64,000 nt of DNA, from contig NZ_CP117866.1 in NCBI RefSeq assembly GCF_028736035.1, forward strand, positions 4,774,001 to 4,838,000, written 5' to 3'. A model generated the notes under the pieces. It saw nothing but the letters and a program-made list of their open reading frames with translations. It was not told the DNA's origin and did no database searches. The position numbers were made by a program, and so were the translations under genes. Each line of letters opens with the position of its first letter. Positions within the stretch are counted from its first letter, which is position 1. The stretch comes from Streptomyces sp. T12 (GTDB lineage Bacteria; Actinomycetota; Actinomycetes; Streptomycetales; Streptomycetaceae). Below are positions 1 to 64,000 of the stretch, piece after piece.

Positions 1-601
1 TCTCCACGGCGGCCGGGACGGGATCCTCGGCGGGATCCTTCTTCTCGAGCCGCGTGTCCTCCTTCGCGGGCGGGCGTCTGAGCATCTCCGGGATCTCGAC
101 GCCGCCGACGAATCCCGGGACGTCCTCGCCGGGGCCGAAGGGGCTGCTGTCCACCCGCCACCAGTCGGGCCGGGTCGCGCTGCCGCCCAGGTCCTCCGTG
201 CTGGCCAGGTGGGGCGGTGGGGGCGCGTCGTCGGGTACCGCCGGCGTCTCGGCGGGACGCGGGCGCGGCACGATACGGCGCAGCCCCTTGGGCCGTTCCT
301 CGTGGGCCCGGCTGTCCCGGCTGTCCGGCTGTACGGGCACGGAGGTGACCGGCGCCTGGGGTGCGGGGGCGGTGTTGCCGCCGGCCGCCGCGACGACCTC
401 GTCCGGGGTGCCGAGGCGGGCGATGATGCGGCGGACGGCGGCGGGGCTGTCGACGGGGGCCTTCGCGCGCCGCCGGTCGATCTCGCCGCGCAGCTCGTTC
501 ACCAGGCGCATGCGGCTGGCCGACGGCAGCTGGCGCTGCTGAGCCACGTCGCCGACGCGGCTCAGATACTCGTAGACGACCTGGTCGCTCTCGATCCCCA
601 C
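1..601 (-). CDS. Conserved hypothetical protein, HAAS-like N-terminus (3' end outside window)
   Basis: The gene reads from a GTG at 601 preceded by a clear GGAGGGG ribosome binding site, and its 3' end is cut by the window edge. The first ~70 residues are helical and charged (EYLSRVGDVAQQRQLPSASR, then RRIIARLGTPDEVVAAAGG). This resembles HAAS/DUF1700-type signalling domains with their typical RLGTPDEV motif. A long Pro/Arg/Glu-rich, probably disordered linker follows. Membrane segments may lie in the missing part. It is 75 bases downstream of the PstS-like gene on the same strand, so the two may be cotranscribed. The HAAS assignment is inference from the motif; function is unknown. Confidence 0.7.
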   Translation of the reverse strand, partial: MGIESDQVVYEYLSRVGDVAQQRQLPSASRMRLVNELRGEIDRRRAKAPVDSPAAVRRIIARLGTPDEVVAAAGGNTAPAPQAPVTSVPVQPDSRDSRAHEERPKGLRRIVPRPRPAETPAVPDDAPPPPHLASTEDLGGSATRPDWWRVDSSPFGPGEDVPGFVGGVEIPEMLRRPPAKEDTRLEKKDPAEDPVPAAVE

Positions 602-676
602 GAAGTCCCCTCCGGGGTGGGTGCGTTGGATACCCCGTGGGACGACGTTAGCGCAGGACAGGGTGGACGGTGCGGG

Positions 677-2317
677 TCAGGCCGGGCGGCACTCCCCCGA
701 GTTCTGCACTTCGGAGCAGAGGCCGTGGCCGTGGTCGCGGAGGATGTCACGGCCGCTCTGCTGGGTGAGGAAGTTCAGGAAGGCCGCGGCGACGGAGCCG
801 GCCGGGGCCTCGCCGTAGGTGTAGGCGAACTCGGTCTGCCAATAGGGGTAGTTGGTGTCCTCGACGCCCTTCGCCGTCGGCTTGCGGCCGTCGATCGTCA
901 CTTTGACGAGTCCGGCGGCGGCCTTGTGGCCGTCGACGCCGCTGGTCTCGCTGTAGCCGATGGCGCCGGGAGTCGTGGCGGTGGTGTTCAGCATGGTGTC
1001 GGTGCTGGTGACCTCGCAGCGGCCGTACCGCTGCGGGTTCAGGGCGGCGCAGTCGGTCTCGGTGAACTGGGGCGGTTCCTTGCCGCCCAGGACCTTGCCG
1101 ACGAGGGCGCTGCGGGTGCCCGAGCCGGGGTCGCGGTTGATGAGGTGGACGGGCACGTCGTTGCCGCCGACGTCGGACCAGCTGCGGACCCGGCCGGCGA
1201 AGATCTCGCGGATCTGGGCGAGTTTCAGGTTCTCCACGCCCGCGTCCTTGTTGACGACGAGGGTGAACACGGACAGCGCGACGGGTTCGGGGATCAGCCG
1301 GGGGTGGCCGTCGGAGGCGAGGCCGTCGGTGAAGGCGATGTGGTCGCCCAGGCCCTCGCCGACCGGGATGTCCGCGTCCCTGCCGGCCTTGTCCAGGTCG
1401 GTGACGCCGTCGGTGCTGCCCTTGAAGGTGTCGTCCGCGAGCGGGATGTGCACATCCGCCCCGTCGCACCTCTTGAGGTAGTCGCGTGCGGCGGCCCGCA
1501 CCGCGGGCGCGAAGGCGGTGGAGCCGTGCAGGTACAGGGTGCCGCCGACGCAGTCCAGCGGGGGCCGCCGGTCGTTGCGGAAGAAGAGCGTGAAGGAGGC
1601 CTGGACGACGACGGCCGCGATCAGGATCCAGATGGCCCACCAGGCGGGCCGGGATGCGAAGACATGGCTCTCGGTCCTGGTGGCCTTCAGCCGGAGGAAC
1701 CGCACCAGCGGGTCGTACCAGCGGTCCTGCCCGTCGGTGCCCTGGACGACCGGGTCCGGGAAGGGATCCTTGCTGTTGTCGTCGGGCCAGCGTTCCAGCA
1801 CGACGAGCACCTTGTACTCGGCGCCCCGGGGCAGCGTGACCTTCGGCAGCCGGATGGTGCCCGTGCGGTCCCCCGCGTTGTTGTTGCGCCGGAAGCCGGG
1901 CTTGGCGACGACGCGGACGTTGTCGCCTTCGGTCACCTCCTCGAAGAAGAAGTCGCGCAGCGCGTTGTTGCTCGGATCGGTGAGGACCACGGCGGCGACC
2001 CGGCGGTCCCGGAAGGTGACCTTGATGCCGTAGGGATCGGCGGGGTCGGCCAGGTAGTCCTCGGAGACGATCTTGGTCGACCCGGCGTTCTCGATGCGCA
2101 GCAGGACGAACGAGGGGTCCTTGAGCTGGTGGCCGTCGTGCCGCATGTCCCCCAGTACGTCGGCGTACGGCTTGTCCGCCGCGTCCGCGGCCAGAGTGTC
2201 CATCTGCACCCGGTAGCCGAGCCGCTTGCGGCCGACGATGGCGAACTCCCACAGGAACGCCACGACGGGAAACCCGAGACTCAGGATCGCGATCCACTGC
2301 TCGACCTGTTCACTCAC
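677..2317 (-). CDS. Membrane-anchored PstS-like substrate-binding domain protein
   Basis: 546 residues from a GTG start. A first hydrophobic helix lies at about residues 8-28, followed by a soluble domain (about 40-215) of unknown type and a second transmembrane helix at about 226-246. The C-terminal ~290 residues are a type 2 periplasmic-binding fold like PstS. It shows the loop GSTAFAP (265-271) and NRDPGSGTRSAL near 395, which match the phosphate-contacting loops of PstS proteins. Unlike PstS it has no lipobox signal peptide and no pst permease genes beside it. The binding domain is therefore predicted to be tethered outside the cell and may act as a sensor rather than a transporter part. 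Ligand identity (phosphate or other anion) is inference. Confidence 0.75.
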   Translation of the reverse strand: MSEQVEQWIAILSLGFPVVAFLWEFAIVGRKRLGYRVQMDTLAADAADKPYADVLGDMRHDGHQLKDPSFVLLRIENAGSTKIVSEDYLADPADPYGIKVTFRDRRVAAVVLTDPSNNALRDFFFEEVTEGDNVRVVAKPGFRRNNNAGDRTGTIRLPKVTLPRGAEYKVLVVLERWPDDNSKDPFPDPVVQGTDGQDRWYDPLVRFLRLKATRTESHVFASRPAWWAIWILIAAVVVQASFTLFFRNDRRPPLDCVGGTLYLHGSTAFAPAVRAAARDYLKRCDGADVHIPLADDTFKGSTDGVTDLDKAGRDADIPVGEGLGDHIAFTDGLASDGHPRLIPEPVALSVFTLVVNKDAGVENLKLAQIREIFAGRVRSWSDVGGNDVPVHLINRDPGSGTRSALVGKVLGGKEPPQFTETDCAALNPQRYGRCEVTSTDTMLNTTATTPGAIGYSETSGVDGHKAAAGLVKVTIDGRKPTAKGVEDTNYPYWQTEFAYTYGEAPAGSVAAAFLNFLTQQSGRDILRDHGHGLCSEVQNSGECRPA

Positions 2318-2530
2318 CGCAGGGTCCCCCCGAATTCCCTTGAGCCGTGAAGCAGTTGACTGGGAGCCCAGGGTGACCAGGGGGTGCGTGGTGTTGCCAG
2401 AGGCGCCGGAATCCTCCGGACGATGTTCATCCGGGGGTCATCTCGGAAACGTTCCGTTCGCCGGTCGGGCGGCGTTCCAGGCGTCCGGCACACCCCCTGC
2501 CCCGTCGCCCCACCCGCTAACGTGGGTCGG

Positions 2531-5065
2531 ATGAGCGACCCGGCTACACCGCCCCGTTCCCTCGCGGAAGCCCTCCGTGCGCGGGACGACGCCTCCCTGG
2601 CCGTGCTCCTGCGCAGCCGCCCCGACCTCATCACCCCCGTCCCGACCGACCTCACCCAGCTGGCGACCCGCGCCGGCACCCGGGCCTCCGTGGTGCGCGC
2701 CCTGGAGCGGCTGGACCGTTTCGCGCTGCAGACGGCGGAGGCGCTGGCCGTGGCGGCGGACCCGGCGACGTACGACGAACTGCTCGGCCTGATGACCGGC
2801 GACGAGGGCGACCAGGCCGTCGCAGGCGCCCTGCCGCACGCCCTCGGGGCCCTGCGCGACCAGGCCCTGGTGTGGGGCTCCGACGACCGGCTGCGGCTCG
2901 TCCGTACGGCACGTGAGCTGCTGGCGCCCTCGCCGCAGCACCCGTCCCCCACCGGCCTGGGCCCGACCGTGCAGGAAGCCACCGCGGGCATGTCGCCGGG
3001 CCGTATCCAGGAGATCGTCACGACGGCCGGGCTGGCCTCGACCCACGACGCGGTGTCCGCCGTGTCGTCGCTCACCGCCCTGTTCGCCGACCGGCGGCGT
3101 ATGGCGGACCTGCTCGCCGACGCCCCGGAGGAGTCCCGGGAGGTCCTCGCGCGCCTGGTCTGGGGGCCGCCGTACGGCCAGGTCACCGCCGACCCCGCGC
3201 CCCGCCTGCGCTGGCTCCTCGACCGCGGCCTTCTCCTCCCGACGGCGCCCGGCACGGTCGTACTCCCCCGCGAGGTGGCCCTGCACCTGCGGGCCGGCCG
3301 CGCGCACCGCACCACCGAGCCGCTGCCGCCGCCGGTCGAGGCGGCCGCGACGCACCGTCCACAGGTTGTGGACACGACGGCCGCCGGACAGGCGTACACG
3401 GCGCTGGCGACCGTCGAGGAGCTGCTGAAGGACTGGGACGAGGGCGGGCCGACCGTACTGCGGGCGGGCGGTCTGAGCGTGCGCGACCTCAAGCGGACCG
3501 CCGTCGCACTCGACGTCTCCGAGCCCATGGCCGCGTTCTGGGTCGAGCTCGCCTACGCCGCCGGGCTGCTGGCCTCCGACGGCGAGGCCGACGAGCGGTA
3601 CGCGGCGACGCCCGCCTACGACGAGTGGCTGGAGCAGCCCGCCGCGCAGCGCTGGGTGCGGCTGGCGGAGGCGTGGCTGACGGCGACCCGCACGGCGGGC
3701 GTGGTCGGGGGACGGGACGCGAAGGACCGTACGTTGTCGGCGCTGGGGCCGGGCCTGGACCGCTCCGCCGCGCCGGAGGTACGGCACCGGGTGCTGGCCC
3801 TGCTCGCCGGGCTGCCGGAGGGGGCGTCCCCGTCCGCCGAGTCGGTGCTGGCGCGGCTGCGCTGGGAACGGCCGCTGCGCGGGCCCCAGCAGGACGACGA
3901 CCTGCGCGGCCGCCTCGCCCGGTGGACGCTGAGCGAGGCGGAGCTGCTGGGCGTGACGGGGCGCGGGGCGCTGTCGGCGCAGGGGCGGGCGCTGCTGGGC
4001 GCGCGGCTGCCGGAACCGGCCGCCGGGGAACCGGTAGGCCCCGGCGACAAACTCCCCGTGCACCACCACCGCCCGACCGCACCCCCCGAACCCCTCTCCC
4101 CCACCGAGCAGGCCGTCGCCTCCGCGGCCGCCGCCCGCCTGCTCACCCCGCTCCTGCCCGAGCCGCTCGACCACGTCCTCCTGCAGGCCGACCTCACGGC
4201 CGTGGCCCCCGGCCCCCTGCAGCGCCCGCTCGCCGAGACGCTGGGCGTGCTCGCGGACGTGGAGTCGAAGGGCGGGGCGACGGTCTACCGCTTCACGCCC
4301 GGCTCGGTGCGCCGCGCCCTCGACGCCGGCCGCAGCGCCTCCGACCTGCACGCCTTCCTCGCCGAGCACTCCCGTACGCCGGTGCCGCAGCCGCTGGCGT
4401 ACCTGATCGACGACGTGGCCCGTAAGCACGGCCATCTGCGGGTGGGCGCCGCTTCGGCGTACGTCCGCTGCGACGACGACGCGCTGCTGAACGAGATCCT
4501 CGCCGACAAGCGCGCTGCCGGGCTGCGCCTGCGCCGCCTGGCGCCGACCGTGCTCGCCACCCAGGCGGACCCGGCGGCGCTGCTCGACGGCCTGCGCGCG
4601 ATGGGCTTCGCCCCGGCCGCCGAGTCGGCGGAGGGCGACGTCCTGATCACCCGCGCCGACGCCCACCGCACCCCACCGCGCACGGCCCCCGAGCCGGTCC
4701 CCGACGGCCCGCCGACGCCGGACGCCACGCTGCTGGCAGCCGCGATCCGCGCCATCCGCGCGGGCGACCTCGCCTCCACGACACCGCGCAGGCCGAGCGG
4801 GGCCGCGGCTGCGGTGACCGGCGGTGAACTGCCCCGCACGACCTCCGCGGAGACCCTCGCCACCATGCAGGCCGCCGTCCTGACCGGCGAGGCGCTGTGG
4901 ATCGGCTACGTCAACGCCGAGGGCGCCGCGAGTCAGCGGGTCATCGCGCCGGTGCGGGTCGAGGGCGGGTTCGTGACGGCGTACGACCACACCGCGGACG
5001 AGGTACGGACGTATCCGCTGCACCGGATCACGGGGGTCGCGGAGCTCGTGGACGACGAGACCTGA
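2531..5065 (+). CDS. Helicase-associated protein (Helicase_C_3 domain, WYL-like C-terminus), XPB partner
   Basis: 844 residues from ATG 2531; longer in-frame upstream extensions have no family support. The protein lacks Walker motifs. Its N-terminal two thirds are helical winged-helix-like, a Helicase_C_3/XPB-Ssl2 N-terminal type region is centred around residues 500-640 (LDHVLLQADLTAVAPGPL), and the last ~75 residues look like a WYL-type sheet (IGYVNAEG, then RVIAPVRVEGGFVTAYD). In actinobacteria this family sits next to the XPB helicase (Rv0862c beside Rv0861c in M. tuberculosis, from memory) and is thought to assist it in DNA repair. Here the XPB gene follows only after a 2-kb insert. Family assignment is strong; biochemical role is inferred. 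Confidence 0.8.
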   Translation: MSDPATPPRSLAEALRARDDASLAVLLRSRPDLITPVPTDLTQLATRAGTRASVVRALERLDRFALQTAEALAVAADPATYDELLGLMTGDEGDQAVAGALPHALGALRDQALVWGSDDRLRLVRTARELLAPSPQHPSPTGLGPTVQEATAGMSPGRIQEIVTTAGLASTHDAVSAVSSLTALFADRRRMADLLADAPEESREVLARLVWGPPYGQVTADPAPRLRWLLDRGLLLPTAPGTVVLPREVALHLRAGRAHRTTEPLPPPVEAAATHRPQVVDTTAAGQAYTALATVEELLKDWDEGGPTVLRAGGLSVRDLKRTAVALDVSEPMAAFWVELAYAAGLLASDGEADERYAATPAYDEWLEQPAAQRWVRLAEAWLTATRTAGVVGGRDAKDRTLSALGPGLDRSAAPEVRHRVLALLAGLPEGASPSAESVLARLRWERPLRGPQQDDDLRGRLARWTLSEAELLGVTGRGALSAQGRALLGARLPEPAAGEPVGPGDKLPVHHHRPTAPPEPLSPTEQAVASAAAARLLTPLLPEPLDHVLLQADLTAVAPGPLQRPLAETLGVLADVESKGGATVYRFTPGSVRRALDAGRSASDLHAFLAEHSRTPVPQPLAYLIDDVARKHGHLRVGAASAYVRCDDDALLNEILADKRAAGLRLRRLAPTVLATQADPAALLDGLRAMGFAPAAESAEGDVLITRADAHRTPPRTAPEPVPDGPPTPDATLLAAAIRAIRAGDLASTTPRRPSGAAAAVTGGELPRTTSAETLATMQAAVLTGEALWIGYVNAEGAASQRVIAPVRVEGGFVTAYDHTADEVRTYPLHRITGVAELVDDET

Positions 5066-5234
5066 CGCCCCCCACTCGTTGGGGTGTACGCGGCGTTTCA
5101 TGCACGCCACGCCGGGCTTTTCCAACTCTTGAGGGACCTTGCGGGCCTTTCCGCTTCGCGTCACGAGGCGCAGGGCAGCCACCCGGTGTCCTGATCACGC
5201 TCTCAAGTGAGCGCAACAGAGAGGTAGTTGTCCC

Positions 5235-5360
5235 ATGCGCACTGCGCGCCGTATCGCCACCGTGCTGACCGCCACCGCCGCCATGATCGGAGCCTTCGCC
5301 ACCCAGGCCGCGGCGGTCGCCGTCGACATCGCCGGCGCGGTGGTCGAGATCCCGATCTGA
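5235..5360 (+). CDS. Small secreted peptide (41 aa)
   Basis: ATG 5235 follows a GAGAGAGGTAG purine-rich site. The 41-residue product has a textbook Sec signal: MRTARR basic start, an Ala/Thr/Val/Met hydrophobic core, then ATQAAA-AVAV as a likely signal peptidase site around residues 24-28. A mature tail of only about 13-15 hydrophobic residues ending VVEIPI remains. There are no cysteines. A second small secreted peptide starts 131 bases downstream on the same strand. I do not recognise the family. It is supported as a gene by the RBS, the signal peptide and the paired arrangement only. Confidence 0.5.
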   Translation: MRTARRIATVLTATAAMIGAFATQAAAVAVDIAGAVVEIPI

Positions 5361-5431
5361 CCCCGCCCGCGCACACGTCGGGCCGGCCCCCGTACTCCGG
5401 GGTCCGGCCCGCTCGTCTCACCACGTGTCCC

Positions 5432-5473
5432 GTCCCGGCGTCAGCCACCCGCCTGTTCCAGTCCCGGCGTCAG
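5432..5473 (+). repeat. Short direct repeat upstream of second small peptide gene
   Basis: GTCCCGGCGTCAG occurs at 5432-5444 and again at 5461-5473, starting 29 bases apart, just before the start codon at 5492. It could be a regulatory repeat or a remnant of local duplication. Nothing else distinguishes the stretch. Confidence 0.5.
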
Positions 5474-5491
5474 AAAGGCTCACCAGCACCC

Positions 5492-5698
5492 ATGCGCCCC
5501 ACCCCCGCCCGCCTCGCCACCGTCGTCGCCGCCGTCCTCGTCGGCGTACTCGCCCCCCTGGCCCCCGTGGCCGTCGCGGCCCCCGCCCCCGCCCTACCGC
5601 TGCCCGTCCCGGCGGCCGGTGCGGAGTCGCTGATCACCGAGGGCGTCACCGTCGAGGGACCGCTGATCAACAACTTCGGTCTGCCCATCCTGAAGTAG
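5492..5698 (+). CDS. Small secreted peptide (68 aa)
   Basis: ATG 5492 with AAAGG some 15 bases upstream. The N-terminus is a signal peptide: MRPTPARLATVV, a hydrophobic VLVGVLAPLAPVAV core, and an AVAAPA cleavage region near residue 29-31. A Pro/Ala spacer follows, then a distinctive tail (ESLITEGVTVEG, then PLINNFGLPILK). No cysteines, so no disulfide or lanthionine chemistry is suggested. Its last 32 bases overlap the 3' end of the convergent YqhA-IstB gene (stop at 5667). With the 41-aa peptide it forms a tandem pair. No known family was recognised; a surface or morphogenetic role, as for other tiny Streptomyces secreted proteins, is only a guess. Confidence 0.6.
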   Translation: MRPTPARLATVVAAVLVGVLAPLAPVAVAAPAPALPLPVPAAGAESLITEGVTVEGPLINNFGLPILK

Positions 5699-6908
5699 CG
5701 CGGCGCATCCGGTAGCTGTCGCCGTCGATCCGTACGAGCTCGGCGTGGTGGGCCAGCCGGTCCACCATCGCCAGCGCCGAGGGGCCGCCGAAGATCTCGT
5801 CCCAGCGGCCGAGCGGACGGTCGCTGGTCACGATCAGCGAGGCCCGTTCGTAGCGGTGCGCGACCAGCTGGAAGAAGAGGGCGGCGGCCTCCGCGTCGAA
5901 GGGGGTGTAGCCGACCTCGTCGACGATCAGCAGGGCGTGGTCGTCGAGCGCGGCGAGCTCCTCGGCGAGCCGGCCGGCGTCCTGGGCGCCGGCCAGCCGG
6001 GCGGCCCACTCCGTGGCCGTCGCGAACAGCACCGAGTGGCCGGCCTGACAGGCGCGCACGCCGAGGCCGACGGCCAGATGGGTCTTGCCGGTGCCGGGCG
6101 GGCCGACGAGGACCACGTTCCGGTGGGCGGCGATGAAGTCCAGCTTGCCGAGCCGGGCCACGGCCTCCCGGTCGAAGGCGCGGGGGTGCTCCTCGTCGAA
6201 GTCCTCCAAGAGCTTGCGGGCGGGAAACCCGGCGGCTCGGACACGGGCCTCGGTACCGGCGTCGTCGGCCGCGCAGGGGGCGGACGCCTGGGCGGGGATC
6301 GGCACGGAGCGTGCGGCGGTCACCGCTTCCGTCGGCGCCACGGGCGACGCCGCGTCGGTTCCCTGCCCCCGGCTCTCCTTGTGCGATGCGTGATCGAGCC
6401 GGTAGGCGGCCAGGGCGGCCATCGGTCCCGACATGTACGCCAGGATCGCCGCCGAGGCGATGAACGCCATGTGGATCACCGTGCCCCACAGCAGTGAGTG
6501 GTGCGAGGTGTGGTGCACATCCACGAACATCTGGAGCAGATGGACCGAGGAGATGCCCACGATGGCGGTGGCGAGCTTCACCTTCAGCACGTTGGAGTTG
6601 ACGTGCGAGAGCCATTCGGGCTGGTCACGGTGGCCCTGCAGACCGATGCGCGAGACGAACGTCTCATAGCCGCCGACGATCACCATGATCAGCAGATTGG
6701 CGATCATGACGACGTCGACCAGCTTCAGCACCGCGAGCATCACATACGTCTCGGTCGCCTGCCCGCTCACGCACCGGACCAGTAAGGTCCACAGCTCGTA
6801 GAAGAATTTGTAGACATACACGCCCTGCGCAGCCACCAGGCCGAAGTACAACGGGGCCTGGAGCCAGCGAGTGGCGAACAGGGCGTAGCCGATTGTCGTG
6901 GTCGTCAC
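5667..6908 (-). CDS. YqhA/UPF0114 membrane domain fused to IstB-like ATPase
   Basis: 413 residues from GTG 6908. This start matches the short N-terminus of YqhA proteins; an in-frame GTG at 6956 would add 16 residues. Residues 1-165 match UPF0114/YqhA, with FATRWLQAPLYFGL at the start, four hydrophobic helices (about 16-43, 57-84, 112-129, 138-162) and HSLLWGTVIHMAF. After a ~60-residue disordered linker, residues 225-405 are an IstB/DnaC-type AAA+ ATPase with Walker A GPPGTGKTHLA (about 269-279), Walker B LLIVDEVGY (about 326-334) and a TSDRP sensor. IstB proteins normally help an IS21 transposase, but no istA or IS ends are present and the usual IstB N-terminal ~50 residues are missing. Leu42 is encoded by TTA (6785-6783), which makes translation bldA-dependent. 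The fusion reads through without frameshift. Confidence 0.8.
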   Translation of the reverse strand: MTTTTIGYALFATRWLQAPLYFGLVAAQGVYVYKFFYELWTLLVRCVSGQATETYVMLAVLKLVDVVMIANLLIMVIVGGYETFVSRIGLQGHRDQPEWLSHVNSNVLKVKLATAIVGISSVHLLQMFVDVHHTSHHSLLWGTVIHMAFIASAAILAYMSGPMAALAAYRLDHASHKESRGQGTDAASPVAPTEAVTAARSVPIPAQASAPCAADDAGTEARVRAAGFPARKLLEDFDEEHPRAFDREAVARLGKLDFIAAHRNVVLVGPPGTGKTHLAVGLGVRACQAGHSVLFATATEWAARLAGAQDAGRLAEELAALDDHALLIVDEVGYTPFDAEAAALFFQLVAHRYERASLIVTSDRPLGRWDEIFGGPSALAMVDRLAHHAELVRIDGDSYRMRRATSGWADRSC

Positions 6909-6958
6909 GATCGGCCATTCTTCGGAAGCCACCGCCGAACAGCTCAACCGAACCACCC

Positions 6959-6981
6959 ACAGGACTGAATAGACATCCTGT
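6959..6981. promoter_or_regulatory. Inverted repeat between YqhA-IstB and XPB genes
   Basis: ACAGGA (6959-6964) and TCCTGT (6976-6981) form a perfect 6-bp inverted repeat with an 11-bp spacer in the divergent intergenic region, suggesting a regulator site. No regulator is encoded next to it. If the fusion gene starts at 6956 the site lies just upstream of that start. Confidence 0.35.
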
Positions 6982-7075
6982 AGGACCGCAGGCGCCGACC
7001 GTCCCGACCTGGGGGACGATCAGGCACACTGGACGTTTGGTCGCGCCGTCCGGCCGTACGGAAAGGTTGCCGCGC

Positions 7076-8719
7076 GTGAATGGTCCACTGATCGTCCAGT
7101 CCGACAAGACCCTGCTCCTGGAAGTCGACCACGAGCAGGCCGACGACTGCCGTCGGGCCATCGCGCCGTTCGCGGAGCTGGAGCGGGCACCGGAGCACAT
7201 CCACACCTACCGGGTGACACCGCTGGGGCTGTGGAACGCGCGCGCGGCGGGGCACGACGCCGAGCAGGTCGTGGACGCGCTGGTGCAGTACAGCCGCTAT
7301 CCGGTGCCGCACGCGCTGCTGGTCGACATCGCCGAGACGATGGACCGGTACGGCCGCCTGACCCTGAGCAAGCACCCGGCCCACGGGCTGGTCCTGACGA
7401 GCACCGACCGTCCGGTCCTGGAGGAGGTGCTCCGCTCCAAGCGGATCGCGCCCCTGGTCGGCGCCCGTATCGATCCGGACACCGTCGTGGTCCATCCCTC
7501 CGAGCGGGGGCAGATCAAGCAGACCCTGCTGAAGCTGGGCTGGCCCGCCGAGGATCTCGCGGGGTACGTCGACGGCGAGGCGCATCCGATCGAGCTGGCC
7601 GAGGACGGGTGGGCGCTGCGGCCCTATCAGAAGCAGGCCGTGGAGAACTTCTGGCACGGCGGCAGCGGGGTCGTGGTCCTGCCGTGTGGGGCGGGGAAGA
7701 CCCTTGTCGGCGCCGGGTCCATGGCCCAGGCCAAGTCGACCACCCTCATCCTCGTCACGAACACCGTCTCCGCCCGGCAGTGGAAGCACGAGCTGGTGAA
7801 GCGGACGTCGCTGACCGAGGAGGAGATCGGTGAGTACAGCGGGACGCGGAAGGAGATCCGGCCCGTCACCATCGCCACGTACCAGGTGCTCACCACCAAG
7901 CGGAAGGGTGTCTATCCGCACCTGGAGCTGTTCGACTCCCGGGACTGGGGGCTGATCGTCTACGACGAGGTGCATCTGCTGCCGGCCCCCGTCTTCAAGT
8001 TCACGGCCGATCTGCAGGCGCGGCGGCGGCTGGGCCTCACGGCCACCCTCGTGCGGGAGGACGGGCGCGAGTCGGACGTCTTCTCGCTCATCGGCCCCAA
8101 GCGGTTCGACGCACCGTGGAAGGAGATCGAGGCGCAGGGCTACATCGCGCCCGCGGACTGTGTCGAGGTGCGGGTCAATCTGACGGACTCCGAGCGGCTC
8201 GCGTACGCCACCGCCGAGACCGAGGAGAAGTACCGCTACTGCGCGACGACCGACACCAAGCGGAAGGTCACGGAGGCCATCGTCCGCCGTTTCGCCGGGC
8301 AGCAGATCCTGGTCATCGGCCAGTACATCGACCAGCTCGACGAACTGGGCGAGCACCTGAACGCCCCGGTGATCAAGGGCGAGACCTCCAACGCCCAGCG
8401 CGAGAAGCTCTTCAACGCCTTCCGGGAGGGCGAGATCAGCGTCCTCGTCGTGTCCAAGGTCGCCAACTTCTCCATCGACCTGCCGGAGGCGACCGTCGCC
8501 GTCCAGGTCTCCGGCACCTTCGGCTCCCGCCAGGAGGAGGCCCAGCGCCTCGGCCGCGTCCTGCGCCCCAAGGCCGACGGCCACCAGGCCCACTTCTACT
8601 CGGTCGTCGCCCGCGACACGATCGACCAGGACTTCGCCGCCCACCGCCAGCGCTTCCTGGCGGAGCAGGGGTACGCGTACCGGATCATGGACGCAGACGA
8701 ACTCCTGACAGAGAGCTGA
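7076..8719 (+). CDS. DNA repair helicase XPB
   Basis: 547 residues from GTG 7076, with a GAAAGG site 10 bases upstream. This is a superfamily 2 3'-5' DNA helicase of the bacterial XPB/Ercc3 group. An N-terminal damage-recognition-like domain (1-180) is followed by Walker A PCGAGKT (203-209), the DEVH box (297-300), motif III TAT (322-324) and the XPB-specific RED motif (327-329). The second RecA domain follows, with VIGQYIDQLDELG and the arginine-finger motif QRLGRVLRP. Bacterial XPB unwinds DNA in repair. The helicase-associated partner gene lies upstream at 2531-5065, separated by the peptide and YqhA-IstB genes. Length and motifs are complete and typical. Confidence 0.95.
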   Translation: MNGPLIVQSDKTLLLEVDHEQADDCRRAIAPFAELERAPEHIHTYRVTPLGLWNARAAGHDAEQVVDALVQYSRYPVPHALLVDIAETMDRYGRLTLSKHPAHGLVLTSTDRPVLEEVLRSKRIAPLVGARIDPDTVVVHPSERGQIKQTLLKLGWPAEDLAGYVDGEAHPIELAEDGWALRPYQKQAVENFWHGGSGVVVLPCGAGKTLVGAGSMAQAKSTTLILVTNTVSARQWKHELVKRTSLTEEEIGEYSGTRKEIRPVTIATYQVLTTKRKGVYPHLELFDSRDWGLIVYDEVHLLPAPVFKFTADLQARRRLGLTATLVREDGRESDVFSLIGPKRFDAPWKEIEAQGYIAPADCVEVRVNLTDSERLAYATAETEEKYRYCATTDTKRKVTEAIVRRFAGQQILVIGQYIDQLDELGEHLNAPVIKGETSNAQREKLFNAFREGEISVLVVSKVANFSIDLPEATVAVQVSGTFGSRQEEAQRLGRVLRPKADGHQAHFYSVVARDTIDQDFAAHRQRFLAEQGYAYRIMDADELLTES

Positions 8720-8737
8720 ACGACCCGACCGACACGG

Positions 8738-9190
8738 GCCGCGGGGCGGTCCGGACACACGAATGCGGCCCGTTCACACGCCCCGCGGGGCCGGACGCAC
8801 GACCCGCGGGGGCAGGCGCAACCCACGCTCCCGTCCCCACGAACCTGCGGGACCGGACACATGACCCACGGGCCCGGGCGCAACCCGCGCTCACGACCCC
8901 CGGGGGGGGCCGGACGCACGACCCCCGGGGGCCGAACGCAACCCACGCTCCCGTCCCCACGAACCTGCGGGACCAGACACACGACCCACGGCCCTGTCCG
9001 CACGACCCGCGGGGACCGCACGCACGCCTCCCGGGGCCGGGCGCAACCCGCGCTCCCGTCCACACAACCCGCGGGACCGGACGCACGCCCACGCACTCCC
9101 GTCCACACAGCCCGCGGCCCCCGTCCACAACCCGCCAGGGCCAGGCGCCCGACCCGCGGCCCCATCCACACCCCCGCGGGCCCGTCCTCG
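8738..9190. repeat. GC-rich degenerate tandem repeat array downstream of XPB
   Basis: This non-coding stretch between the convergent XPB gene and the membrane gene ending at 9236 is made of related units rich in CCCGCGGG and CACGACCC. A block starting ACCCACGCTCCCGTCCCCAC at 8821 recurs at 8941 with almost no change, giving a period of exactly 120 bases. A third, diverged copy begins near 9045. Open frames run through all six phases because of composition, but none has a start site or protein pattern that I believe. Confidence 0.75.
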
Positions 9191-9235
9191 CGGCCCAGCT
9201 CAGGGTGTGCAGGTCGCTCACGGCGTGCGGACCGC

Positions 9236-9616
9236 TCAGGGCGTCGGCAGCGTGAACACCAGCAGTAGCACGAACAGCGGCGGCAGGAGTGCGGTGATCG
9301 CGGCGCCGGTGCGCCAAGCCGACCAGCGGCGCTGCCAGGGGAGTGCCCATGCCGTGATCCAGGCCGCGAGTGTGGGCAAGGTGCCGAAGGCGAGAGTGCC
9401 GTAGATCACGGACAGCTGGGTGTTGAGCGCCGGCGAGCAGTCGTCGGGACCGCAGCTGTCCGTCGCCATGGCGGAGAGCCCGCCGAGGAGCAGCGCGGCG
9501 GGGCCCAGGAACGCCAGGAGGATCGTCGCGACGAGCGGCGCGATCCACGCCCTGGAGTCCCGCTCAGCCACGTCCGACCGGGCCGGGGGCCGTGCCGCGA
9601 TGTGCGTTGTCGTCAT
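9236..9616 (-). CDS. Small integral membrane protein
   Basis: 126 residues from ATG 9616. The N-terminal ~25 residues are polar, followed by four likely membrane helices: WIAPLVATILLAFLGPAALL, the segment around QLSVIYGTLAFGTLP, AAWITAWALPW, and ITALLPPLFVLLLVFTLP at the C-terminus. A loop DSCGPDDCSP between helices 1 and 2 holds two cysteines that could form a disulfide outside the cell. The start lies inside the 3' end of the upstream glycosyltransferase gene (53-base overlap), which implies translational coupling. No family was recognised beyond a generic actinobacterial membrane protein. Confidence 0.65.
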   Translation of the reverse strand: MTTTHIAARPPARSDVAERDSRAWIAPLVATILLAFLGPAALLLGGLSAMATDSCGPDDCSPALNTQLSVIYGTLAFGTLPTLAAWITAWALPWQRRWSAWRTGAAITALLPPLFVLLLVFTLPTP

Positions 9617-10799
9617 GCGTGCAGTGAACCGGCCCGGCAGGTGCCGGGGCACCGGTGCGCGTACTCATCCGGCGGGTGATCACGTACTCAGCCGTCGGCA
9701 GGAGCAGCACCAGCAAGAGGTACGGCGACGCCAACGGCTGCTGCCACCAGGGTAGTTGCAGGTCCAGATCCCCCTCATGCGGCAGCAGCCACATCGTGCG
9801 GGCGGTGAAGACGAGGGCCACGAGCGCGGCCGTGCGCGTACGGCCCTCCGCCAGGAGTACCGCGATCAGCGGGACGCACCACACCCAGTGGTGGGACCAG
9901 CTGATCGGTGAGACCAGCAGCGCCGTGAACGCCGTCAGAAGGATCCCGTGGCGGTCCTCGACGGCCCGCGCGGCCAGCCACAGGCCGGTGAGCGCGACCG
10001 CCGCGCAAGGCAGCGCCCAGGCCGCCGGGCCCGGTGCCGGGTCGCCGAGGGCGCGGGTGATCAGCCCCTGCAGCGACTGGTTGTCGACGATCCAGGCCTT
10101 GCCCACGCGGTCCGTCTCGTAGAGGCGGCGGGTCCAGAAGTCGAGGCTCGCGGAGGGCTGGGCGAGGGCGCCGAGCGCGACCGTCCCGGCGCAGGCCGCC
10201 GCCGCCGTCGCCGCCTCCCGGTGTCGCCCGCGCAGCACCAGGTACGCGATGAAGATCGCCGGAGTCAGCTTGATCCCGGCCGCGATGCCCACGGCGGCGC
10301 CCTTGAAGCGGGCGCCCGACGGCCGGGTGAGGTCCCACAGGATCAGGCAGGCCAGGGCGAGGTTGATCTGGCCGAAGAGGAGGGTCTGGAAGACCGGCTC
10401 CAGCCAGAGGGCCGCGGCCGTGGCGGCGCACAGGGCGGTTCGGCGCGGGAGGCGGGTCCTCGCCGGGCCCGACAGCCGGGCGGAGAGGTGGACGAGTACG
10501 ACGAGCAGGAGCGCGTTGCCCGCCAGGAAGGTCGCCTTGAGGGCCGTCACCGGGATCAGGGCCGCCGGCACGAAGAGGAGTGCCGCGAAGGGCGGGTAGG
10601 TGGCGGGGAGCTGCCACTCGGTGACGGTGAAGCCGTAGAGGTCGCCGCCGCGCAGGACCGCCTGTCCTTCCGCCCGGTAGACCAGTGCGTCGGCCATCGG
10701 GATGCGCTGGTGGAGGCAGAGGGCCGTGAAGGCCGCCAGGGAGAGGCCGGAAACGATCAGTAGGAAACAGGGAGTTGCGGAACGTGATCGGCGGGTCAC
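9564..10799 (-). CDS. GT87/DUF2029-type polyprenyl-phosphate mannosyltransferase
   Basis: 411 residues from GTG 10799. The protein is a polytopic membrane protein of the alpha-(1->2)-mannosyltransferase type (DUF2029, GT-C fold). It has a first-loop acidic region ADALVYRAEGQAVLRGGDLY, the family motif YPPFAALLF near residue 68, GQINLALACLILWDLTRP, and SWSHHWVWCVPL in the C-terminal half, followed by several helices. Members use polyprenyl-phosphomannose to add mannose outside the membrane. It is followed by an overlapping small membrane protein and preceded by a 60-residue conserved protein 18 bases away, so all three probably form one transcript. Exact acceptor is unknown. Confidence 0.75.
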   Translation of the reverse strand: MTRRSRSATPCFLLIVSGLSLAAFTALCLHQRIPMADALVYRAEGQAVLRGGDLYGFTVTEWQLPATYPPFAALLFVPAALIPVTALKATFLAGNALLLVVLVHLSARLSGPARTRLPRRTALCAATAAALWLEPVFQTLLFGQINLALACLILWDLTRPSGARFKGAAVGIAAGIKLTPAIFIAYLVLRGRHREAATAAAACAGTVALGALAQPSASLDFWTRRLYETDRVGKAWIVDNQSLQGLITRALGDPAPGPAAWALPCAAVALTGLWLAARAVEDRHGILLTAFTALLVSPISWSHHWVWCVPLIAVLLAEGRTRTAALVALVFTARTMWLLPHEGDLDLQLPWWQQPLASPYLLLVLLLPTAEYVITRRMSTRTGAPAPAGPVHCTHDDNAHRGTAPGPVGRG

Positions 10800-10816
10800 G
10801 CGGTGACCCTAGACGG

Positions 10817-10999
10817 TCACCTGTGGCGGACGCCCACCTCCTCGCCGTACTCGCCGAGGATGATCACGTCGAAGGCCGCACGTGCGAACACCTTGACGGC
10901 GCGCAGGGCTTCGCCGATGCGATGACGGTGGTGACTCCCCTGGAGCGCTGTCGCTCCGCGGGGACCCACGGGGGCTGGGTTGATGGTTGCCGCGCTCAT
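10817..10999 (-). CDS. Short conserved hypothetical protein (60 aa)
   Basis: ATG 10999 with GGAG close upstream. The protein (MSAATINPAPVGPRG, then HRIGEALRAVKVFARAAFDV and ending ILGEYGEEVGVRHR) looks like a small protein I associate with other Streptomyces genomes near HelD; this is from memory only. It is basic with one amphipathic helix and no signal peptide. It ends 18 bases before the glycosyltransferase start on the same strand. Function unknown; the coding call rests on the coherent helix, the start and the position. Confidence 0.5.
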   Translation of the reverse strand: MSAATINPAPVGPRGATALQGSHHRHRIGEALRAVKVFARAAFDVIILGEYGEEVGVRHR

Positions 11000-11109
11000 G
11001 TCTCCATGATGGATCCGCGGGCATAAAGACCGCATCGGCCTGCGGTCCCAGGCCGCGTACTACCGCCGTACACCTCCGGACGGACCCCTTCCCCCCAGGG
11101 AGTAGGGCC

Positions 11110-11255
11110 GCATCCCCTAGGGGACGGAACATGGGCAGGAATACGGGAGGAATCCGAGGCGGAATACGGGGGGGGAATACGAGGGGGGAATCCGAGGGGG
11201 CAGGGCGCAGACACGGCGCGGACACGGCGCGGACACGGCGCGGACAGGGCGCGAA
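11110..11255. repeat. Purine-rich tandem repeats upstream of helD
   Basis: Two repeat blocks occupy most of the intergenic region before helD. The first has GGAATACGGG/GGAATCCGAGG type units at 11137-11202. The second has three perfect 11-bp copies of ACACGGCGCGG at 11211-11243 plus a degenerate fourth to 11253. A short A/T-rich patch (GCGAAATATTCGG) follows and may mark the promoter. No coding gene is apparent here. Confidence 0.65.
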
Positions 11256-11393
11256 ATATTCGGTGGCGTTCGCCCTCCCCGCTCACCTAAAATCTCCGCT
11301 CTTGCCCGCCTCCCCCGCGGAGTGCCGCCGCCCGGACGGAAACCGGTCGGCTCTCTCGATCACCTACCTGTAGGTCCCCCCGGAGGCACCCCC

Positions 11394-13460
11394 TTGGCCA
11401 CGCCCGTCGACGACCCGCTCGACCCCCTCGACCCGCTCGACCCCCTCTCCCGAGAGCGCTCCCACCTCGCCTCCTCCCGCGCCGCCCTGCGTGCCATGCG
11501 GGAGGACGTCGAGTCCCTCGACATCAGCGACGTCACCGCGAACTGGGTCAACGCCGAAGTCCTCACCCGCCAGATCGACGAGCGCATCAAGGCCCTGGCC
11601 GACCTCAGCGACACCCCGCTGTTCTTCGGCCGGCTCGACTATCTGCACGCTCCCGGCGCCGAGGAGGCGGAAGGCGCGGAGGGCGAGCGCTTCTACATCG
11701 GGCGCCGGCATGTGCACGACGCCGAGGGCGACCCGATGGTCATCGACTGGCGGGCGCCGGTGTCCCAGCCCTTCTACCGGGCGTCCAAGAAGGACCCGTT
11801 GGACATCGGGCTGCGCCGCCGCTTCGGTTACACGGGCGGTGACCTCACGGCGTACGAGGACGAGCACCTCTCTGATCCGGAAGAGGCGGCCCGGACCAGC
11901 AAGCTGCTCCAGCAGGAGATCGAGCGCCCGCGCGTCGGCCCGATGCGCGACATCGTGGCGACGATCCAGCCGGAGCAGGACGAGATCGTACGGTCCGGGC
12001 TCGGCGGAACCGTGTGTGTGCAGGGCGGCCCGGGCACCGGGAAGACGGCGGTGGGCCTGCACCGGGTCGCGTATCTCCTCTACGCCCATCGCGAGCGGCT
12101 CGCCCGCACCGGCACGCTCGTCATCGGACCGAACAAGTCCTTCCTGCACTACATCGAGCAGGTCCTCCCCGCGCTGGGCGAGTTGACGGTCCGCCAGGCG
12201 ACGGTGGACGACCTCGTCGCGCACGTCGAGGTGCGCGGCACGGACGACGCGGCGGCCGCGGTGATCAAGGGCGACGCGAGGATGGCGGAGGTGCTGCGGC
12301 GCGCCGTCTACTCACACGTGACCATGCCGACGGAGGCGGTGGTCGTCGTACGCGGATCCCGCCGCTGGCGCGTTGCGGCGTACGAAGTCGAGGAGATCGT
12401 CCGCGAGTTGCTCGCCCGCGACATCCGCTACGGCGCCGCCCGCGAGGCCCTCCCGCAGCGCATCGCGCACGCCGTGCTGGTGCAGATGGAGCGGTCGGGC
12501 GAGGCGCCGGACGACCGGGTGCAGGACGCGGTGGCCCGCAACAGCGCGGTGAAGGCCGCCGTCAAGGCGATCTGGCCGCCGGTCGACCCGGCGAAACTCG
12601 TCCTGCGCCTGCTCGCGGACGCGGACTTCCTCGCCGTACACGCGGCGGGGCTGCTGAGCGAGGACGAGCAGAAGACGATTCTCTGGGCGAAGCCGGCGAG
12701 GAGCGTCAAGTCGGCCAAGTGGTCCCCCGCCGACGCCGTGCTGATCGACGAGACGAACGACATCGTCGCGCGCACGCCCTCCCTCGGCCATGTCGTCCTC
12801 GACGAGGCGCAGGACCTCTCGCCCATGCAGTACCGGGCGGTGGGCCGCCGCTGCACGACCGGTTCGGCGACGGTCCTCGGCGACCTGGCGCAGGGTACGA
12901 CCCCCTGGGCGACGCGGAGTTGGGACGAGGCGCTGGCCCACCTCGGCAAGTCGGAGGGCCTCATCGAGGAGCTGACGGCCGGCTTCCGCGTCCCGACGGA
13001 CGTCATCACCTACGCCTCCCGCCTCCTCCCCCACATCGCACCGGGCCTGACGCCGGTGGTGTCGATCCGCGAGAACCCGGGCTTCTTCGAGGTCCGTGAA
13101 GTGTCGGAGACGGCCGAAGTCGTCGCCTCGTGCGAGGAGTTGCTGCGCAACGAGGGCTCGATCGGCCTGATCGCCGCGGACGCCCGGATCCCGGCCCTGT
13201 CGGAGGCGCTCACGGCGGCGGGGATCACCTACCTGGCCCCGGGTGAGGAGACGACCCAGCAGACCCGCCTGACGCTGGTCCCTGCGTCACTCGCGAAGGG
13301 GCTGGAGTACGACTACGTCGTCCTGGACGAGCCGCAGGCGGTGGTGGACGGGGAGCCGGACGAGCGGACGGGGCTGCGGCGGTTGTATGTCGCCCTGACG
13401 CGAGCGGTGTCGGGGTTGATCGTGGTGCACGCGGCGGCGCTACCGGCGCAGCTGGGCTGA
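11394..13460 (+). CDS. helD: HelD-like RNA polymerase recycling ATPase (UvrD/Rep family)
   Basis: 688 residues from a TTG start at 11394, chosen because a perfect GGAGG (11382-11386) sits 7 bases upstream. HelD proteins bind RNA polymerase and clear stalled complexes from DNA using ATP. The N-terminal coiled-coil region begins after an Asp-Pro-Leu repeat (DDPLDPLDPLDPL). Walker A GGPGTGKT is at about 211-218, the DEAQD Walker B near 469, and the late motif LYVALTRAVSGL near 664. The IDWRAPVSQPFY segment is a HelD hallmark. Length fits actinobacterial class II HelD. The last 21 bases overlap the convergent DUF6980 gene. Confidence 0.9.
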   Translation: MATPVDDPLDPLDPLDPLSRERSHLASSRAALRAMREDVESLDISDVTANWVNAEVLTRQIDERIKALADLSDTPLFFGRLDYLHAPGAEEAEGAEGERFYIGRRHVHDAEGDPMVIDWRAPVSQPFYRASKKDPLDIGLRRRFGYTGGDLTAYEDEHLSDPEEAARTSKLLQQEIERPRVGPMRDIVATIQPEQDEIVRSGLGGTVCVQGGPGTGKTAVGLHRVAYLLYAHRERLARTGTLVIGPNKSFLHYIEQVLPALGELTVRQATVDDLVAHVEVRGTDDAAAAVIKGDARMAEVLRRAVYSHVTMPTEAVVVVRGSRRWRVAAYEVEEIVRELLARDIRYGAAREALPQRIAHAVLVQMERSGEAPDDRVQDAVARNSAVKAAVKAIWPPVDPAKLVLRLLADADFLAVHAAGLLSEDEQKTILWAKPARSVKSAKWSPADAVLIDETNDIVARTPSLGHVVLDEAQDLSPMQYRAVGRRCTTGSATVLGDLAQGTTPWATRSWDEALAHLGKSEGLIEELTAGFRVPTDVITYASRLLPHIAPGLTPVVSIRENPGFFEVREVSETAEVVASCEELLRNEGSIGLIAADARIPALSEALTAAGITYLAPGEETTQQTRLTLVPASLAKGLEYDYVVLDEPQAVVDGEPDERTGLRRLYVALTRAVSGLIVVHAAALPAQLG

Positions 13461-13787
13461 GGCCGGGGGGATCGGGGGCGGTGACGTCTCGGCGAGCCAG
13501 CTCCCGTCCTGGAACTCGGCAGGGATCTCGTCCTCCCACGGATCGATCCCTCGGCTCTCCAGTTCGTCGAACCACCGATCCCGCTGCGACGCGGGGAGGC
13601 GCTGTCCACACCAAGGACAGAAGTCGATCCCGATGCTGGATGTGCCGCCGTCATGGATGATCAGGCCGTACTCCTGGAACTTGGCGCTGAATCGCATCAG
13701 GGCGTCCGGGCAGGCGGAGGGGTCGCCGTGCCGGTCGCAGTGCCAGTTCACTCGGCTCGTCATCGCGTCGCAGCAGTGTTCAGTCAT
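13440..13787 (-). CDS. DUF6980-like zinc-binding small protein
   Basis: 115 residues from ATG 13787. The cysteine pattern is suggestive of metal binding: CC near residue 5, CDRHGDPSAC at about 17-26, and FCPWCGQRLP at about 56-65. It is followed by RDRWFDELESRGIDPWEDEIP, which is the conserved end of the DUF6980-type family. Tail-to-tail overlap of 21 bases with helD. The role is unknown; the family name is from memory of the CPWCG...GIDPW pattern. Confidence 0.7.
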   Translation of the reverse strand: MTEHCCDAMTSRVNWHCDRHGDPSACPDALMRFSAKFQEYGLIIHDGGTSSIGIDFCPWCGQRLPASQRDRWFDELESRGIDPWEDEIPAEFQDGSWLAETSPPPIPPASAQLRR

Positions 13788-13855
13788 GGCCTCAGCTCAT
13801 GTTGATCAGCAATTGACCGGAAGTAGATCACGGCCTGGCCATCAACGCCGGACTC

Positions 13856-14563
13856 CTACGAAACCTCGTCCAGCACAGCCCGCCACTCCGCCACAGCGGC
13901 GACGGACACCGGCCCGTCCCAGCCGTCCGGCCTCGCCGCCCCGCCGATGTGGAACGCGTCGATCCCGGCGGCCAGCAGCTTCGGCACATGGTCGAGTCGC
14001 AGCCCCCCACCCACCAGAATCTGCTGCTCATACCCGGGCTCCCCACCCCTCGCCGCACCCCTCGCCGCCTCGGCGAGCAGCGTGGGAAGCCCGTCGTCCA
14101 CACCCACCGCCGACCCGGCCGTGAGATACGTGTCCAGCCCCGGCATCCCATCCAGCTGCTTACGCAGCGCGTCCCGGTCGGCGGCCCGGTCGATGGCCCG
14201 GTGGAAGGTCCACCGGCACCCGTCCAGCTCGCCGACCACCCGCTCGACGGCCCCGAGGTCCACCCCACCGTCGGCATCGAGAAACCCGAGCACGAACTCC
14301 TCGGCCCCGGCGTCCCGCATCTCCCGCGCCACCCGCACGACCCGCCGCACGTCCCCCACCGCGAACCCGTCCGCCAGCCTCAGCATCACGCGCAGATCGA
14401 TGTCGACGGCGGCCCGGATCCCGGCGTAGGCCTCGACCGACGGGGTGAGTCCGTCGGCCGCCATGTCGGTGACCAGTTCGAGCCGGTCCGCACCCCCGGC
14501 CTGGGCGGCGACCGCGTCCTCGACCCCGAGGGCGATCACCTCCAGGACTGCACGCTTGCTCAT
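13856..14563 (-). CDS. cutC: CutC family copper homeostasis protein
   Basis: 235 residues from ATG 14563, a TIM-barrel protein. Diagnostic segments are AQAGGADRLELV near residue 21, LTPSVEAY, the RVMLR strand (usually VMIRPR), TFHRAIDRAADR, and ILVGGGLRLDHVPKLL. CutC is linked to copper tolerance, but its reaction is not established. The gene stands alone; both flanks have short intergenic regions. Length and barrel order are complete. Confidence 0.9.
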   Translation of the reverse strand: MSKRAVLEVIALGVEDAVAAQAGGADRLELVTDMAADGLTPSVEAYAGIRAAVDIDLRVMLRLADGFAVGDVRRVVRVAREMRDAGAEEFVLGFLDADGGVDLGAVERVVGELDGCRWTFHRAIDRAADRDALRKQLDGMPGLDTYLTAGSAVGVDDGLPTLLAEAARGAARGGEPGYEQQILVGGGLRLDHVPKLLAAGIDAFHIGGAARPDGWDGPVSVAAVAEWRAVLDEVS

Positions 14564-14590
14564 GGGACCCCATTCCTCGGCATTCGACGG

Positions 14591-14640
14591 CGCTACAGAT
14601 GTAGCTACAGGCCTAGCTACGGACCCGGCTACAGGTCTAG
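14591..14640. repeat. Short GCTACAG repeats upstream of cutC
   Basis: The motif GCTACAG/AGCTAC occurs four times in about 50 bases just upstream of the cutC start. The related CTAG and TGTAG steps make it weakly palindromic. It could be an operator cluster or a decayed repeat. Confidence 0.35.
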
Positions 14641-14709
14641 TCCAATCCAGGGTACGCCTGCCCCACCGGAGATCCGCTCAACCCATGCCGCCGCCACCGG
14701 ACCCGCCGG

Positions 14710-15384
14710 TCACCCGAAGATGTTCAGCTCCCCCGCCTCCACCCCCGCCAGCTCATAAGCCGCCCCCTCCACCGGCCGCCCCGCATACAGCCGTACGAGC
14801 GTGGCGGCGTCCCCGATGTACCGCGCCGGTGGGCGCGGGGCCGCCGCCTCCCCGAGGCGCAGGGGCTCGTCGACGTCGTCCAGGTCGGCGTGCAGCGGGA
14901 CGTGCCGTCGCTCCCGGGTCAGCCACGCGAGCAGCCGGAGCGCGTCGGGCAGCCCGGCCCCGGCATACGCCCCCGGCTCCCCGAGCACCTCCCGTACGTC
15001 ACCGGCATGCACCCACTCCCCGAGCGCGACGCCGTCCAGGGCCCCGCCGGCCTTGGCGATCACCGGCCCCGCCTCGGTCATCCCGCGCTCCAGCTCGTCG
15101 ACGACCTGCGCGTCGCTCCAGTCGGCCCGCTCGGCGATGTCCCGGTCGTTGGACTCGGGCGAGAAGACGCCCTCCTCGAAGCGGTGCTCCACCACCCGCA
15201 TCAACACGGCCGAACAGTGCGCCAGCACATCCCGCACCGACCACCCCGGACACGCGGCGGTCGGCAGCGCGAAGTCCGCCTCCGCCCTCCCCCGCAACAG
15301 CGGAACCAGCGCATCCCGCTCGACCACCAGCAACCGCCCCGGCAGCTCGGGATCCCGTACGTCGTGCACGTCAGCAGAAGTCAT
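14710..15384 (-). CDS. Maleylpyruvate isomerase / mycothiol-dependent DinB-fold protein
   Basis: 224 residues from ATG 15384 (GTG 15393 is an in-frame alternative). It belongs to the mycothiol-dependent maleylpyruvate isomerase family, a DinB-like four-helix bundle. Visible are TAACPGWSVRDVLAHCSAV near residue 42-60 with the metal-ligand histidine, WSDAQVVDELERG, and a late VHAGDVREVLGEPG with the second histidine. A C-terminal domain follows (RPPARYIGDAATLVRLYAGR). These proteins use mycothiol, the actinobacterial thiol, as cofactor. It is divergent from the HD phosphohydrolase gene. Substrate unknown. Confidence 0.8.
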   Translation of the reverse strand: MTSADVHDVRDPELPGRLLVVERDALVPLLRGRAEADFALPTAACPGWSVRDVLAHCSAVLMRVVEHRFEEGVFSPESNDRDIAERADWSDAQVVDELERGMTEAGPVIAKAGGALDGVALGEWVHAGDVREVLGEPGAYAGAGLPDALRLLAWLTRERRHVPLHADLDDVDEPLRLGEAAAPRPPARYIGDAATLVRLYAGRPVEGAAYELAGVEAGELNIFG

Positions 15385-15450
15385 GGCGTCCACGCTAGGG
15401 GGCGGTGCGTGTGCCCGGGAGAACGCCGACACACCCGCCACAATGACGCC

Positions 15451-16095
15451 ATGGCCGACCTCGACGCCCTCCGCGCCCGCTTCACCCGAGCCCTCGACGC
15501 GACCCGCTCCCCCGCCACCACCCCCGACCCGGCCCCGTACGCCGACAACCTCCTCACCCGCTGGCAGGAACCGCAGCGCCACTACCACACGCTCACCCAC
15601 CTCACCGCGGTCCTGGACCACATCGACGAGCTGGCCGACCACGCCGACGACCCGGACGTCGTACACCTCGCCGCCTGGTTCCACGACGCCGTGTACCTCC
15701 CTGAGCGCTCGGAGAACGAGGAGCGCTCCGCCCGCCTCGCCGAACGCGCCCTGCCGGAGGCCGGTGTCCCCGCCGAGCGGACCGCCGAGGTGGCCCGCCT
15801 CGTCCGCCTCACCACCACCCACGCCCCGGCACCGGACGACCGCGACGGCCAGGTCCTGTGCGACGCGGACCTCGCGATCCTCGCCGCCCCGCCCTCCGCG
15901 TACGCCGCCTACACGGCCGCCGTCCGCGAGGAGTACCACTTCGTCCCGAACGACGCCTTCCGCGAGGGCCGCGCCGCGATCCTGCGTCAACTCCTCGCCC
16001 TGCCCAGCCTGTTCAGCACGCCGTACGGGCAGGAGAAGTGGGAAGCCACCGCCCGCTACAACCTCTCCTCCGAGCTGGAAATGCTGTCGCTCTGA
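15451..16095 (+). CDS. HD-domain metal-dependent phosphohydrolase
   Basis: 214 residues from ATG 15451. The predicted metal ligands are present: HYHTLTH (44-50), the HD pair in AAWFHDAVY (His78-Asp79), a helix with TTTHAP around residue 125, and DADLAIL (about 143). This matches the small HD phosphohydrolase family with the P-x-R-x-YH-x-x-x-H start. It is 27 bases upstream of the DinB-GNAT gene, so the two may share a transcript. Substrate is not predictable from sequence. Confidence 0.85.
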   Translation: MADLDALRARFTRALDATRSPATTPDPAPYADNLLTRWQEPQRHYHTLTHLTAVLDHIDELADHADDPDVVHLAAWFHDAVYLPERSENEERSARLAERALPEAGVPAERTAEVARLVRLTTTHAPAPDDRDGQVLCDADLAILAAPPSAYAAYTAAVREEYHFVPNDAFREGRAAILRQLLALPSLFSTPYGQEKWEATARYNLSSELEMLSL

Positions 16096-16122
16096 CCAAC
16101 GCGCCGCCGTAGCCTGCACGGC

Positions 16123-17241
16123 ATGCGAGACATAAGCGGGGAACGCGTACAACAGGCCGTGGCAAGCTGCGTGGCGCTGCTGCGAACGGCGGCGGACCGG
16201 GACTGGACGGCCGTCGGCGCCGGACGGCTGGAGTGGGACTGCCACGCCACCGCGTTCCATATCGCCGAAGACCTCATCGCCTACGCCGCCAACCTGGCCG
16301 GACGCGCGCAGGACGACTACGTCCCGTTCGAGATCACCCTGGACGACGGCACCGACAACGAGGGCCTGCTGCAGGTCATCGAGACGACCGGCGCCCTGTT
16401 CACCGCCACCATCCGCACCACACCCCCCGAGGTGCGCGCCTTCCACCCCTACCCCTTCCGCAGCGCGAACCGCGAGGGCTTCGCGGCGATGGGCGTAGCG
16501 GAGGTCCTCCTCCACACGCACGACATCGCCGAGGGCCTGGGCCTGACCTACGAACCGCCCTCCGAACTCCCCGAGTTCGTCCTCACCCGGATCTTCCCGC
16601 ACGTCCAGCCCGGCCCCGACCACTGGCGCACCCTGCTGTGGGCCACCGGCCGCGGTGACCTGCCCGGCCGCGCGCCGGTCACCGAATGGCGCTGGCGCAA
16701 CAACCTCGTCATCCCCACCGACCGCCTCACCCTCCAGGGCGTCACCCCCGCGGCCGCCGCCGACCTGAGCGCGGGCGGCGACGGCGGGTTCACCTGGGTC
16801 GTGGGCGGTCCCTTCGAGGGGACGCGGGAGGCGGCCGGGATGACGATGAAGGCCTACGAGACGGGCGTGCACCGTCCCGAGTTCGGCCTGTTCGTCCTCG
16901 TACGCAAGGAGGACGACCTCGCGGTCGGCGGCATGGGCTTCCACGGCGTCCCCGACGAGGAGGGCCGGGCGGAGGTCGGCTACGACCTCGTGGAGGGCGT
17001 CCGCGGCCGCGGTTACGCGAGCGAGGCGCTGGACGCCCTGTCGGAGTGGGCCCTGGCCAGGGACGACGTACAACTCCTCTGCGCCATCGTCGACGCCGAC
17101 AACCTCCCGTCACAGGGCGTCGCCACGCGCGCCGGGTATGTGCGGGCGACGGTCGAGGAGGAGCGGGCGGTGCAGGAGGGGCCCGACATGGACCCGACGC
17201 TCCGGCTGTACGTCCGCAGGGGGCGTCCCGCGGCGGCCTAG
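16123..17241 (+). CDS. DinB-fold / GNAT acetyltransferase fusion protein
   Basis: 372 residues from ATG 16123. Residues 1-205 form a maleylpyruvate-isomerase/DinB-like helical bundle, with WDCHATAFHIAEDLIAYAANL and EVLLHTHDIAEGLGL carrying the histidine ligands. Residues 210-372 are a GNAT acetyltransferase of the RimJ/RimL type, with VGGMGFHGVPDEEGRAEVGY and the acetyl-CoA loop VRGRGYASEAL. Both halves appear complete and are joined in frame with no stop. Such bifunctional proteins are seen occasionally in actinobacteria. The likely chemistry is mycothiol- or metal-linked transfer plus N-acetylation of an unknown substrate. Confidence 0.8.
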   Translation: MRDISGERVQQAVASCVALLRTAADRDWTAVGAGRLEWDCHATAFHIAEDLIAYAANLAGRAQDDYVPFEITLDDGTDNEGLLQVIETTGALFTATIRTTPPEVRAFHPYPFRSANREGFAAMGVAEVLLHTHDIAEGLGLTYEPPSELPEFVLTRIFPHVQPGPDHWRTLLWATGRGDLPGRAPVTEWRWRNNLVIPTDRLTLQGVTPAAAADLSAGGDGGFTWVVGGPFEGTREAAGMTMKAYETGVHRPEFGLFVLVRKEDDLAVGGMGFHGVPDEEGRAEVGYDLVEGVRGRGYASEALDALSEWALARDDVQLLCAIVDADNLPSQGVATRAGYVRATVEEERAVQEGPDMDPTLRLYVRRGRPAAA

Positions 17242-17281
17242 CCTGGGGCGGAGCCGACCCGCACCGCCGTAGGGAGCCGCC

Positions 17282-17701
17282 ATGTCGTTCACCGACGAGG
17301 AGATCGCCTACCTCACCACGAACCCGCTCGCCCGCCTCGCCAGCCTCTGCGCGGACGAGCAGCCGGATGTGGTGCCGGTGGCCCTGGAGTTCGACGGGAC
17401 CCACTTCTGGGTCGGCGGGCCCCGCGCGGAGGTCCTCGACACCCGCAAGTTCCGCAATGTCGCGCGCGGCCGCGACAAGGTGGCCTTCGTCGTGGACGAC
17501 CTGCTCTCCATCGAGCCGTTCGTCGCCCGTGGCATCCGGGTGTACGGCGTCGCGGACGGCCCCGTGGAGCGGGTCGGCATGGTGGGTCCCGGTCACTACC
17601 TGCGCATCACGCCGACGCTCTCGTGGAGCTGGAACCTGTCGGACCCTCCCCGGCCGTCCGGGGACACCTGGTATCCCATGCGCCGGGCCACGCACGCGTG
17701 A
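17282..17701 (+). CDS. PPOX class F420-dependent oxidoreductase family protein
   Basis: 139 residues from ATG 17282 with GGGAGCC just upstream. It is a split-barrel flavin/deazaflavin-binding protein of the pyridoxamine 5'-phosphate oxidase type. The start FTDEEIAYLTTNPLARLASL, TRKFRNVARGRDKVAFVVDD, and RGIRVYGVADGP are characteristic of the F420-binding subgroup (TIGR04023-like). The end WSWNL...TWYPMRRATH is also typical. It lies 40 bases after the DinB-GNAT gene. Substrate unknown. Confidence 0.85.
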   Translation: MSFTDEEIAYLTTNPLARLASLCADEQPDVVPVALEFDGTHFWVGGPRAEVLDTRKFRNVARGRDKVAFVVDDLLSIEPFVARGIRVYGVADGPVERVGMVGPGHYLRITPTLSWSWNLSDPPRPSGDTWYPMRRATHA

Positions 17702-17787
17702 CCCACGTCACGTTCGCTCATGTCACATCCCGCCCGGCCGTTCCGTCATATCTGCGTAACCCGACGACAACGGCAAGGGAGTTGGCC

Positions 17788-18261
17788 ATGAACGCCCGCT
17801 TGAACCTCTTCGAGAACCCGATCGCCGGCAAGGTCATCAAGCACTTCGGGGCGGCCGGCAAGGTGGTGCACGACTCGCCGCTGCCGCTCAGCATCCAGCA
17901 CCTTGTGACGCTCCGGGCCAGCCAGATCAACGGCTGCGGCTTCTGCACCGACATGCACAGCAAGGACGCGGTGGCCGCCGGCGAGGACTGGCTTCGCCTC
18001 AATCTGGTCGCGGCCTGGCGGGAGGCCACCTGCTTCACCGAGGCCGAGCGCGCCGCCCTGGAACTCACCGAGCAGGGCACCCGCATCGCGGACGGCGCCG
18101 GTGGGGTCCCGGACGAGATCTGGGAGAACGCCGCCAAGCACTACGACGAGGAACAGCTCGGCGCCCTGGTGATCCTGATCGCCATGATCAACACCTACAA
18201 CCGGCTGAACGTCATGATCCAGCAGCCCGCGGGCAGCTACCAGCCCGGCCAGTTCGCCTAG
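17788..18261 (+). CDS. AhpD-like carboxymuconolactone decarboxylase family protein
   Basis: 157 residues from ATG 17788, with AAGGGAG as ribosome binding site. The active-site motif GCGFCTDMHS gives the redox CxxC pair Cys50/Cys53 and His57, as in AhpD-type alkylhydroperoxidase proteins. The C-terminal helices (LVILIAMINTYNRLNVMIQQ) are typical of this subfamily. It likely acts in peroxide or thiol redox chemistry in the cytosol. Same strand as the PPOX gene, 86 bases downstream. Confidence 0.85.
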   Translation: MNARLNLFENPIAGKVIKHFGAAGKVVHDSPLPLSIQHLVTLRASQINGCGFCTDMHSKDAVAAGEDWLRLNLVAAWREATCFTEAERAALELTEQGTRIADGAGGVPDEIWENAAKHYDEEQLGALVILIAMINTYNRLNVMIQQPAGSYQPGQFA

Positions 18262-18293
18262 CCGGGAGCACTGCGCGCGAGACCGAGGGGGCG

Positions 18294-18563
18294 CTAGCCG
18301 GCCGCCCGCCCCTTCGGCCTGCGCAACCCCGCCTCCGTCAGCAGCCGTACCACCTCACGGCTGCTGACCTCCACGGCACCCGCGCGCACCACATCGGCGT
18401 ACCGATCCGACGGGATGTCGTAGTGATCCCGCTCGAAGGCCCGCCGCGGCACGCCCAACTCGTCGGCGAACGCGTGCAGTTCGTCGTACGACACGTCACT
18501 CACGAGGTGCGACCACAGCCGGCCGTGCCCCGGCCAGGCCGGCGGGTCGATATAGATCGTCAC
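18294..18563 (-). CDS. DUF4031 domain-containing protein
   Basis: 89 residues from GTG 18563. This start fits the DUF4031 family, which begins T-[IV]-Y-[IV]-D-P-P; the frame stays open upstream, but that part is a simple repeat. Conserved features are IDPPAWPGHGRLWSHLVSD, DELHAFADELGVPRRAFERD and HYDIP, ending with a helix LTEAGLRRPKG. The family is small, cytosolic and of unknown function. Confidence 0.8.
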   Translation of the reverse strand: MTIYIDPPAWPGHGRLWSHLVSDVSYDELHAFADELGVPRRAFERDHYDIPSDRYADVVRAGAVEVSSREVVRLLTEAGLRRPKGRAAG

Positions 18564-18570
18564 GACGTCA

Positions 18571-18640
18571 CGCGTCTCACGTGGCTCACGCATCTCACGT
18601 GGCTTACGCGCCTCGCGCGTCTCACGCGGCTCACGAGGAC
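18571..18640. repeat. Tandem CTCACGTGG-type repeats upstream of DUF4031 gene
   Basis: Units of the type CGTCTCACGTGGCTCACG recur about three to four times with small changes (CGCATCTCACGTGG, CGCGTCTCACGCGG) between the DUF4031 gene and the gene ending at 18631. The repeat extends the reading frames of both genes artificially, so starts and stops here should be treated with care. Confidence 0.55.
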
Positions 18641-19017
18641 GGCGCCCCGCCCAGCCCGGACGACCCCAGCGACCCCACCGCCGCGACCTTCACCCCCGCC
18701 TGGTGGCACACCCAGTGCGGATCGGGCCCCAACTCCGGCTCGACGTCCAGCGCATGCGGGTCACCGGTGCGGCACACCGGGCACAGCGGCCAGCGGCCGC
18801 GCCGTTCCAGCAGCGCGTCCTGCACGTCCTGGGCGACCAGCCCGGCCACGTACTCCACACCCTCCGGCCACTGCTCCACCCACCAGCGCCGCTGTACGAC
18901 CGACTCTTCGACCAGCGATACGACGTCCGCCTCGGCGACCTTGCCCGCGACCAGGTCGGCGAGCACGAGGGCGCGGGCGGCGTGCAGCGCCTGCTCCAGC
19001 GGACTGATGGGTTCCAT
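18631..19017 (-). CDS. Conserved hypothetical protein with C-terminal Cys/His motif
   Basis: 128 residues from ATG 19017. The N-terminal half is helical (LEQALHAARALVLADLVAGK, then a Trp-rich QRRWWVEQWPEG). The C-terminal half holds CPVCRTGDPHALDVEP and DPHWVCHQAG, a spacing suggestive of a zinc-binding fold. It diverges from the MurR-type regulator gene, and both promoters would lie in the 55 bases between them. I do not recognise a named family. Confidence 0.7.
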   Translation of the reverse strand: MEPISPLEQALHAARALVLADLVAGKVAEADVVSLVEESVVQRRWWVEQWPEGVEYVAGLVAQDVQDALLERRGRWPLCPVCRTGDPHALDVEPELGPDPHWVCHQAGVKVAAVGSLGSSGLGGAPSS

Positions 19018-19053
19018 GGACCTATTGTGCGCACTCTTGACCAGGGCGCCGAG

Positions 19054-19101
19054 CCGAAAATATCTTTCATACGTGACCCAGAGAGTGAAGGAAAGTTTCG
19101 G
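19054..19101. promoter_or_regulatory. Two inverted copies of a 16-bp operator flanking the murR start
   Basis: CCGAAAATATCTTTCA (19054-19069) and TGAAGGAAAGTTTCGG (19086-19101) are inverted copies agreeing at 13 of 16 positions. Each is a GAAA...TTTC type palindrome like operators bound by RpiR/MurR regulators. Their centres are 32 bases apart, about three helical turns, one copy on each side of the GTG start at 19073. They would let the regulator repress itself and perhaps the divergent gene. Confidence 0.6.
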
Positions 19102-20011
19102 CACCGGCAGCGGAGGAGCCGGGTCGGGCCCGGCCGGACCCCCGCCCGCCCCCGCCGCCCTCGCGGCCAAGGTGCGCACGCTCGCCCCGTCGATGACCCG
19201 CTCCATGCAGCGCGTCGCCGAAGCGGTCGCGAACGACCCGGCGGGCTGCGCGGCCCTCACGGTCACCGGCCTCGCCGAACTCACGGGCACCAGCGAGGCG
19301 ACGGTCGTACGCACCGCCCGCCTCCTCGGCTACCCCGGCTACCGCGACCTGCGCCTCGCCCTCGCCGGCCTCGCCGCCCAGCAGCAGTCGGGCCGCGCCC
19401 CCGCCATCACGACCGACATCGCGGTGGACGACCCCATCGCGGATGTCGTGGCCAAGCTCGCCTACGACGAGCAGCAGACCCTCGCCGACACGGCCGCCGG
19501 CCTCGACACGGTCCAGCTGGGAGCGGCCGTCTCGGCCGCCGCCGCGGCCCGCCGTATCGACGTGTACGGCGTCGGGGCGTCCGGGCTGGTCGCGCAGGAC
19601 CTCACCCAGAAGCTCCTGCGCATAGGGCTGATAGCCCACGCGCACAGCGATCCGCACCTCGCCGTGACGAACGCCGTGCAGCTCCGTGCGGGTGACGTGG
19701 CGATCGCCATCACGCACTCCGGGTCGACCGGGGACGTCATCGAGCCGCTGCGGGTCGCTTTCGAGCACGGGGCCACGACGGTCGCCATCACCGGGCGTCC
19801 GGACGGGCCCGTCACTCAGTACGCCGATCACATCCTTACGACGTCGACGGCTCGCGAGAGCGAGTTGCGTCCCGCGGCGATGTCGTCCCGGACCAGTCAG
19901 CTGCTTGTGGTGGACTGTCTGTTCGTGGGGGTCGCTCAGCGGACTTATGAGAGTGCGGCGCCCGCGCTGGCCGCCTCTTACGAGGCACTGGCGCATCGGC
20001 ATCGTCGATAG
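19073..20011 (+). CDS. murR: MurR/RpiR family transcriptional regulator
   Basis: 312 residues from GTG 19073. An N-terminal Gly/Pro-rich tail is followed by an HTH_6 domain (about 30-110; VTGLAELTGTSEATVVRTAR is the helix-turn-helix) and a SIS sugar-phosphate-binding domain (about 140-280). The SIS motif DVYGVGASGLVAQDL and the ITHSGSTGDVIEPL phosphate loop are intact. It lies 47 bases upstream of murQ on the same strand, so it most likely senses MurNAc-6-P or a related sugar phosphate and controls cell-wall sugar recycling. The symbol is by function of the locus; orthology to E. coli murR is not shown. Confidence 0.85.
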   Translation: MTQRVKESFGTGSGGAGSGPAGPPPAPAALAAKVRTLAPSMTRSMQRVAEAVANDPAGCAALTVTGLAELTGTSEATVVRTARLLGYPGYRDLRLALAGLAAQQQSGRAPAITTDIAVDDPIADVVAKLAYDEQQTLADTAAGLDTVQLGAAVSAAAAARRIDVYGVGASGLVAQDLTQKLLRIGLIAHAHSDPHLAVTNAVQLRAGDVAIAITHSGSTGDVIEPLRVAFEHGATTVAITGRPDGPVTQYADHILTTSTARESELRPAAMSSRTSQLLVVDCLFVGVAQRTYESAAPALAASYEALAHRHRR

Positions 20012-20058
20012 ACCGTAGGTATGCCAACACACCGAAGTTGAAGAGAGCCGCCTCCCTC

Positions 20059-20994
20059 ATGACCTCGACTTCCAACCCCCGTGATCTCCGCGCCGAGTTG
20101 GAGACCCTGACCACCGAGGCGTTCCGTCCCGAGCTCGCCGAGATCGACCGGCTCCCCACCCTCGACATCGCCCGGCTGATGAACGGCGAGGACGCGGCCG
20201 TGCCCGCCGCCGTGGCGTCGCGCCTCCCGCAGATCGCCGCCGCCATCGACGCCATCGCCGACCGGATGGCGCAGGGCGGTCGGCTCGTCTACGCCGGCGC
20301 GGGTACGGCCGGTCGCCTGGGCGTGCTGGACGCCTCCGAGTGCCCGCCCACCTTCAACACCCACCCCTCCCAGGTCGTCGGGCTCATCGCGGGCGGCCCG
20401 GAGGCGATGGTCACCTCGATCGAGGGCGCCGAGGACTCCAAGGACCTGGCCCGCGCCGACCTCGACGCCCTCGCGCTCACCGCCGCCGACACCGTGGTCG
20501 GCATCTCCGCCTCCGGCCGCACCCCGTACGCGATCGGCGCGGTCGAACACGCCCGTGCGCAGGGCGCGTTGACGATCGGCCTGTCCTGCAACCCCGACAG
20601 CGCCCTCGCCGCGGCCGCCGAGCACGGCATCGAGATCGTCGTGGGCCCGGAACTGCTGACCGGCTCGACGCGCCTGAAAGCCGGAACCGCCCAGAAGCTG
20701 GTCCTCAACATGCTCTCGACGATCACGATGATCCGCCTGGGCAAGACCTACGGGAACCTGATGGTCGACGTCCGCGCCTCCAACGACAAGCTACGGGCCC
20801 GCTCCCGCCGTATCGTCGCCCTGGCCACGGGCGCGGACGACACCGACATCGAACGGGCCCTGACCGAGGCGGGCGGCGAGGTGAAGACGGCGATCCTGAT
20901 CCTGCTGGGGGATGTGGACGGGCCCACGGCGACGGGGCTGCTGTCCACGGCGGACGGCCACCTGAGGGCGGCGCTGGAGGCGGCGGGGGCCTGA
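20059..20994 (+). CDS. murQ: N-acetylmuramic acid 6-phosphate etherase
   Basis: 311 residues from ATG 20059. MurQ cleaves the lactyl ether of MurNAc-6-P to give GlcNAc-6-P and D-lactate in peptidoglycan recycling. The SIS fold shows VYAGAGTAGRLGVLDASECPP near residue 77, containing the catalytic glutamate of the DASECPPTF motif, then GISASGRTPYAIGAVEHA and the C-terminal KTYGNLMVDVRASNDKLRAR. Length is normal. It is downstream of the RpiR-type regulator. The GlcNAc-6-P made here is the substrate of NagA, encoded 21 kb away in this window. Confidence 0.95.
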   Translation: MTSTSNPRDLRAELETLTTEAFRPELAEIDRLPTLDIARLMNGEDAAVPAAVASRLPQIAAAIDAIADRMAQGGRLVYAGAGTAGRLGVLDASECPPTFNTHPSQVVGLIAGGPEAMVTSIEGAEDSKDLARADLDALALTAADTVVGISASGRTPYAIGAVEHARAQGALTIGLSCNPDSALAAAAEHGIEIVVGPELLTGSTRLKAGTAQKLVLNMLSTITMIRLGKTYGNLMVDVRASNDKLRARSRRIVALATGADDTDIERALTEAGGEVKTAILILLGDVDGPTATGLLSTADGHLRAALEAAGA

Positions 20995-21021
20995 GGGGGC
21001 CCAAGACTGGAGGCAAGGCTG

Positions 21022-21681
21022 TCAGCCGCGCCAGACAAGCGTGTACCGCCAGAACAGTCGCCTGCGCATGCGGACGCCGGGCAGGACGCGACGGGCCGCA
21101 CGGGCGATGCCGGAGAAGCCTGTCTCCGCCGGCCGGGTGACGGCGGTCATGGAGACCGGCCGGACCCCTGCCCGTCTTCCCCGGTTCTTGGCCCACCCCA
21201 AGACGAGGTTGAGCGGGATGGAGACGGCACCGAGGAGATGATCCACAGGCCCCTCCTCGCGGGCCAGACCGACGACCAGCAGCGTGCCGCCGGGGGCCAG
21301 TTGGCGCCGGAAGCGGGTGAGGGTCTCGGCCAGCGGCAGGTGGTGCAGTACGGCGACGCAGGTGATGACGTCGTACGAACCCTCGGGAATCCCGTCCGGC
21401 GCGTCGGCGACGACGTACGAGACCGGGAACCCGTGGGGCGTCGACTCCCGCGCCCGCCCGACGATCTCGGCGTCGGAGTCGACCCCGAGGACGGAGTCCG
21501 CCCGTCCCGCCAAGGCCCTCGCCAAGCCCCCGCTCCCGCACCCGACATCCAGGGCCCGTCGAACCCGTTCCCGGGGCAACTGCCGCAGGATCCACCGGTG
21601 ATAGTGGGCGTTGTGGTCCCAGGGGTGGGCGGCGTTGAAATGCTCCAGCGCCCTCAGCAGGCGATGCGGCAGGATCGTCAT
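21022..21681 (-). CDS. Class I SAM-dependent methyltransferase
   Basis: 219 residues from ATG 21681. Rossmann-type methyltransferase with motif I ALDVGCGSGGLARAL (about residue 43), acidic motif II LGVDSD, YDVITCVAVLHHLP as motif IV, and LAPGGTLLVVGLAREEG. The C-terminal MRRRLFWRYTLVWRG end is basic and aromatic and may contact membrane or the small substrate. It is convergent with murQ and divergent from the aldo/keto reductase. Substrate unknown. Confidence 0.85.
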   Translation of the reverse strand: MTILPHRLLRALEHFNAAHPWDHNAHYHRWILRQLPRERVRRALDVGCGSGGLARALAGRADSVLGVDSDAEIVGRARESTPHGFPVSYVVADAPDGIPEGSYDVITCVAVLHHLPLAETLTRFRRQLAPGGTLLVVGLAREEGPVDHLLGAVSIPLNLVLGWAKNRGRRAGVRPVSMTAVTRPAETGFSGIARAARRVLPGVRMRRRLFWRYTLVWRG

Positions 21682-21712
21682 GACGCCAGTCCACCAGAGG
21701 GGGAGACAACGG

Positions 21713-22552
21713 ATGACGGCGACCACCTTCCGCATCGGCGGCGACCTGGAAGTACGACGGCTCGGATTCGGGGCGATGCACCTGCGCCCGGAGAGCGCCG
21801 AGGCCCGTGCCGCCTGCGTCGCGGTCGCCCGCCGCGCCGTCGAACTCGGCGTCACGCTGATCGACACGGCGCACATGTACGGCTGGGGAGCCAACGAGGA
21901 CCTCCTCGCCGAGGCCCTGCACCCGTACCCGGACGACCTCGTGATCGCCACGAAGGTCGGCATCCGCCACACCACCTCGGGCGAGGGCTGGCGGCACGCG
22001 GGCGAGCCGGCCGACCTCCGAGCCCAGGTCGACGAGGCCCTACGCCGCCTCCGTCTCGACCGCATCGAGCTGCTCCAACTCCACCGCCTCGCCCCGGACG
22101 TACCGCTCCCCGACCAGCTCGGCGCCCTCCGCGACCTGCGCGAGGAGGGCAAGGTGGGCCTGATCGGCCTGTCCGAGGTCACGGCCGCCGAGCTCGCGCA
22201 GGCCCGGACCGTCGTCGACATCGCGAGCGTCCAGAACCGCTACAACCTCCTCGACCGCGAGCACGAACCCGTACTCAAGGCCTGCGAGTCGGCGGGCATC
22301 GCGTTCCTGCCGTGGCGGCCGGTGGCGGCGGGACAGTCGGGGGCGAGGTCGGAGATCGCCGCGGTGGCGAAGGAACTCGACGCGACCCCGACGCAGGTCG
22401 CCCTGGCGTGGCTCCTCACCCACTCCCCGGCGATCCTCCCCATCCCGGGGACGACGAGCATCGCGCACCTGGAGGAGAACCTCGGCGCGAACGCCGTCCA
22501 CCTCACCCAGGACCAGTACGACCGCCTGAACCACGCCTCCGAGTCGGCCTAG
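21713..22552 (+). CDS. Aldo/keto reductase
   Basis: 279 residues from ATG 21713, with GGGGGAGA upstream. NADPH-dependent TIM-barrel oxidoreductase. The catalytic set is visible: Asp in TLIDTAHMYG together with the Tyr, Lys in VIATKVG, and His in LLQLHRL. The cofactor-binding end SPAILPIPGTTSIAHLEENL is present. It resembles the general Streptomyces AKR group close to pyridoxal reductase types. Substrate cannot be predicted. Confidence 0.9.
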   Translation: MTATTFRIGGDLEVRRLGFGAMHLRPESAEARAACVAVARRAVELGVTLIDTAHMYGWGANEDLLAEALHPYPDDLVIATKVGIRHTTSGEGWRHAGEPADLRAQVDEALRRLRLDRIELLQLHRLAPDVPLPDQLGALRDLREEGKVGLIGLSEVTAAELAQARTVVDIASVQNRYNLLDREHEPVLKACESAGIAFLPWRPVAAGQSGARSEIAAVAKELDATPTQVALAWLLTHSPAILPIPGTTSIAHLEENLGANAVHLTQDQYDRLNHASESA

Positions 22553-22557
22553 AAGCA

Positions 22558-23250
22558 CTACCAGGCACGGTCGAGTCGGTCGGCCAGGTCGGCCAGGTCG
22601 TCGGCGTGCAGGTCGAACCGGTCCGAGGAGGTGGGCGGGTCGCCGACGGGGCGGGCGACGTAGGCGGTGCGCAGGCCGAGGTGCTGTGCTCCGCGCAGGT
22701 CCCAGGCATGGGCGGCGACCATCAGAAGGCGCTCCGGCGGTCGCCCCGAGACGGTGACGGCCAGCTGGTAGACCGCTGGGTCCGGCTTGTAGGTCCGGGC
22801 GTCCTCGGCGGACAGGGCCTGGTGCCAGCGCAGTCCGGCATGGGCGTTGAGCCCCAGCAGCGCCGTCCGGCTGGCGTTGGAGAGTCCGATCAACGGGAAC
22901 CGCTCGGCGAGACGGGCGAGCCCTGCCACGGTGTCGGGCCACGGCGGGAGCCGGCGACCCGACAGGGCCAGCGCCGCCACGGCGATCGGGTCGTCGACTC
23001 CGGCGGCATCGGCGACGAGCCGAGCGGCTTCCAGGTCGAGGAGGTCGCTGGTGAGGTAAGGCCGGACGCCGTCGAGCATGCGACGTTGCTCGCGGTCGAT
23101 GTGCTGTTGCCACAGCGACAAAAGGTCCTCAACCCTGGAATCGTCGAGCGAGGGATCGAGTTCACGAATGCCGGCGCGGATACCGGCGGGTTCGTCGACA
23201 AGCGTGCCCAGCACATCGAACACGACAGCATCGATCTCCGGCTGCGACAT
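22558..23250 (-). CDS. HAD family hydrolase (haloacid dehalogenase type II-like)
   Basis: 230 residues from ATG 23250, which has AGGAG 9 bases upstream; ATG 23256 would add two residues. Motif I is VVFDVLGTLVDE with the nucleophile Asp12, and motif II is IGLSNASR. The conserved lysine and acidic motifs are in DARTYKPDPAVYQLA and MVAAHAWDLRGAQHLGL, the latter a signature of type II haloacid dehalogenases. Cytosolic hydrolase of a halo- or phospho-substrate. Convergent with the aldo/keto reductase, 5 bases apart. Confidence 0.85.
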   Translation of the reverse strand: MSQPEIDAVVFDVLGTLVDEPAGIRAGIRELDPSLDDSRVEDLLSLWQQHIDREQRRMLDGVRPYLTSDLLDLEAARLVADAAGVDDPIAVAALALSGRRLPPWPDTVAGLARLAERFPLIGLSNASRTALLGLNAHAGLRWHQALSAEDARTYKPDPAVYQLAVTVSGRPPERLLMVAAHAWDLRGAQHLGLRTAYVARPVGDPPTSSDRFDLHADDLADLADRLDRAW

Positions 23251-23287
23251 GGGCATGATCTCCTGACTCCAACCCGCCTGACCGTCC

Positions 23288-23551
23288 CTAACGCGGCAGT
23301 CTCCCCTCCCTGTTGACCTGCCGAACCCGCGCCAACAGCTCCTCCTTCGTCGGCGCGGGCTCCACGGGCTCACCCCGCAACACCGCCACGAGCCGCTCCG
23401 CGGTGCGGACATTGCAACGCCCGAGTTGGACCAGAGCGAACGGCTCGTCGCTGGCGCCGGTTACCGGATCCACGCACAGGGAGGGCAGTACGACGCCCAC
23501 ACCCCTGAGCGCCTCCCGCAGGGACACCACGACTTCTTCGGTCGACCGCAT
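23288..23551 (-). CDS. Small hypothetical protein divergent from Scr1-type regulator
   Basis: 87 residues from ATG 23551 with GGAGAGG 11 bases upstream. Sequence is helical: TEEVVVSLREALRGVGVVLP, then LVQLGRCNVRTAERLVAVL and LLARVRQVNREGRL. It contains no known catalytic motif. Similar small proteins are found beside Scr1/DUF397 loci in Streptomyces, in my recollection. Given the divergent arrangement, 116 bases from the XRE gene, it may be a partner or target of that regulator. Confidence 0.65.
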   Translation of the reverse strand: MRSTEEVVVSLREALRGVGVVLPSLCVDPVTGASDEPFALVQLGRCNVRTAERLVAVLRGEPVEPAPTKEELLARVRQVNREGRLPR

Positions 23552-23667
23552 CGTTGAGTTCACCTCTCCACGCAGAGTTTGCGATTCACAACACAGCGTG
23601 TCGGTCACGGCTCTAGCCTGGCCATACAGGGGACACCAACATCTCCGATGTTCGACCGGGAGCTGCC

Positions 23668-24507
23668 ATGCCGGGACCCAAGGACCTCGACCCGTCGTCA
23701 TCGCCGCGCGCGCTGCTGGGGGCGGAATTACGTCACGCTCGCGAGAAGAAGGGCCTCAGCCAGGAGGCCCTGGGCCTGAAGCTGTTCGTCAGCGGCACGT
23801 TCGTCGGCCAACTGGAGGCGGGTACGCGGCGCTTGCGGCCCGACATGGCCCCGGTGGTCGATGAGGTGCTGGACACGAAGGGTTTCTTCGCGCGGAACTG
23901 CAAGGCAGCCAACAAGTCCAGGTATCCGGAGCACTTCGCGGAGGCAGCGGAGGCCGAGGCTCAAGCGACGGCGATCAGGCAGTACGCGCCGCTCCTGATC
24001 CCCGGCCTTCTGCAGACGCCCGAATACGCGAGGGTCGTGTGCCGCGCATACCAGCCGACGGCCCCGGCGGAGAAGATCGAGCAGCTCGTGACGGCCCGGA
24101 TGGAGCGCACCCGACTCCTCGACGATCCAACAGACCCGCTGTTGTGGGCGGTGATTGACGAGGCGGCTTTGCGGCGAGTGACGGGCGGACCCGAGGTGAT
24201 GGCGGAGGTCCTGCGTCACATCGCAGATTTGTGCCGCCGGGGTCGGGTCATCGTGCAGGTGCTGCCGTTTGGGGCGGGAGCACATGCCGCGATGGAGGGC
24301 TCCATCAAGCTGATGGACTTCGAGGACGCTCCTCCGCTGGTCTACTTCGAAGGGGTCGGCACCGGACGGCTGGAGGACGACCCCGCGACCGTCAAGCACC
24401 AGAGGTTCACCTACGAACTCCTCACGGCCTGCGCACTCTCGCCGCAGAAGTCCCTGGCCCTGATCGAGGCGATGGCGCAGGATTACGCCCATGAGGAACA
24501 TCCCTGA
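23668..24507 (+). CDS. XRE-family regulator with Scr1/DUF5753 domain (TTA codon)
   Basis: 279 residues from ATG 23668. The N-terminal HTH (about 17-70) includes ELRHAREKKGLSQEALG and SGTFVGQLEAGTR. The C-terminal ~180 residues are the Scr1/DUF5753 domain, with the hallmark YAPLLIPGLLQTPEYARVVC and VIVQVLPFGAGAHAAMEGS. These regulators pair with a short DUF397 protein, here starting 17 bases before this gene ends, as in the WhiJ/BldB-like developmental systems. Leu21 is TTA (23728-23730), so translation should depend on the bldA tRNA. Base composition at third positions looks less biased than in neighbouring core genes. Confidence 0.9.
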   Translation: MPGPKDLDPSSSPRALLGAELRHAREKKGLSQEALGLKLFVSGTFVGQLEAGTRRLRPDMAPVVDEVLDTKGFFARNCKAANKSRYPEHFAEAAEAEAQATAIRQYAPLLIPGLLQTPEYARVVCRAYQPTAPAEKIEQLVTARMERTRLLDDPTDPLLWAVIDEAALRRVTGGPEVMAEVLRHIADLCRRGRVIVQVLPFGAGAHAAMEGSIKLMDFEDAPPLVYFEGVGTGRLEDDPATVKHQRFTYELLTACALSPQKSLALIEAMAQDYAHEEHP

Positions 24508-24688
24508 GCACGACGGCGTCACCTGGCACAAGTCCAGCTACAGCGGCGGCAGTGGCGGCGACTGCCTGGAAGTCACCCACGACTTCCCCACCGTCATCCC
24601 CGTCCGCGACTCCAAGACCCCCCACGGCCCGAAGCTCGTATTCCGAGCGTCGGCTTGGTCGGCCTTCGTCAAAGCGGTCAGGATCTGA
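24491..24688 (+). CDS. DUF397 domain protein
   Basis: 65 residues from ATG 24491, overlapping the Scr1 regulator by 17 bases, which implies translational coupling. The family pattern is complete: VTWHKSSYSGGSGGDCLEV, VIPVRDSKTPHGPKLVF, and the end SAWSAFVKAVR. In studied cases such as BldB-type or WhiJ-linked pairs, the small protein works with or against its XRE partner in development; that role is by analogy. Confidence 0.9.
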   Translation: MRNIPEHDGVTWHKSSYSGGSGGDCLEVTHDFPTVIPVRDSKTPHGPKLVFRASAWSAFVKAVRI

Positions 24689-24714
24689 CCTAATCGGCTC
24701 CTAACGTGGCTGTC

Positions 24715-25260
24715 ATGACTGAGACCACGCACAGCCCCGTCACTGCCACCGCCACCGACGAGCGCGCCGACCTGCTGGAAGCGCTGGCCAAGCAGCGGCA
24801 CTTCCTGCGCTTCACCACCCGCGACCTCACCGACGAGCAGGTCGGCCAGCGGACCACCGTCAGCGAACTGTGTCTCGGCGGCCTGATCAAACACGTCACG
24901 TCGGTGGAAGGGAGCTGGGCGGCCTTCATCCAGCACGGCCCGTCGGCGATGCCCGACTTCACCGCCATGACCGAGGCCGACTTCGCCAAGCGGGCCGACG
25001 AGTTCCGGATGCTGCCGGGCGAGACGCTGGCCGGCGTGCTGGCCGAGTACGAGGAAGTCGCCCGCCGGACCGACGAGTTGGTCGCCACCCTGCCCGACCT
25101 GAACGCCGCCCACCCGCTGCCCAAGGCCCCGTGGTTCGAGCCCGAGGCTCGATGGTCGGCCCGCAGGGTGCTGCTGCACATCATCGCCGAGACGGCCCAG
25201 CACGCCGGTCACGCCGACATCATCCGCGAGGGCCTGGACGGCGCGAAGAGCATGGGCTGA
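24715..25260 (+). CDS. DinB family protein
   Basis: 181 residues from ATG 24715. Four-helix DinB/DUF664 protein: RADLLEALAKQRHFLRFTTR, a first ligand helix with CLGGLIKHVTSVEGSWAAF, and a late LLHIIAETAQHAGHADIIRE that carries the paired histidines expected to bind a divalent metal with the first. Cytosolic; likely a mycothiol or bacillithiol-type transferase, but the substrate is unknown. It follows the DUF397 gene by 26 bases; coexpression is possible but not required. Confidence 0.85.
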   Translation: MTETTHSPVTATATDERADLLEALAKQRHFLRFTTRDLTDEQVGQRTTVSELCLGGLIKHVTSVEGSWAAFIQHGPSAMPDFTAMTEADFAKRADEFRMLPGETLAGVLAEYEEVARRTDELVATLPDLNAAHPLPKAPWFEPEARWSARRVLLHIIAETAQHAGHADIIREGLDGAKSMG

Positions 25261-25423
25261 CGCACCGATTCGCCCGGCCCGAAGCTCAAGCGGCCAGCCC
25301 CGAGCCCTCTTTGCAAGGAATGGTTGGAGGGCCTCAACCCACCCTCCCACCCCGCGAGTTGACTTGGAGCGTTCGGCTTGCCACGCACAGTGATGGTCGT
25401 CTAGCGTGCCCGAATAACGAACA

Positions 25424-25457
25424 GCCCCCGCCAGGTGCTCGCAACACCTGCGGGGGC
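25424..25457 (+). promoter_or_regulatory. Strong stem-loop in leader of HTH/zinc-ribbon gene
   Basis: Left arm GCCCCCGCCAGGTG (25424-25437) and right arm CACCTGCGGGGGC (25445-25457) pair over 13 bp with one bulged base and a 7-base loop. The hairpin sits 34 bases before the ATG at 25492, followed by GAAGGAAAAG. No U-run follows it, so it may be an attenuator, an RNA-stability element or a remnant of a mobile cassette rather than a simple terminator of the DinB gene. Confidence 0.6.
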
Positions 25458-25491
25458 TTGACCTACGAGATCGAAGGAAAAGTTCGATCCC

Positions 25492-26376
25492 ATGGCTGCT
25501 GCCAAGCTTAGTGCTGCCTCCCTGCCCGCGCACGCATCCCCGCACCCAATGGCCAATCCGGGTTACGGGAAACGGTCCGCGCCCGATCAACACCCCCGCA
25601 CGAACCACGACTTCGCCCACCTCCCACCCCGCGAAGCCGCCATCGCCGCCTACATCGACCGCCTCCCCGACGGCGCCGACATCTCCGTAAAAACGCTGGC
25701 CAAGCAGCTCCCGTACGGACAGTGCGCCCTCCGCACGGCGCTCAACAACCTCCAGCGGGCAGGCCACTTGCGCCGAGGCCGCGAGCACCTGACCTCCGCC
25801 TCAGGCGTCGCGCACTGGATCACTCGATCGTGGTTCTCCCGTACCGCACGCGACGACGCCTGGTGGGCGGCGTTCACGCGGGGCGACGTACCGCAGGAGC
25901 CAACGGACCCTCCGGACCGCCCGCGCCCGACCCGCTCCCGCGCCCACATCGTCCTGGCAGCCCTCGGCCGTGAGGCCCCCGCTCTGTCGCTGTCGGCCGC
26001 TGAATGCGCGGCCCTCGCGCCCCTGGTCACCGAGTGGTACGCGCGTGGCGCCACCGACACCGACGTACTCCGCGCCCTGACGACAGGCCTCCCCACCCCG
26101 GTCCACCACCCGGCCGCCCTGATCCGCAACCGCCTCACCACCAAGCTCCCGCCGGAGCCCGCCCCGCCCCGCCCACCCCTCCGCGTCCTGGAGTGCGCGA
26201 AGTGCGGAGTACCCGGCCGCCCGGAGGCCCTGCCCGGCGGCATCTGCGGCGCATGCCGAGGCGAACGCGCCCCCGACGGCTACCCCGCGCCCCTGCGAGC
26301 CTCCGTCATCCATGCCCATGCGGCAGAGATCCGTGTCGCAATGTCCCAACGACGAAGAGAAAGGACACCCACATGA
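25492..26376 (+). CDS. Helix-turn-helix protein with C-terminal zinc ribbon
   Basis: 294 residues from ATG 25492, with GAAGGAAAAG upstream; ATG 25549 is an alternative. Residues 45-115 form a winged helix (LPPREAAIAAYIDRLPDG, SVKTLAKQLPYGQCALRTA, NNLQRAGHLRRGREH). A Pro/Arg linker and a second helical region (residues ~150-215) follow, then a zinc-ribbon-like CAKCGVPGRP...GGICGACRGE near residue 238-262. The stop TGA overlaps an ATG at 26373. It resembles MarR-type proteins that are scattered in Streptomyces accessory regions. DNA binding is inferred; the target is unknown. Confidence 0.7.
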   Translation: MAAAKLSAASLPAHASPHPMANPGYGKRSAPDQHPRTNHDFAHLPPREAAIAAYIDRLPDGADISVKTLAKQLPYGQCALRTALNNLQRAGHLRRGREHLTSASGVAHWITRSWFSRTARDDAWWAAFTRGDVPQEPTDPPDRPRPTRSRAHIVLAALGREAPALSLSAAECAALAPLVTEWYARGATDTDVLRALTTGLPTPVHHPAALIRNRLTTKLPPEPAPPRPPLRVLECAKCGVPGRPEALPGGICGACRGERAPDGYPAPLRASVIHAHAAEIRVAMSQRRRERTPT

Positions 26377-26435
26377 CGGCCCCTACGGTCCGCCGACACC
26401 ACACCAGGGCACGATGGGAGAAAGGAGGCGACGCC

Positions 26436-27116
26436 ATGACCCCTGTCACCGCTGAACGCCCGCAGATGTCCGTCGAGGACTTCGAGGAACTCGTCCGCAG
26501 GGCTCCGAGGGAGCTGCAGAACAGGCTCGAGTTCCTGGGCGGGCGGCTGTGCATCCGGCACGGGCCACTCGACGTGGATGAATTCGAAGAGCTTGCCGCC
26601 GCGGCTCCGGAAACCGTTCGACTGGAGTACATCAACGGAAAAGTAGAGGTCAAGGCAGTGCCGGACGGCAATCGCCGCTCGATCTTCATGTGGCTGCTGC
26701 GCCAGTGCATGCAACACCGGCCGGACCTGGATCTCGTGCCCGAGTGCGGCGTCAAGGCGGAGGCATACCGCAAGGGCCGCGCCCGCACGGATGGCTCCCT
26801 CGTGCCGGTGGATCACTTCAGGGGCGACGGCGAGTGGTCCAAAGCCGACGGCATACTCATGGCCGTAGAGATCACTTCCCACGACCGGGACACCAACCAA
26901 CGCGACCGCATCGACAAGCCCGTCGGCTACGCGGGAGCCGAGATTCCCGTCTATCTCCTCATTGACCGCGACATCGACACCATCACCGTGTACTCCGAGC
27001 CGAAGGACGGCCGGTACCTCCAGGCAGCGTCCTACCCGTGGGGGACCACCGTCGAGTTGCCCGCCCCCGTCGGCATCACCTTGGACACCGAGAAGCTCAA
27101 GGACTACGCGGACTGA
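26436..27116 (+). CDS. Uma2 family (DUF820) putative restriction-like endonuclease
   Basis: 226 residues from ATG 26436, chosen for a perfect AAAGGAGG 8 bases upstream; an ATG at 26373 overlapping the previous stop would add 21 residues. The Uma2 core is a PD-(D/E)XK-like nuclease fold: EYINGKVEVK, then a basic helix, LDLVPECGVKAEAY, SKADGILMAVEITS with the expected acidic residues, and VGYAGAEIPVYLLIDRD. The N-terminus carries the family's first motif twice (MSVEDFEELVRRAP and LDVDEFEELAAAAP), an internal duplication. Uma2 proteins are abundant in Streptomyces, often near mobile or regulatory cassettes; their function is not settled. Confidence 0.85.
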   Translation: MTPVTAERPQMSVEDFEELVRRAPRELQNRLEFLGGRLCIRHGPLDVDEFEELAAAAPETVRLEYINGKVEVKAVPDGNRRSIFMWLLRQCMQHRPDLDLVPECGVKAEAYRKGRARTDGSLVPVDHFRGDGEWSKADGILMAVEITSHDRDTNQRDRIDKPVGYAGAEIPVYLLIDRDIDTITVYSEPKDGRYLQAASYPWGTTVELPAPVGITLDTEKLKDYAD

Positions 27117-27231
27117 CGCCTACACGGACCGCATGGAGCAGCGGGCCAGTTGGAGGCAGAGCATCCCCATGTGCATGCTGAAGGCTGCCCCAGCACCTGA
27201 CCAGGCCCCCGCAAGCCCCCGGAGCCACCCC

Positions 27232-27807
27232 ATGAACCACGCCCAGCTGACCGCCTTGGGCCGAGCCCTCCGCCTCCTCGGCGAACACGGGGAGGCCCTC
27301 ACCGCCACCACCCCGGACGCCAAGCTCCACGAGGTCAAGGCCGACCTCCGCCGCGCCCTCGACCTCCTGGACGAGAGCGTCACCGGCGCCGCCCCGACAA
27401 CCCGCTGCCCGGAGCACCCCAACGGCCCCGTCGACAGCGCCGCCCCCGACCTCTGCCTGCTCTGCGAGACCCGCCGCCGAGCGGCCCGCCGGTCCGAGTT
27501 CAACGGACCGGGCCCCGACGTCCCCCGCTCCTCCGAGCCCTCCGCCCCCTCCCGCTACGGCGTCCGAGGCGACCGCCCCCAGCCCCAGCAGCGCTGGCTG
27601 CCGGAGCTGTGGAACGGGCAGGAGTGGCAGCTCTGCGGCACCCCGCGCCGCGACCGCCGGGAGGCCGAGCTCTATCTCGCCGCCGCGCGTCGCGGCCCGC
27701 GTGCGGCCATGGCCTACCGGCTCGTGCACGAGTTCACCGACTACGAGGTGCTGCGCGTCTGGGGTACGCCGGTGAAGGTCGACATCGAGCCGATGGGGAA
27801 TCTGTAG
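27232..27807 (+). CDS. Conserved hypothetical protein (191 aa)
   Basis: ATG 27232 with GGAG 8 bases upstream; an in-frame ATG at 27172 would add 20 poorly conserved residues. The N-terminal part is helical (QLTALGRALRLLGEHGEAL, VKADLRRALDLLDESV). A Cys pair in TRCPEHPNGPVD and LCLLCETRRR suggests metal binding, and the C-terminal half has LPELWNGQEWQLCGTPRRDR and FTDYEVLRVWGTPVK. I recall similar proteins in other streptomycetes but no assigned function. It ends 12 bases before the heptamer repeat. Confidence 0.65.
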   Translation: MNHAQLTALGRALRLLGEHGEALTATTPDAKLHEVKADLRRALDLLDESVTGAAPTTRCPEHPNGPVDSAAPDLCLLCETRRRAARRSEFNGPGPDVPRSSEPSAPSRYGVRGDRPQPQQRWLPELWNGQEWQLCGTPRRDRREAELYLAAARRGPRAAMAYRLVHEFTDYEVLRVWGTPVKVDIEPMGNL

Positions 27808-27818
27808 GCCCCGGTCCC

Positions 27819-27867
27819 GCCGTTCGCCGTTCGCCGTTCGCCGTTCGCCGTTCGCCGTTCGCCGTTA
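27819..27867. repeat. Heptanucleotide microsatellite (GCCGTTC)n
   Basis: Six perfect copies of GCCGTTC are followed by GCCGTTA, giving 49 bases. The last three bases (27865-27867) are the TAA stop codon of the MFS gene on the minus strand. The array fills the 57-base space between two convergent genes. Because 7 is not a multiple of 3, copy-number change would shift frames downstream of the stop, but would not alter either protein as annotated. Confidence 0.9.
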
Positions 27868-29325
27868 CGACCGTGCCGTCGCCCCCGCCCGCTCCGCCGC
27901 CCCCTCCGCCGCCGGCTCCCCGACCGCAGCCACCTGCTGCCTCGGGATGAACGACGCCACCACGAACGCCAGCAGCGCCGCCCCGGCGCCCACCGCCAGG
28001 ACCACCTTGAAGGCGTTCTCGGACGGGAGGGCGTAACCCCCGAGGTCCGTCGTCATCTGGGCCAGGATCACGCCCGCGACCGCACTCGCCGTGGACGTGC
28101 CGAGAGAACGCATCAGCGTGTTGAGGCTGTTCGCCGCGGCCGTCTCCGAAGCGGGTACGGCGCTCATGATCAGCGCGGGCATCGAGCCGTATCCGAAGCC
28201 GACGCCGGCGCCGATGACGCAGGCCACCAGGACGAAGTGCCAGACCTCGGACATCAGGACGATGTTGAGGCCGTAGCCCGCGGCCACGATCAGAACGCCG
28301 ATCATCAGCGTGACCTTCGGCCCCTTGGCCCGCGAGATGGCGGCCGACACCGGGGCCGTCGCCATCATCACCAGGCCCGACGGCGCCATGCACAGGCCCG
28401 CGACCAGCATCGACTTGCCCAGGCCGTAGCCGGTCTGCGCGGGGAGCTGGAGGATCTGCGGGATGACCAGGCTCATCGCGAACATCGCGAAGCCGACCGC
28501 GATCGAAGCCAGGTTGGTGACCAGTACCTGACGGCGGGCCGTCGTCCGCAGGTCGACCAGCGGCTGCTCCACCCGCAGCTCCCACCAGCCCCACGCCGGC
28601 AGGATGACCACGGCCGCGGCGAACAGCCCCAGCGTCGTACCACTGCCCCAGCCCCAGTCGGCCCCCTTGGAGACGGCCAGCAGCAGGCAGACCAGGCCGG
28701 CCGCCATCCCTGTGCCGCCGACCAGGTCGAAGCGCCCGCCCGTGCGCACCTTCGCCTCGGGCACGACCAGCAGCACGCATACCAGCGCCACGACACCCAT
28801 ACCGGCCGACGTCCAGAACAGCACGTGCCAGTCGAAGTTGTCCGCGATGAGCGCGGCGGCGGGCAGGCCGAGCGCGCCGCCGATGCCGAGGGAGGCGCTC
28901 ATCAGGGCGGTGGCGGAGCCGAGGCGCTCGGCCGGGAGCTCGTCGCGCATGATGCTGATGCCGAGCGGGATCACGCCGGAGGCCAGGCCCTGGAGCACCC
29001 GCCCGACGATCATCGGGACCAGCGACTCGCTCAGGGCACAGACCACGGAGCCGCTCACCAGCAGCACGACGCTGACCAGCAGCATCCGCCGCTTGCCGTA
29101 CATGTCGCCGAGCCGCCCCGTCACCGGCGTGGCGACGGCGGCGGCCAGCAGCGTCGCCGTGACCGCCCAGGCGGTGTCCGACGCCGGGGCGTCGAGCAGC
29201 CGGGGCAGCTCCGGGACGATCGGGATGACCAGGGTCTGCATCAGCGAGACGACGATCCCGGCGAAGGCCAGCACCGCCACCACGCCGTTCGACCTCGGCG
29301 GGGCGGCGGTCGGTGCGTCGGACAT
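27865..29325 (-). CDS. MFS drug exporter, DHA2-like (14 TM)
   Basis: 486 residues from ATG 29325. About 14 hydrophobic helices. Motif A is GRLGDMYGKRRMLLVS (about residue 70), motif C-like GISIMRDELPAERLGSATALMSASLGIGGALG is present, and the large family segments ELRVEQPLVDLRTTARR and VPASETAAANSLNTLMRSLG match DHA2/EmrB drug:H+ antiporters. Located in the cytoplasmic membrane, exporting small hydrophobic compounds. A perfect inverted repeat upstream (29387-29406) is a likely operator; no local regulator gene is adjacent. Its stop lies in the last unit of the heptamer repeat. Confidence 0.9.
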   Translation of the reverse strand: MSDAPTAAPPRSNGVVAVLAFAGIVVSLMQTLVIPIVPELPRLLDAPASDTAWAVTATLLAAAVATPVTGRLGDMYGKRRMLLVSVVLLVSGSVVCALSESLVPMIVGRVLQGLASGVIPLGISIMRDELPAERLGSATALMSASLGIGGALGLPAAALIADNFDWHVLFWTSAGMGVVALVCVLLVVPEAKVRTGGRFDLVGGTGMAAGLVCLLLAVSKGADWGWGSGTTLGLFAAAVVILPAWGWWELRVEQPLVDLRTTARRQVLVTNLASIAVGFAMFAMSLVIPQILQLPAQTGYGLGKSMLVAGLCMAPSGLVMMATAPVSAAISRAKGPKVTLMIGVLIVAAGYGLNIVLMSEVWHFVLVACVIGAGVGFGYGSMPALIMSAVPASETAAANSLNTLMRSLGTSTASAVAGVILAQMTTDLGGYALPSENAFKVVLAVGAGAALLAFVVASFIPRQQVAAVGEPAAEGAAERAGATARS

Positions 29326-29386
29326 GGCTCGGCCTCCGTCGGCGTGCGTGAGTGAGTGAGTGACTCGTAATTGACCGAGGCAACCT

Positions 29387-29406
29387 TAAGTCAGTTGATT
29401 GACTTA
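29387..29406. promoter_or_regulatory. Inverted repeat operator upstream of MFS exporter
   Basis: TAAGTCA (29387-29393), six bases, TGACTTA (29400-29406): a perfect 7-bp inverted repeat in an A/T-rich patch 62 bases upstream of the MFS start. The arrangement is typical of MarR or TetR operators that control exporters. Confidence 0.6.
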
Positions 29407-29459
29407 CTCAAGGGAGCCAGGTCACGTCACCGCAGGTCACGCCTCCCGGCCGCCGCCGG

Positions 29460-30320
29460 TCACGCCTCCCGCTCCACGAACGACCGCACCCGCTCCTCGT
29501 CCAGCTCGTACACCGTCTCGTGCGCCCGGGGATCCCGCGCATGGAAGGTGTGGAACATCGGCCCCGCCGCCCCGCCCAGTTCCACCAGCGACGCCGACGC
29601 CCCGCGCACCGCGCGCTCCGTCCCGGGCGCGGACGTCAGGTCGATGCGGTTGACCACACCCGGCGTGACCCACACCGGCACCGACTCCAGCAGCCCGAAG
29701 AGCTGGAGATGGTAGTGACCGGTCAGCACGACCCGTACGTCACTCCCCCGGATCACCTCCCCCAGCTCCCCCGGGTTCCGCAGCCCGAAGTGCGACTGGG
29801 TCGCCGAGAGGGCGAGGCTGATCGGCGGGTGGTGGAAGGCGAGGACGGTGCCCCGCTCGGCGGGCTCGCTCAACACCGCGCGCAACCAGTCAAGTTGGGT
29901 CGCGCTCAGATGGCCGTACACCTTCCCCGGCACCAGCGAGTCCAGTGTCACCAGGCGTCGGCCCGCGACCGTGCTCACCGCGGCCCGCTCCGACGCCTCG
30001 GACTCCAGGACCAGCTCCGGTTCCGGGTGCCCGCTGCCCAGCACCTTCCCGAAGGCGTCCCGCTCGTCGTGGTTGCCGGTCGTGTAGAACACCGGCGCGC
30101 CCAGCCGCCGCGCGAACTCGCCCACCAGTTCCTGTACGGCCGTGTACGCCTCCACGGATCCGTCGTCGGCGATGTCCCCGGTGACGACCACCGCGTCCAC
30201 GTCCCGTTGATGCCGCAGCTCGGCGAGCATCAGGCGCAGCGAATCGGTGGCGTTGACGCCGTTCTTGTGGGGAGCGTCGGTTCGCTCGATGTGCGTGTCC
30301 GAGAGATGAAGGATCCTCAT
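29460..30320 (-). CDS. Metallophosphoesterase (cAMP phosphodiesterase-like)
   Basis: 286 residues from ATG 30320. All calcineurin-type metal motifs are present in order: LSDTHIE (5-11), VVTGDIADDG (about 45-54), TTGNHDE (about 80-86), AFHHPP (about 160), and LTGHYHLQLFG (about 198). This matches the CpdA/Rv0805-like class of bacterial phosphodiesterases, which hydrolyse cyclic nucleotides or other phosphodiesters. Cytosolic, binuclear metal centre expected. The actual substrate is not shown by sequence. It is head-to-tail with the Old Yellow Enzyme gene, 28 bases away. Confidence 0.9.
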   Translation of the reverse strand: MRILHLSDTHIERTDAPHKNGVNATDSLRLMLAELRHQRDVDAVVVTGDIADDGSVEAYTAVQELVGEFARRLGAPVFYTTGNHDERDAFGKVLGSGHPEPELVLESEASERAAVSTVAGRRLVTLDSLVPGKVYGHLSATQLDWLRAVLSEPAERGTVLAFHHPPISLALSATQSHFGLRNPGELGEVIRGSDVRVVLTGHYHLQLFGLLESVPVWVTPGVVNRIDLTSAPGTERAVRGASASLVELGGAAGPMFHTFHARDPRAHETVYELDEERVRSFVEREA

Positions 30321-30348
30321 CTCCCGGACGTTATCGCGGAGTTGACGC

Positions 30349-31476
30349 TCAGCTCAGCGTCTTCAGCGACGCGGCGTCGTACGGCTTCAGCTCGTCGAGG
30401 CGGTCGCCGAGGACCTTCGCCGCCCACTCAGGGTCCTGGAGCAGGGCGCGGCCGACGGCCACCATGTCGAACTCGTCGCGCTCCAGGCGGTCCAGGAGGT
30501 CGTCGATGCCCTTGACCGTGGAGCCCTCGCCCATGAACGCACCGATGAAGTCGCCGTCGAGGCCGACCGAGCCGACGGTGATGGTCGGCTTGCCGGTGAG
30601 CTTCTTCGTCCAGCCGGCCAGGTTGAGGTCGGAACCGTCGAACTCCGGGATCCAGTAGCGGCGGGTGGAGGCGTGGAAGGCGTCGACGCCGGCCGCGGCG
30701 AGCGGGGCGAGGATGGCGTCCAGCTCCTCGGGGGTCTCGGCGAGGCGGGCGTCGTAGGCCTCCTGCTTCCACTGCGAGTAGCGGAAGATGACCGGGAAGG
30801 ACGCGGAGACCTTCTCGCGTACGGCGGCCACGATCTCCGCCGCGAACGTCGTACGGGCCACCGGGTCGCCGCCGTACGCGTCCGTGCGGCGGTTGGTGCC
30901 CTCCCAGAGGAACTGGTCGACGAGGTAGCCGTGGGCGCCGTGGATCTCCACGCCGTCGAAGCCGATGCGCTCGGCGTCCGCGGCGGCCTGGGCGAACGCG
31001 CCGATGACGTCGTCCAGGTCGCTCTGGGTCATCGCCTTGCCGGTGGCCTCCTCGGCGCCGATGCGCAGACCGGAGGGGCCGACCGCCGGGGCGTCGGCGT
31101 AGGGCGGCCTGCCCGGCTTGCGGACCATGCCGATGTGCCAGAGCTGCGGCACGATCGTGCCGCCGCCCGCGTGCACCGCCTCGGCGACCTCGGCCCAACC
31201 CGCCAGCTGCTCCTCGCCGTGGAAGCGCGGGACGCGATCGCTCTCTCCGGCCGAGTCGTGCCCGACGTACGTGCCCTCGGTGACGATCAGGCCGACGCCG
31301 GCGGCGGCGCGGCGCGCGTAGTACGACACGACGTCCTCGCCGGGGATGCCGCCCGGGGAGAACATGCGCGTCATCGGCGCCATCGCGATGCGGTTGGGGA
31401 CGGTCAGGCCGTTGATCGTGGTCGGCCGGGACAGGATCTGGGCCGCACGGGAGGCGGAGGCGGTGGTGACGGTCAC
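30349..31476 (-). CDS. NADH:flavin oxidoreductase, Old Yellow Enzyme family
   Basis: 375 residues from GTG 31476. FMN-binding TIM barrel of the OYE family. Key segments are LTVPNRIAMAPMTRMFS, PQLWHIGMV, AFAQAAADAERIGFDGVEIHGAHGYLVDQFL with the substrate-binding His pair, RVLL-type FMN end (DMVAVGRALLQDPEWAAKV). It reduces activated alkenes with NAD(P)H; natural substrate unknown. A perfect ACCAGCTGGT palindrome lies 30 bases upstream of the start and is the likely operator. Length and motifs are complete. Confidence 0.9.
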   Translation of the reverse strand: MTVTTASASRAAQILSRPTTINGLTVPNRIAMAPMTRMFSPGGIPGEDVVSYYARRAAAGVGLIVTEGTYVGHDSAGESDRVPRFHGEEQLAGWAEVAEAVHAGGGTIVPQLWHIGMVRKPGRPPYADAPAVGPSGLRIGAEEATGKAMTQSDLDDVIGAFAQAAADAERIGFDGVEIHGAHGYLVDQFLWEGTNRRTDAYGGDPVARTTFAAEIVAAVREKVSASFPVIFRYSQWKQEAYDARLAETPEELDAILAPLAAAGVDAFHASTRRYWIPEFDGSDLNLAGWTKKLTGKPTITVGSVGLDGDFIGAFMGEGSTVKGIDDLLDRLERDEFDMVAVGRALLQDPEWAAKVLGDRLDELKPYDAASLKTLS

Positions 31477-31506
31477 GGGGAAGGCTCCTCGGGAGTGACT
31501 CTGTTA

Positions 31507-31516
31507 ACCAGCTGGT
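31507..31516. promoter_or_regulatory. ACCAGCTGGT palindrome upstream of OYE gene
   Basis: A perfect 10-bp palindrome in the sequence TTAACCAGCTGGTATG, placed where the OYE promoter should be. HxlR- and MarR-type regulators of flavin oxidoreductases often bind sites of this shape; no such regulator gene is adjacent. Confidence 0.5.
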
Positions 31517-31622
31517 ATGTGCGCGCGCATTGTTGCACCTACTGAAGAAACCACCTATGCGCTACCGCACATTCCGCATCACGCCGGGGACAGCTGTGAC
31601 CCCGGCCACGCGCAGCGCCTCA

Positions 31623-31640
31623 AAGGGGCGCGGGGAACTG
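31623..31640. repeat. Fragment of dispersed Streptomyces intergenic repeat
   Basis: AAGGGGCGCGGGGAACTG matches the left end of the repeat seen more fully at 34665-34746 and 42489-42564. It lies beside the groEL terminator in the OYE-groEL intergenic region. Confidence 0.45.
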
Positions 31641-31653
31641 CCATGGAAAACGC

Positions 31654-31697
31654 CCGAGGGCGGCACCCCCTGTCGGAACAGGGAGTGCCGCCCTCGG
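31654..31697 (-). terminator. Terminator after groEL2
   Basis: Near-perfect stem CCGAGGGCGGCACTCCCTGT with its complement around a CGG-type loop (about 19 bp of pairing), starting 38 bases beyond the groEL stop. The long GC-rich hairpin without a strong U-run is typical of Streptomyces terminators. Confidence 0.85.
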
Positions 31698-31734
31698 TAC
31701 TGACGGACCGGGTCCGAGCCTTCTTGCGAAAGAC

Positions 31735-33465
<1,731 letters not shown>

Positions 33466-33484
33466 TCACCGACCCGGTCCTTCA

Positions 33485-33511
33485 TTGTCACTCTCACCTT
33501 CAGAGTGCTAA
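33485..33511. promoter_or_regulatory. CIRCE element, start-proximal (HrcA operator)
   Basis: TTGTCACTC, 9 bases, GAGTGCTAA: one mismatch in each HrcA half-site pair against TTAGCACTC-N9-GAGTGCTAA. It is the copy nearer the groEL start (about 128 bases upstream). It is separated from the second CIRCE by exactly 9 bases. Confidence 0.85.
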
Positions 33512-33520
33512 CGCCAATGA

Positions 33521-33547
33521 TTAGCACTCGCCCCCTGCGAGTGCAAG
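33521..33547. promoter_or_regulatory. CIRCE element, upstream copy (HrcA operator)
   Basis: TTAGCACTC, 9 bases, GAGTGCAAG: the left arm is a perfect HrcA half-site and the right arm has two changes. Together with the copy at 33485-33511 it makes four half-sites with uniform 9-base spacing across 63 bases. The intergenic region 33358-33719 otherwise holds only the groEL leader and the cold shock terminator. Confidence 0.85.
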
Positions 33548-33649
33548 CGGCTCTCGGGGATCGGGCGGGGCGCTCCGCGATGCGCGAACAAGGCTCGGGC
33601 AGGGGTCCGGGCAGGCCACATGCAGGCCACGTGCGGGCGCGGGCACGGC

Positions 33650-33683
33650 GAAGGGCCCGCACCCCGGGAGGTGCGGGCCCTTC
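33650..33683 (-). terminator. Terminator after cold shock gene
   Basis: GAAGGGCCCGCACC (33650-33663) pairs perfectly with GGTGCGGGCCCTTC (33670-33683) around a 6-base loop, 37 bases past the cold shock stop codon. It separates the csp transcript from groEL2. Confidence 0.9.
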
Positions 33684-33719
33684 GAAGAAGAACGTCGCTG
33701 CTTTAAGTCGACGCGTGCT

Positions 33720-33926
33720 TCAGCTGGTCGCGAGCCGGACCATGTCCGCCTGCGGCCCCTTCTGACCCTGCGAGATCTCGAAATCGACTCGCTGGCCCTC
33801 TTCCAGGGTGCGGTACCCGTCCATCTGGATCGCGCTGTAGTGGACGAAAACATCCGCACCACCGTCGACCGCGATGAAGCCGTACCCCTTCTCCGCGTTG
33901 AACCACTTGACGGTGCCCTGAGCCAT
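33720..33926 (-). CDS. Cold shock protein (CspA family)
   Basis: 68 residues from ATG 33926 with GGGGAG 6 bases upstream. OB-fold single-strand nucleic-acid-binding protein. RNP1 is KGYGFIAV (13-20) and RNP2 is VFVHYSAIQ (26-34). It begins [13 protein letters not shown] like other actinobacterial Csps and has the conserved acidic [20 protein letters not shown] end. It acts as an RNA chaperone; Streptomyces carry several copies, and this one next to groEL2 corresponds to the SCO4295-type position (from memory). Confidence 0.95.
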
Positions 33927-34279
33927 GCCTAACTCCCCTATTACTGGCCCTTGCACAGATCCACACTTCGCGGATCCGGGTCAGACCTCACCCCCCATCG
34001 GTCGGGGGCGTGCGCCGGAACGCGTCGACCGCGGCTGAATGTATCTGCCCAACTGCCGTCTGCAACAGGTCAATCGGACGAGAAATCCGGGCACAGCCGG
34101 TCGGGAATGTGGGGACAATTCCCCTGACTTCAGGTCAAGTCGGACCTGATAAACGGAACAAAAGCCGCAAAAAACCCGCACACTTTGGCTACTTCTTGTC
34201 GGGCGGGCGGCAGAAATCAAGGGCCACCGACCCGTGAATCGGCGGCATGTTCCCCAACTGTACCTCGCTCAACCACACA

Positions 34280-34318
34280 GAATTGCCCCCTCCGCTTCTC
34301 TCACGGAGGGGGCAATTC
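34280..34318 (-). terminator. Terminator between MoaD/ThiS and cold shock genes
   Basis: GAATTGCCCCCTCCG (34280-34294) pairs perfectly over 15 bp with CGGAGGGGGCAATTC (34304-34318), flanked by A/T, so it could work in both directions. It ends the MoaD/ThiS transcript. The rest of the 33927-34368 gap, which is less GC-rich than the coding DNA, presumably holds the csp promoter and leader; no further gene was seen. Confidence 0.85.
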
Positions 34319-34368
34319 GATGAACTCTCGGTGACCGGGGTTACCGATGGTAATGATCGGTCATTCGG

Positions 34369-34644
34369 TCAGCCTCCGGCGACCGCCGGAATGATGGAGA
34401 CACCCGCGCCGTCCGGCGTCGCCGTCTCCAGCCCCTGCTCGAAACGGACGTCGTCGTCATTGACGTACACGTTGACGAACCGGCGCAGCTTGCCCTGGTC
34501 GTCGAGAACCCGGGCGGCGATCCCGGTGTGGTTCTTCTCCAGGTCGGCGATGACCTCGGCGAGGGTGCCGCCCTCGGCGCTCACTTCGGCCTGGCCACCC
34601 GTGTAGGTACGCAGGATGGTGGGGATGCGGACGTTGACGCTCAC
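34369..34644 (-). CDS. MoaD/ThiS family sulfur carrier protein
   Basis: 91 residues from GTG 34644. Ubiquitin-like beta-grasp carrier: VNVRIPTILRTYTGG start, GTLAEVIADLEKNHTGIAARV, FVNVYVNDDDVRFEQGLET, and the obligatory C-terminal Gly-Gly in IIPAVAGG. The terminal glycine would be adenylated and converted to a thiocarboxylate that donates sulfur. Like M. tuberculosis CysO it stands outside molybdopterin and thiamin clusters. Its neighbour upstream is the thrC-like gene, 122 bases away on the same strand and under a SAM-I riboswitch, suggesting sulfur delivery in methionine/homocysteine synthesis rather than Moco. Confidence 0.9.
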   Translation of the reverse strand: MSVNVRIPTILRTYTGGQAEVSAEGGTLAEVIADLEKNHTGIAARVLDDQGKLRRFVNVYVNDDDVRFEQGLETATPDGAGVSIIPAVAGG

Positions 34645-34664
34645 GTATGACCTCCGGTCAGGTA

Positions 34665-34746
34665 GTCGCCCCTAGGGGCGCGGGGCTGTGTGGAATTTGC
34701 GACTACCGCCGCGTGGGCACGACCAGCCCCCCACGGCCCGCAGACG
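34665..34746. repeat. Dispersed Streptomyces intergenic repeat, copy in moaD-thrC gap
   Basis: A sequence beginning AGGGGCGCGGGGCTGTG, with ACTACCGCCGCGTGGG and CACGACCAGCC, ending near CACGGCCCGCAG, fills most of the thrC-MoaD intergenic space. The same ordered blocks recur at 42489-42564 at roughly 75 percent identity by eye, and the left end at 31623. This type of repeat is common between genes in Streptomyces. Confidence 0.7.
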
Positions 34747-34766
34747 AAAATCTATGGGACAGGCCC

Positions 34767-36053
34767 CTAGACGAGACCCGCCTCGCGGAACGAGTCGAGG
34801 CTGGGCCGAATGGTCGCAGTCAGCCCCGTACCGGCCACCGCATCCAGCGTCTTGAGACCATCACCGGTGTTGAGAACGACCGTCGTCTTCGTCGGGTCGA
34901 GGACACCGTTCTCGATCAGCTTGCGCGCCACACCCACGGTCACACCGCCGGCGGTCTCCGCGAAGATGCCCTCGGTCCGGGCAAGGACCTTGATCGCGTC
35001 CACGACCTGCTCGTCCGTCACGTCCTCCACCGCACCGCCGGTACGGCGAGCGATGTCCAGGACGTAAGGACCATCCGCCGGGTTGCCGATCGCCAGCGAC
35101 TTGGCGATCGTGTTCGGCTTCTGCGGGCGGACCACGTCGTGCCCCGCCTTGTACGCGGTCGACACCGGCGAGCAGCCCTCGGCCTGCGCACCGAAGATCT
35201 TGTACGGCTTGTCCTCGACGAGCCCGAGCTTGATCAGCTCCTGCAGCCCCTTGTCGATCTTCGTGAGCTGCGAGCCGGAGGCGATCGGCACGACGAGCTG
35301 GTCGGGCAGCTGCCAGCCGAGCTGCTCGCAGATCTCGTACGCCAGGGTCTTGGAGCCCTCGGCGTAGTACGGCCGCAGGTTGACGTTGACGAAGCCCCAG
35401 CCCTCACCGGCCGGGTCGCCGATCAGCTCGGAGCAGAAACGGTTCACGTCGTCGTAGTTGCCCTCGATGCCGACGAGCTCGCCGCCGTACACCGCGGCCA
35501 TGACGACCTTGCCCTGCTCCAGGTCGTGCGGGATGAACACGCAGGAGCGGAAGCCGGCGCGGGCCGCCGCGGCGCCCACCGCACCGGCGAGGTTGCCGGT
35601 CGAGGAGCACGACAGGGTGGTGAAGCCGAAGGCGCGGGCGGCCTCCAGGGCCTGGGCGACGACACGGTCCTTGAAGGAGTGCGTCGGGTTGCCGGAGTCG
35701 TCCTTGATGAAGAGCTTGCCGGCGTCGACGCCCAGCTCACGCGCGAGGTTGTCGGCCTTGACGAGCTTGGTCCAGCCGGGGTTGATGTTCGGCTTGGTGG
35801 CCACGTCGGCCGGGACGGGCAGGAGCGGCGCGTAGCGCCAGATGTTCGCGGGACCCGCCTCGATCTGCTTGCGGAGCTCCTCGGCGTCGTAGGCCGAGAA
35901 GTCGTACGCGATCTCCAGCGGGCCGAAACACTCCTCGCACGCGAAGACCGGTCCGAGGGGCACCCGGTGACCGCACTCGCGGCAGGACAGCGCCGCGGCG
36001 GGACCAAGGTCTACGGTGGATTCGGTGGTGCTTGCAACAGTCTGCACAGCCAT
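34767..36053 (-). CDS. thrC: Threonine synthase-like PLP enzyme under SAM riboswitch (possible homocysteine synthase)
   Basis: 428 residues from ATG 36053. PLP fold type II enzyme. An N-terminal zinc ribbon has Cys24, Cys27, Cys39 and Cys42; the PLP lysine is Lys128 in NPTHSFKDRVV; SSTGNLAGAVGAAAA and IASGSQLTKIDKG form the phosphate and cofactor loops. Threonine synthase converts O-phosphohomoserine to threonine. Three facts here argue for a sulfur role: a SAM-I riboswitch controls it, a lone MoaD/ThiS carrier follows it, and the CysM-CysO pair of mycobacteria is a close analogy with O-phosphoserine. A homocysteine synthase using O-phosphohomoserine and carrier thiocarboxylate is therefore plausible. 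I recall a Streptomyces report of such a pair (MetM/MetO) but cannot verify it. Annotation as thrC remains the default. Confidence 0.85.
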   Translation of the reverse strand: MAVQTVASTTESTVDLGPAAALSCRECGHRVPLGPVFACEECFGPLEIAYDFSAYDAEELRKQIEAGPANIWRYAPLLPVPADVATKPNINPGWTKLVKADNLARELGVDAGKLFIKDDSGNPTHSFKDRVVAQALEAARAFGFTTLSCSSTGNLAGAVGAAAARAGFRSCVFIPHDLEQGKVVMAAVYGGELVGIEGNYDDVNRFCSELIGDPAGEGWGFVNVNLRPYYAEGSKTLAYEICEQLGWQLPDQLVVPIASGSQLTKIDKGLQELIKLGLVEDKPYKIFGAQAEGCSPVSTAYKAGHDVVRPQKPNTIAKSLAIGNPADGPYVLDIARRTGGAVEDVTDEQVVDAIKVLARTEGIFAETAGGVTVGVARKLIENGVLDPTKTTVVLNTGDGLKTLDAVAGTGLTATIRPSLDSFREAGLV

Positions 36054-36073
36054 GTGAGGCGAGGCCCTTTCTC

Positions 36074-36228
36074 CTCATCTTCCTCACGACGCATCTCGCC
36101 GTGAGACGGATTTGGCACCTTCCCTAGCCGGGAGCCTCGCGGAGACGATCGACAGTGATCGCTACGAGAACCGACTGGAGGGTTGCCGGGGCTTCATCGG
36201 GCCGTTTCCCTCTGCCCCTCTGGATGAG
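36074..36228 (-). promoter_or_regulatory. SAM-I (S-box) riboswitch upstream of thrC-like gene
   Basis: On the minus strand, reading from 36228, the conserved S-box elements appear in order. They are CTCATCCAGAGGGGCAGAGG (P1/P2), GGCCCGATGAAGCCCCGGCA (P2/P3 core), GGTGCCAAATCC (P3/J3-4 region), a P4 hairpin CACGGCGAGATGCGTCGTG, and AAGATGAG closing P1 with the first CTCATC. The last three bases of P1 overlap GGAG of the ribosome binding region, about 20 bases before the ATG. SAM binding would therefore be expected to hide the ribosome binding site, a translational off switch. The remaining space to 36363 contains the divergent promoters. Confidence 0.93.
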
Positions 36229-36363
36229 CTGTATTCGGTTGTTAACGGCGGTTGACCCCGGACATGCGATGGTCATCCGCGTTGTTCAAGACTGTAACCG
36301 ACGGCCAGGACAGTTGAGAGAGTCCGTCCGAACCGCGAGACAAACCGTGAGGAGCCGCCAACC

Positions 36364-37308
36364 GTGCTGGAAGAAGTCGAGCGCTGGCTGAGCACCCGCT
36401 CCTGGTCCGTGACCGATCGCCCGCTCCACCAGATCCTGGCCGCCAAGCAGCGTACGGGCCAGTCGGTCTCCGTCGTGCTGCCGGCGCTCAACGAGGAGGA
36501 GACGGTCGGCGACATCGTCGCGATCATCCGTCACGACCTCATGCAGCAGGTTCCGCTGGTCGACGAGATCGTCGTTGTCGACTCGGGATCCACCGACCGC
36601 ACCTCCGAGGTGGCCGCCGCCGCGGGCGCCCGGGTCGTCCACCGCGACGACATCCTGCCCCGCATCCCGACCGTGCCCGGCAAGGGCGAGGTGCTGTGGC
36701 GCTCGCTGCTCGTCACGCGCGGCGACATCGTCTGCTTCATCGACGCGGACCTGAGGGAGTTCAAGTCCGACTTCGTCTCCGGCATCGTGGGCCCGCTGCT
36801 GACCGACCCCGAGGTCGATCTGGTGAAGGGCATGTACGACCGCCCCCTCGGCGGCGCGGCCGGGCAGGGCGGCCGGGTGACCGAGCTGATGGCGCGCCCG
36901 CTGCTGAACATGCACTGGCCGCAGCTGGCCGGTTTCGTGCAGCCGCTCGGCGGCGAGTACGCGGCCCGCCGCTCGCTGCTGGAACAGCTCCCCTTCCCCG
37001 TGGGCTACGGCGTCGAGCTCGGCATGCTGGTCGACGCCCTGCACCTGGTGGGCCTCGACGCCCTGGCCCAGGTGGACGTGGGCGTCCGCAAGCACCGCCA
37101 CCAGGACGGACAGGCCCTTGGCCGGATGTCCGCCGCGATCTACCGCACGGCCCAGCTGCGGCTGGCCCGCGGGCACCTCATCCGCCCCTCCCTCACCCAG
37201 TTCGAGCGGGGCGAGGACGGGTTCGAGCCGCGCACGTTCTCCGTGGACACGGAAGAGCGGCCGCCGATGGCGGAGATCGCGGAGTACGCCTCCCGCAAGG
37301 TGGCTTGA
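36364..37308 (+). CDS. gpgS: Glucosyl-3-phosphoglycerate synthase
   Basis: 314 residues from GTG 36364 with GAGGAG 12 bases upstream. GT-A glycosyltransferase (GT81 type) that makes glucosyl-3-phosphoglycerate, precursor of glucosylglycerate, a compatible solute and seed of methylglucose polysaccharide. Visible: VVLPALNEEETVGD (38-50), VVDSGSTDRTSE (71-82), nucleotide/metal DAD at 127-129, and late HRHQDGQALGRMS typical for this family. It lies directly before otsA on the same strand, 108 bases apart. The locus thus handles UDP-glucose-derived solutes. Length is normal. Confidence 0.9.
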   Translation: MLEEVERWLSTRSWSVTDRPLHQILAAKQRTGQSVSVVLPALNEEETVGDIVAIIRHDLMQQVPLVDEIVVVDSGSTDRTSEVAAAAGARVVHRDDILPRIPTVPGKGEVLWRSLLVTRGDIVCFIDADLREFKSDFVSGIVGPLLTDPEVDLVKGMYDRPLGGAAGQGGRVTELMARPLLNMHWPQLAGFVQPLGGEYAARRSLLEQLPFPVGYGVELGMLVDALHLVGLDALAQVDVGVRKHRHQDGQALGRMSAAIYRTAQLRLARGHLIRPSLTQFERGEDGFEPRTFSVDTEERPPMAEIAEYASRKVA

Positions 37309-37416
37309 AGGTGGCTTGAATGCGGCCTGAAGCTCGTCCGGAACGTCGTATACGGCCCCTGCCAGTGAGGTGAACCGCACGTTTGAGCGGTTCCGGGCCG
37401 GGCTAGGTTGAGGCGT

Positions 37417-38835
37417 ATGGCTTCCACGCAGGATGCGCAGGGTGCTGCCAAGGTGCTGGTCGCGTCGAACCGCGGTCCGGTCTCGTACGAGGTGCGCGAC
37501 GACGGCTCGCTGCACTCCAAGCGGGGCGGCGGCGGAGTCGTCTCCGGACTGTCGGCGATCGGGCCGGACGCGGGCGCCCTGTGGGTGTGCTCCGCGCTGT
37601 CCGAGGGGGACCGGGAGGCGGTGCGGCGCGGGGTCGGCGAGGGCGGCGTGCTGATGCTGGACATCCCGGCCGACGTGCACGCCGACGCCTACAACGGCAT
37701 CGCGAACTCGGTCCTCTGGTTCGTCCACCACATGCTCTACCAGACGCCGCTGGAGCCGGTCTTCGACGCCGAGTTCCAGCGGCAGTGGGCGTCGTACGAG
37801 GCGTACAACCGGGCCTTCGCCGAGGCGTTGGCCGGGCAGGCGGCGCCGGGTGCGGCGGTGCTGGTGCAGGACTATCACCTGTGCCTGGTGCCGGGGATGC
37901 TGCGCGAGCTGCGCCCTGACCTCCGTATCGGCCACTTCTCGCACACGCCGTGGGCGCCGCCGGAGTACTTCCGGATGCTGCCCGACGATGTCGCCGGCGA
38001 GGTGCTGCGCGGGATGCTCGGCGCGGACCGGCTGGGGTTCCTCACCCGCCGGTGGGCCGACGCGTTCGAGGCGTGCTGTGCTCAGTTCGCCGGCGGGCTG
38101 CGGGGTACGCGGGTCGGGGTGCACGGGCTGGGGGCGGACGCGGACTTCCTGCGGACGCGTTCGCATGAGTCCGACGTGGCCGAGCGGATGGCGGTGCTGA
38201 GGGGTGAGATCGGTGTGGCGCCGGACGGGAGCGCCCGCAAGACCGTCGTGCGGGTCGACCGGACCGAGCTGTCCAAGAACATCGTGCGGGGCCTGCTGGC
38301 GTACCGGCAGCTGCTCGACGACCACCCCGAGTGGCGTGAGCGGGTGGTGCACGTGGCGTTCGCGTATCCGTCGCGGCAGGACCTGGCGGTCTACCGGGAG
38401 TACACGGCGGAGGTCCAGCGCCTGGCCGAGGAGATCAACTCCCGGTACGGGACGCCGGGTTGGACCCCGGTGGTCCTCCACGTCAAGGACGACTTCGCCC
38501 GCTCGCTGGCCGCGTACCGGCTGGCGGACGTGGCCCTGGTCAACCCCATCCGGGACGGCATGAACCTCGTCGCGAAGGAGGTGCCGGTCGTCTCCGACGA
38601 GGGGTGCGCGCTGGTGCTGTCGCGGGAGGCGGGGGCCTTCGCGGAGCTGGGCGAGGACGCGATCGCCGTGAACCCGTACGACGTGATGGACACGGCGCGG
38701 GCGCTGCACGAGGCGTTGTCCATGGGGCCGGAGGAGCGGGCGGAACGGTCGAAGAGGCTGACTGCGGCCGCGACCGCGCTCCCCCCGGCCCAGTGGTTCC
38801 TGGACCAGCTGCATGCGCTGGACGAGGAGAACTAG
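37417..38835 (+). CDS. otsA: Alpha,alpha-trehalose-phosphate synthase
   Basis: 472 residues from ATG 37417 (the frame stays open upstream to 37408). GT20 retaining glycosyltransferase that makes trehalose-6-phosphate from a sugar nucleotide and glucose-6-phosphate. Evidence: N-terminal VASNRGPVSYEV, GGVVSGLS, WFVHHMLYQTP, VQDYHLCLVPGMLRE, IGHFSHTPWAPPEYFRMLP, VDRTELSKNIVRGLLAYRQL, and the late NPIRDGMNLVAKE. OtsB is encoded convergently just after it. Trehalose protects Streptomyces spores and hyphae. Confidence 0.95.
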   Translation: MASTQDAQGAAKVLVASNRGPVSYEVRDDGSLHSKRGGGGVVSGLSAIGPDAGALWVCSALSEGDREAVRRGVGEGGVLMLDIPADVHADAYNGIANSVLWFVHHMLYQTPLEPVFDAEFQRQWASYEAYNRAFAEALAGQAAPGAAVLVQDYHLCLVPGMLRELRPDLRIGHFSHTPWAPPEYFRMLPDDVAGEVLRGMLGADRLGFLTRRWADAFEACCAQFAGGLRGTRVGVHGLGADADFLRTRSHESDVAERMAVLRGEIGVAPDGSARKTVVRVDRTELSKNIVRGLLAYRQLLDDHPEWRERVVHVAFAYPSRQDLAVYREYTAEVQRLAEEINSRYGTPGWTPVVLHVKDDFARSLAAYRLADVALVNPIRDGMNLVAKEVPVVSDEGCALVLSREAGAFAELGEDAIAVNPYDVMDTARALHEALSMGPEERAERSKRLTAAATALPPAQWFLDQLHALDEEN

Positions 38836-38868
38836 GAGGGCCAGGAGGGCCAGGCGGGCCAGGAGGCT
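38836..38868. repeat. GGGCCAGGA repeat between otsA and otsB
   Basis: Three and a half units of the type GGAGGGCCA/GGCGGGCCA separate the convergent otsA and otsB genes. The run may act in termination or be replication slippage; it is too short to judge. Confidence 0.5.
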
Positions 38869-38870
38869 GG

Positions 38871-39707
38871 TCAGCCCGTCTGGGCGGCGATCGCCTGCAG
38901 CAGCCGTACGACCCCCTGCGGGCCGTCCACCACCACGTCCGCCTTCTTCGACAGCTCGGTGACCTCCTCGCTGCCGCTGCAGACCAGGAGGCCCGGGGTG
39001 CCGTCGGAGCGGAGTTCGTCGACGGCGGCGTAGGCGGGGAGGTCGCCGAGGTCGTCGCCGGCGTAGAGGACGGACCCGGCGCCGAGTTCGCGGACGTACT
39101 CGCTCAGCGCCACGCCCTTGTCCATGCCGGGCGGGCGGAGTTCGAGGACCATGCGCCCCGGTTCGACGATGAGGCCGTTGCGGGTGGCGAGGTCGGTGAG
39201 GGGCTCGCGGAGGGCGTCGAAGGTGCCCTGGGGGTCGGCCGCGCGGCGCGTGTGCACGGCGACGGCATGCCCCTTGTCCTCGATCCATGCGCCCTGGGTG
39301 CTTGCGAGGAGGCCCGGCAGTTCGGCGCGGACGGCTGCGACGCCGGGGTGGGGGTCGGGTGCGGTGACCTCACCGCTGACCGCGTCCCAGCGCTCGGCGC
39401 CGTAGTGCCCGAGCACGACGAGGTGCTCCAGCCCCGGGACCCCGGCGAATCCGCCGTACTGGACGGCGACGTCGGCCGGACGGCCGGTGATCACCGCCAC
39501 GGAGGCCACCTTCGGGGCGAGCGCGGCGAGCGCCGGCAGCGCGTCGGGGTGGGCGCGGGCCTTCTCGGGGTCGGGCACGATCGGCGCGAGGGTGCCGTCG
39601 AAGTCGAGGGCGACGAGTGCGCGGGCGGGGCGGGCGAGGATGGCCGCGAGGCCGTCGCGACCGGGCTGGGTCGCGGGGGTCGGCAGGGGGTCCGGTGAGT
39701 TACCCAT
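38871..39707 (-). CDS. otsB: Trehalose-6-phosphate phosphatase
   Basis: 278 residues from ATG 39707. HAD phosphatase removing phosphate from trehalose-6-phosphate. Motif I is ALDFDGTLAPIV with Asp35 and Asp37, motif II AVITGRP (about 75), the family-specific GHYGAERW (about 98), ELRPPGMDKGVALSEYVRE with the conserved lysine, and motif IV YAGDDLGDLPAY. It completes the otsA pathway from the opposite strand. Confidence 0.95.
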   Translation of the reverse strand: MGNSPDPLPTPATQPGRDGLAAILARPARALVALDFDGTLAPIVPDPEKARAHPDALPALAALAPKVASVAVITGRPADVAVQYGGFAGVPGLEHLVVLGHYGAERWDAVSGEVTAPDPHPGVAAVRAELPGLLASTQGAWIEDKGHAVAVHTRRAADPQGTFDALREPLTDLATRNGLIVEPGRMVLELRPPGMDKGVALSEYVRELGAGSVLYAGDDLGDLPAYAAVDELRSDGTPGLLVCSGSEEVTELSKKADVVVDGPQGVVRLLQAIAAQTG

Positions 39708-39750
39708 ACGACGACCCTATCCACGCGGGGTCGCGCATATCCCTGTGTCT

Positions 39751-39776
39751 CGCCCCCGCCAGGGGGCTCCGCCCCC
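39751..39776. terminator. GC hairpin in otsB-DUF3263 gap
   Basis: GGGGGC (39762-39767), TCC, GCCCCC (39771-39776), with an adjacent CGCCCCCGCC that can pair in the other register. Such CGCCCCC/GGGGGC hairpins are common between Streptomyces genes and may terminate transcription of the DUF3263-side gene or be a repeat element. Confidence 0.4.
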
Positions 39777-39803
39777 AGGAACGGGAGACCCGGCCCGTAC
39801 CCG

Positions 39804-40073
39804 TCACCGCTCCCCCCGCCGCGCCTCCCGCACCCGCCGCAGCCGGTTCACCGTCACCGGATCGTGGGCCAGAGCCCGGGCGTCGTCCAGCAGGGCGTTC
39901 AACAGCTGGTAGTAGCGGACAGGGGCCAGGCCCAGTTCCTCGCGTATGGCCCGCTCCTTCGCGCCGGGACCCGCAAAGCCCCGGCGTTCCAGGGCGAGGA
40001 TGGCCTGCTCGCGCTCCGCGAGGACGGGGGCGGGGGCGGGGGCGGCGACGTCCTCAGGCTGGTCCTGGCTCAT
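39804..40073 (-). CDS. DUF3263 domain protein
   Basis: 89 residues from ATG 40073. Short helical protein: LAEREQAILALERRGFAGPG, KERAIREELGLAPVRYYQ, NALLDDARALAHDPVTVNRLRR. This matches DUF3263, an actinobacterial family with a sigma-factor-like or HTH helix pattern (the AKERAIREELGL segment resembles a recognition helix region). A DNA-binding role is inferred only. It is in the same direction as the sugar-binding lipoprotein gene, which starts upstream and ends 35 bases before it. Confidence 0.85.
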   Translation of the reverse strand: MSQDQPEDVAAPAPAPVLAEREQAILALERRGFAGPGAKERAIREELGLAPVRYYQLLNALLDDARALAHDPVTVNRLRRVREARRGER

Positions 40074-40108
40074 GTGTCGCACCGTAACGCCCCCCACCGA
40101 CAAGCGAC

Positions 40109-41437
40109 CTACTCGGCAGTCTCCGCCCGCGTAGCCGTCGACTGCAGCTGCGCCAGGATCGCCGACGGGCTGCCGCCGGACGCGACCGTCTTGCCGATGC
40201 GCTTCTTGATGTCCGCGCTGACCGCGGCCCAGGAGGTCCGGCCGACCGGGTAGAGCTCGGACAGCGGGAGTTCCTCGAGGAAGGGCTTGAGGTCGGCGTC
40301 CCCCTTGGCCCCGGTCATCACCGTGGACGCGGAGTTCGTGACGGGCAGCAGGTCGTACTCGCGGGAGAAGTCCAGGACGTTCTGCTTGTCGTAGACGAAG
40401 TCGAGGAACTCGCCCACCTGCTCGGCATGGCCGTTCTGCTTGAAGGCCATCATCCAGTCGGCGACGCCCATGGACATCTTGGTGGGCCCGTCCGACCCGG
40501 GCATGGGCACCATGCCGAACTTCACGCCCTTGTCCGCGGCGATCCGCATCAGCGAGGGGTGGCCGTTGAGCATGCCGACGTCACCGGCCGCGAAGGCGGA
40601 GAACGCGTCGGCCCGGTTGAGCTCGCCGGGCGCGACCGGGCCCGTGAGCTGCTTGCCGACCAGGTTGTTCTTGAGCCAGTTGAAGGTGGCGACGTTCTCG
40701 GCGGAGTCGATGCTGTACGTGCCGAGGTCGAAGTCGGTGTAGCCGCCCCCGCCGCTGAGCAGCCACTGCATCGTCTCGGCCTGCGCCTCCTCGGGCCCGA
40801 GCGGCAGCGCGTACGGGTACTTCACGCCCTTTGCCTTGAGCGCCTCGGCGTCGGCGGCCAGCTCCTTCCAGGTCGTCGGCGCGGTGAGGCCGGCCTCCTG
40901 GAAGAGGGTCTTGTTGTAGAAGAGCAGGCGCGTGGAGGAGGCGAACGGAATGCCGTACTGCACCCCGTTGACCTGCCCGGCGTCCGCGAGCTGCGAGACG
41001 AAGTCGGCCTGGACGGGGATGGAGAGCAGGTCGTCGGCCTCGTAGAGGAGGTCCTTCGCGGCGTAGTCCGCGTACGCGCCGATCTGCGCCATGTCCGGCG
41101 CCTTCCCGGCGTCGACCATCTCCTTGACCTTGGCGTCGACGTCGTTCCAGGAGTACACCGTGACGTCGACGCGCACGCCGGCGTGCTCCTCCTCGTACTC
41201 CTTGACGAGCTTGTCCCAGTACTTCTGGGAACCGTTCGCCTCACTGTCCCCGTAGTCCGCGGCGACCAGCTTCAGCGTCACCTCGTCCGAACCACCGGTC
41301 AGCCCACAGCCGCCCAGAGCCGCCGTCAGGCCCAGCGCGGTCATCGCCGCGATCGTTCCCGTACGCCCTGTACTCCTACGCCGCTGCACGCAGAACCGCC
41401 CCACACCCATGTTCGAAACTTTCGAAACGTCATACAT
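40109..41437 (-). CDS. Sugar ABC transporter substrate-binding lipoprotein
   Basis: 442 residues from ATG 41437, preceded by GGGGGC; an ATG at 41410 would remove nine residues but lacks a site. A basic N-terminus (QRRRSTGRTG) and hydrophobic core lead to the lipobox LGGC, so the mature protein is a membrane-attached lipoprotein. The body is a family 1 solute-binding protein: SWNDVDAKVKEMVDAGKAPD, GIPFASSTRLLFYNKTLFQEAG, FSAFAAGDVGMLNGHPSL. No permease or ATPase genes flank it; Streptomyces sugar ABC systems share the MsiK ATPase. Two DasR-like sites in the divergent region shared with nagKA indicate an amino-sugar ligand, which is inference. Confidence 0.88.
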   Translation of the reverse strand: MYDVSKVSNMGVGRFCVQRRRSTGRTGTIAAMTALGLTAALGGCGLTGGSDEVTLKLVAADYGDSEANGSQKYWDKLVKEYEEEHAGVRVDVTVYSWNDVDAKVKEMVDAGKAPDMAQIGAYADYAAKDLLYEADDLLSIPVQADFVSQLADAGQVNGVQYGIPFASSTRLLFYNKTLFQEAGLTAPTTWKELAADAEALKAKGVKYPYALPLGPEEAQAETMQWLLSGGGGYTDFDLGTYSIDSAENVATFNWLKNNLVGKQLTGPVAPGELNRADAFSAFAAGDVGMLNGHPSLMRIAADKGVKFGMVPMPGSDGPTKMSMGVADWMMAFKQNGHAEQVGEFLDFVYDKQNVLDFSREYDLLPVTNSASTVMTGAKGDADLKPFLEELPLSELYPVGRTSWAAVSADIKKRIGKTVASGGSPSAILAQLQSTATRAETAE

Positions 41438-41447
41438 ATTGCCCCCA

Positions 41448-41463
41448 TAAGGTCTACACCACG
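41448..41463. promoter_or_regulatory. DasR-responsive element (dre), lipoprotein-proximal
   Basis: TAAGGTCTACACCACG against the consensus ACTGGTCTAGACCACT: the core GGTCTA and ACCAC are kept. It lies 11 bases upstream of the lipoprotein start codon and 46 bases before nagK. Confidence 0.75.
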
Positions 41464-41465
41464 TA

Positions 41466-41481
41466 AGTGGACTAGACCTCT
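41466..41481. promoter_or_regulatory. DasR-responsive element (dre), nagK-proximal
   Basis: AGTGGACTAGACCTCT against AGTGGTCTAGACCAGT (the dre consensus read the other way): 13 of 16 positions match. Its centre is 18 bases from the first dre. DasR is the GntR-type amino sugar repressor, so glucosamine-6-phosphate made by NagA would release it. Confidence 0.8.
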
Positions 41482-41509
41482 CGCGGGTAGGCAAGCCACA
41501 CTGTCCCTC

Positions 41510-42478
41510 GTGAGACATGTCATCGCCCTCGATGTGGGCGGCACCGGGATGAAGGCCGCCCTGGCGGGGGCGAGCGGCGCCGTGCCCAGTGAGGGCACGC
41601 CCGCCGTGCCCCACCAGGTCCGCCGCCCGACCGGGCGTGAGCGCGGGCCGGACGCGGTCGTCGAGGGCATCCTCGACTTCGCGGCCGAGCTGCGCGCGTA
41701 CGGCGAACAGCACTTCGGCGAGCCCGCTGCCGCCCTCGGCGTCGCCGTCCCCGGCATCGTCGACGAGGAGCGCGGCATCGCCGCCTACTCGGCCAACCTG
41801 GGCTGGCGCGACGTACCCCTGCGGCAGCTGCTCACCGAACGGCTCGGCGGCATCCCCGTCGCCCTCGGCCACGACGTGCGCACCGGCGGTCTCGCGGAGG
41901 GCCGCATCGGCGCGGGCAAGGGCGCCGACCGTTTCCTCTTCGTGCCGCTCGGCACCGGGATCGCCGGCGCCATCGGCATCGACGGCCGGGTGGAGGCGGG
42001 TGCACACGGCTTCGCGGGCGAGATCGGCCACATCGTCGTACGACCCGGCGGGCCCGCCTGTCCGTGCGGGCAGCGCGGCTGCCTGGAGCGGTTCGCGTCC
42101 GCGGCGGCGGTGAGCGAGGCCTGGGCCGCCGCCTGCGGGGACCCGGAAGCGGACGCTGCGGACTGCGCCAAGGCCGTCGCGTCCGGTGACCCGAACGCCG
42201 TACGGGTATGGCAGGAGGCCGTGGACGCGCTCGCCGACGGCCTGGTCACCGCCCTCACCCTGCTGGACCCGCGCACCCTGATCATCGGTGGCGGCCTCGC
42301 CGAGGCAGGGGAAACCTTGTTCACACCGCTGCGGGACGCCGTCCGGCGGCGGGTGACTTTCCAGAAGCTGCCGGAGATCGTCCCCGCCGCCCTGGGCGAC
42401 ACGGCGGGATGCCTGGGCGCCGGGCTGCTGGCCTGGGATCTCCTCGACAACACCGACGGCACGGAGGTAACCGCCTGA
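41510..42478 (+). CDS. nagK: N-acetylglucosamine kinase, ROK family
   Basis: 322 residues from GTG 41510; no clear ribosome binding site. ROK sugar kinase that phosphorylates GlcNAc to GlcNAc-6-P. ATP loop DVGGTGMKAAL (residues 8-18), LGVAVPGIVD, GHDVRTGGLAEG with catalytic Asp, sugar-binding EIGHIVVRPGGPACPCGQRG with the zinc-binding CxCGxxGCLE, and the late IIGGGLAEAG. Its TGA overlaps the nagA ATG (TGATG). The shared intergenic region with the sugar-binding lipoprotein holds two dre sites. NagK specificity is inferred from the nagA partner. Confidence 0.9.
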   Translation: MRHVIALDVGGTGMKAALAGASGAVPSEGTPAVPHQVRRPTGRERGPDAVVEGILDFAAELRAYGEQHFGEPAAALGVAVPGIVDEERGIAAYSANLGWRDVPLRQLLTERLGGIPVALGHDVRTGGLAEGRIGAGKGADRFLFVPLGTGIAGAIGIDGRVEAGAHGFAGEIGHIVVRPGGPACPCGQRGCLERFASAAAVSEAWAAACGDPEADAADCAKAVASGDPNAVRVWQEAVDALADGLVTALTLLDPRTLIIGGGLAEAGETLFTPLRDAVRRRVTFQKLPEIVPAALGDTAGCLGAGLLAWDLLDNTDGTEVTA

Positions 42479-43716
42479 TGGCCAACGCCCCAGGGGCTCG
42501 GGACAGCGCTGAATCTGCGGCTACCGCCGCGCGGGCGCGACCAGCCACGACGCACCCGCAGCCCGCGACGGACAAGGTGCCCCTCATCCTCTCCGGCGCC
42601 GACGTGGTCATGCCGACGGGAATCCTCAAAGACGGCCAAGTGATCGTCGACGGCACCCGCATCACCAGCACAGCCCCACAAAGCGCCCAGGTCATCGACG
42701 TAACCGGCCACTACCTGGTCCCCGGTTTCGTAGACATCCACAACCACGGCGGCGGTGGAGCCTCGTTCACCTCAGGCACGCCGGACGACGTGGTCAAGGG
42801 CATCCACACCCACCGCCTGCACGGCACCACCACCCTGGTCGCCTCCACGGTGACCGGCGACATGGACTTCCTGACCCAGCGAGCCGGCCTCCTCTCCGAA
42901 CTGGCCGAGCAGGGCGACATCGCGGGCATCCACTTCGAGGGGCCGTTCATCTCCCCGTGCCGCAAGGGCGCGCACTCCGAGGAACTGCTGCGCGACCCGG
43001 ACCCGGCGGAGGTGCGCAAGCTGATCGACGCGGCGCGCGGCAGGGCCACGATGGTCACCCTGGCCACCGAACTGCCGGGCGGCCTCGACTCCGTACGCCT
43101 CCTCGCCGAGCACGGCGTCATCGCGGCGATCGGGCACACGGACGCGTCGTACGAGCAGACGGTGGAGGCGATCGAGGCGGGCGCGACGGTCGCCACGCAC
43201 CTCTTCAACGCGATGCCGCCGCTCGGCCATCGCGAGCCGGGCCCGATCGCGGCCCTGCTGGAGGACGAGCGGGTGACCGTAGAGCTGATCAACGACGGCA
43301 CCCATCTGCACCCCGCCTCGCTCCAGCTGGCGTTCCATCACGCGGGCGCGGGCCGGGTCGCGTTCATCACGGACGCGATGGACGCCGCGGGCTTCGGCGA
43401 CGGCCGCTACATGCTCGGCCCGCTGGAGGTGGAAGTCGCCGACGGTGTGGCACGCCTCGTCGAAGGCGGCTCGATCGCGGGGTCCACCCTCACCCTCGAC
43501 CGCGCCTTCAAGCGGGCGGTGACGATCGACCGGCTGCCCGTCGAGGACGTGGTGGCGGCCCTGTCCGTCAACCCCGCCAAGCTGCTCGGCCGGTACGACC
43601 GCATCGGCTCCCTGGAGCCCGGCAAGGACGCCGACCTGGTGCTGCTGGACTCCGACTTCGACCTCAAGGGCGTGATGCGCCGGGGCGAATGGGTGGTCGA
43701 TCCCCAACTGGGGTGA
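42478..43716 (+). CDS. nagA: N-acetylglucosamine-6-phosphate deacetylase
   Basis: 412 residues if started at ATG 42478, which overlaps the nagK stop; GTG 42577 would give 379 residues and the usual family N-terminus (PLILSGADVV). Amidohydrolase that removes acetate from GlcNAc-6-P. Metal and catalytic residues: HNH in VDIHNHGGGG, Glu in IHFEGPFISP, IGHTDASYEQ, THLFNAMPPLGHREPG, and the active-site Asp in FITDAMDAAG. Product glucosamine-6-P is the DasR inducer. Codons 4-30 are a copy of a dispersed intergenic repeat, so the real start is uncertain. Confidence 0.92.
   Translation: MANAPGARDSAESAATAARARPATTHPQPATDKVPLILSGADVVMPTGILKDGQVIVDGTRITSTAPQSAQVIDVTGHYLVPGFVDIHNHGGGGASFTSGTPDDVVKGIHTHRLHGTTTLVASTVTGDMDFLTQRAGLLSELAEQGDIAGIHFEGPFISPCRKGAHSEELLRDPDPAEVRKLIDAARGRATMVTLATELPGGLDSVRLLAEHGVIAAIGHTDASYEQTVEAIEAGATVATHLFNAMPPLGHREPGPIAALLEDERVTVELINDGTHLHPASLQLAFHHAGAGRVAFITDAMDAAGFGDGRYMLGPLEVEVADGVARLVEGGSIAGSTLTLDRAFKRAVTIDRLPVEDVVAALSVNPAKLLGRYDRIGSLEPGKDADLVLLDSDFDLKGVMRRGEWVVDPQLG
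42489..42564. repeat. Dispersed Streptomyces intergenic repeat inside nagA 5' end
   Basis: CAGGGGCTCGGGACAGCGCT, GCGGCTACCGCCGCGCGGGC, GCGACCAGCC and CGCACCCGCAG follow each other as in the copy at 34665-34746. The copy lies immediately after the first nagA ATG and is open in that frame. Confidence 0.75.
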
Positions 43717-43857
43717 TGTGTCCTGCTGTTGAGGGCGGCGGTTGTCCTGCGAGACTGGGACGGCCGCCGTCCGTTTGGCATGATCAGCCTCCGGGCGAAG
43801 CGCCCGGCAGACAGACGGCAAACACATCGCGAACTTCTTCGGGGGAGGTCGGCCCAG

Positions 43858-44787
43858 GTGATCCTCACGGTCACACTGAACACCGCTCTCGACATCACCT
43901 ATCGCGTACGGGCACTACGGCCCCACGCGTCCCACCGCGTCTCCGACGTCACCGAACGCCCCGGCGGCAAGGGCCTGAACGTGGCCCGCGTCCTCGCCGC
44001 CCTCGGCCACGAGGTGACAATCACCGGCTTCGCGGGCGGCGCGACGGGCAGCGTCGTACAGGAGCGGCTCACGGCCACGCCGGGCGTGGTGGACGCGCTG
44101 GTCCCGGTGACGGGCGCGACCCGACGCACCATCGCCGTGGTCGACGAGCGAACCGGCGACACGACCCAGCTCAACGAACCCGGCCCGACGATCACCTCCG
44201 CCGAGTGGTCCGCCTTCCAGGAGGCGTACGAGGACCTCGTCCCGTCGGCCTTGGCGGTGGCCCTGTGCGGCAGCCTGCCGCCGGGGGTGCCGGTGGGGGC
44301 GTACGCCGGTCTGGTACGGGCCGCTCGCGCGGCGGAGGTTCCTGTACTGCTGGACACCAGCGGCGAGGCACTGCGCCGGGGCGTCGCCGCCCGCCCGGAC
44401 ATCATCAAGCCCAACGCCGACGAACTGGCCGAACTCACCGGCTCCCACGAGCCGTTGCGCGCCACCCAGGACGCCCGCCGCCGCGGCGCCCGCGCGGTGG
44501 TCGCCTCCCTCGGCGACACAGGCCTCCTGGCCCTGACCCCCGAGGGCCGCTGGCGCGCCACCCCACCGGCCCGCCTCCACGGCAACCCCACCGGCGCCGG
44601 CGACGCAGCGGTCGCGGGCCTGCTGTCGGGGCTGGTCGAGCGGCTGCCCTGGCCGGAACGGCTGACCCACGCGGCAGCGCTGAGCGCGGCGAGCGTGGTG
44701 GCGCCGGTGGCGGGGGAGTTCGACCGGGGGGCCTACGAGGAGTTGCTGGGGCGGGTTGTGGTGACCGGGGAGGTCACCGCAGCCTGA
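43858..44787 (+). CDS. PfkB family hexose kinase (1-phosphofructokinase-like)
   Basis: 309 residues from GTG 43858 with GGGAGG upstream. Ribokinase/PfkB fold: VTLNTALDITYRV start, first signature PGGKGLNVARVLAALG, second signature NPTGAGDAAVAGLLSG with catalytic Asp, and KPNADELAELTG. It is closest to the 1-phosphofructokinase/tagatose-6-phosphate kinase group. Downstream of nagA by 141 bases, so it may act on a sugar phosphate in amino-sugar or chitin catabolism; exact substrate unknown. The intergenic space could hold its own promoter. Confidence 0.88.
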   Translation: MILTVTLNTALDITYRVRALRPHASHRVSDVTERPGGKGLNVARVLAALGHEVTITGFAGGATGSVVQERLTATPGVVDALVPVTGATRRTIAVVDERTGDTTQLNEPGPTITSAEWSAFQEAYEDLVPSALAVALCGSLPPGVPVGAYAGLVRAARAAEVPVLLDTSGEALRRGVAARPDIIKPNADELAELTGSHEPLRATQDARRRGARAVVASLGDTGLLALTPEGRWRATPPARLHGNPTGAGDAAVAGLLSGLVERLPWPERLTHAAALSAASVVAPVAGEFDRGAYEELLGRVVVTGEVTAA

Positions 44788-44793
44788 CGGCTA

Positions 44794-45753
44794 CTACTTG
44801 ACCCAGCCCTTCACCAGCCACAGCTGATCGATGAGGGCGTCGCACTGGTTGCCCTGCTCGCAGGACACCTTGATCGTGTTCGTGCCCTTGTTGAGCTGGA
44901 TCCAGTTGTACGTTTTCGTCCAGCTCTTCTCGTAGTCACCCTCGGGGCCGTGCGCCCAGTTCTTCAGGTCGACCGGAGTGTTGGCCGGCGTGCCGTTGAC
45001 CGTGAGGGTGGCGTTCTGGTCCTTGCCGGGGACGCTGTAGCCGACGTACACGGTGTACTTGCCGGACTTCGGGATGCCGTTGACCTTCCAGGTGACCGAG
45101 GAGCCGACCTGGTTGAAGCCCTGGACGTAGACGCCGCCGTCCGCCTGGGCACCCTTGACGTCGGACGCGGTGACGGCGCTGCCGCCGAGGGCGAGGGCCT
45201 TGGCGTCGATCGTCGGCAGGTCCTCTTCGGCCGCCTGGCTGTTGCTGTTCGACGGGCTCGGCGCGGTGCTCTGCTGGGACTGCGTCGGCGTCGAGTCGGC
45301 CTCGTTGTCCTTGTCGCCCTTGTCCTCGTCACCGCCCAGCATCGCCACCCCGATGCCTATGACGACCGCCGCGACCACCGCGATCGCGCCGATCAGCAGG
45401 CCCTTGGTGTTGGGGCCCCCGCCGCGGCCGCCGCCGGAGCCGCTGCCGCCGCTGTACGCCGGCTGCTGCTGGGCCGTCGGTGCCGCGCCGGGGTGTGTCT
45501 CCGGCGCCGCGTAGTGCGCGTTCGGCTGGCCGTACGTGCCCTGCTGTTGCGGTATCTGGCCGTGGGGCGCCGTCGGCTGCTGCTGGCCGTACTGGCGCTG
45601 GCCGACCGCTCGCACCCGGTTGACCGAGCCCGGGTAGCCGTAGCCCCCGCCACCGGAGGGGGGCTGGGCGCCGTTGGCCTGCCCGTCGGCGTAGAGGTAG
45701 CCGAACGGGTCGTCGTCCTCTGGCGTAGTGGCGCCGTTGTTGCCGGACGTCAT
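44794..45753 (-). CDS. Membrane-anchored CBM35-like carbohydrate-binding protein
   Basis: 319 residues from ATG 45753 with GAGGAG 11 bases upstream. The N-terminal ~110 residues are a Gly/Gln/Pro-rich cytoplasmic tail (PEDDDPFGYLYADGQANGAQ). One transmembrane helix lies at about 118-138 (GLLIGAIAVVAAVVIGIGVA), then a Ser/Thr-rich linker with SQQSTAPSPSNSNSQ, then a beta-sandwich from about 185 to the end of the CBM35/CBM6 type, ending LIDQLWLVKGWVK. The domain is exposed outside the cell and could bind uronic or cell-wall sugars. Convergent with the PfkB gene, 6 bases apart. Confidence 0.85.
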   Translation of the reverse strand: MTSGNNGATTPEDDDPFGYLYADGQANGAQPPSGGGGYGYPGSVNRVRAVGQRQYGQQQPTAPHGQIPQQQGTYGQPNAHYAAPETHPGAAPTAQQQPAYSGGSGSGGGRGGGPNTKGLLIGAIAVVAAVVIGIGVAMLGGDEDKGDKDNEADSTPTQSQQSTAPSPSNSNSQAAEEDLPTIDAKALALGGSAVTASDVKGAQADGGVYVQGFNQVGSSVTWKVNGIPKSGKYTVYVGYSVPGKDQNATLTVNGTPANTPVDLKNWAHGPEGDYEKSWTKTYNWIQLNKGTNTIKVSCEQGNQCDALIDQLWLVKGWVK

Positions 45754-45874
45754 CCCTTTGGTACTCCTCACCAGGTGCGGGCGGATGCGATACGTGGGGT
45801 CAGAATGGCGAGCCTACCCGCTCCTGCTGACCCAAACGGGTGACACGGATCGCATCAGCTCGCTGACCTGGGAG

Positions 45875-47530
45875 TTACCCAGCGCGTCTGTGCTGTTTGG
45901 GACGAGATCGTTTCTCTACGTACATCCGCTCGTCAGCGGACTTCAACACTTCGTCCGCGGTCATCCCGCAGTGTGCCCACCCGATGCCGAAGCTGGCGCC
46001 CACCCGTACGGCACGGCCTTCCGCCCGGATGGGCTGGATGATCTCGTTGCGCAGACGTACGGCGAGGTCCTGGGCGTCGGCCCGGCCGAGCCCGTCGGCG
46101 AGGATCACGAACTCGTCGCCGCCGAGCCGGGCGACGGTGTCGCCGTCGCGGACCCCGCGCGTCAGCCGCCTGGCCACCTCGATGAGAACCGCGTCACCCG
46201 CGTTGTGCCCGAACCGGTCGTTGATCGACTTGAAGCCGTCGAGGTCGCAGAAGAGGACCGCGAGCCCCTTGGCGCCGTCGTCGCGCCCGCCCTCGACCGG
46301 GGCGATGGTGTGCTCGTGATGGTCGTAGGCGTCGAACGCCGCCGCGCCGGGGAAGTCGAAGCCGTGGCCGTTGGCGTCGTAGACGGCGGGGTGGCCGTAG
46401 GCCGCGTCCGTGGACTCCAGGGCGCCCGCGTGGGTGGGGCGCTGACACAGGCGCGCGGAGAGGCGGGAGCGCAGCTCGGCGGAGTTCGGCAGGCCGGTGA
46501 GGGAGTCGTGGGAGGCGCGGTGGGCGAGCTGGAGCTCGCGGCGCTTGCGCTCCTCGATGTCCTCGACGTGGGTGAGCAGGAAGCGGGGGCCGTCGGCGGC
46601 GTCGGCGACGACGGAGTTACGGAGCGAGACCCACACATAGGTGCCGTCGCGGCGGCCCAGGCGCAGCTCCGCGCGGCCGCCCTCCGCCGACGTACGCAGC
46701 AGCGTGCCGATGTCCTCGGGGTGGACGAGGTCGGAGAAGGAGTAGCGGCGCATCGCGGAGGCGGGGCGGCCCAGCAGGCGGCACAGCGCGTCATTGGTCC
46801 TGAGGATCCGGCCGTGCTGGTCACCGCCCATCTCGGCGATGGCCATGCCGGAGGGGGCGTACTCGAAGGCCTGCCTGAAGCTTTCCTCGCTCGCGCGCAG
46901 CGCCTGCTGCTCGCGTTCGAGCCGGACCAGTGCCCGCTGCATATTCGCGCGTAGACGTGCGTTGCTGATGGCGATGGCGGCCTGGAACGCGTACATCTGG
47001 AGCGCCTCGCGCCCCCATGCGCCCGGCAGCCGGCCGTTGCGCGGCCGGTCCACGGACAGGACGCCGATCAGCTCGCCGCACGCGCTGCCCTGCACGCCGG
47101 GCGTGTACATCGGCGCGAACAGGCGGTCCGAGGGGTGCCACTCGTCCTCGAAGCGGGGCGCGGGGCCGTCGGTGTACCACTGCGGTACGTCGTCGTCGTC
47201 GAGTATCCAGCCCTCGGTGTGCGGGATGAAGACCAGGTCGCCCCAGCGCTCGCCCATGGTCAGCCGGCGCTCCCAGGAGTCGCGGGAGCCGACACGGCCG
47301 GTGATGAGGGCCTCGGCGGCGGGGTTGCCGGAGAAGGCGGCGACGACGAGATCGCCGTCGGGGCGTACGAGGTTGACGCACGCGAGTTCGTAGCCGAGGC
47401 CGGCGACAACGCCGTCGGCCACGGTCTGCAGCGTGTCCGCCAGGCTGCGGGCGGTGTTCATGTCCGCCATGACCTGGTGCACTTGTCGCAGGGTCGCAAG
47501 ACGGACGTACGGCTCCGACTCGGTCTCCAT
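45875..47530 (-). CDS. cdgB: Diguanylate cyclase with GAF and PAS domains (CdgB-like)
   Basis: 551 residues from ATG 47530 with GGGGGGAGGG upstream. GAF at about 25-185, PAS/PAC at about 205-325, then a GGDEF domain at about 345-545. The active site GGDEF (470-474) is intact and the product-inhibition I-site RDGD (461-464) lies five residues upstream, so it should make c-di-GMP with feedback control. A ~50-residue insertion separates LTGLPNSAELRSRL from LFCDLDGFKSIND. In S. coelicolor the equivalent (SCO4281, from memory) influences development and antibiotic production and is a BldD target; a GTGAC-N4-GTCAC palindrome upstream fits that. Confidence 0.92.
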   Translation of the reverse strand: METESEPYVRLATLRQVHQVMADMNTARSLADTLQTVADGVVAGLGYELACVNLVRPDGDLVVAAFSGNPAAEALITGRVGSRDSWERRLTMGERWGDLVFIPHTEGWILDDDDVPQWYTDGPAPRFEDEWHPSDRLFAPMYTPGVQGSACGELIGVLSVDRPRNGRLPGAWGREALQMYAFQAAIAISNARLRANMQRALVRLEREQQALRASEESFRQAFEYAPSGMAIAEMGGDQHGRILRTNDALCRLLGRPASAMRRYSFSDLVHPEDIGTLLRTSAEGGRAELRLGRRDGTYVWVSLRNSVVADAADGPRFLLTHVEDIEERKRRELQLAHRASHDSLTGLPNSAELRSRLSARLCQRPTHAGALESTDAAYGHPAVYDANGHGFDFPGAAAFDAYDHHEHTIAPVEGGRDDGAKGLAVLFCDLDGFKSINDRFGHNAGDAVLIEVARRLTRGVRDGDTVARLGGDEFVILADGLGRADAQDLAVRLRNEIIQPIRAEGRAVRVGASFGIGWAHCGMTADEVLKSADERMYVEKRSRPKQHRRAG

Positions 47531-47671
47531 GCTCGCCCTCCCCCCGAGACCTCGCAGCGAATCAAGGGTGCTCTTCGGCGCTTCTTAATCGATCGTGCCC
47601 TTGCAGCTTCCCCGCCACTGAATCACAGCGCGCTGCCCACTCGGTACACAGGGTCAACAATTAATGGCTCT

Positions 47672-47687
47672 TGTGACTCAAGTCACA
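47672..47687. promoter_or_regulatory. BldD-like palindrome upstream of cdgB
   Basis: TGTGACTCAAGTCACA is a perfect palindrome with 7-bp arms and a CA centre, 142 bases before the cdgB ATG, matching the GTGAC...GTCAC pattern of BldD boxes. The rest of 47531-47959 is the cdgB leader and an A/T-richer promoter area with paired GCGTTT/AACGC steps near 47728; no other gene seen. Confidence 0.8.
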
Positions 47688-47959
47688 GAGAAACGTGAAC
47701 AATTGAGCGGCGTTTCTGCGTTTTTCCTGTGCGTTTACCGAACGCAAACTTTGTGCGCGTGTGGAGGTGCCGCGAAACGGTTCTGAACAGGCGCGTCGGG
47801 CTCCGTCCGTAGTCCTAGGTCTGTTCTCGGGCGAAGGGCCGATGTGGCGTGTGCGGGGCTGACATTAGCGTTTTCGGCGTGCCGAACACTTCTCCCCCCG
47901 CGCCGCCCGTGACCGCCGTCCTCCCCACCGCCCGGAGCGCTTCCGGGCATGCTGAGGGC

Positions 47960-48478
47960 GTGAGCAACGACGAGTTCCGTGCCGCCATGTCGCGGCTGGC
48001 CGCGGGTGTGGTCCTGGTGACCGCGCTCGAGCCGCCGCTGGACCCGGACGACCCGCACGCGCCGGTCGGCGAGGACGTCGGCATGACGGCCACGGCCTTC
48101 ATGTCCGTGTCCCTGGACCCGCCGCTGGTCCTGGTCAGCCTTCGCGAGGGCTCCCGCATGGACGACCTGCTCGTCGAGCAGCCCCTGTGGGCGGTCTCGG
48201 TCCTCTCCGAGAGCCAGCGCCACATCGCCGGCCGCTTCGCCATGAAGGGCCGCGTCAGCGACCGGCTGCTGTTCGCCGACATCCCGTACGTCCGCGGCAA
48301 GGAGACCGGCGCCCCGCTGGTGGGCGGCGCGCTGGCCACCCTGGAGTGCCGCACCGAGCAGCGGGTGACGGCCGGCGACCACACTCTGGTGATCGGCCGC
48401 GTCCTGTCGGCCTCACTGCCGAGTTCGGACGGGGGGCCGCTGACGTATTTCCGGGGGCGGTACCGGCAGTTGGGGTGA
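47960..48478 (+). CDS. Flavin reductase family protein
   Basis: 172 residues from GTG 47960; upstream in-frame GTG 47879 would add 27 residues, and the choice is not certain. FMN-binding split barrel: SNDEFRAAMSRLAAGVVLVT, GMTATAFMSVSLDPPLVLVS, HIAGRFA, LLFADIPYVRGKETGAPLV, and the late VIGRVLSASLP. These NAD(P)H:FMN reductases supply reduced flavin to monooxygenases. Divergent from cdgB. Acceptor enzyme not in the window. Confidence 0.88.
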   Translation: MSNDEFRAAMSRLAAGVVLVTALEPPLDPDDPHAPVGEDVGMTATAFMSVSLDPPLVLVSLREGSRMDDLLVEQPLWAVSVLSESQRHIAGRFAMKGRVSDRLLFADIPYVRGKETGAPLVGGALATLECRTEQRVTAGDHTLVIGRVLSASLPSSDGGPLTYFRGRYRQLG

Positions 48479-48557
48479 AGATCAGCGATCGAGGCGAGAT
48501 CCGGAGCCCGGACGAAAATCCGTGGCCGCCGATGATCACTCGGCATACCGTGCGCGG

Positions 48558-49040
48558 ATGACATCGACTCCCGCACTCCGCCTCGAAAACATCACACCCG
48601 TAAACTTCGAGACCGCGACCGGCATACGCGTCCGCCCCGAGCAGGAATTCGCAGTCTCCCCGGTGATGCAGTCCCTCGCCGAGGCATACGTTCATCCGGC
48701 GGGCGTCGCCTGGCCGCGCCTGATTGTCGATGGTGACCGTCCTGTCGGGTTCCTGATGGCCTTCTTCGACATCGACTGGCGCGGCGACGGCACACTGTTC
48801 CGCTCGGGACTGTGGCGGCTGAACATCGCGGCGGAGGAACAGGGCCGTGGCTACGGCCGGTTCGCGGTCGAGTCCGTGGCCACCGAGATCCGCCGCCGGG
48901 GCGGCACGGAGTTGTACGTCACCTGGCATCCCGGACCGAACGGCCCTGAGGGCTTCTACCTCGGCCTCGGCTTCCGGCCGAACGGGGAGACCAGCGAGGG
49001 CGAGACGGTGGGGGTGCTGGAGCTGGACCGGATCGGCTAG
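48558..49040 (+). CDS. GNAT family N-acetyltransferase
   Basis: 160 residues from ATG 48558. Acetyl-CoA loop EEQGRGYGRFAVESVATEI (about 96-114) and the conserved LRLENITPVNFETATGI start and LYVTWHPGPNGPEGFYLGLG end are typical for a small diamine/amino-acid type GNAT. Substrate unknown. It ends in a 4-base overlap with the convergent ECF sigma gene. Confidence 0.88.
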   Translation: MTSTPALRLENITPVNFETATGIRVRPEQEFAVSPVMQSLAEAYVHPAGVAWPRLIVDGDRPVGFLMAFFDIDWRGDGTLFRSGLWRLNIAAEEQGRGYGRFAVESVATEIRRRGGTELYVTWHPGPNGPEGFYLGLGFRPNGETSEGETVGVLELDRIG

Positions 49041-49936
49041 ATCGGCCTGACGTCGAGCCGGGACACCCGCCCGGGATCCGTCACGATGTCGATCACGGCG
49101 ATCCGATCCCGTACGAACGCAAACTTCAGGGCCCGCTCCACCCGCCCCTCGGCAAGCACCACGAACCCCGCCACCCCGTCGACCAGCGCGGGTCGCGCGA
49201 CACCGGCAAGGGGCCCGAACGTCGCCGCGCCCCGCGCCACCGCCGCCGCGCCCGTGGCCACCCCGACCTCGGTGCGGGCGACGACGTCCGGGTCCAGGAC
49301 GTCGAGCAGCCCGTCGAAGTCACCGTTCCGCGCGGCGGCGAGGAAGGCGTCCACGAGCTGCCGCTGCCTGGCGCGGTCGGCCGCGGGCACGTCCGCCCCC
49401 TGTACCCGGCGCCGGGCACGGCTGGCGAGCTGCCGGGCGGCGGCCGGCGTACGGTCCACGACGGCCGCGACCTCCTCGTACGGCACCCCGAACAGGTCGT
49501 GCAGCACGAACGCCAGCCGCTCGGCGGGCGTCAGGGCGTCCAGTACGACGAGCAGGGCCACGCCCACCGAGTCGGCGAGGAGCGCGTCCTGCTCGGGGTC
49601 GGTCGCGGAGGCGGGCGGGATGGCGGACGCGAAGACGGCGGGTGCGGCCGGAGCGGCGGGAGCGGGTGCCGTGGTGTCCAGGGGCTGCTCCGCGCGGGAC
49701 TTGCGGGAGCGAAGCATGTCCAGGCAGACCCGGCCGACGACGGTCGTCAGCCAGCCGCCGAGGTTGTCGACCCGGGTGGTGTCGGAGCGGCTCACCCGGA
49801 ACCACGCCTCCTGCACCGCGTCGTCGGCCTCGGCGGTCGAGCCGAGCATGCGATGAGCGACGGCGCGCAGACGGGCACGGTGCGCCTCGAAGCGCTGGGC
49901 AAGGAAGTCGGTGTCGCTGGTGTCGCCGCCGCTCAT
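49037..49936 (-). CDS. ECF sigma factor with SnoaL-like C-terminal domain (SigJ/ECF41 type)
   Basis: 299 residues from ATG 49936. Sigma2 at about 10-80 (FEAHRARLRAVAHRMLGS, DDAVQEAWFRVSR, LGGWLTTVVGRVCLDMLRSR), sigma4 at about 135-185 (LTPAERLAFVLHDLFGVPYE, RTPAAARQLASRARRRV), then a ~115-residue SnoaL-like domain (VDAFLAAARNGDFDGLLDVL) that normally tunes activity in ECF41-type factors. No anti-sigma gene is beside it; these sigmas usually sit near an oxidoreductase or carboxymuconolactone decarboxylase target. The promoter region contains a large tandem repeat. Confidence 0.9.
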   Translation of the reverse strand: MSGGDTSDTDFLAQRFEAHRARLRAVAHRMLGSTAEADDAVQEAWFRVSRSDTTRVDNLGGWLTTVVGRVCLDMLRSRKSRAEQPLDTTAPAPAAPAAPAVFASAIPPASATDPEQDALLADSVGVALLVVLDALTPAERLAFVLHDLFGVPYEEVAAVVDRTPAAARQLASRARRRVQGADVPAADRARQRQLVDAFLAAARNGDFDGLLDVLDPDVVARTEVGVATGAAAVARGAATFGPLAGVARPALVDGVAGFVVLAEGRVERALKFAFVRDRIAVIDIVTDPGRVSRLDVRPI

Positions 49937-50002
49937 CTGTCACAGCCTCTCGTCGCGGTCCGTCATCAGTGGCATGACGGATCGCGCGACGGGGATGTGA
50001 CA

Positions 50003-50378
50003 GGCGCGGTACGGGTGGTGGCGGCGCAGTGCGGGTGTGTGGCGGCGCAGTGCGAGTGCGTGGCGGCCCGGTACGGGTGCGTGGCGGCCCGGTACGGGTG
50101 CGTGGCGGCGCGGTACGGGTACGCGACGGCCCGGTACGGGAGCGCGACGGCGCGGTACGGGTGGTGGCGGCCCGGTACGGGAGCGCGACGGCCGGTGTGG
50201 CCGTGGGCGGAGGTGCGGCTGCGGCGCGGAGGTGCCGGCCGCGGCGTGAGGTGCCGACCTCAGCGCGGAGCGCCGACCTCAGCGCGGGGTGCAGGCCGCA
50301 GCGCGGAGCGCGGCCGCAGCGCAGGGCGCCGACCGCAGCGCGGAGACGCGGCCACGGCGCAGGGCGCCGGCCGGAGCC
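50003..50378. repeat. Two-part GC tandem repeat upstream of ECF sigma gene
   Basis: From 50003 to about 50195 the core CGGTACGGG appears seven times, plus two variants (CAGTGCGGG, CAGTGCGAG), with units of about 21 bases of the GTGCGTGG/GCGCGACGG type. From 50205 to 50378 a second class of unit (GCAGCGCGGAGC, GGCGCCGACC) continues to the ArfB stop. The 443-base gap holds no believable coding gene. Confidence 0.85.
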
Positions 50379-50379
50379 C

Positions 50380-50808
50380 TTACCCCCAGCCCCGCCCCGA
50401 CCGTCCCCGCTTGGTGTCCGAGCGCTGCTTCTTCTCCCGCAGCCGCCGCTCGTTGATGCCCCGGGGGATCCGGGTCGGCTTGCGCGGCTTCGGCGGCGGG
50501 GCCGTCGCCTCGGCGAGGAGCGCGGCGAGGCGTACGGCGGCCGTCTCTCGGTTGCGCCACTGGGAGCGGTGCTCGGAGGCGCGCACGGTGACGACGCCGT
50601 CGACGAGGCGGGACGCCAGCCGCTGCAGCGCCCGCTGCTTCCACACCTCGGGCAGCGCCTCGGTCTTCGCCAGGTCGAACCGCAGCTCGACCTGCGAGTC
50701 ACTGGTGTTGACGTGCTGGCCGCCCGGGCCGCTCGACCGCGAGAAACGCCACATGAGCTCGGCCTCGGGAAGCGAGACGGAGCCACGGACGACGTAGGGA
50801 CCAGACAT
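50380..50808 (-). CDS. arfB: ArfB (YaeJ) alternative ribosome rescue peptidyl-tRNA hydrolase
   Basis: 142 residues from ATG 50808 (an in-frame ATG at 50817 adds MDG). ArfB-type release factor that hydrolyses peptidyl-tRNA on stalled ribosomes. The catalytic GGQ is in SSGPGGQHVNTSDSQVELRF, and a long basic C-terminal tail (PRKPTRIPRGINERRLREKK) inserts into the mRNA channel. The protein lacks the codon-recognition domains of RF1/RF2. Cytosolic. The gene is followed by the tandem repeat region. Confidence 0.93.
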   Translation of the reverse strand: MSGPYVVRGSVSLPEAELMWRFSRSSGPGGQHVNTSDSQVELRFDLAKTEALPEVWKQRALQRLASRLVDGVVTVRASEHRSQWRNRETAAVRLAALLAEATAPPPKPRKPTRIPRGINERRLREKKQRSDTKRGRSGRGWG

Positions 50809-50904
50809 GCCGTCCATGTTCCCTGTCCTGTCCGGTCCACGTCACGCGAATATCCCCTACGAGTGCTCTTTGGCAAAGAAAGTAAAGACACCTGGAACTT
50901 GAGG

Positions 50905-50930
50905 TACCCCTCTTCGCGTTCATAGGGGTA
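50905..50930. promoter_or_regulatory. Inverted repeat in terD promoter region
   Basis: TACCCCT (50905-50911) and AGGGGTA (50924-50930) are perfect inverted arms with a 12-base spacer, 46 bases before the TerD start. The GGGGTAG run is also compatible with a SigB-class -10 box, but I cannot tell which role is real. Confidence 0.4.
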
Positions 50931-50976
50931 GCTGTAGCTTCTAGCCGTACCGCAACGAGGGAAGGGACTCCCAACA

Positions 50977-51552
50977 ATGGCTGTAAGCCTGTCCAAGGGT
51001 GGCAACGTCTCGCTCACCAAGGAGGCTCCGGGCCTGACCGCCGTCACCGTGGGCCTCGGCTGGGACGTCCGCACCACCACCGGCACGGACTTCGACCTCG
51101 ACGCCTCGGCGATCGCGGTCAACCCCACGGGCAAGGTCTACTCGGACGCCCACTTCGTCTTCTTCAACAACAAGCAGACCCCGGACAGCACCATCGTCCA
51201 CACCGGTGACAACCGCACCGGCGAGGGCGCGGGCGACGACGAGGCGATCAACGTCAACCTCGCCGGCCTCCCGGCCGACGTCGACAAGATCGTCTTCCCG
51301 GTCTCGATCTACGACGCGGAGAACCGCTCGCAGAACTTCGGCCAGGTCCGCAACGCCTACATCCGCATCGTCAACCAGGCCGGCGGCGCCGAGATCGCCC
51401 GTTACGACCTGTCCGAGGACGCGGCCACCGAGACCGCCATGGTCTTCGGCGAGCTCTACCGCAACGGCGCCGAGTGGAAGTTCCGCGCCGTAGGCCAGGG
51501 CTACGCCTCGGGCCTGGTGGGCATCGCGCAGGACTTCGGTGTGAACGTCTGA
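50977..51552 (+). CDS. terD: TerD family stress protein
   Basis: 191 residues from ATG 50977, with AGGGAAGGGA upstream. Calcium-binding tellurium-resistance type protein: [90 protein letters not shown]. TerD proteins are abundant and developmentally important in Streptomyces and are thought to sense Ca2+ stress. Gene is single, with a strong hairpin after its stop. Confidence 0.95.
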
Positions 51553-51570
51553 CGGACGCCGCGCTGAGCC

Positions 51571-51608
51571 GGAGCCCCTTGCCGCGGTACGCCGTGGCCG
51601 GGGGCTCC
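51571..51608 (+). terminator. Terminator after terD
   Basis: GGAGCCCC (51571-51578) pairs perfectly with GGGGCTCC (51601-51608); the inner GCCGCGG and CCGTGGC extend the stem with minor mismatch. It starts 18 bases past the terD stop. Confidence 0.8.
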
Positions 51609-51677
51609 CGGCGTTGGGGGCTTGGCACTCGGCCTGAAGGGTGGCGGGGCGACGGGCGTGCCGGACGGTGGGCGCCG

Positions 51678-53069
51678 TCAGGGCTGGGCGGGTTTCCCGT
51701 CCCCGTACAGCCAGTCCTCCCAGATCCCGTCGAAGTCCTCGTCCGGCGCCGTCTTCTCCACGTACGCCGTGAAGTCGTCGGTGTCCGCGCTCCCGTGCCG
51801 GTGCTCGGCCGCCCAGCCCTGGACGATGTCGTAGAAGGTGTCGTCGCCGACGGTCTGACGGATCTTGTGCAGGACCATCGCGCCGCGCTGGTAGACGGGG
51901 TTGTCGGAGATGTGCGCGGCGCTCGTGGGCTTGGCGGGCGGGAAGTCCCAGAGGTCCTCGTAGTCGTCCTCGCCGTGGTCGTACAGGGCGTCGAAGGTCT
52001 CCTGCGCGCTGTCGCCGCCGTCGCCCTCCTCCCACAGCCACTCCGCGTAGGTCGCGAAGCTCTCGTTGAGCCACATGTCCCGCCAGCTCTTCGGCGTCAC
52101 GGAGTTGCCGAACCACTGGTGGGCGAGCTCGTGTACGAGCAGCTCGGTGCCGGGGGCGCCGGGGAAGACGGGCCGGTTCTGGGTCTCCAGGGCGTAGTCG
52201 GCGGTGTCCGCGCCGGCGACGATCGCGCCGGTGGAGGAGAAGGGGTACGGGCCGAAGTTGTCCTCCGCCCAGTCCATGATCTCGGGCAGCTCGGCGAGCA
52301 CCCCGTCGGTGTCGCCCGCCTCCTCCTCGTCCACGGCGACGTACACGGGCAGGCCGCTGTCGGTGGTGGAGCGGCTGATTCTGTAGTCACCGATGGCGAG
52401 CGTGGCGACGTAACTCGCCATGGGTTCGGAGGTGTGCCAGCGGAAGGTCGTCTCACCGTCGCTGGTCGTCCGGTTCACCAACTCCCCGTTGGAGACGGCC
52501 TCCAGGCCCTCCGGCACGGTCACGTCGATGTCGTACGGCGCCTTGTCCGACGGGTGGTGATTGCCGGGGAACCACGCCATGGATCCCGTCGGCTCCCCGA
52601 GGGCGAGCGCGCCGTCGGCGGTGGGGAGCCAGCCTTCCTCGGAGCCGTCGGGGTCGGTGACGGTCTCGGGGTGGCCGGAGTAGCGGACGGTGAGCCGGAA
52701 GGTCTCGCCCTTGTCGAGCTCGTCGTGCGGACGGACGACGAGCTCCTGGCCGTTGCGGCTCCAGCGAGCGCTCCGGCCCTCCACGCCGACCCGCTCGACG
52801 TCCATGCCCTTCAGGTCGAGGTCGAAGGCGGAGAGGTCCTGGGTGGCGCGTGCCGTGATCTCCGCCGTGCCGGTGAGGTGGCGGTCGTCGGGGTCGTAGG
52901 CGAGGTCGAGGGCGTAGTGGGTGACGTCGTAGCCGCCGTTGCCGGCCTTCGCGAAGTACGGGTCGCGCACCCCGGAACCGCCGGGCGTGCCCTGGACGCC
53001 GCTGCTGCACGCGGTGAGGACGAGCAGGGCGGAGGTGACGGTCAGGGCGACGGGCACGAAACGGGACAC
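51678..53069 (-). CDS. M1 family aminopeptidase lipoprotein
   Basis: 463 residues from GTG 53069. A signal with lipobox LTAC (Cys21) places the mature enzyme on the outside of the membrane. The fold is aminopeptidase N-like: NGGYDVTHYALDLAYDPDDR beta domain, then zinc site HELAHQWFGN (about 314-323) and the second glutamate 18 residues after it in NESFATYAEW. The C-terminal domain of full-length PepN is absent, so this is the short secreted M1 type. It cleaves N-terminal residues from peptides; specificity unknown. Confidence 0.92.
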   Translation of the reverse strand: MSRFVPVALTVTSALLVLTACSSGVQGTPGGSGVRDPYFAKAGNGGYDVTHYALDLAYDPDDRHLTGTAEITARATQDLSAFDLDLKGMDVERVGVEGRSARWSRNGQELVVRPHDELDKGETFRLTVRYSGHPETVTDPDGSEEGWLPTADGALALGEPTGSMAWFPGNHHPSDKAPYDIDVTVPEGLEAVSNGELVNRTTSDGETTFRWHTSEPMASYVATLAIGDYRISRSTTDSGLPVYVAVDEEEAGDTDGVLAELPEIMDWAEDNFGPYPFSSTGAIVAGADTADYALETQNRPVFPGAPGTELLVHELAHQWFGNSVTPKSWRDMWLNESFATYAEWLWEEGDGGDSAQETFDALYDHGEDDYEDLWDFPPAKPTSAAHISDNPVYQRGAMVLHKIRQTVGDDTFYDIVQGWAAEHRHGSADTDDFTAYVEKTAPDEDFDGIWEDWLYGDGKPAQP

Positions 53070-53110
53070 GCCGGTGATCCTATGAGTTCGGGCGTGACAC
53101 CATCCCCTAC

Positions 53111-53611
53111 GTGCTCGACATCGGCTACGCCCTCTCCACCCGCTTCCCGGATCCCCCGCAGACGGACTACCGCCGCGCGGACGTCCGCGCCCTGCGCCAC
53201 GACCTGTTCTGCGGCGACGTCTACCTCGCCGACACCAAGGCGGACCGGGAGTTGTCCACAGCCTGGGGATGGGTGCCGGTGCTCGACTTCGCCTGGGCCC
53301 TGTGCGACATCGTCGAGCAGCTGGACCAGGACCCGGCCGGCTCCCGCGCCTCCCGTCCGCAACGCGCGGAACTGGACTTCACCGAGTCCACGGACCGCAT
53401 GCTCTTCGAGCGCCGCTTCGGCTGGGTGGACATCGAGTCGGACTGGATGCCGGCGGAGGAGCCCCCGCTGACCTTCTCGCACACCGAGCTGCGCCGCGAG
53501 GCCCGCGACTTCCTGCACGACCTGATCGCCGACCTGATCGACCTGCACGACGGTTTGGCCGAGAACCCGGCGATCTGGACACTCCAGGCACGGTTTCCCC
53601 GGGTGGGGTGA
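53111..53611 (+). CDS. Conserved hypothetical protein (166 aa)
   Basis: GTG 53111, 41 bases from the divergent M1 gene. The chain is acidic and rich in Trp: DIGYALSTRFPDPPQTDYRR, VYLADTKADRELSTAWGWVP, LDFAWALCDIVEQLD, then a C-terminal helix with REARDFLHDLIADLIDLHDG. No signal peptide or catalytic motif. I recognise similar sequences in streptomycetes without assigned function. The remaining space to 53854 contains no convincing gene. Confidence 0.75.
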   Translation: MLDIGYALSTRFPDPPQTDYRRADVRALRHDLFCGDVYLADTKADRELSTAWGWVPVLDFAWALCDIVEQLDQDPAGSRASRPQRAELDFTESTDRMLFERRFGWVDIESDWMPAEEPPLTFSHTELRREARDFLHDLIADLIDLHDGLAENPAIWTLQARFPRVG

Positions 53612-53854
53612 GCGGGGCGGCGAACCACCTGGCTGACGGAGAGGCCACCCGCGACGCTGGTCGCGGGAGCACGCCGGACGACTCCGCCGACTCCCGCTAT
53701 GCCCGGATCTAACCACCCTCGCGCAGGGCCCGGGCCCTGGCCCGACGGATCAAACGCCCATCCCTTCGCGGGCTGTTCGCAGCATGGGCCAACGCCGTCC
53801 TTCAGCCCCACCGACCTTCCGCAGACCTTCCGAAGACCTTCCGAAGACCGCCCC

Positions 53855-54586
53855 CTATCCCTCCACCCGGATCCCCAGCTGCGCCGCCAACACCGGTGCC
53901 AGATCCAGGAGTTGCCCCGGACTGATCACCGCTCCGGTCAGCCGGTCCACCCCCCGCGCGATGTCCAGTTCGGCCGCCCCGCGCAGGTCCACGTCCGTCA
54001 GCGTCACCCCGGTGAGGTCCGCCCCCTTCACCGCGCAGTCCACGAACTCCACCCGCTCGAGGCGGGCGCCCCCGAAGTCCGGCTCGACCAGGACGCACCC
54101 CTCGAAGACGACGTCCTTGAGCTTGGCCTTGCGCATGTTCAGGTAGTCGATCTTGCCGCCGCGGATCAGCACCCGCTCCAGCACGGCGCCGTGCAGCTGC
54201 ACCCCGCCCAGGCGGGCGTCCACCAGCTCCACATCACGCAGGGTCGACTCGGCGAGATCGGTGCCGACGCCCCGTAGACCTGTGAGCACCGAGTCGAGGA
54301 TCCGGGCGCGATGAAGTCTCGTCTCGTCCAGGGCGCAGCCCCGCAGCTCGCAGTCCAGGAAGCGGGCACCCCCGCCGTCCTGGCCGCCCAGGTCCTCCTC
54401 CCGGAACTCCAGGCCGTCGTAGTCCTCGTCCGGCTCCAACTCCCCGTCCCGGTACGGCTCCAGCGGCGGCAACCGCAGCTCGGGCCGCCGCGCACCCTTC
54501 ACGCCACCCCTGCCCGGACCACCGCCCCTGCCCGCGCTGCCACCCCTGCCGGTACCGCCGCCCTCACCCATCGCTGTCCTCGCCAT
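53855..54586 (-). CDS. Pentapeptide repeat protein
   Basis: 243 residues from ATG 54586 with GGGGGG upstream; two earlier in-frame ATGs exist. After a Gly-rich leader (~40 residues) and LRLPPLEPYRDGELEPDEDY, the body is a right-handed quadrilateral helix of pentapeptides. Examples are FLDCELRGCALDETRLHRAR, TLRDVELVDARLGGVQLHGA, and ADLTGVTLTDVDLRGAAELD. Such proteins fold as rods; some mimic DNA and protect gyrase from drugs, but that activity is not shown here. Divergent from the FAD oxidoreductase. Confidence 0.88.
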   Translation of the reverse strand: MARTAMGEGGGTGRGGSAGRGGGPGRGGVKGARRPELRLPPLEPYRDGELEPDEDYDGLEFREEDLGGQDGGGARFLDCELRGCALDETRLHRARILDSVLTGLRGVGTDLAESTLRDVELVDARLGGVQLHGAVLERVLIRGGKIDYLNMRKAKLKDVVFEGCVLVEPDFGGARLERVEFVDCAVKGADLTGVTLTDVDLRGAAELDIARGVDRLTGAVISPGQLLDLAPVLAAQLGIRVEG

Positions 54587-54726
54587 GCCCCCCATGCTGC
54601 ACCCCACCACTGACAATCCCCCTGACCTGCGCCGACACCGCCGATGTCACATTCCGGGTGCCCAGGACCGTCCTACTCACAGAGAAGGGCCGAAAGGCGA
54701 CCCCGAGCACAAGGGAGACCCCAGCC

Positions 54727-55896
54727 ATGCACCGCATCACCGTCGTCGGCGGCGGCTTCGCCGGACTCACCGCGGCCATCACCGCCGCCGAGGCGGGCGC
54801 CAAGGTCACCATGTACGAGGCCCACCACACCCTCGGCGGGCGGGCGCGGACCGCCGAGGGGCCGTACCGGACGAACGAAGGACCGCACGCCCTGTACAGC
54901 GGCGGCCCGCACTGGGTCTGGCTCAAGCAGCGCGACCTCATCGGGCCGCTCGCGCCGATCCCGCCCCTGGAGGCCGCCCGGCTGCGGCTGCGGCACCGCG
55001 GCGTCCTGCGTCGCACCCCGCCCTTCGCCATGCTCAAGCTGTTGCGGCGCGGCCTGCCGCAGGCGCCCGTCGACGTCGACTTCATGACCTGGGCCACGGA
55101 CATCGCCGGCGAGGAGGGCGCGCGTGCCGCCGCGCACTACTCCGCCGTCGCCCTGTTCCACCACGACCCCGGCGCCCTGTCCGCCGCGTTCGTGCAGGAG
55201 CGGCTGCGCCGGGCCACGAAGCTGCCGCCGGAGGCGCACTACCCGCGGGGCGGGTGGGCGACCATGATCGACCGGATGGCGGCCCGGGCGTGGAATCTCG
55301 GGGTGCGGATGGAGACCCTCTCCCGCGTCGACAGCCTCGACGACCTGACGACCGGCACGCCCGTCGTCGTCGCCACGTCCCTCGACGCCGCCCGCCGCCT
55401 GCTCAGGGACGACTCCCTGACCTGGACCAGCGGGCGTACGGCACTCGTCGACCTCGCCGTGCGGACCCGGCGCGGGGACGCCTTCGTCGTCTCCGACCTC
55501 GACGGGACCGGGTGGCTGGAGCGGTTCACCGCACAGGACCGGTCCCTGGCGCCGGCCGGTGAACAGCTGATCCAGGGCCAGATCCCGATCGCCCCGCACG
55601 AGTCCAGGGCCGACGGCATCGCCCGTGCCGAGCAGCTTCTCGACCTCGGCTTCCCCGGCTGGCGCGAACGCGTCACCTGGCGCCGGGAGTCCGTCGCGAG
55701 CGGCCGTACCGGCGCCGTCGACCTGCCCGGCACCAGCTGGCGGGACCGCCCGGCCGTCGACCGCGGCGACGGGGTCTATCTGGCGGGCGATCAGGTCGCC
55801 GCCCCCGGCGTGCTGTCCGAGGTCTCCTTCAACAGCGCGCTCACGGCGGTGTCCCTGGCCCTCGGCCGGCACGCCCTTGACCTCAAGCAGGCTTGA
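54727..55896 (+). CDS. FAD-dependent oxidoreductase, phytoene desaturase-like
   Basis: 389 residues from ATG 54727 with AAGGGAGA upstream. FAD-binding start VVGGGFAGLTAAITAAEAGA, YEAHHTLGGRARTA, and the terminal VYLAGDQVAAPGVLSEVSFN match NAD(P)-binding amine oxidase/phytoene dehydrogenase-like proteins. It is shorter than classical CrtI, with no carotenoid genes nearby, so the substrate is open. The same-strand genes that follow are a quinone reductase-like protein and an exporter. Confidence 0.88.
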   Translation: MHRITVVGGGFAGLTAAITAAEAGAKVTMYEAHHTLGGRARTAEGPYRTNEGPHALYSGGPHWVWLKQRDLIGPLAPIPPLEAARLRLRHRGVLRRTPPFAMLKLLRRGLPQAPVDVDFMTWATDIAGEEGARAAAHYSAVALFHHDPGALSAAFVQERLRRATKLPPEAHYPRGGWATMIDRMAARAWNLGVRMETLSRVDSLDDLTTGTPVVVATSLDAARRLLRDDSLTWTSGRTALVDLAVRTRRGDAFVVSDLDGTGWLERFTAQDRSLAPAGEQLIQGQIPIAPHESRADGIARAEQLLDLGFPGWRERVTWRRESVASGRTGAVDLPGTSWRDRPAVDRGDGVYLAGDQVAAPGVLSEVSFNSALTAVSLALGRHALDLKQA

Positions 55897-55929
55897 GGTT
55901 GCAGCATCGATCAGGTTGCAGCATCGATC
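55896..55929. repeat. 17-bp tandem duplication
   Basis: AGGTTGCAGCATCGATC occurs twice in direct succession right at the end of the FAD oxidoreductase gene (55896-55912 and 55913-55929). The low-GC, perfect identity suggests a recent slip. Confidence 0.85.
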
Positions 55930-55999
55930 AGCGGCCGCCGGCTACGCGGCGGCTTGCCGACACCTTCCCAGCACCTGGCTCATCTCATGGGGGATTCCA

Positions 56000-56977
56000 A
56001 TGCACGCCATCCGCCTGCACACCTTCGGCCCGGCCGAGAACCTCACCTACGAGGACGTCGACGCCCCCGCACCGGGCCCCGGCCAGGTCCGCATCGCCGT
56101 AGCGGCAGCGGGCGTCCACCTCCTCGACGCGACGCTGCGCGAGGGCATCCAGGGCCCGGCACCGCAGCCGCCCACGCTGCCCACGATCCCCGGCCGCGAG
56201 GTCGCCGGCGTCGTCGAGTCCCTCGGTGAGGGTGTCGCCGCGCTCTGGCTCGGCAAGCGCGTCGTCGCCCACCTGGGCTTCGCGCCGGGCGGCTACGCCG
56301 AGCTGGCCGTCGCCGATGTCGACCGCGTCCACGAGATCCCCGCGAACCTCGACTTCGCCGAGGCCGTCGCCATGATCGGCACGGGCCGTACGACTATGGG
56401 GATCCTGCAGTTCGCCGAGCTCGGCCCGGACGCGGTCGCCGTGATCCCGGCGGCCGCCGGCGGCATCGGCACCCTGCTCGTGCAGTACGCCAGGAACGCC
56501 GGCGCCGTCGTCATCGGCCTCGCCGGAGGCCCTCAGAAGGTCGCCCGCGTGCGGGAGAACGGCGCCGACCTGGCCGTCGACTACACGGACCCGGCATGGC
56601 CCGAGAAGGTGCGCGCCTTCCTGGGCGGGCGACCGGCCACCGTGGTCTTCGACGGCGTCGGCGGCGACGTCGCCCGCGAGTCCGTCGCCCTGCTCGGGCC
56701 GGGCGGCAGGCACCTCGTCTTCGGCTGGTCCGGCGCAGGGCTTGACGGCAGGCCCTACTTCGTCGACGGCGTCTCCCAGCAGGTCCTCGGCCCCGCGATG
56801 ATGCAGAAGGCCGGCGGCCCCAACCCCGTACGCACCCTGGAACTGCGCGCCCTGACCGAAGCCGCCGCGGGCCGTCTCACCCCGGCCGTCCAGCGCTTCC
56901 CGCTCGCCGAGGCGGCGGCCGCCCATCGCGCCCTCGAAACGCGCGGAACCACCGGAAAGGTGGTACTGGAGCCATGA
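56000..56977 (+). CDS. Zinc-binding dehydrogenase / NADPH:quinone reductase-like
   Basis: 325 residues from ATG 56000 with GGGGGA upstream. MDR-superfamily enzyme without the catalytic zinc ligands of alcohol dehydrogenases: MHAIRLHTFGPAENLTYEDV, PGREVAGVVESLGEGV, the Rossmann AAAGGIGTLLVQYARNAGA, GGDVARESVALLGPGGRH, and FPLAEAAAAHRALETRGTTG. It is quinone oxidoreductase-like and uses NADPH. Its TGA overlaps the ATG of the exporter gene (ATGA), so the two are likely translationally coupled. Confidence 0.9.
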   Translation: MHAIRLHTFGPAENLTYEDVDAPAPGPGQVRIAVAAAGVHLLDATLREGIQGPAPQPPTLPTIPGREVAGVVESLGEGVAALWLGKRVVAHLGFAPGGYAELAVADVDRVHEIPANLDFAEAVAMIGTGRTTMGILQFAELGPDAVAVIPAAAGGIGTLLVQYARNAGAVVIGLAGGPQKVARVRENGADLAVDYTDPAWPEKVRAFLGGRPATVVFDGVGGDVARESVALLGPGGRHLVFGWSGAGLDGRPYFVDGVSQQVLGPAMMQKAGGPNPVRTLELRALTEAAAGRLTPAVQRFPLAEAAAAHRALETRGTTGKVVLEP

Positions 56978-58578
56978 CCGGCCGCAAGCACTCCGCAAAG
57001 GCGATACCTCGCCCCTCCCCAGAGGCGGTTCCCCGGTCCTCCCCAGATGCGATACGACCCGAATCATGGTCTTCTGGTCAGGTGAGTTTCACCCGAACAG
57101 GTGAAGCCGCCGTGGACGCCGACCCCCGTCGCTGGTGGGGCTTGGTGATCATCGCCCTTGCGCAACTCATGGTCGTCCTCGACGCGACCATCGTGAACAT
57201 CGCGCTCCCCTCCGCCCAGAGCGACCTCGGCATCTCCGACGGCGACCGGCAGTGGGTGATCACCGCCTACACGCTGGCGTTCGGCGGACTGCTCCTGCTC
57301 GGCGGCCGTATCGCCGACCTGGTGGGCCGCAAACGCACCTTCGTCATCGGCCTCGTCGGCTTCGCCGCCGCCTCCGCGCTGGGCGGTGCCGCCACCACGT
57401 CCGGCATGCTCTTCGGCGCCCGCGCCCTCCAGGGCGTCTTCGCCGCCGTACTGGCCCCGTCGGCCCTGTCGTTGCTGACCACGACCTTCACCGACCCCAA
57501 GGAGCGCGGCAAGGCCTTCGGCATCTACGGCGCCCTGGCCGGCAGCGGCAGCGCGATCGGGTTCATCGTCGGCGGTCTGCTCACCGAGTACCTGGACTGG
57601 CGCTGGTGCCTGTACGTCAACGTGCCCATCGCCGTCGTCGCCGTGATCGGCGCCCTCGCCCTGCTCCACGACAGCCCCGGCCACCCGGGCGCCCGCCTCG
57701 ACGTACCCGGCGTGCTGCTCGGCTGCGGCGGCCTGGTCGCCATCGTCTACGGATTCGCCGAGGCCGAGCCGCGCGGCTGGACCGACCCGATGGTCCTCAC
57801 CCTCTTCGCGGCGGGGGTCGTCCTCCTCGCGGCCTTCGTCTGGTGGCAGACCCGGGCCCCGGTGCCCCTGCTGCCGCTGCACATCATCAAGGACCGCAGC
57901 CGCGCCGGCTGCTTCCTGACCATGGCGCTGGCCGTGATCGGCATGTTCGGGCTGTTCCTGTTCATGACCTACTACCTGCAGGTCATCCTCGACTACTCGC
58001 CGGTGATGACCGGCCTCGCCTTCCTGCCGCTCACGGCCGCGATCATCACCGGCTCCACCCAGATCGCCGCCCGGCTCCTGGACCATGTGGCGCCGCGCCT
58101 GCTCATGGCCCCGGGAGCCCTGCTGGCGGCGGTCGGCATGGTGCTCCTGACCCGGCTGACGGTGCACTCGTCCTACGCGGCCGACATCCTGCCCGCACTG
58201 ATCCTCATGGGCCTCGGCATGGGCCTGATCTTCATGCCGGTGTTCGCCACGGCGACGGCGGGTGTGGCCCCGCAGGACTCCGGCGTGACCTCCGCGACCG
58301 TCAACACCTCGCAGCAGGTGGGCGGTTCGATCGGTACGGCCCTGCTGAACACCATCGCCACCACCAGCAGCACCGCCTACATCACCGCCCACCTCACCGA
58401 TCCGGCCCAGCGCGCCCTGGTCACCAAGGAGGGCATCGTCCACGGCTACACCGTCGCCATCTGGTGGGCCGCCGCCATCATGCTCCTGGCCGGCCTGATC
58501 GCGGCCCTCATGGTGACGGCGAAGCCCTCGAAGCACGGCGCCCCGCAGGAGGCGCCGGTCCCGGAGTCGGTGGCCTGA
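56974..58578 (+). CDS. DHA2 family multidrug exporter (14 TM)
   Basis: 534 residues from ATG 56974, overlapping the quinone reductase stop. The family body starts with RRWWGLVIIALAQLMVVLDA, so GTG 57112 (488 residues) may be the true start; the intervening 138 bases carry a CAGGTGA direct repeat (from 57079 and from 57098) that could be an operator. Motif A GGRIADLVGRKRTFVIG, GLLTEYLDWRWCLYVNVPIA and VAPQDSGVTSATVNTSQQVG are diagnostic for EmrB/QacA-type drug:H+ antiporters. Membrane protein; substrate unknown. Confidence 0.9.
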   Translation: MTGRKHSAKAIPRPSPEAVPRSSPDAIRPESWSSGQVSFTRTGEAAVDADPRRWWGLVIIALAQLMVVLDATIVNIALPSAQSDLGISDGDRQWVITAYTLAFGGLLLLGGRIADLVGRKRTFVIGLVGFAAASALGGAATTSGMLFGARALQGVFAAVLAPSALSLLTTTFTDPKERGKAFGIYGALAGSGSAIGFIVGGLLTEYLDWRWCLYVNVPIAVVAVIGALALLHDSPGHPGARLDVPGVLLGCGGLVAIVYGFAEAEPRGWTDPMVLTLFAAGVVLLAAFVWWQTRAPVPLLPLHIIKDRSRAGCFLTMALAVIGMFGLFLFMTYYLQVILDYSPVMTGLAFLPLTAAIITGSTQIAARLLDHVAPRLLMAPGALLAAVGMVLLTRLTVHSSYAADILPALILMGLGMGLIFMPVFATATAGVAPQDSGVTSATVNTSQQVGGSIGTALLNTIATTSSTAYITAHLTDPAQRALVTKEGIVHGYTVAIWWAAAIMLLAGLIAALMVTAKPSKHGAPQEAPVPESVA

Positions 58579-58583
58579 GAAAC

Positions 58584-58622
58584 GGGGGGAGGGGCCCCAC
58601 TGGACCGCGGAGCCCCTCCCCC
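58584..58622 (+). terminator. Terminator after DHA2 exporter
   Basis: GGGGGGAGGGGC (58584-58595) pairs with GCCCCTCCCCC (58612-58622) just 6 bases beyond the stop. It also separates this operon from the convergent secreted-protein gene. Confidence 0.85.
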
Positions 58623-58656
58623 ACCCTCTGCGAAGGCCTCAGGCCCCGGGCAGCGA

Positions 58657-61600
58657 TCAGCCGGCGACCGTCTTCGTCGCGTTGCTCACCGCCGCCCCGT
58701 CCTGGTGCCCCGTGCGGTGCGCGATCACCTTCACGGTGATCTTCTTGCCCTTCTGCGCCGACTTCAGCACCAGCGACGACTTGGTCGCCCCGCTGATCGC
58801 CCTGCCGTTCGCGTACCACTGGTACGCGTACGACGTCGCCGCCGGCGACCAGGCCCCCTTGGACGTCTTCAGCGTCCTGCCGACCTTCGCCGTCCCGCTG
58901 ATCACCGGCAGCGTGGTCGCCTTGGGCGCGTCGCCCTTGGCCACGGTCACCGCCGCCGAGGTCGCCGATCCGCTGACCCAGCCGGACTTGACCGCGGTGA
59001 CGGTCACGGTGAGCTTCTTGCCGACCATCGAGGCGGGGACGGTGTACGTCGACGCCGTCGCCCCGCTGATCGCCGTACCGTTCGCCTTCCACTGGTACGT
59101 GTACGACGACGGGGTCGCCGACCAACTCCCCGGTGCAGCCGTGACCTTGGCGCCGGTCTTGGCCGTGCCGGTCACCTTGGGGGCGGCTGTGTTCTCCAGT
59201 TTGGGCTGGGGGGTCACGGTGAAGGTGCCGCGACCGAACTCCCAGCCGCGCGTGATCACGCTGACGTTCCAGGTACCGGTGGCCGCACCGGTCAGGTCGA
59301 GGGTCGCGGTCACCGTCCGGTTGTCCGCGGAGACCGAGTCGGCCGCCGCCGTGATCGTCTTCCCGGCCTGACTCAGCCGGACGGTGACATCGGGGCCGAG
59401 CGCGGTTCCGGTGACCGTGAGCTTCACCTTGCCGCCGGCCGCCCCGGTGTCGGGGCTGACCGCGGTGACGGCCGTCTCCTCGGTGCCGCACGGCGCGGAC
59501 GTGCAGGTCAGCTTGGCGCTGTAGGCCGTACTCGGCGCCTTCTCGGGCAGGCCCAGCAGGAACAGCGTCGGCGTGCTCTGCGGGGACGAGCCGAGCGCGT
59601 CGCAGTCGTAGCCCTCCGGGATGTAGTGCGTGCAGCCGTTGGCCCAGGTCGACGTGTTGTACAGCACCGGTACCGCCGTGGTGGTGGCGCCGGCGGTGTC
59701 CTTGATGTCGGTCTCGAAGCGGTCGAACCCGGCGGTCGGCAGCGCCGCGCACACCGCGGTGCGCGACTCGTCCAGCGTGCCCGTGATCGGCCCGTACCCG
59801 TACGCCACGGACGGCACCTTGACGCACTCCGGCGCGGGCCCGTCGGCGGTCGCGATGCGCAGGGCGTCCAGGCGGTACTCGGGCGCGGCCCTGAGGTTGG
59901 CCGGGGTCTGCACGAGGACCTGGTGGGTGGTGGACCCGGTGACCGCGCAGGAGGTGTTGCGGAAGGAGCACTCCATGCGGCCGTCCCCGGCGACGACCGC
60001 GGAGTTGGCGGTGCCGAGGGCGTCCCGCACGTTGACGTGCACGACGTCGGTGTCCGCGGCGGTGGTCACCTGTCGGCAGTCGAGGGTGCCGGGGGCGCCG
60101 TACGCGCTCTTCACGGAGGGTCCGCCGACCTTCGCGGCCGCGGTCTTCGTGCAGCCCGCCGAGGAGGCGCTCGCGGTGACGTCGCGCCGGGTCAGGGTGT
60201 AGGTGGCGGCCTGGTCGCGGCCGGTCACCAGCACGGTGTGGGCCTTGCCCGGGGTCAGGGAGCAGATGGTCCAGCCGTTGGTGGTGGCCCAGCGCTCGCA
60301 GACCCGCTTGCCGTCGGAGTCCAGCACCGAGAACTCCGCGGAGGAAGTCCCGGAGGTGGCGATCAGCTGGAAGACCTCGGCGTCCGTGTGCGCGTCCGCC
60401 GGGATGCCCAGGCAGCGCGAGAAGACGCCGTCGCCGGTGGTCAGCGTGGCCTTGGCACCGTCCGCGGCGAAGCTGCCGGCGGGCAGGACGGGGCAGCCCT
60501 GCGCGACGTCGGTGCGGTGGAAGGCCACCGCGTAGGCGCCGGTCGCCGAGTCCCCCTCGTCGTCGGTGTGCACCAGCGCCCGGTAGGGGGCCTCGCCGGT
60601 GAGCGCGCAGTCGCCGCCCTTCAGCTCGTCCTCGTCGCACTGCGGGGTGCCGGCCCGGTCCAGGACCTCCACCTCGGGGGTCAGCCCGGCCGAGGAGAGC
60701 GAGGTGAGCGCGGCGATCCGGGCGCCTTGCGGGGCGTCCAGCGTCAGGCAGTCGTACTGACCGGCCGTGCTCAACTCGCCCTTGTACAACCCCATCCCGG
60801 TAGGCACGCACCCGGCGTCCGAGGCGCGGTCGAGGACGAGCAGGTCGTCATGGGCGCCGCTGTAGGGGGAGGTGCCGTCGAGGGTCGCGGTGTACGTACC
60901 CGCGGCCGGCAGCCGGCACGGGTCGCCCGTCCGGCAGGCGATCTTCCCGGCCGCGTCGTACACCTGGACGGGGTTCGCGGAGTCGTCGTCGACCGCGTGG
61001 ACCAGGTAGGACCCGGCCTTGTCGACGGTGAAGGTGAAGCAGGGGTCGGAGTCGAAGTCCAGGCCCTGCGGCGGCCCGAAGGGGCGCACGGGCGCGGTGC
61101 GGCAGCCCTGGGGGTCGGTCAGCGCGCGCACCTTGACCGCGTACTCGGCGGGGAAGCCGTTCCCCGCCTCCGTGACCTGGGACAGCACCCGGTACGGGCC
61201 TTCGCCGGGCAGCACGCAGCTGAAGGTGTCCTCGTCGTCCTCGGTGATGCGCGGGCAGATCCGGGCACCGCTCGCGTCGGTGATCCACGCGACGACGAAG
61301 CCGTAGACGCTCGTGCCCCGGGTGAGGCGGACGCGCTCGCCCGGCTTGCCCTCGAACGCCTGGCAGTCGACCTCCAGTCGGCTCGCCGAGGTCCGGCTCA
61401 CCGTCGGCAGGTCCCAGGAGGTGCCCACCGGCTCGAAGCAGCCCTGCGTGGCCGAGCCGAGCGGGACGACGGTGACCTCGGCCTCCTCCGGGTCCGCCCA
61501 GCCGTTGTTGACGACCTTGACGGTGTAGGTGCCGGCCGCGGGGACCTGGCACCAGCCGTCGTCGGAGAACTGCTCGTCGTAGCAGTCGACTTGGCTGCCG

Positions 61601-61914
61601 TCCTCGGCGTACATCTGCGCGTACGCGTTGTTGCCGCTGTCGTCCAGCAACATCCGGTACAGGCCCGCCTGCGGAGCCGTCACGGAGAAGCAGGCGCTGT
61701 CCTGGGCCGGCACGGTGGCCTTGCCGACGGCGCCGGCCGGGTCGCCGAAGGACGCGAGCGCGAGCGGCGCGCACTCCGCCTCGACGGCGACGGCGGGGCT
61801 CGCCCCGGCCAAGGTCAGAGTCGAGGCGAACAGCGAGACGACAGCGGCGAACACGGCCGCGAACTTGGCCGCCCGCCCCCGTCTCGCAGCCGGACAGGAG
61901 TCGTCGTCGGACAC
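58657..61914 (-). CDS. Large cysteine-rich secreted protein with IPT/TIG and Ig-like C-terminal domains
   Basis: 1085 residues from GTG 61914. Signal peptide: basic RRGRAAK, then FAAVFAAVVSLFASTLTLAG, cleaved near ASPAVA-VEA (about residue 43). The body (45-790) is a series of roughly 110-130-residue modules, each with two or three cysteines in a pattern such as GCxPxG...DCxxL...CxLxGxxPYRxLV. These resemble secreted beta-sandwich repeats. The last ~270 residues hold an IPT/TIG-like domain and two similar modules (SWSATPSSYTYQWKANGTAI and AWSPAATSYAYQWYANGRAI). Cell-surface or secreted. No enzyme motif found. Function unknown. Confidence 0.85.
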   Translation of the reverse strand: MSDDDSCPAARRGRAAKFAAVFAAVVSLFASTLTLAGASPAVAVEAECAPLALASFGDPAGAVGKATVPAQDSACFSVTAPQAGLYRMLLDDSGNNAYAQMYAEDGSQVDCYDEQFSDDGWCQVPAAGTYTVKVVNNGWADPEEAEVTVVPLGSATQGCFEPVGTSWDLPTVSRTSASRLEVDCQAFEGKPGERVRLTRGTSVYGFVVAWITDASGARICPRITEDDEDTFSCVLPGEGPYRVLSQVTEAGNGFPAEYAVKVRALTDPQGCRTAPVRPFGPPQGLDFDSDPCFTFTVDKAGSYLVHAVDDDSANPVQVYDAAGKIACRTGDPCRLPAAGTYTATLDGTSPYSGAHDDLLVLDRASDAGCVPTGMGLYKGELSTAGQYDCLTLDAPQGARIAALTSLSSAGLTPEVEVLDRAGTPQCDEDELKGGDCALTGEAPYRALVHTDDEGDSATGAYAVAFHRTDVAQGCPVLPAGSFAADGAKATLTTGDGVFSRCLGIPADAHTDAEVFQLIATSGTSSAEFSVLDSDGKRVCERWATTNGWTICSLTPGKAHTVLVTGRDQAATYTLTRRDVTASASSAGCTKTAAAKVGGPSVKSAYGAPGTLDCRQVTTAADTDVVHVNVRDALGTANSAVVAGDGRMECSFRNTSCAVTGSTTHQVLVQTPANLRAAPEYRLDALRIATADGPAPECVKVPSVAYGYGPITGTLDESRTAVCAALPTAGFDRFETDIKDTAGATTTAVPVLYNTSTWANGCTHYIPEGYDCDALGSSPQSTPTLFLLGLPEKAPSTAYSAKLTCTSAPCGTEETAVTAVSPDTGAAGGKVKLTVTGTALGPDVTVRLSQAGKTITAAADSVSADNRTVTATLDLTGAATGTWNVSVITRGWEFGRGTFTVTPQPKLENTAAPKVTGTAKTGAKVTAAPGSWSATPSSYTYQWKANGTAISGATASTYTVPASMVGKKLTVTVTAVKSGWVSGSATSAAVTVAKGDAPKATTLPVISGTAKVGRTLKTSKGAWSPAATSYAYQWYANGRAISGATKSSLVLKSAQKGKKITVKVIAHRTGHQDGAAVSNATKTVAG

Positions 61915-62012
61915 GGAATCCCCCCTGGATCAGTGGTCGTTGAGGCGATAGTCGCACAGGAGTGCGACAACGCACTCGCGAGTATCCAGGGATGAAAGCG
62001 GCGAGAGTTTCG

Positions 62013-63419
62013 TCAGTGCCGCCCGGCCACCCGGTCGGCGATCCGCGCCAGCCTCGCGGACTCGGCGCTGTTGGTGAGGTGCTCCCGCCGGTCCGCCGCC
62101 CGGTAGGTGGCGTACAGCCCGTGCACCCCGAGCCACCGCAGCGGCTCCGGCTCCCACTTGCGCACCTTGTGGCCGACCCAGGGCAGATCGGTCAGCTCGG
62201 TGCGCCCGCCCTGGCCGGAGTCCTGCTGCACCAGGTCCCGCAACGTGCGGGCCGCCAGATTGGCGGTGGCGACGCCGGAGCCGACGTAACCGCCCGCCCA
62301 GCCAAGCCCCGTCGACCGGTCCAGGGTGACCGTCGCGCACCAGTCGCGCGGCACGCCCAGCACGCCCGACCAGGCGTGCTCGATCCGGACCGGGGCCAGC
62401 TGCGGGAAGAAGCGCACGAGGATCTCCCGCAGCGCCTCGACCGTCGCGTCCTGCGTACGCCCGTCGTTGTCGGTCCGCGACCCGAAGCGGTACGGCACCC
62501 CGCGCCCGCCCAGCGCGATCCGTCCGTCGGCGGTGCGCTGCGCGTACATGTAGGCGTGCGCCATGTCGCCCAGCGTCTCCCCGCCGTCCCAGCCCACCGA
62601 CTCCCACTGCTCCTGTGTCAGCGGCTCGGTGGCGATCATCGAGGAGTTCATGGGCAGCCAGGTCCGCTTCTGGCCCTTCAGGGCGGCCGTGAAGCCCTCG
62701 GTGCAGCGCAGCACGTACGGCGCGCGGACGGTGCCGTACGGCGTGACGGCGTGCTTGGGCCGGATCTCCGTCACCGGCGTCAGCTCGTGGATCGTCACAC
62801 CGAGCGCCGCCACGGCCGCCGCGAGGCCCTTCACCAGCTTCACCGGGTGCACCCGCGCCCCGTGCGGCGTCCAGGTCGAGCCGACCGCGTCCGCGACCTT
62901 GACGCGCTCGGCGGTCTCGCGGGCACCGAACAGCTCGCGGTCCTTCTCGCCGTACGACAGCTCGTGCTCGTGGAAGGCCTTCAGGCGCGCCAACTGGGCG
63001 GGGGTGCGGGCGACTTCGAGGACACCGCCCTTGTGGAGGCCGGCGTCGAAGCCCTCTTCGGTGACGGCTCGGGCGACCTCGTCGACGGTGTCGTTCATGG
63101 CCCGTTGCAGCCGTACGGCGGCCTCGTGGCCGTGCAGCTTCGCGTACCGGTCACGCCCCGCGATGCCGTTGTACAGCCAGCCGCCGTTGCGCCCCGAGGC
63201 GCCGTATCCGCAGAACTTCTGCTCCAGGACGGTGATACGGAGGAAGGGGACCGCCTTCTTCAGGTAGTACGCGGTCCACAGTCCCGTGTAGCCACCGCCC
63301 ACGATCACCACGTCCGCGGAGGCGTCCCCCGCGAGCGGCTCCCGCACCTCGGGGAGGCCGTCGTCCGCGTACCAGAAGGAAATGCCGCCGTTCACGGCAC
63401 CACTCACCGAGCTGCTCAT
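62013..63419 (-). CDS. FAD-dependent oxidoreductase, DAO/glycine-oxidase type
   Basis: 468 residues from ATG 63419. FAD Rossmann motif ADVVIVGGGYTGLWTAYYL (about 35-53), CGYGASGRNGGWLYNG (about 70-85, typical of gamma-glutamylputrescine oxidase-like PuuB), RVHPVKLVKGLAAAVAALGV, and the late GWAGGYVGSGVATANLAART. This puts it in the PuuB-like branch of amine oxidases. It may oxidise a polyamine or amino acid derivative. Divergent from the kinase at the window edge, 53 bases apart. Confidence 0.9.
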   Translation of the reverse strand: MSSSVSGAVNGGISFWYADDGLPEVREPLAGDASADVVIVGGGYTGLWTAYYLKKAVPFLRITVLEQKFCGYGASGRNGGWLYNGIAGRDRYAKLHGHEAAVRLQRAMNDTVDEVARAVTEEGFDAGLHKGGVLEVARTPAQLARLKAFHEHELSYGEKDRELFGARETAERVKVADAVGSTWTPHGARVHPVKLVKGLAAAVAALGVTIHELTPVTEIRPKHAVTPYGTVRAPYVLRCTEGFTAALKGQKRTWLPMNSSMIATEPLTQEQWESVGWDGGETLGDMAHAYMYAQRTADGRIALGGRGVPYRFGSRTDNDGRTQDATVEALREILVRFFPQLAPVRIEHAWSGVLGVPRDWCATVTLDRSTGLGWAGGYVGSGVATANLAARTLRDLVQQDSGQGGRTELTDLPWVGHKVRKWEPEPLRWLGVHGLYATYRAADRREHLTNSAESARLARIADRVAGRH

Positions 63420-63472
63420 GCGAGGACGTTAATTCGAGTGAGCCGATTCCCCCACCCCGCTACGGTCACAAG

Positions 63473-64000
63473 GTGATCGACATTCCGCAGGAGCTCGCCG
63501 CATCACAGCAGGAGTACAACGGGGAGGCGGGCCGCGCCTTCATCGCCGGACTCCCGGACCTGACGGCCGGCTTCCTCGACCGCTGGGAGCTGACGGTCGA
63601 CGGACGGCCGATGCACGGGGTCTCCGCCCTGGTCCTCCCCGTCCTGCGGCGCGACGGCACCCCGGCCGTCCTGAAGCTGCAACTCCTCGACGAGGAGAGC
63701 GAGGGCGAACCGGTCGCCCTGCGCCTGTGGGACGGCGACGGGGCGGTACGTCTCCTCGACCACGACGAGCCCACCGGCACCATGCTCCTCGAACGCCTCG
63801 ACTCGTCCCGCATGCTCGCGCACCACCCGGAGGCACACGAGTCCGTCCTGGTCATCGCCCGCCTGCTGGCCCACCTCACGTCCTCCCCCGCGCCCGCCGG
63901 CCTGCGCCGCCTCGGCGACATCGCGCAGGCCATGCTGGAGCAGACGCCCTGGGCCCTGGAGCACATCCCGGACCCGGGGGCCCGCCGGATCGTCGCCGAC
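63473..64000 (+). CDS. Aminoglycoside/hydroxyurea kinase family protein (5' part; continues beyond window)
   Basis: At least 176 residues from GTG 63473, cut by the window end. Family pattern of streptomycin 6-kinase-like APH: LDRWELTVDGRPMHGVSALV, VLKLQLLDEESEGEPVALRL, WDGDGAVRLLDHDEPTGTML and LERLDSSRMLA. The catalytic HGD loop would lie past the edge. It could phosphorylate an antibiotic or a small metabolite. Confidence 0.85.
   Translation, partial: MIDIPQELAASQQEYNGEAGRAFIAGLPDLTAGFLDRWELTVDGRPMHGVSALVLPVLRRDGTPAVLKLQLLDEESEGEPVALRLWDGDGAVRLLDHDEPTGTMLLERLDSSRMLAHHPEAHESVLVIARLLAHLTSSPAPAGLRRLGDIAQAMLEQTPWALEHIPDPGARRIVAD

Follow-up and report, generated by a model that had tools for sequence, protein, structure and literature searches.

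A Streptomyces metM-metO operon behind a SAM-I riboswitch, predicted to make homocysteine from O-phosphohomoserine and a carrier thiocarboxylate

Why should a gene annotated as threonine synthase lie directly behind a SAM-I riboswitch, and why should a gene for a small sulfur carrier follow it? The locus lies in a 64-kb stretch of a Streptomyces genome of 11.46 Mb in two contigs, and the whole of this stretch is referred to here as the window. The initial annotation had proposed that the enzyme makes homocysteine from O-phosphohomoserine and the thiocarboxylate of the carrier, repressed by SAM, and had mentioned, without a citation, a MetM/MetO pair in Streptomyces. Such a pair exists: the accessible part of PMC12172450 cites Hasebe et al. 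2024 (Appl Environ Microbiol 90:e01247-24) for the identification of the homocysteine synthase MetM in Streptomyces, reports a SAM riboswitch upstream of metM in S. albulus and names the metO gene of that species. The route is already known, having been published in 2024, and is not new. We assign the locus, with a probability of about 0.93, to a Streptomyces metM-metO operon making homocysteine from O-phosphohomoserine and MetO thiocarboxylate under SAM-I control, and on sequence grounds it is very probably an ortholog of the described MetM/MetO system, from which the activity of the present copy is predicted. According to its abstract, the 2024 description reportedly has O-phosphohomoserine as the substrate, with sulfur donated by the MetO thiocarboxylate.

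All elements of the locus are on the minus strand, in the order of transcription riboswitch (36230-36072), thrC-like gene (36053-34767) and ThiS/MoaD-like carrier gene (34644-34369). The SAM-I (S-box) aptamer (36072..36230, minus) has an expanded P3 and a 3' end that reaches an SD-like sequence, and it ends 18 nt from the ATG of the thrC-like gene at 36053, as expected from the S-box that had been noticed before this start codon. The thrC-like gene, metM (34767..36053, minus), encodes a 428-aa PLP enzyme resembling threonine synthase, matched by TIGR00260 and PALP and predicted to be an O-phosphohomoserine-dependent homocysteine synthase. A gap of 122 nt separates it from metO (34369..34644, minus), encoding a 91-aa sulfur carrier of the ThiS/MoaD fold (PF02597) with a Gly-Gly end, so that the description of a Gly-Gly-ending carrier 3' of the thrC-like gene and on the same strand is borne out by an ORF ending in VAGG and a stop codon. 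The eight neighbouring ORFs scanned (29460-40103) encode a phosphoesterase, an FMN oxidoreductase, GroEL, a cold-shock protein, a glycosyltransferase 2, a GT20 protein, a trehalose phosphatase and a DUF3263 protein; in agreement with the initial annotation, no molybdopterin or thiamin gene is among them, and the window contains none of the genome's other ThiS-family or ThiF-family matches.

The riboswitch assignment rests on an RF00162 match of 77.3 bits (E 2e-16; gathering score 44.4), which spans model positions 1-108, the full model, and has a long insertion within hairpin P3. No other Rfam match in the window reaches its gathering score, and no other SAM-I element was reported in the genome, in a search that scored 150 of 683 first-look candidates. 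The best anti-SD match in the window, TGAGGAGA, shares 6 nt with the 3' end of the aptamer and is 16 nt away from the ATG, a long spacing for an SD, and the SD-like purine stretch GAGGAGAAAGG with its spacer to the ATG occupies 36054..36077 (minus), its first part lying within the 3' strand of aptamer P1. The overlap of the S-box with the ribosome binding region claimed earlier is thus present and recurs elsewhere: the best anti-SD match and the aptamer share at least 1 nt in 69 of 71 leaders, comprising 40 from other genera, 30 from loci of the genus and that of the window, with the start codons of the other leaders set by a mechanical rule and the start of L229 doubtful. The motif GATGAG falls within the 9 nt at the 3' end of the aptamer in 68 of these 71 leaders, TTTT was found in none of the 71 within 60 nt past the aptamer, and the spacing from SD to ATG is again long in the leaders of the genus, at 13-17 nt. 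Combined, the overlap, the GATGAG motif and the absence of TTTT are more in keeping with P1 masking the SD than with an intrinsic terminator, suggesting that control of metM is probably translational rather than transcriptional. A free fold of the leader did not return the canonical aptamer and was of modest stability (z -1.79, with 12 of 200 shuffles as good). Separately, a second SAM-I element away from metM is present in two of 101 genomes of the genus, at G093:C1:7659388-7659529 and G098:C1:234716-234857.

The arrangement is conserved throughout the genus and widely within the class. A metM match is present in 101 of 101 genomes of the genus at 77-100% identity, and a SAM-I element in 100 of them, each within 127 nt upstream of the metM match when the two tables are compared by eye; in the remaining genome, G070, metM begins at base 12 of its contig. 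Among the best 80 of at least 587 confirmed relatives, which constitute our named loci (79 titled Streptomyces and one Actinobacteria bacterium), the nearest named relative of MetM is that of Streptomyces regalis, at 98% identity. These 80 do not include S. albulus. Outside the genus, one locus was chosen manually for each of 40 genera out of the 66 other genera with a match (67 including the genus at the centre of the survey), and SAM-I lies upstream of metM in all 40. By tblastn, metO is found within 1 kb downstream of metM in 35 of these 40 genera and in 80 of the 80 named loci (best 80 of at least 587), for a total of 115 of 120. The carrier had initially been called an orphan, a term that is not apt for a gene so regularly found downstream of metM in the loci examined.

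MetM scores 268.9 bits against TIGR00260 (thrC), above the equivalog cut-off of 167.1, and 223.6 bits against Pfam PALP, and its NCBIfam name is threonine synthase. The genome, however, has a separate ThrC of 352 aa (G000:C1:7311199-7312182; TIGR00260 321.5 bits), 37% identical to MetM, which is flanked on its two sides by hom (PRK06349 560.8 bits, cut-off 205) and thrB (TIGR00191 217.1 bits, cut-off 168.25). A search for a second thrC in a hom-thrB cluster, proposed earlier as a check, is therefore positive. Motifs were compared in 121 MetM sequences, consisting of the 80 named loci (best 80 of at least 587), the 40 other genera and the window, with one ThrC only, that of this genome, as the yardstick. 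While SFKDR and STGN are kept in 121 of 121, as in threonine synthase, the STGNTS, GNAGN and TGNGLK motifs of the genome's ThrC occur in none, their places being taken by ASGSQ in 108 and TGDGLK in 113 of the 121 sequences, and an N-terminal four-Cys motif not shared with ThrC is present in every one. GNAGN-type loops bind the PLP phosphate in this fold. Thus, judged from these sequences, MetM is most likely not the threonine synthase of the genome. The genome also encodes, at L005:1342-2691 (minus), a protein that scores above the cut-off of the cysteate synthase model TIGR03844 (356.9 versus 324.9 bits); cysteate synthase is a relative of ThrC, usually of methanogen coenzyme M synthesis.

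The distribution of MetX bears on whether such an enzyme is needed. No convincing MetX was found in this genome, the best model match scoring 30.2 bits over 53 model positions and none reaching E 1e-40. MetX was called at E 1e-40, since none of the 296 genomes and none of the 14 controls passes the curated MetX cut-off of 500 bits, and the MetX matches listed at E 1e-40 score about 400-449 bits; MetM, in the class survey, was called at E 1e-90 or better. Among the 296 genomes of the class, 91 have both MetM and MetX, 98 have MetM only, 102 have MetX only and five have neither, a compensation with a Fisher p of 9e-19 when the kinship of the genomes is ignored. This pattern fits a role of MetM in homocysteine synthesis, although both genes often occur together, and their co-occurrence in 91 of 296 indicates that MetM is not confined to genomes that lack MetX. 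The 31 genomes of the genus in this sample divide into 24 with MetM and without MetX and seven with both. The five class genomes with neither gene at the thresholds used are G107, G110, G165, G167 and G344. Within the genome studied, PF01053 has 11 matches, of which four are above the cut-off and three of these are near full length, one passing PRK07811 (cystathionine gamma-synthase), another PRK07582 (cystathionine gamma-lyase) and the third no model among the 25 shown. With these three near-full-length enzymes, the genome may possess an alternative homocysteine route.

The carrier, MetO, ends in PAVAGG followed by a stop and scores 61.4 bits against Pfam ThiS PF02597. Its best match among solved structures, at E 7.4e-31, is 3dwg chain C, which is CysO and is listed under the name 9.5 kDa culture filtrate antigen cfp10A. 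Four ThiS-family carriers are present in the genome: MetO, a CysO beside CysM and Mec, and, read by eye, one ThiS-like and one MoaD-like protein. The Mec-CysO-CysM cluster is separate from metM-metO, with CysO at G000:C1:3882949-3883206 flanked by Mec and CysM. Thus MetO, unlike the CysO of the CysM pathway, is not located beside Mec and CysM, a place held by the other carrier. The genome's CysM scores above the cysKM subfamily cut-off and below the CysM equivalog cut-offs, and its CysO (L238:3441-3719, minus) ends in Gly-Gly-Met-Ala, an end that would require trimming ahead of thiocarboxylation. In mycobacteria, MoeZR produces the CysO thiocarboxylate and Mec hydrolyses CysO-cysteine (PMC3227635, accessible part). 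MoeZ is present in this genome (PRK07878 756.9 bits, cut-off 647) and, by analogy, would charge MetO.

In the predicted pathway, MoeZ would convert the Gly-Gly end of MetO to a thiocarboxylate by adenylation and sulfuration, and MetM would take O-phosphohomoserine, supplied by ThrB, on its PLP and eliminate phosphate. With sulfur taken from MetO-COSH, MetM would then form homocysteine, which would be methylated to methionine. When SAM is abundant, the SAM-I aptamer would fold, its P1 helix would sequester some of the SD-like sequence, and metM would be translated less.

The carrier end is not uniform among the 115 loci with metO (including the best 80 of at least 587 relatives). Gly-Gly ends are found in 93, Gly-Gly-Cys in 20, Gly-Gly-Ala in one and Gly-Gly-Ala-Gly in one. 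The Gly-Gly-Cys ends belong to L121, L150, L163, L165, L166, L168, L169, L170, L198, L205-L209, L211, L214, L216, L219, L223 and L225, and in all 20 the stop codon directly follows the single Cys codon. Loss of a stop codon was considered as the source of this end and set aside: the codon past the stop is itself a stop in none of the 93 Gly-Gly loci, as against Cys and then stop in 20 of 20. A three-base CTG duplication that converts GGCTGA to GGC-TGC-TGA would be a better fit. For a Gly-Gly-Cys MetO to carry a thiocarboxylate on its second Gly, the Cys would have to be removed. Mec is the obvious candidate for this trimming by analogy, because it hydrolyses CysO-cysteine and the Gly-Gly-Cys end resembles that adduct. 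A Prok-JAB match, the Mec-like family, was found in 41 of 41 genomes tested, this one included; consequently, having a Mec-like gene does not distinguish one carrier end from another. The accessible text of PMC3227635 makes no mention of Gly-Gly-Cys ends, which may still be reported elsewhere.

Variation extends to presence of the carrier gene. In five of the 40 other genera (L218, L220, L222, L229 and L237), metO was not found downstream of metM, while SAM-I and metM are retained, and the best MetO-like gene in these genera is no more than 0.25 kb away from a Prok-JAB gene, a CysO position as compared by eye. Four of these five have MetX, compared with 15 of the 35 genera with metO, a difference that is not significant (Fisher p 0.17). 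We tentatively suggest that the carrier side of the MetM system varies, the Gly-Gly-Cys form (20 of 115) possibly being a pro-form that mimics CysO-cysteine and is trimmed by Mec, and the genera without metO possibly sharing CysO between cysteine and homocysteine synthesis. Neither Gly-Gly-Cys MetO ends nor metO-less genera appear in the accessible part of PMC12172450.

Related systems place these observations in context. A system of Wolinella succinogenes reportedly employs an enzyme of the O-acetylhomoserine sulfhydrylase type and a carrier that requires C-terminal trimming, and so differs from MetM/MetO. It is alike, by the title of Krishnamoorthy and Begley 2011 (a reference in PMC5764234), in being a protein-thiocarboxylate-dependent methionine synthesis. 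The CysM/CysO/Mec system of Mycobacterium, as given in the accessible part of PMC3227635, likewise combines a PLP enzyme, an O-phospho amino acid substrate and a MoeZ-made thiocarboxylate of a Gly-Gly carrier, whereas the enzyme here is ThrC-like rather than CysM-like, is predicted to yield homocysteine and is under SAM-I control, and a Mec-CysO-CysM cluster exists separately. Compared with Streptomyces MetM/MetO as described in the available portion of PMC12172450, no difference was found at this locus, which has the same ThrC-like enzyme, upstream SAM riboswitch and adjacent sulfur-carrier gene and, by its nearest named relatives, comes from the same genus. An RF00162 riboswitch had been placed in 2021 before SLIV_16930-SLIV_16925 of S. 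lividans, under threonine biosynthesis (PMC8079986, accessible part); we infer that these genes are metM-metO. The main text of the review PMC13257386 contains neither Hasebe nor sulfur carrier, and no thrC case from Streptomyces was found in the accessible part of PMC12452182.

The name carried by the gene raises the question of whether MetM is simply a second, SAM-regulated threonine synthase, with the carrier an unrelated bystander. Its score above the TIGR00260 cut-off, the fact that five of the six solved sequences it matches at E 1e-10 are threonine synthases, and the S. lividans table, which puts what is very likely the same riboswitch and operon under threonine biosynthesis in the accessible part of PMC8079986, would agree with this, but a canonical thrC is present between hom and thrB, the motifs of MetM are changed relative to that ThrC, and SAM-I control, the linkage of metO in 115 of 120 loci, the MetM/MetX compensation and the published MetM work (PMC12172450, in part) all argue the other way, rendering this explanation highly improbable. 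Synthesis of homocysteine under repression by SAM, as proposed in the initial annotation, is supported by the second ThrC, the lack of a convincing MetX, the riboswitch, MetO and the published MetM, and is the predicted activity of this copy.

Two variants are compatible with that reading. Threonine synthase and threonine deaminase activities are described for a Microcystis homolog, 51.6% identical to S. albulus MetM, in the accessible part of PMC12172450, whose authors judge this homolog not to act fully as MetM; this case is the chief reason for not reading activity directly from homology. MetM could similarly be bifunctional, a homocysteine synthase with MetO-COSH and, as a side activity, a threonine synthase or threonine deaminase, which we consider unlikely in a genome with no evident need for it, as it already encodes ThrC together with an ammonia-lyase for threonine (TIGR01127 434.9 bits, cut-off 378.75). 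The five genera with riboswitch and metM but without adjacent metO, their best MetO-like gene being close to Prok-JAB, would be explained if MetM also accepted free sulfide or the CysO carrier and MetO were non-essential. We are doubtful of this, as metO lies downstream in every one of the named loci and in most other genera surveyed, which points to a dedicated partner in Streptomyces.

As a SAM-repressed homocysteine synthase, MetM would explain both the SAM riboswitch on a gene routinely named threonine synthase and how Streptomyces without MetX, 24 of the 31 genus genomes sampled, could produce homocysteine. Variation in the carrier end and the missing metO raise the further question of whether two cysteine-pathway proteins, Mec and CysO, also serve the methionine pathway; if so, one carrier, CysO, would feed both cysteine and homocysteine synthesis in some genera.
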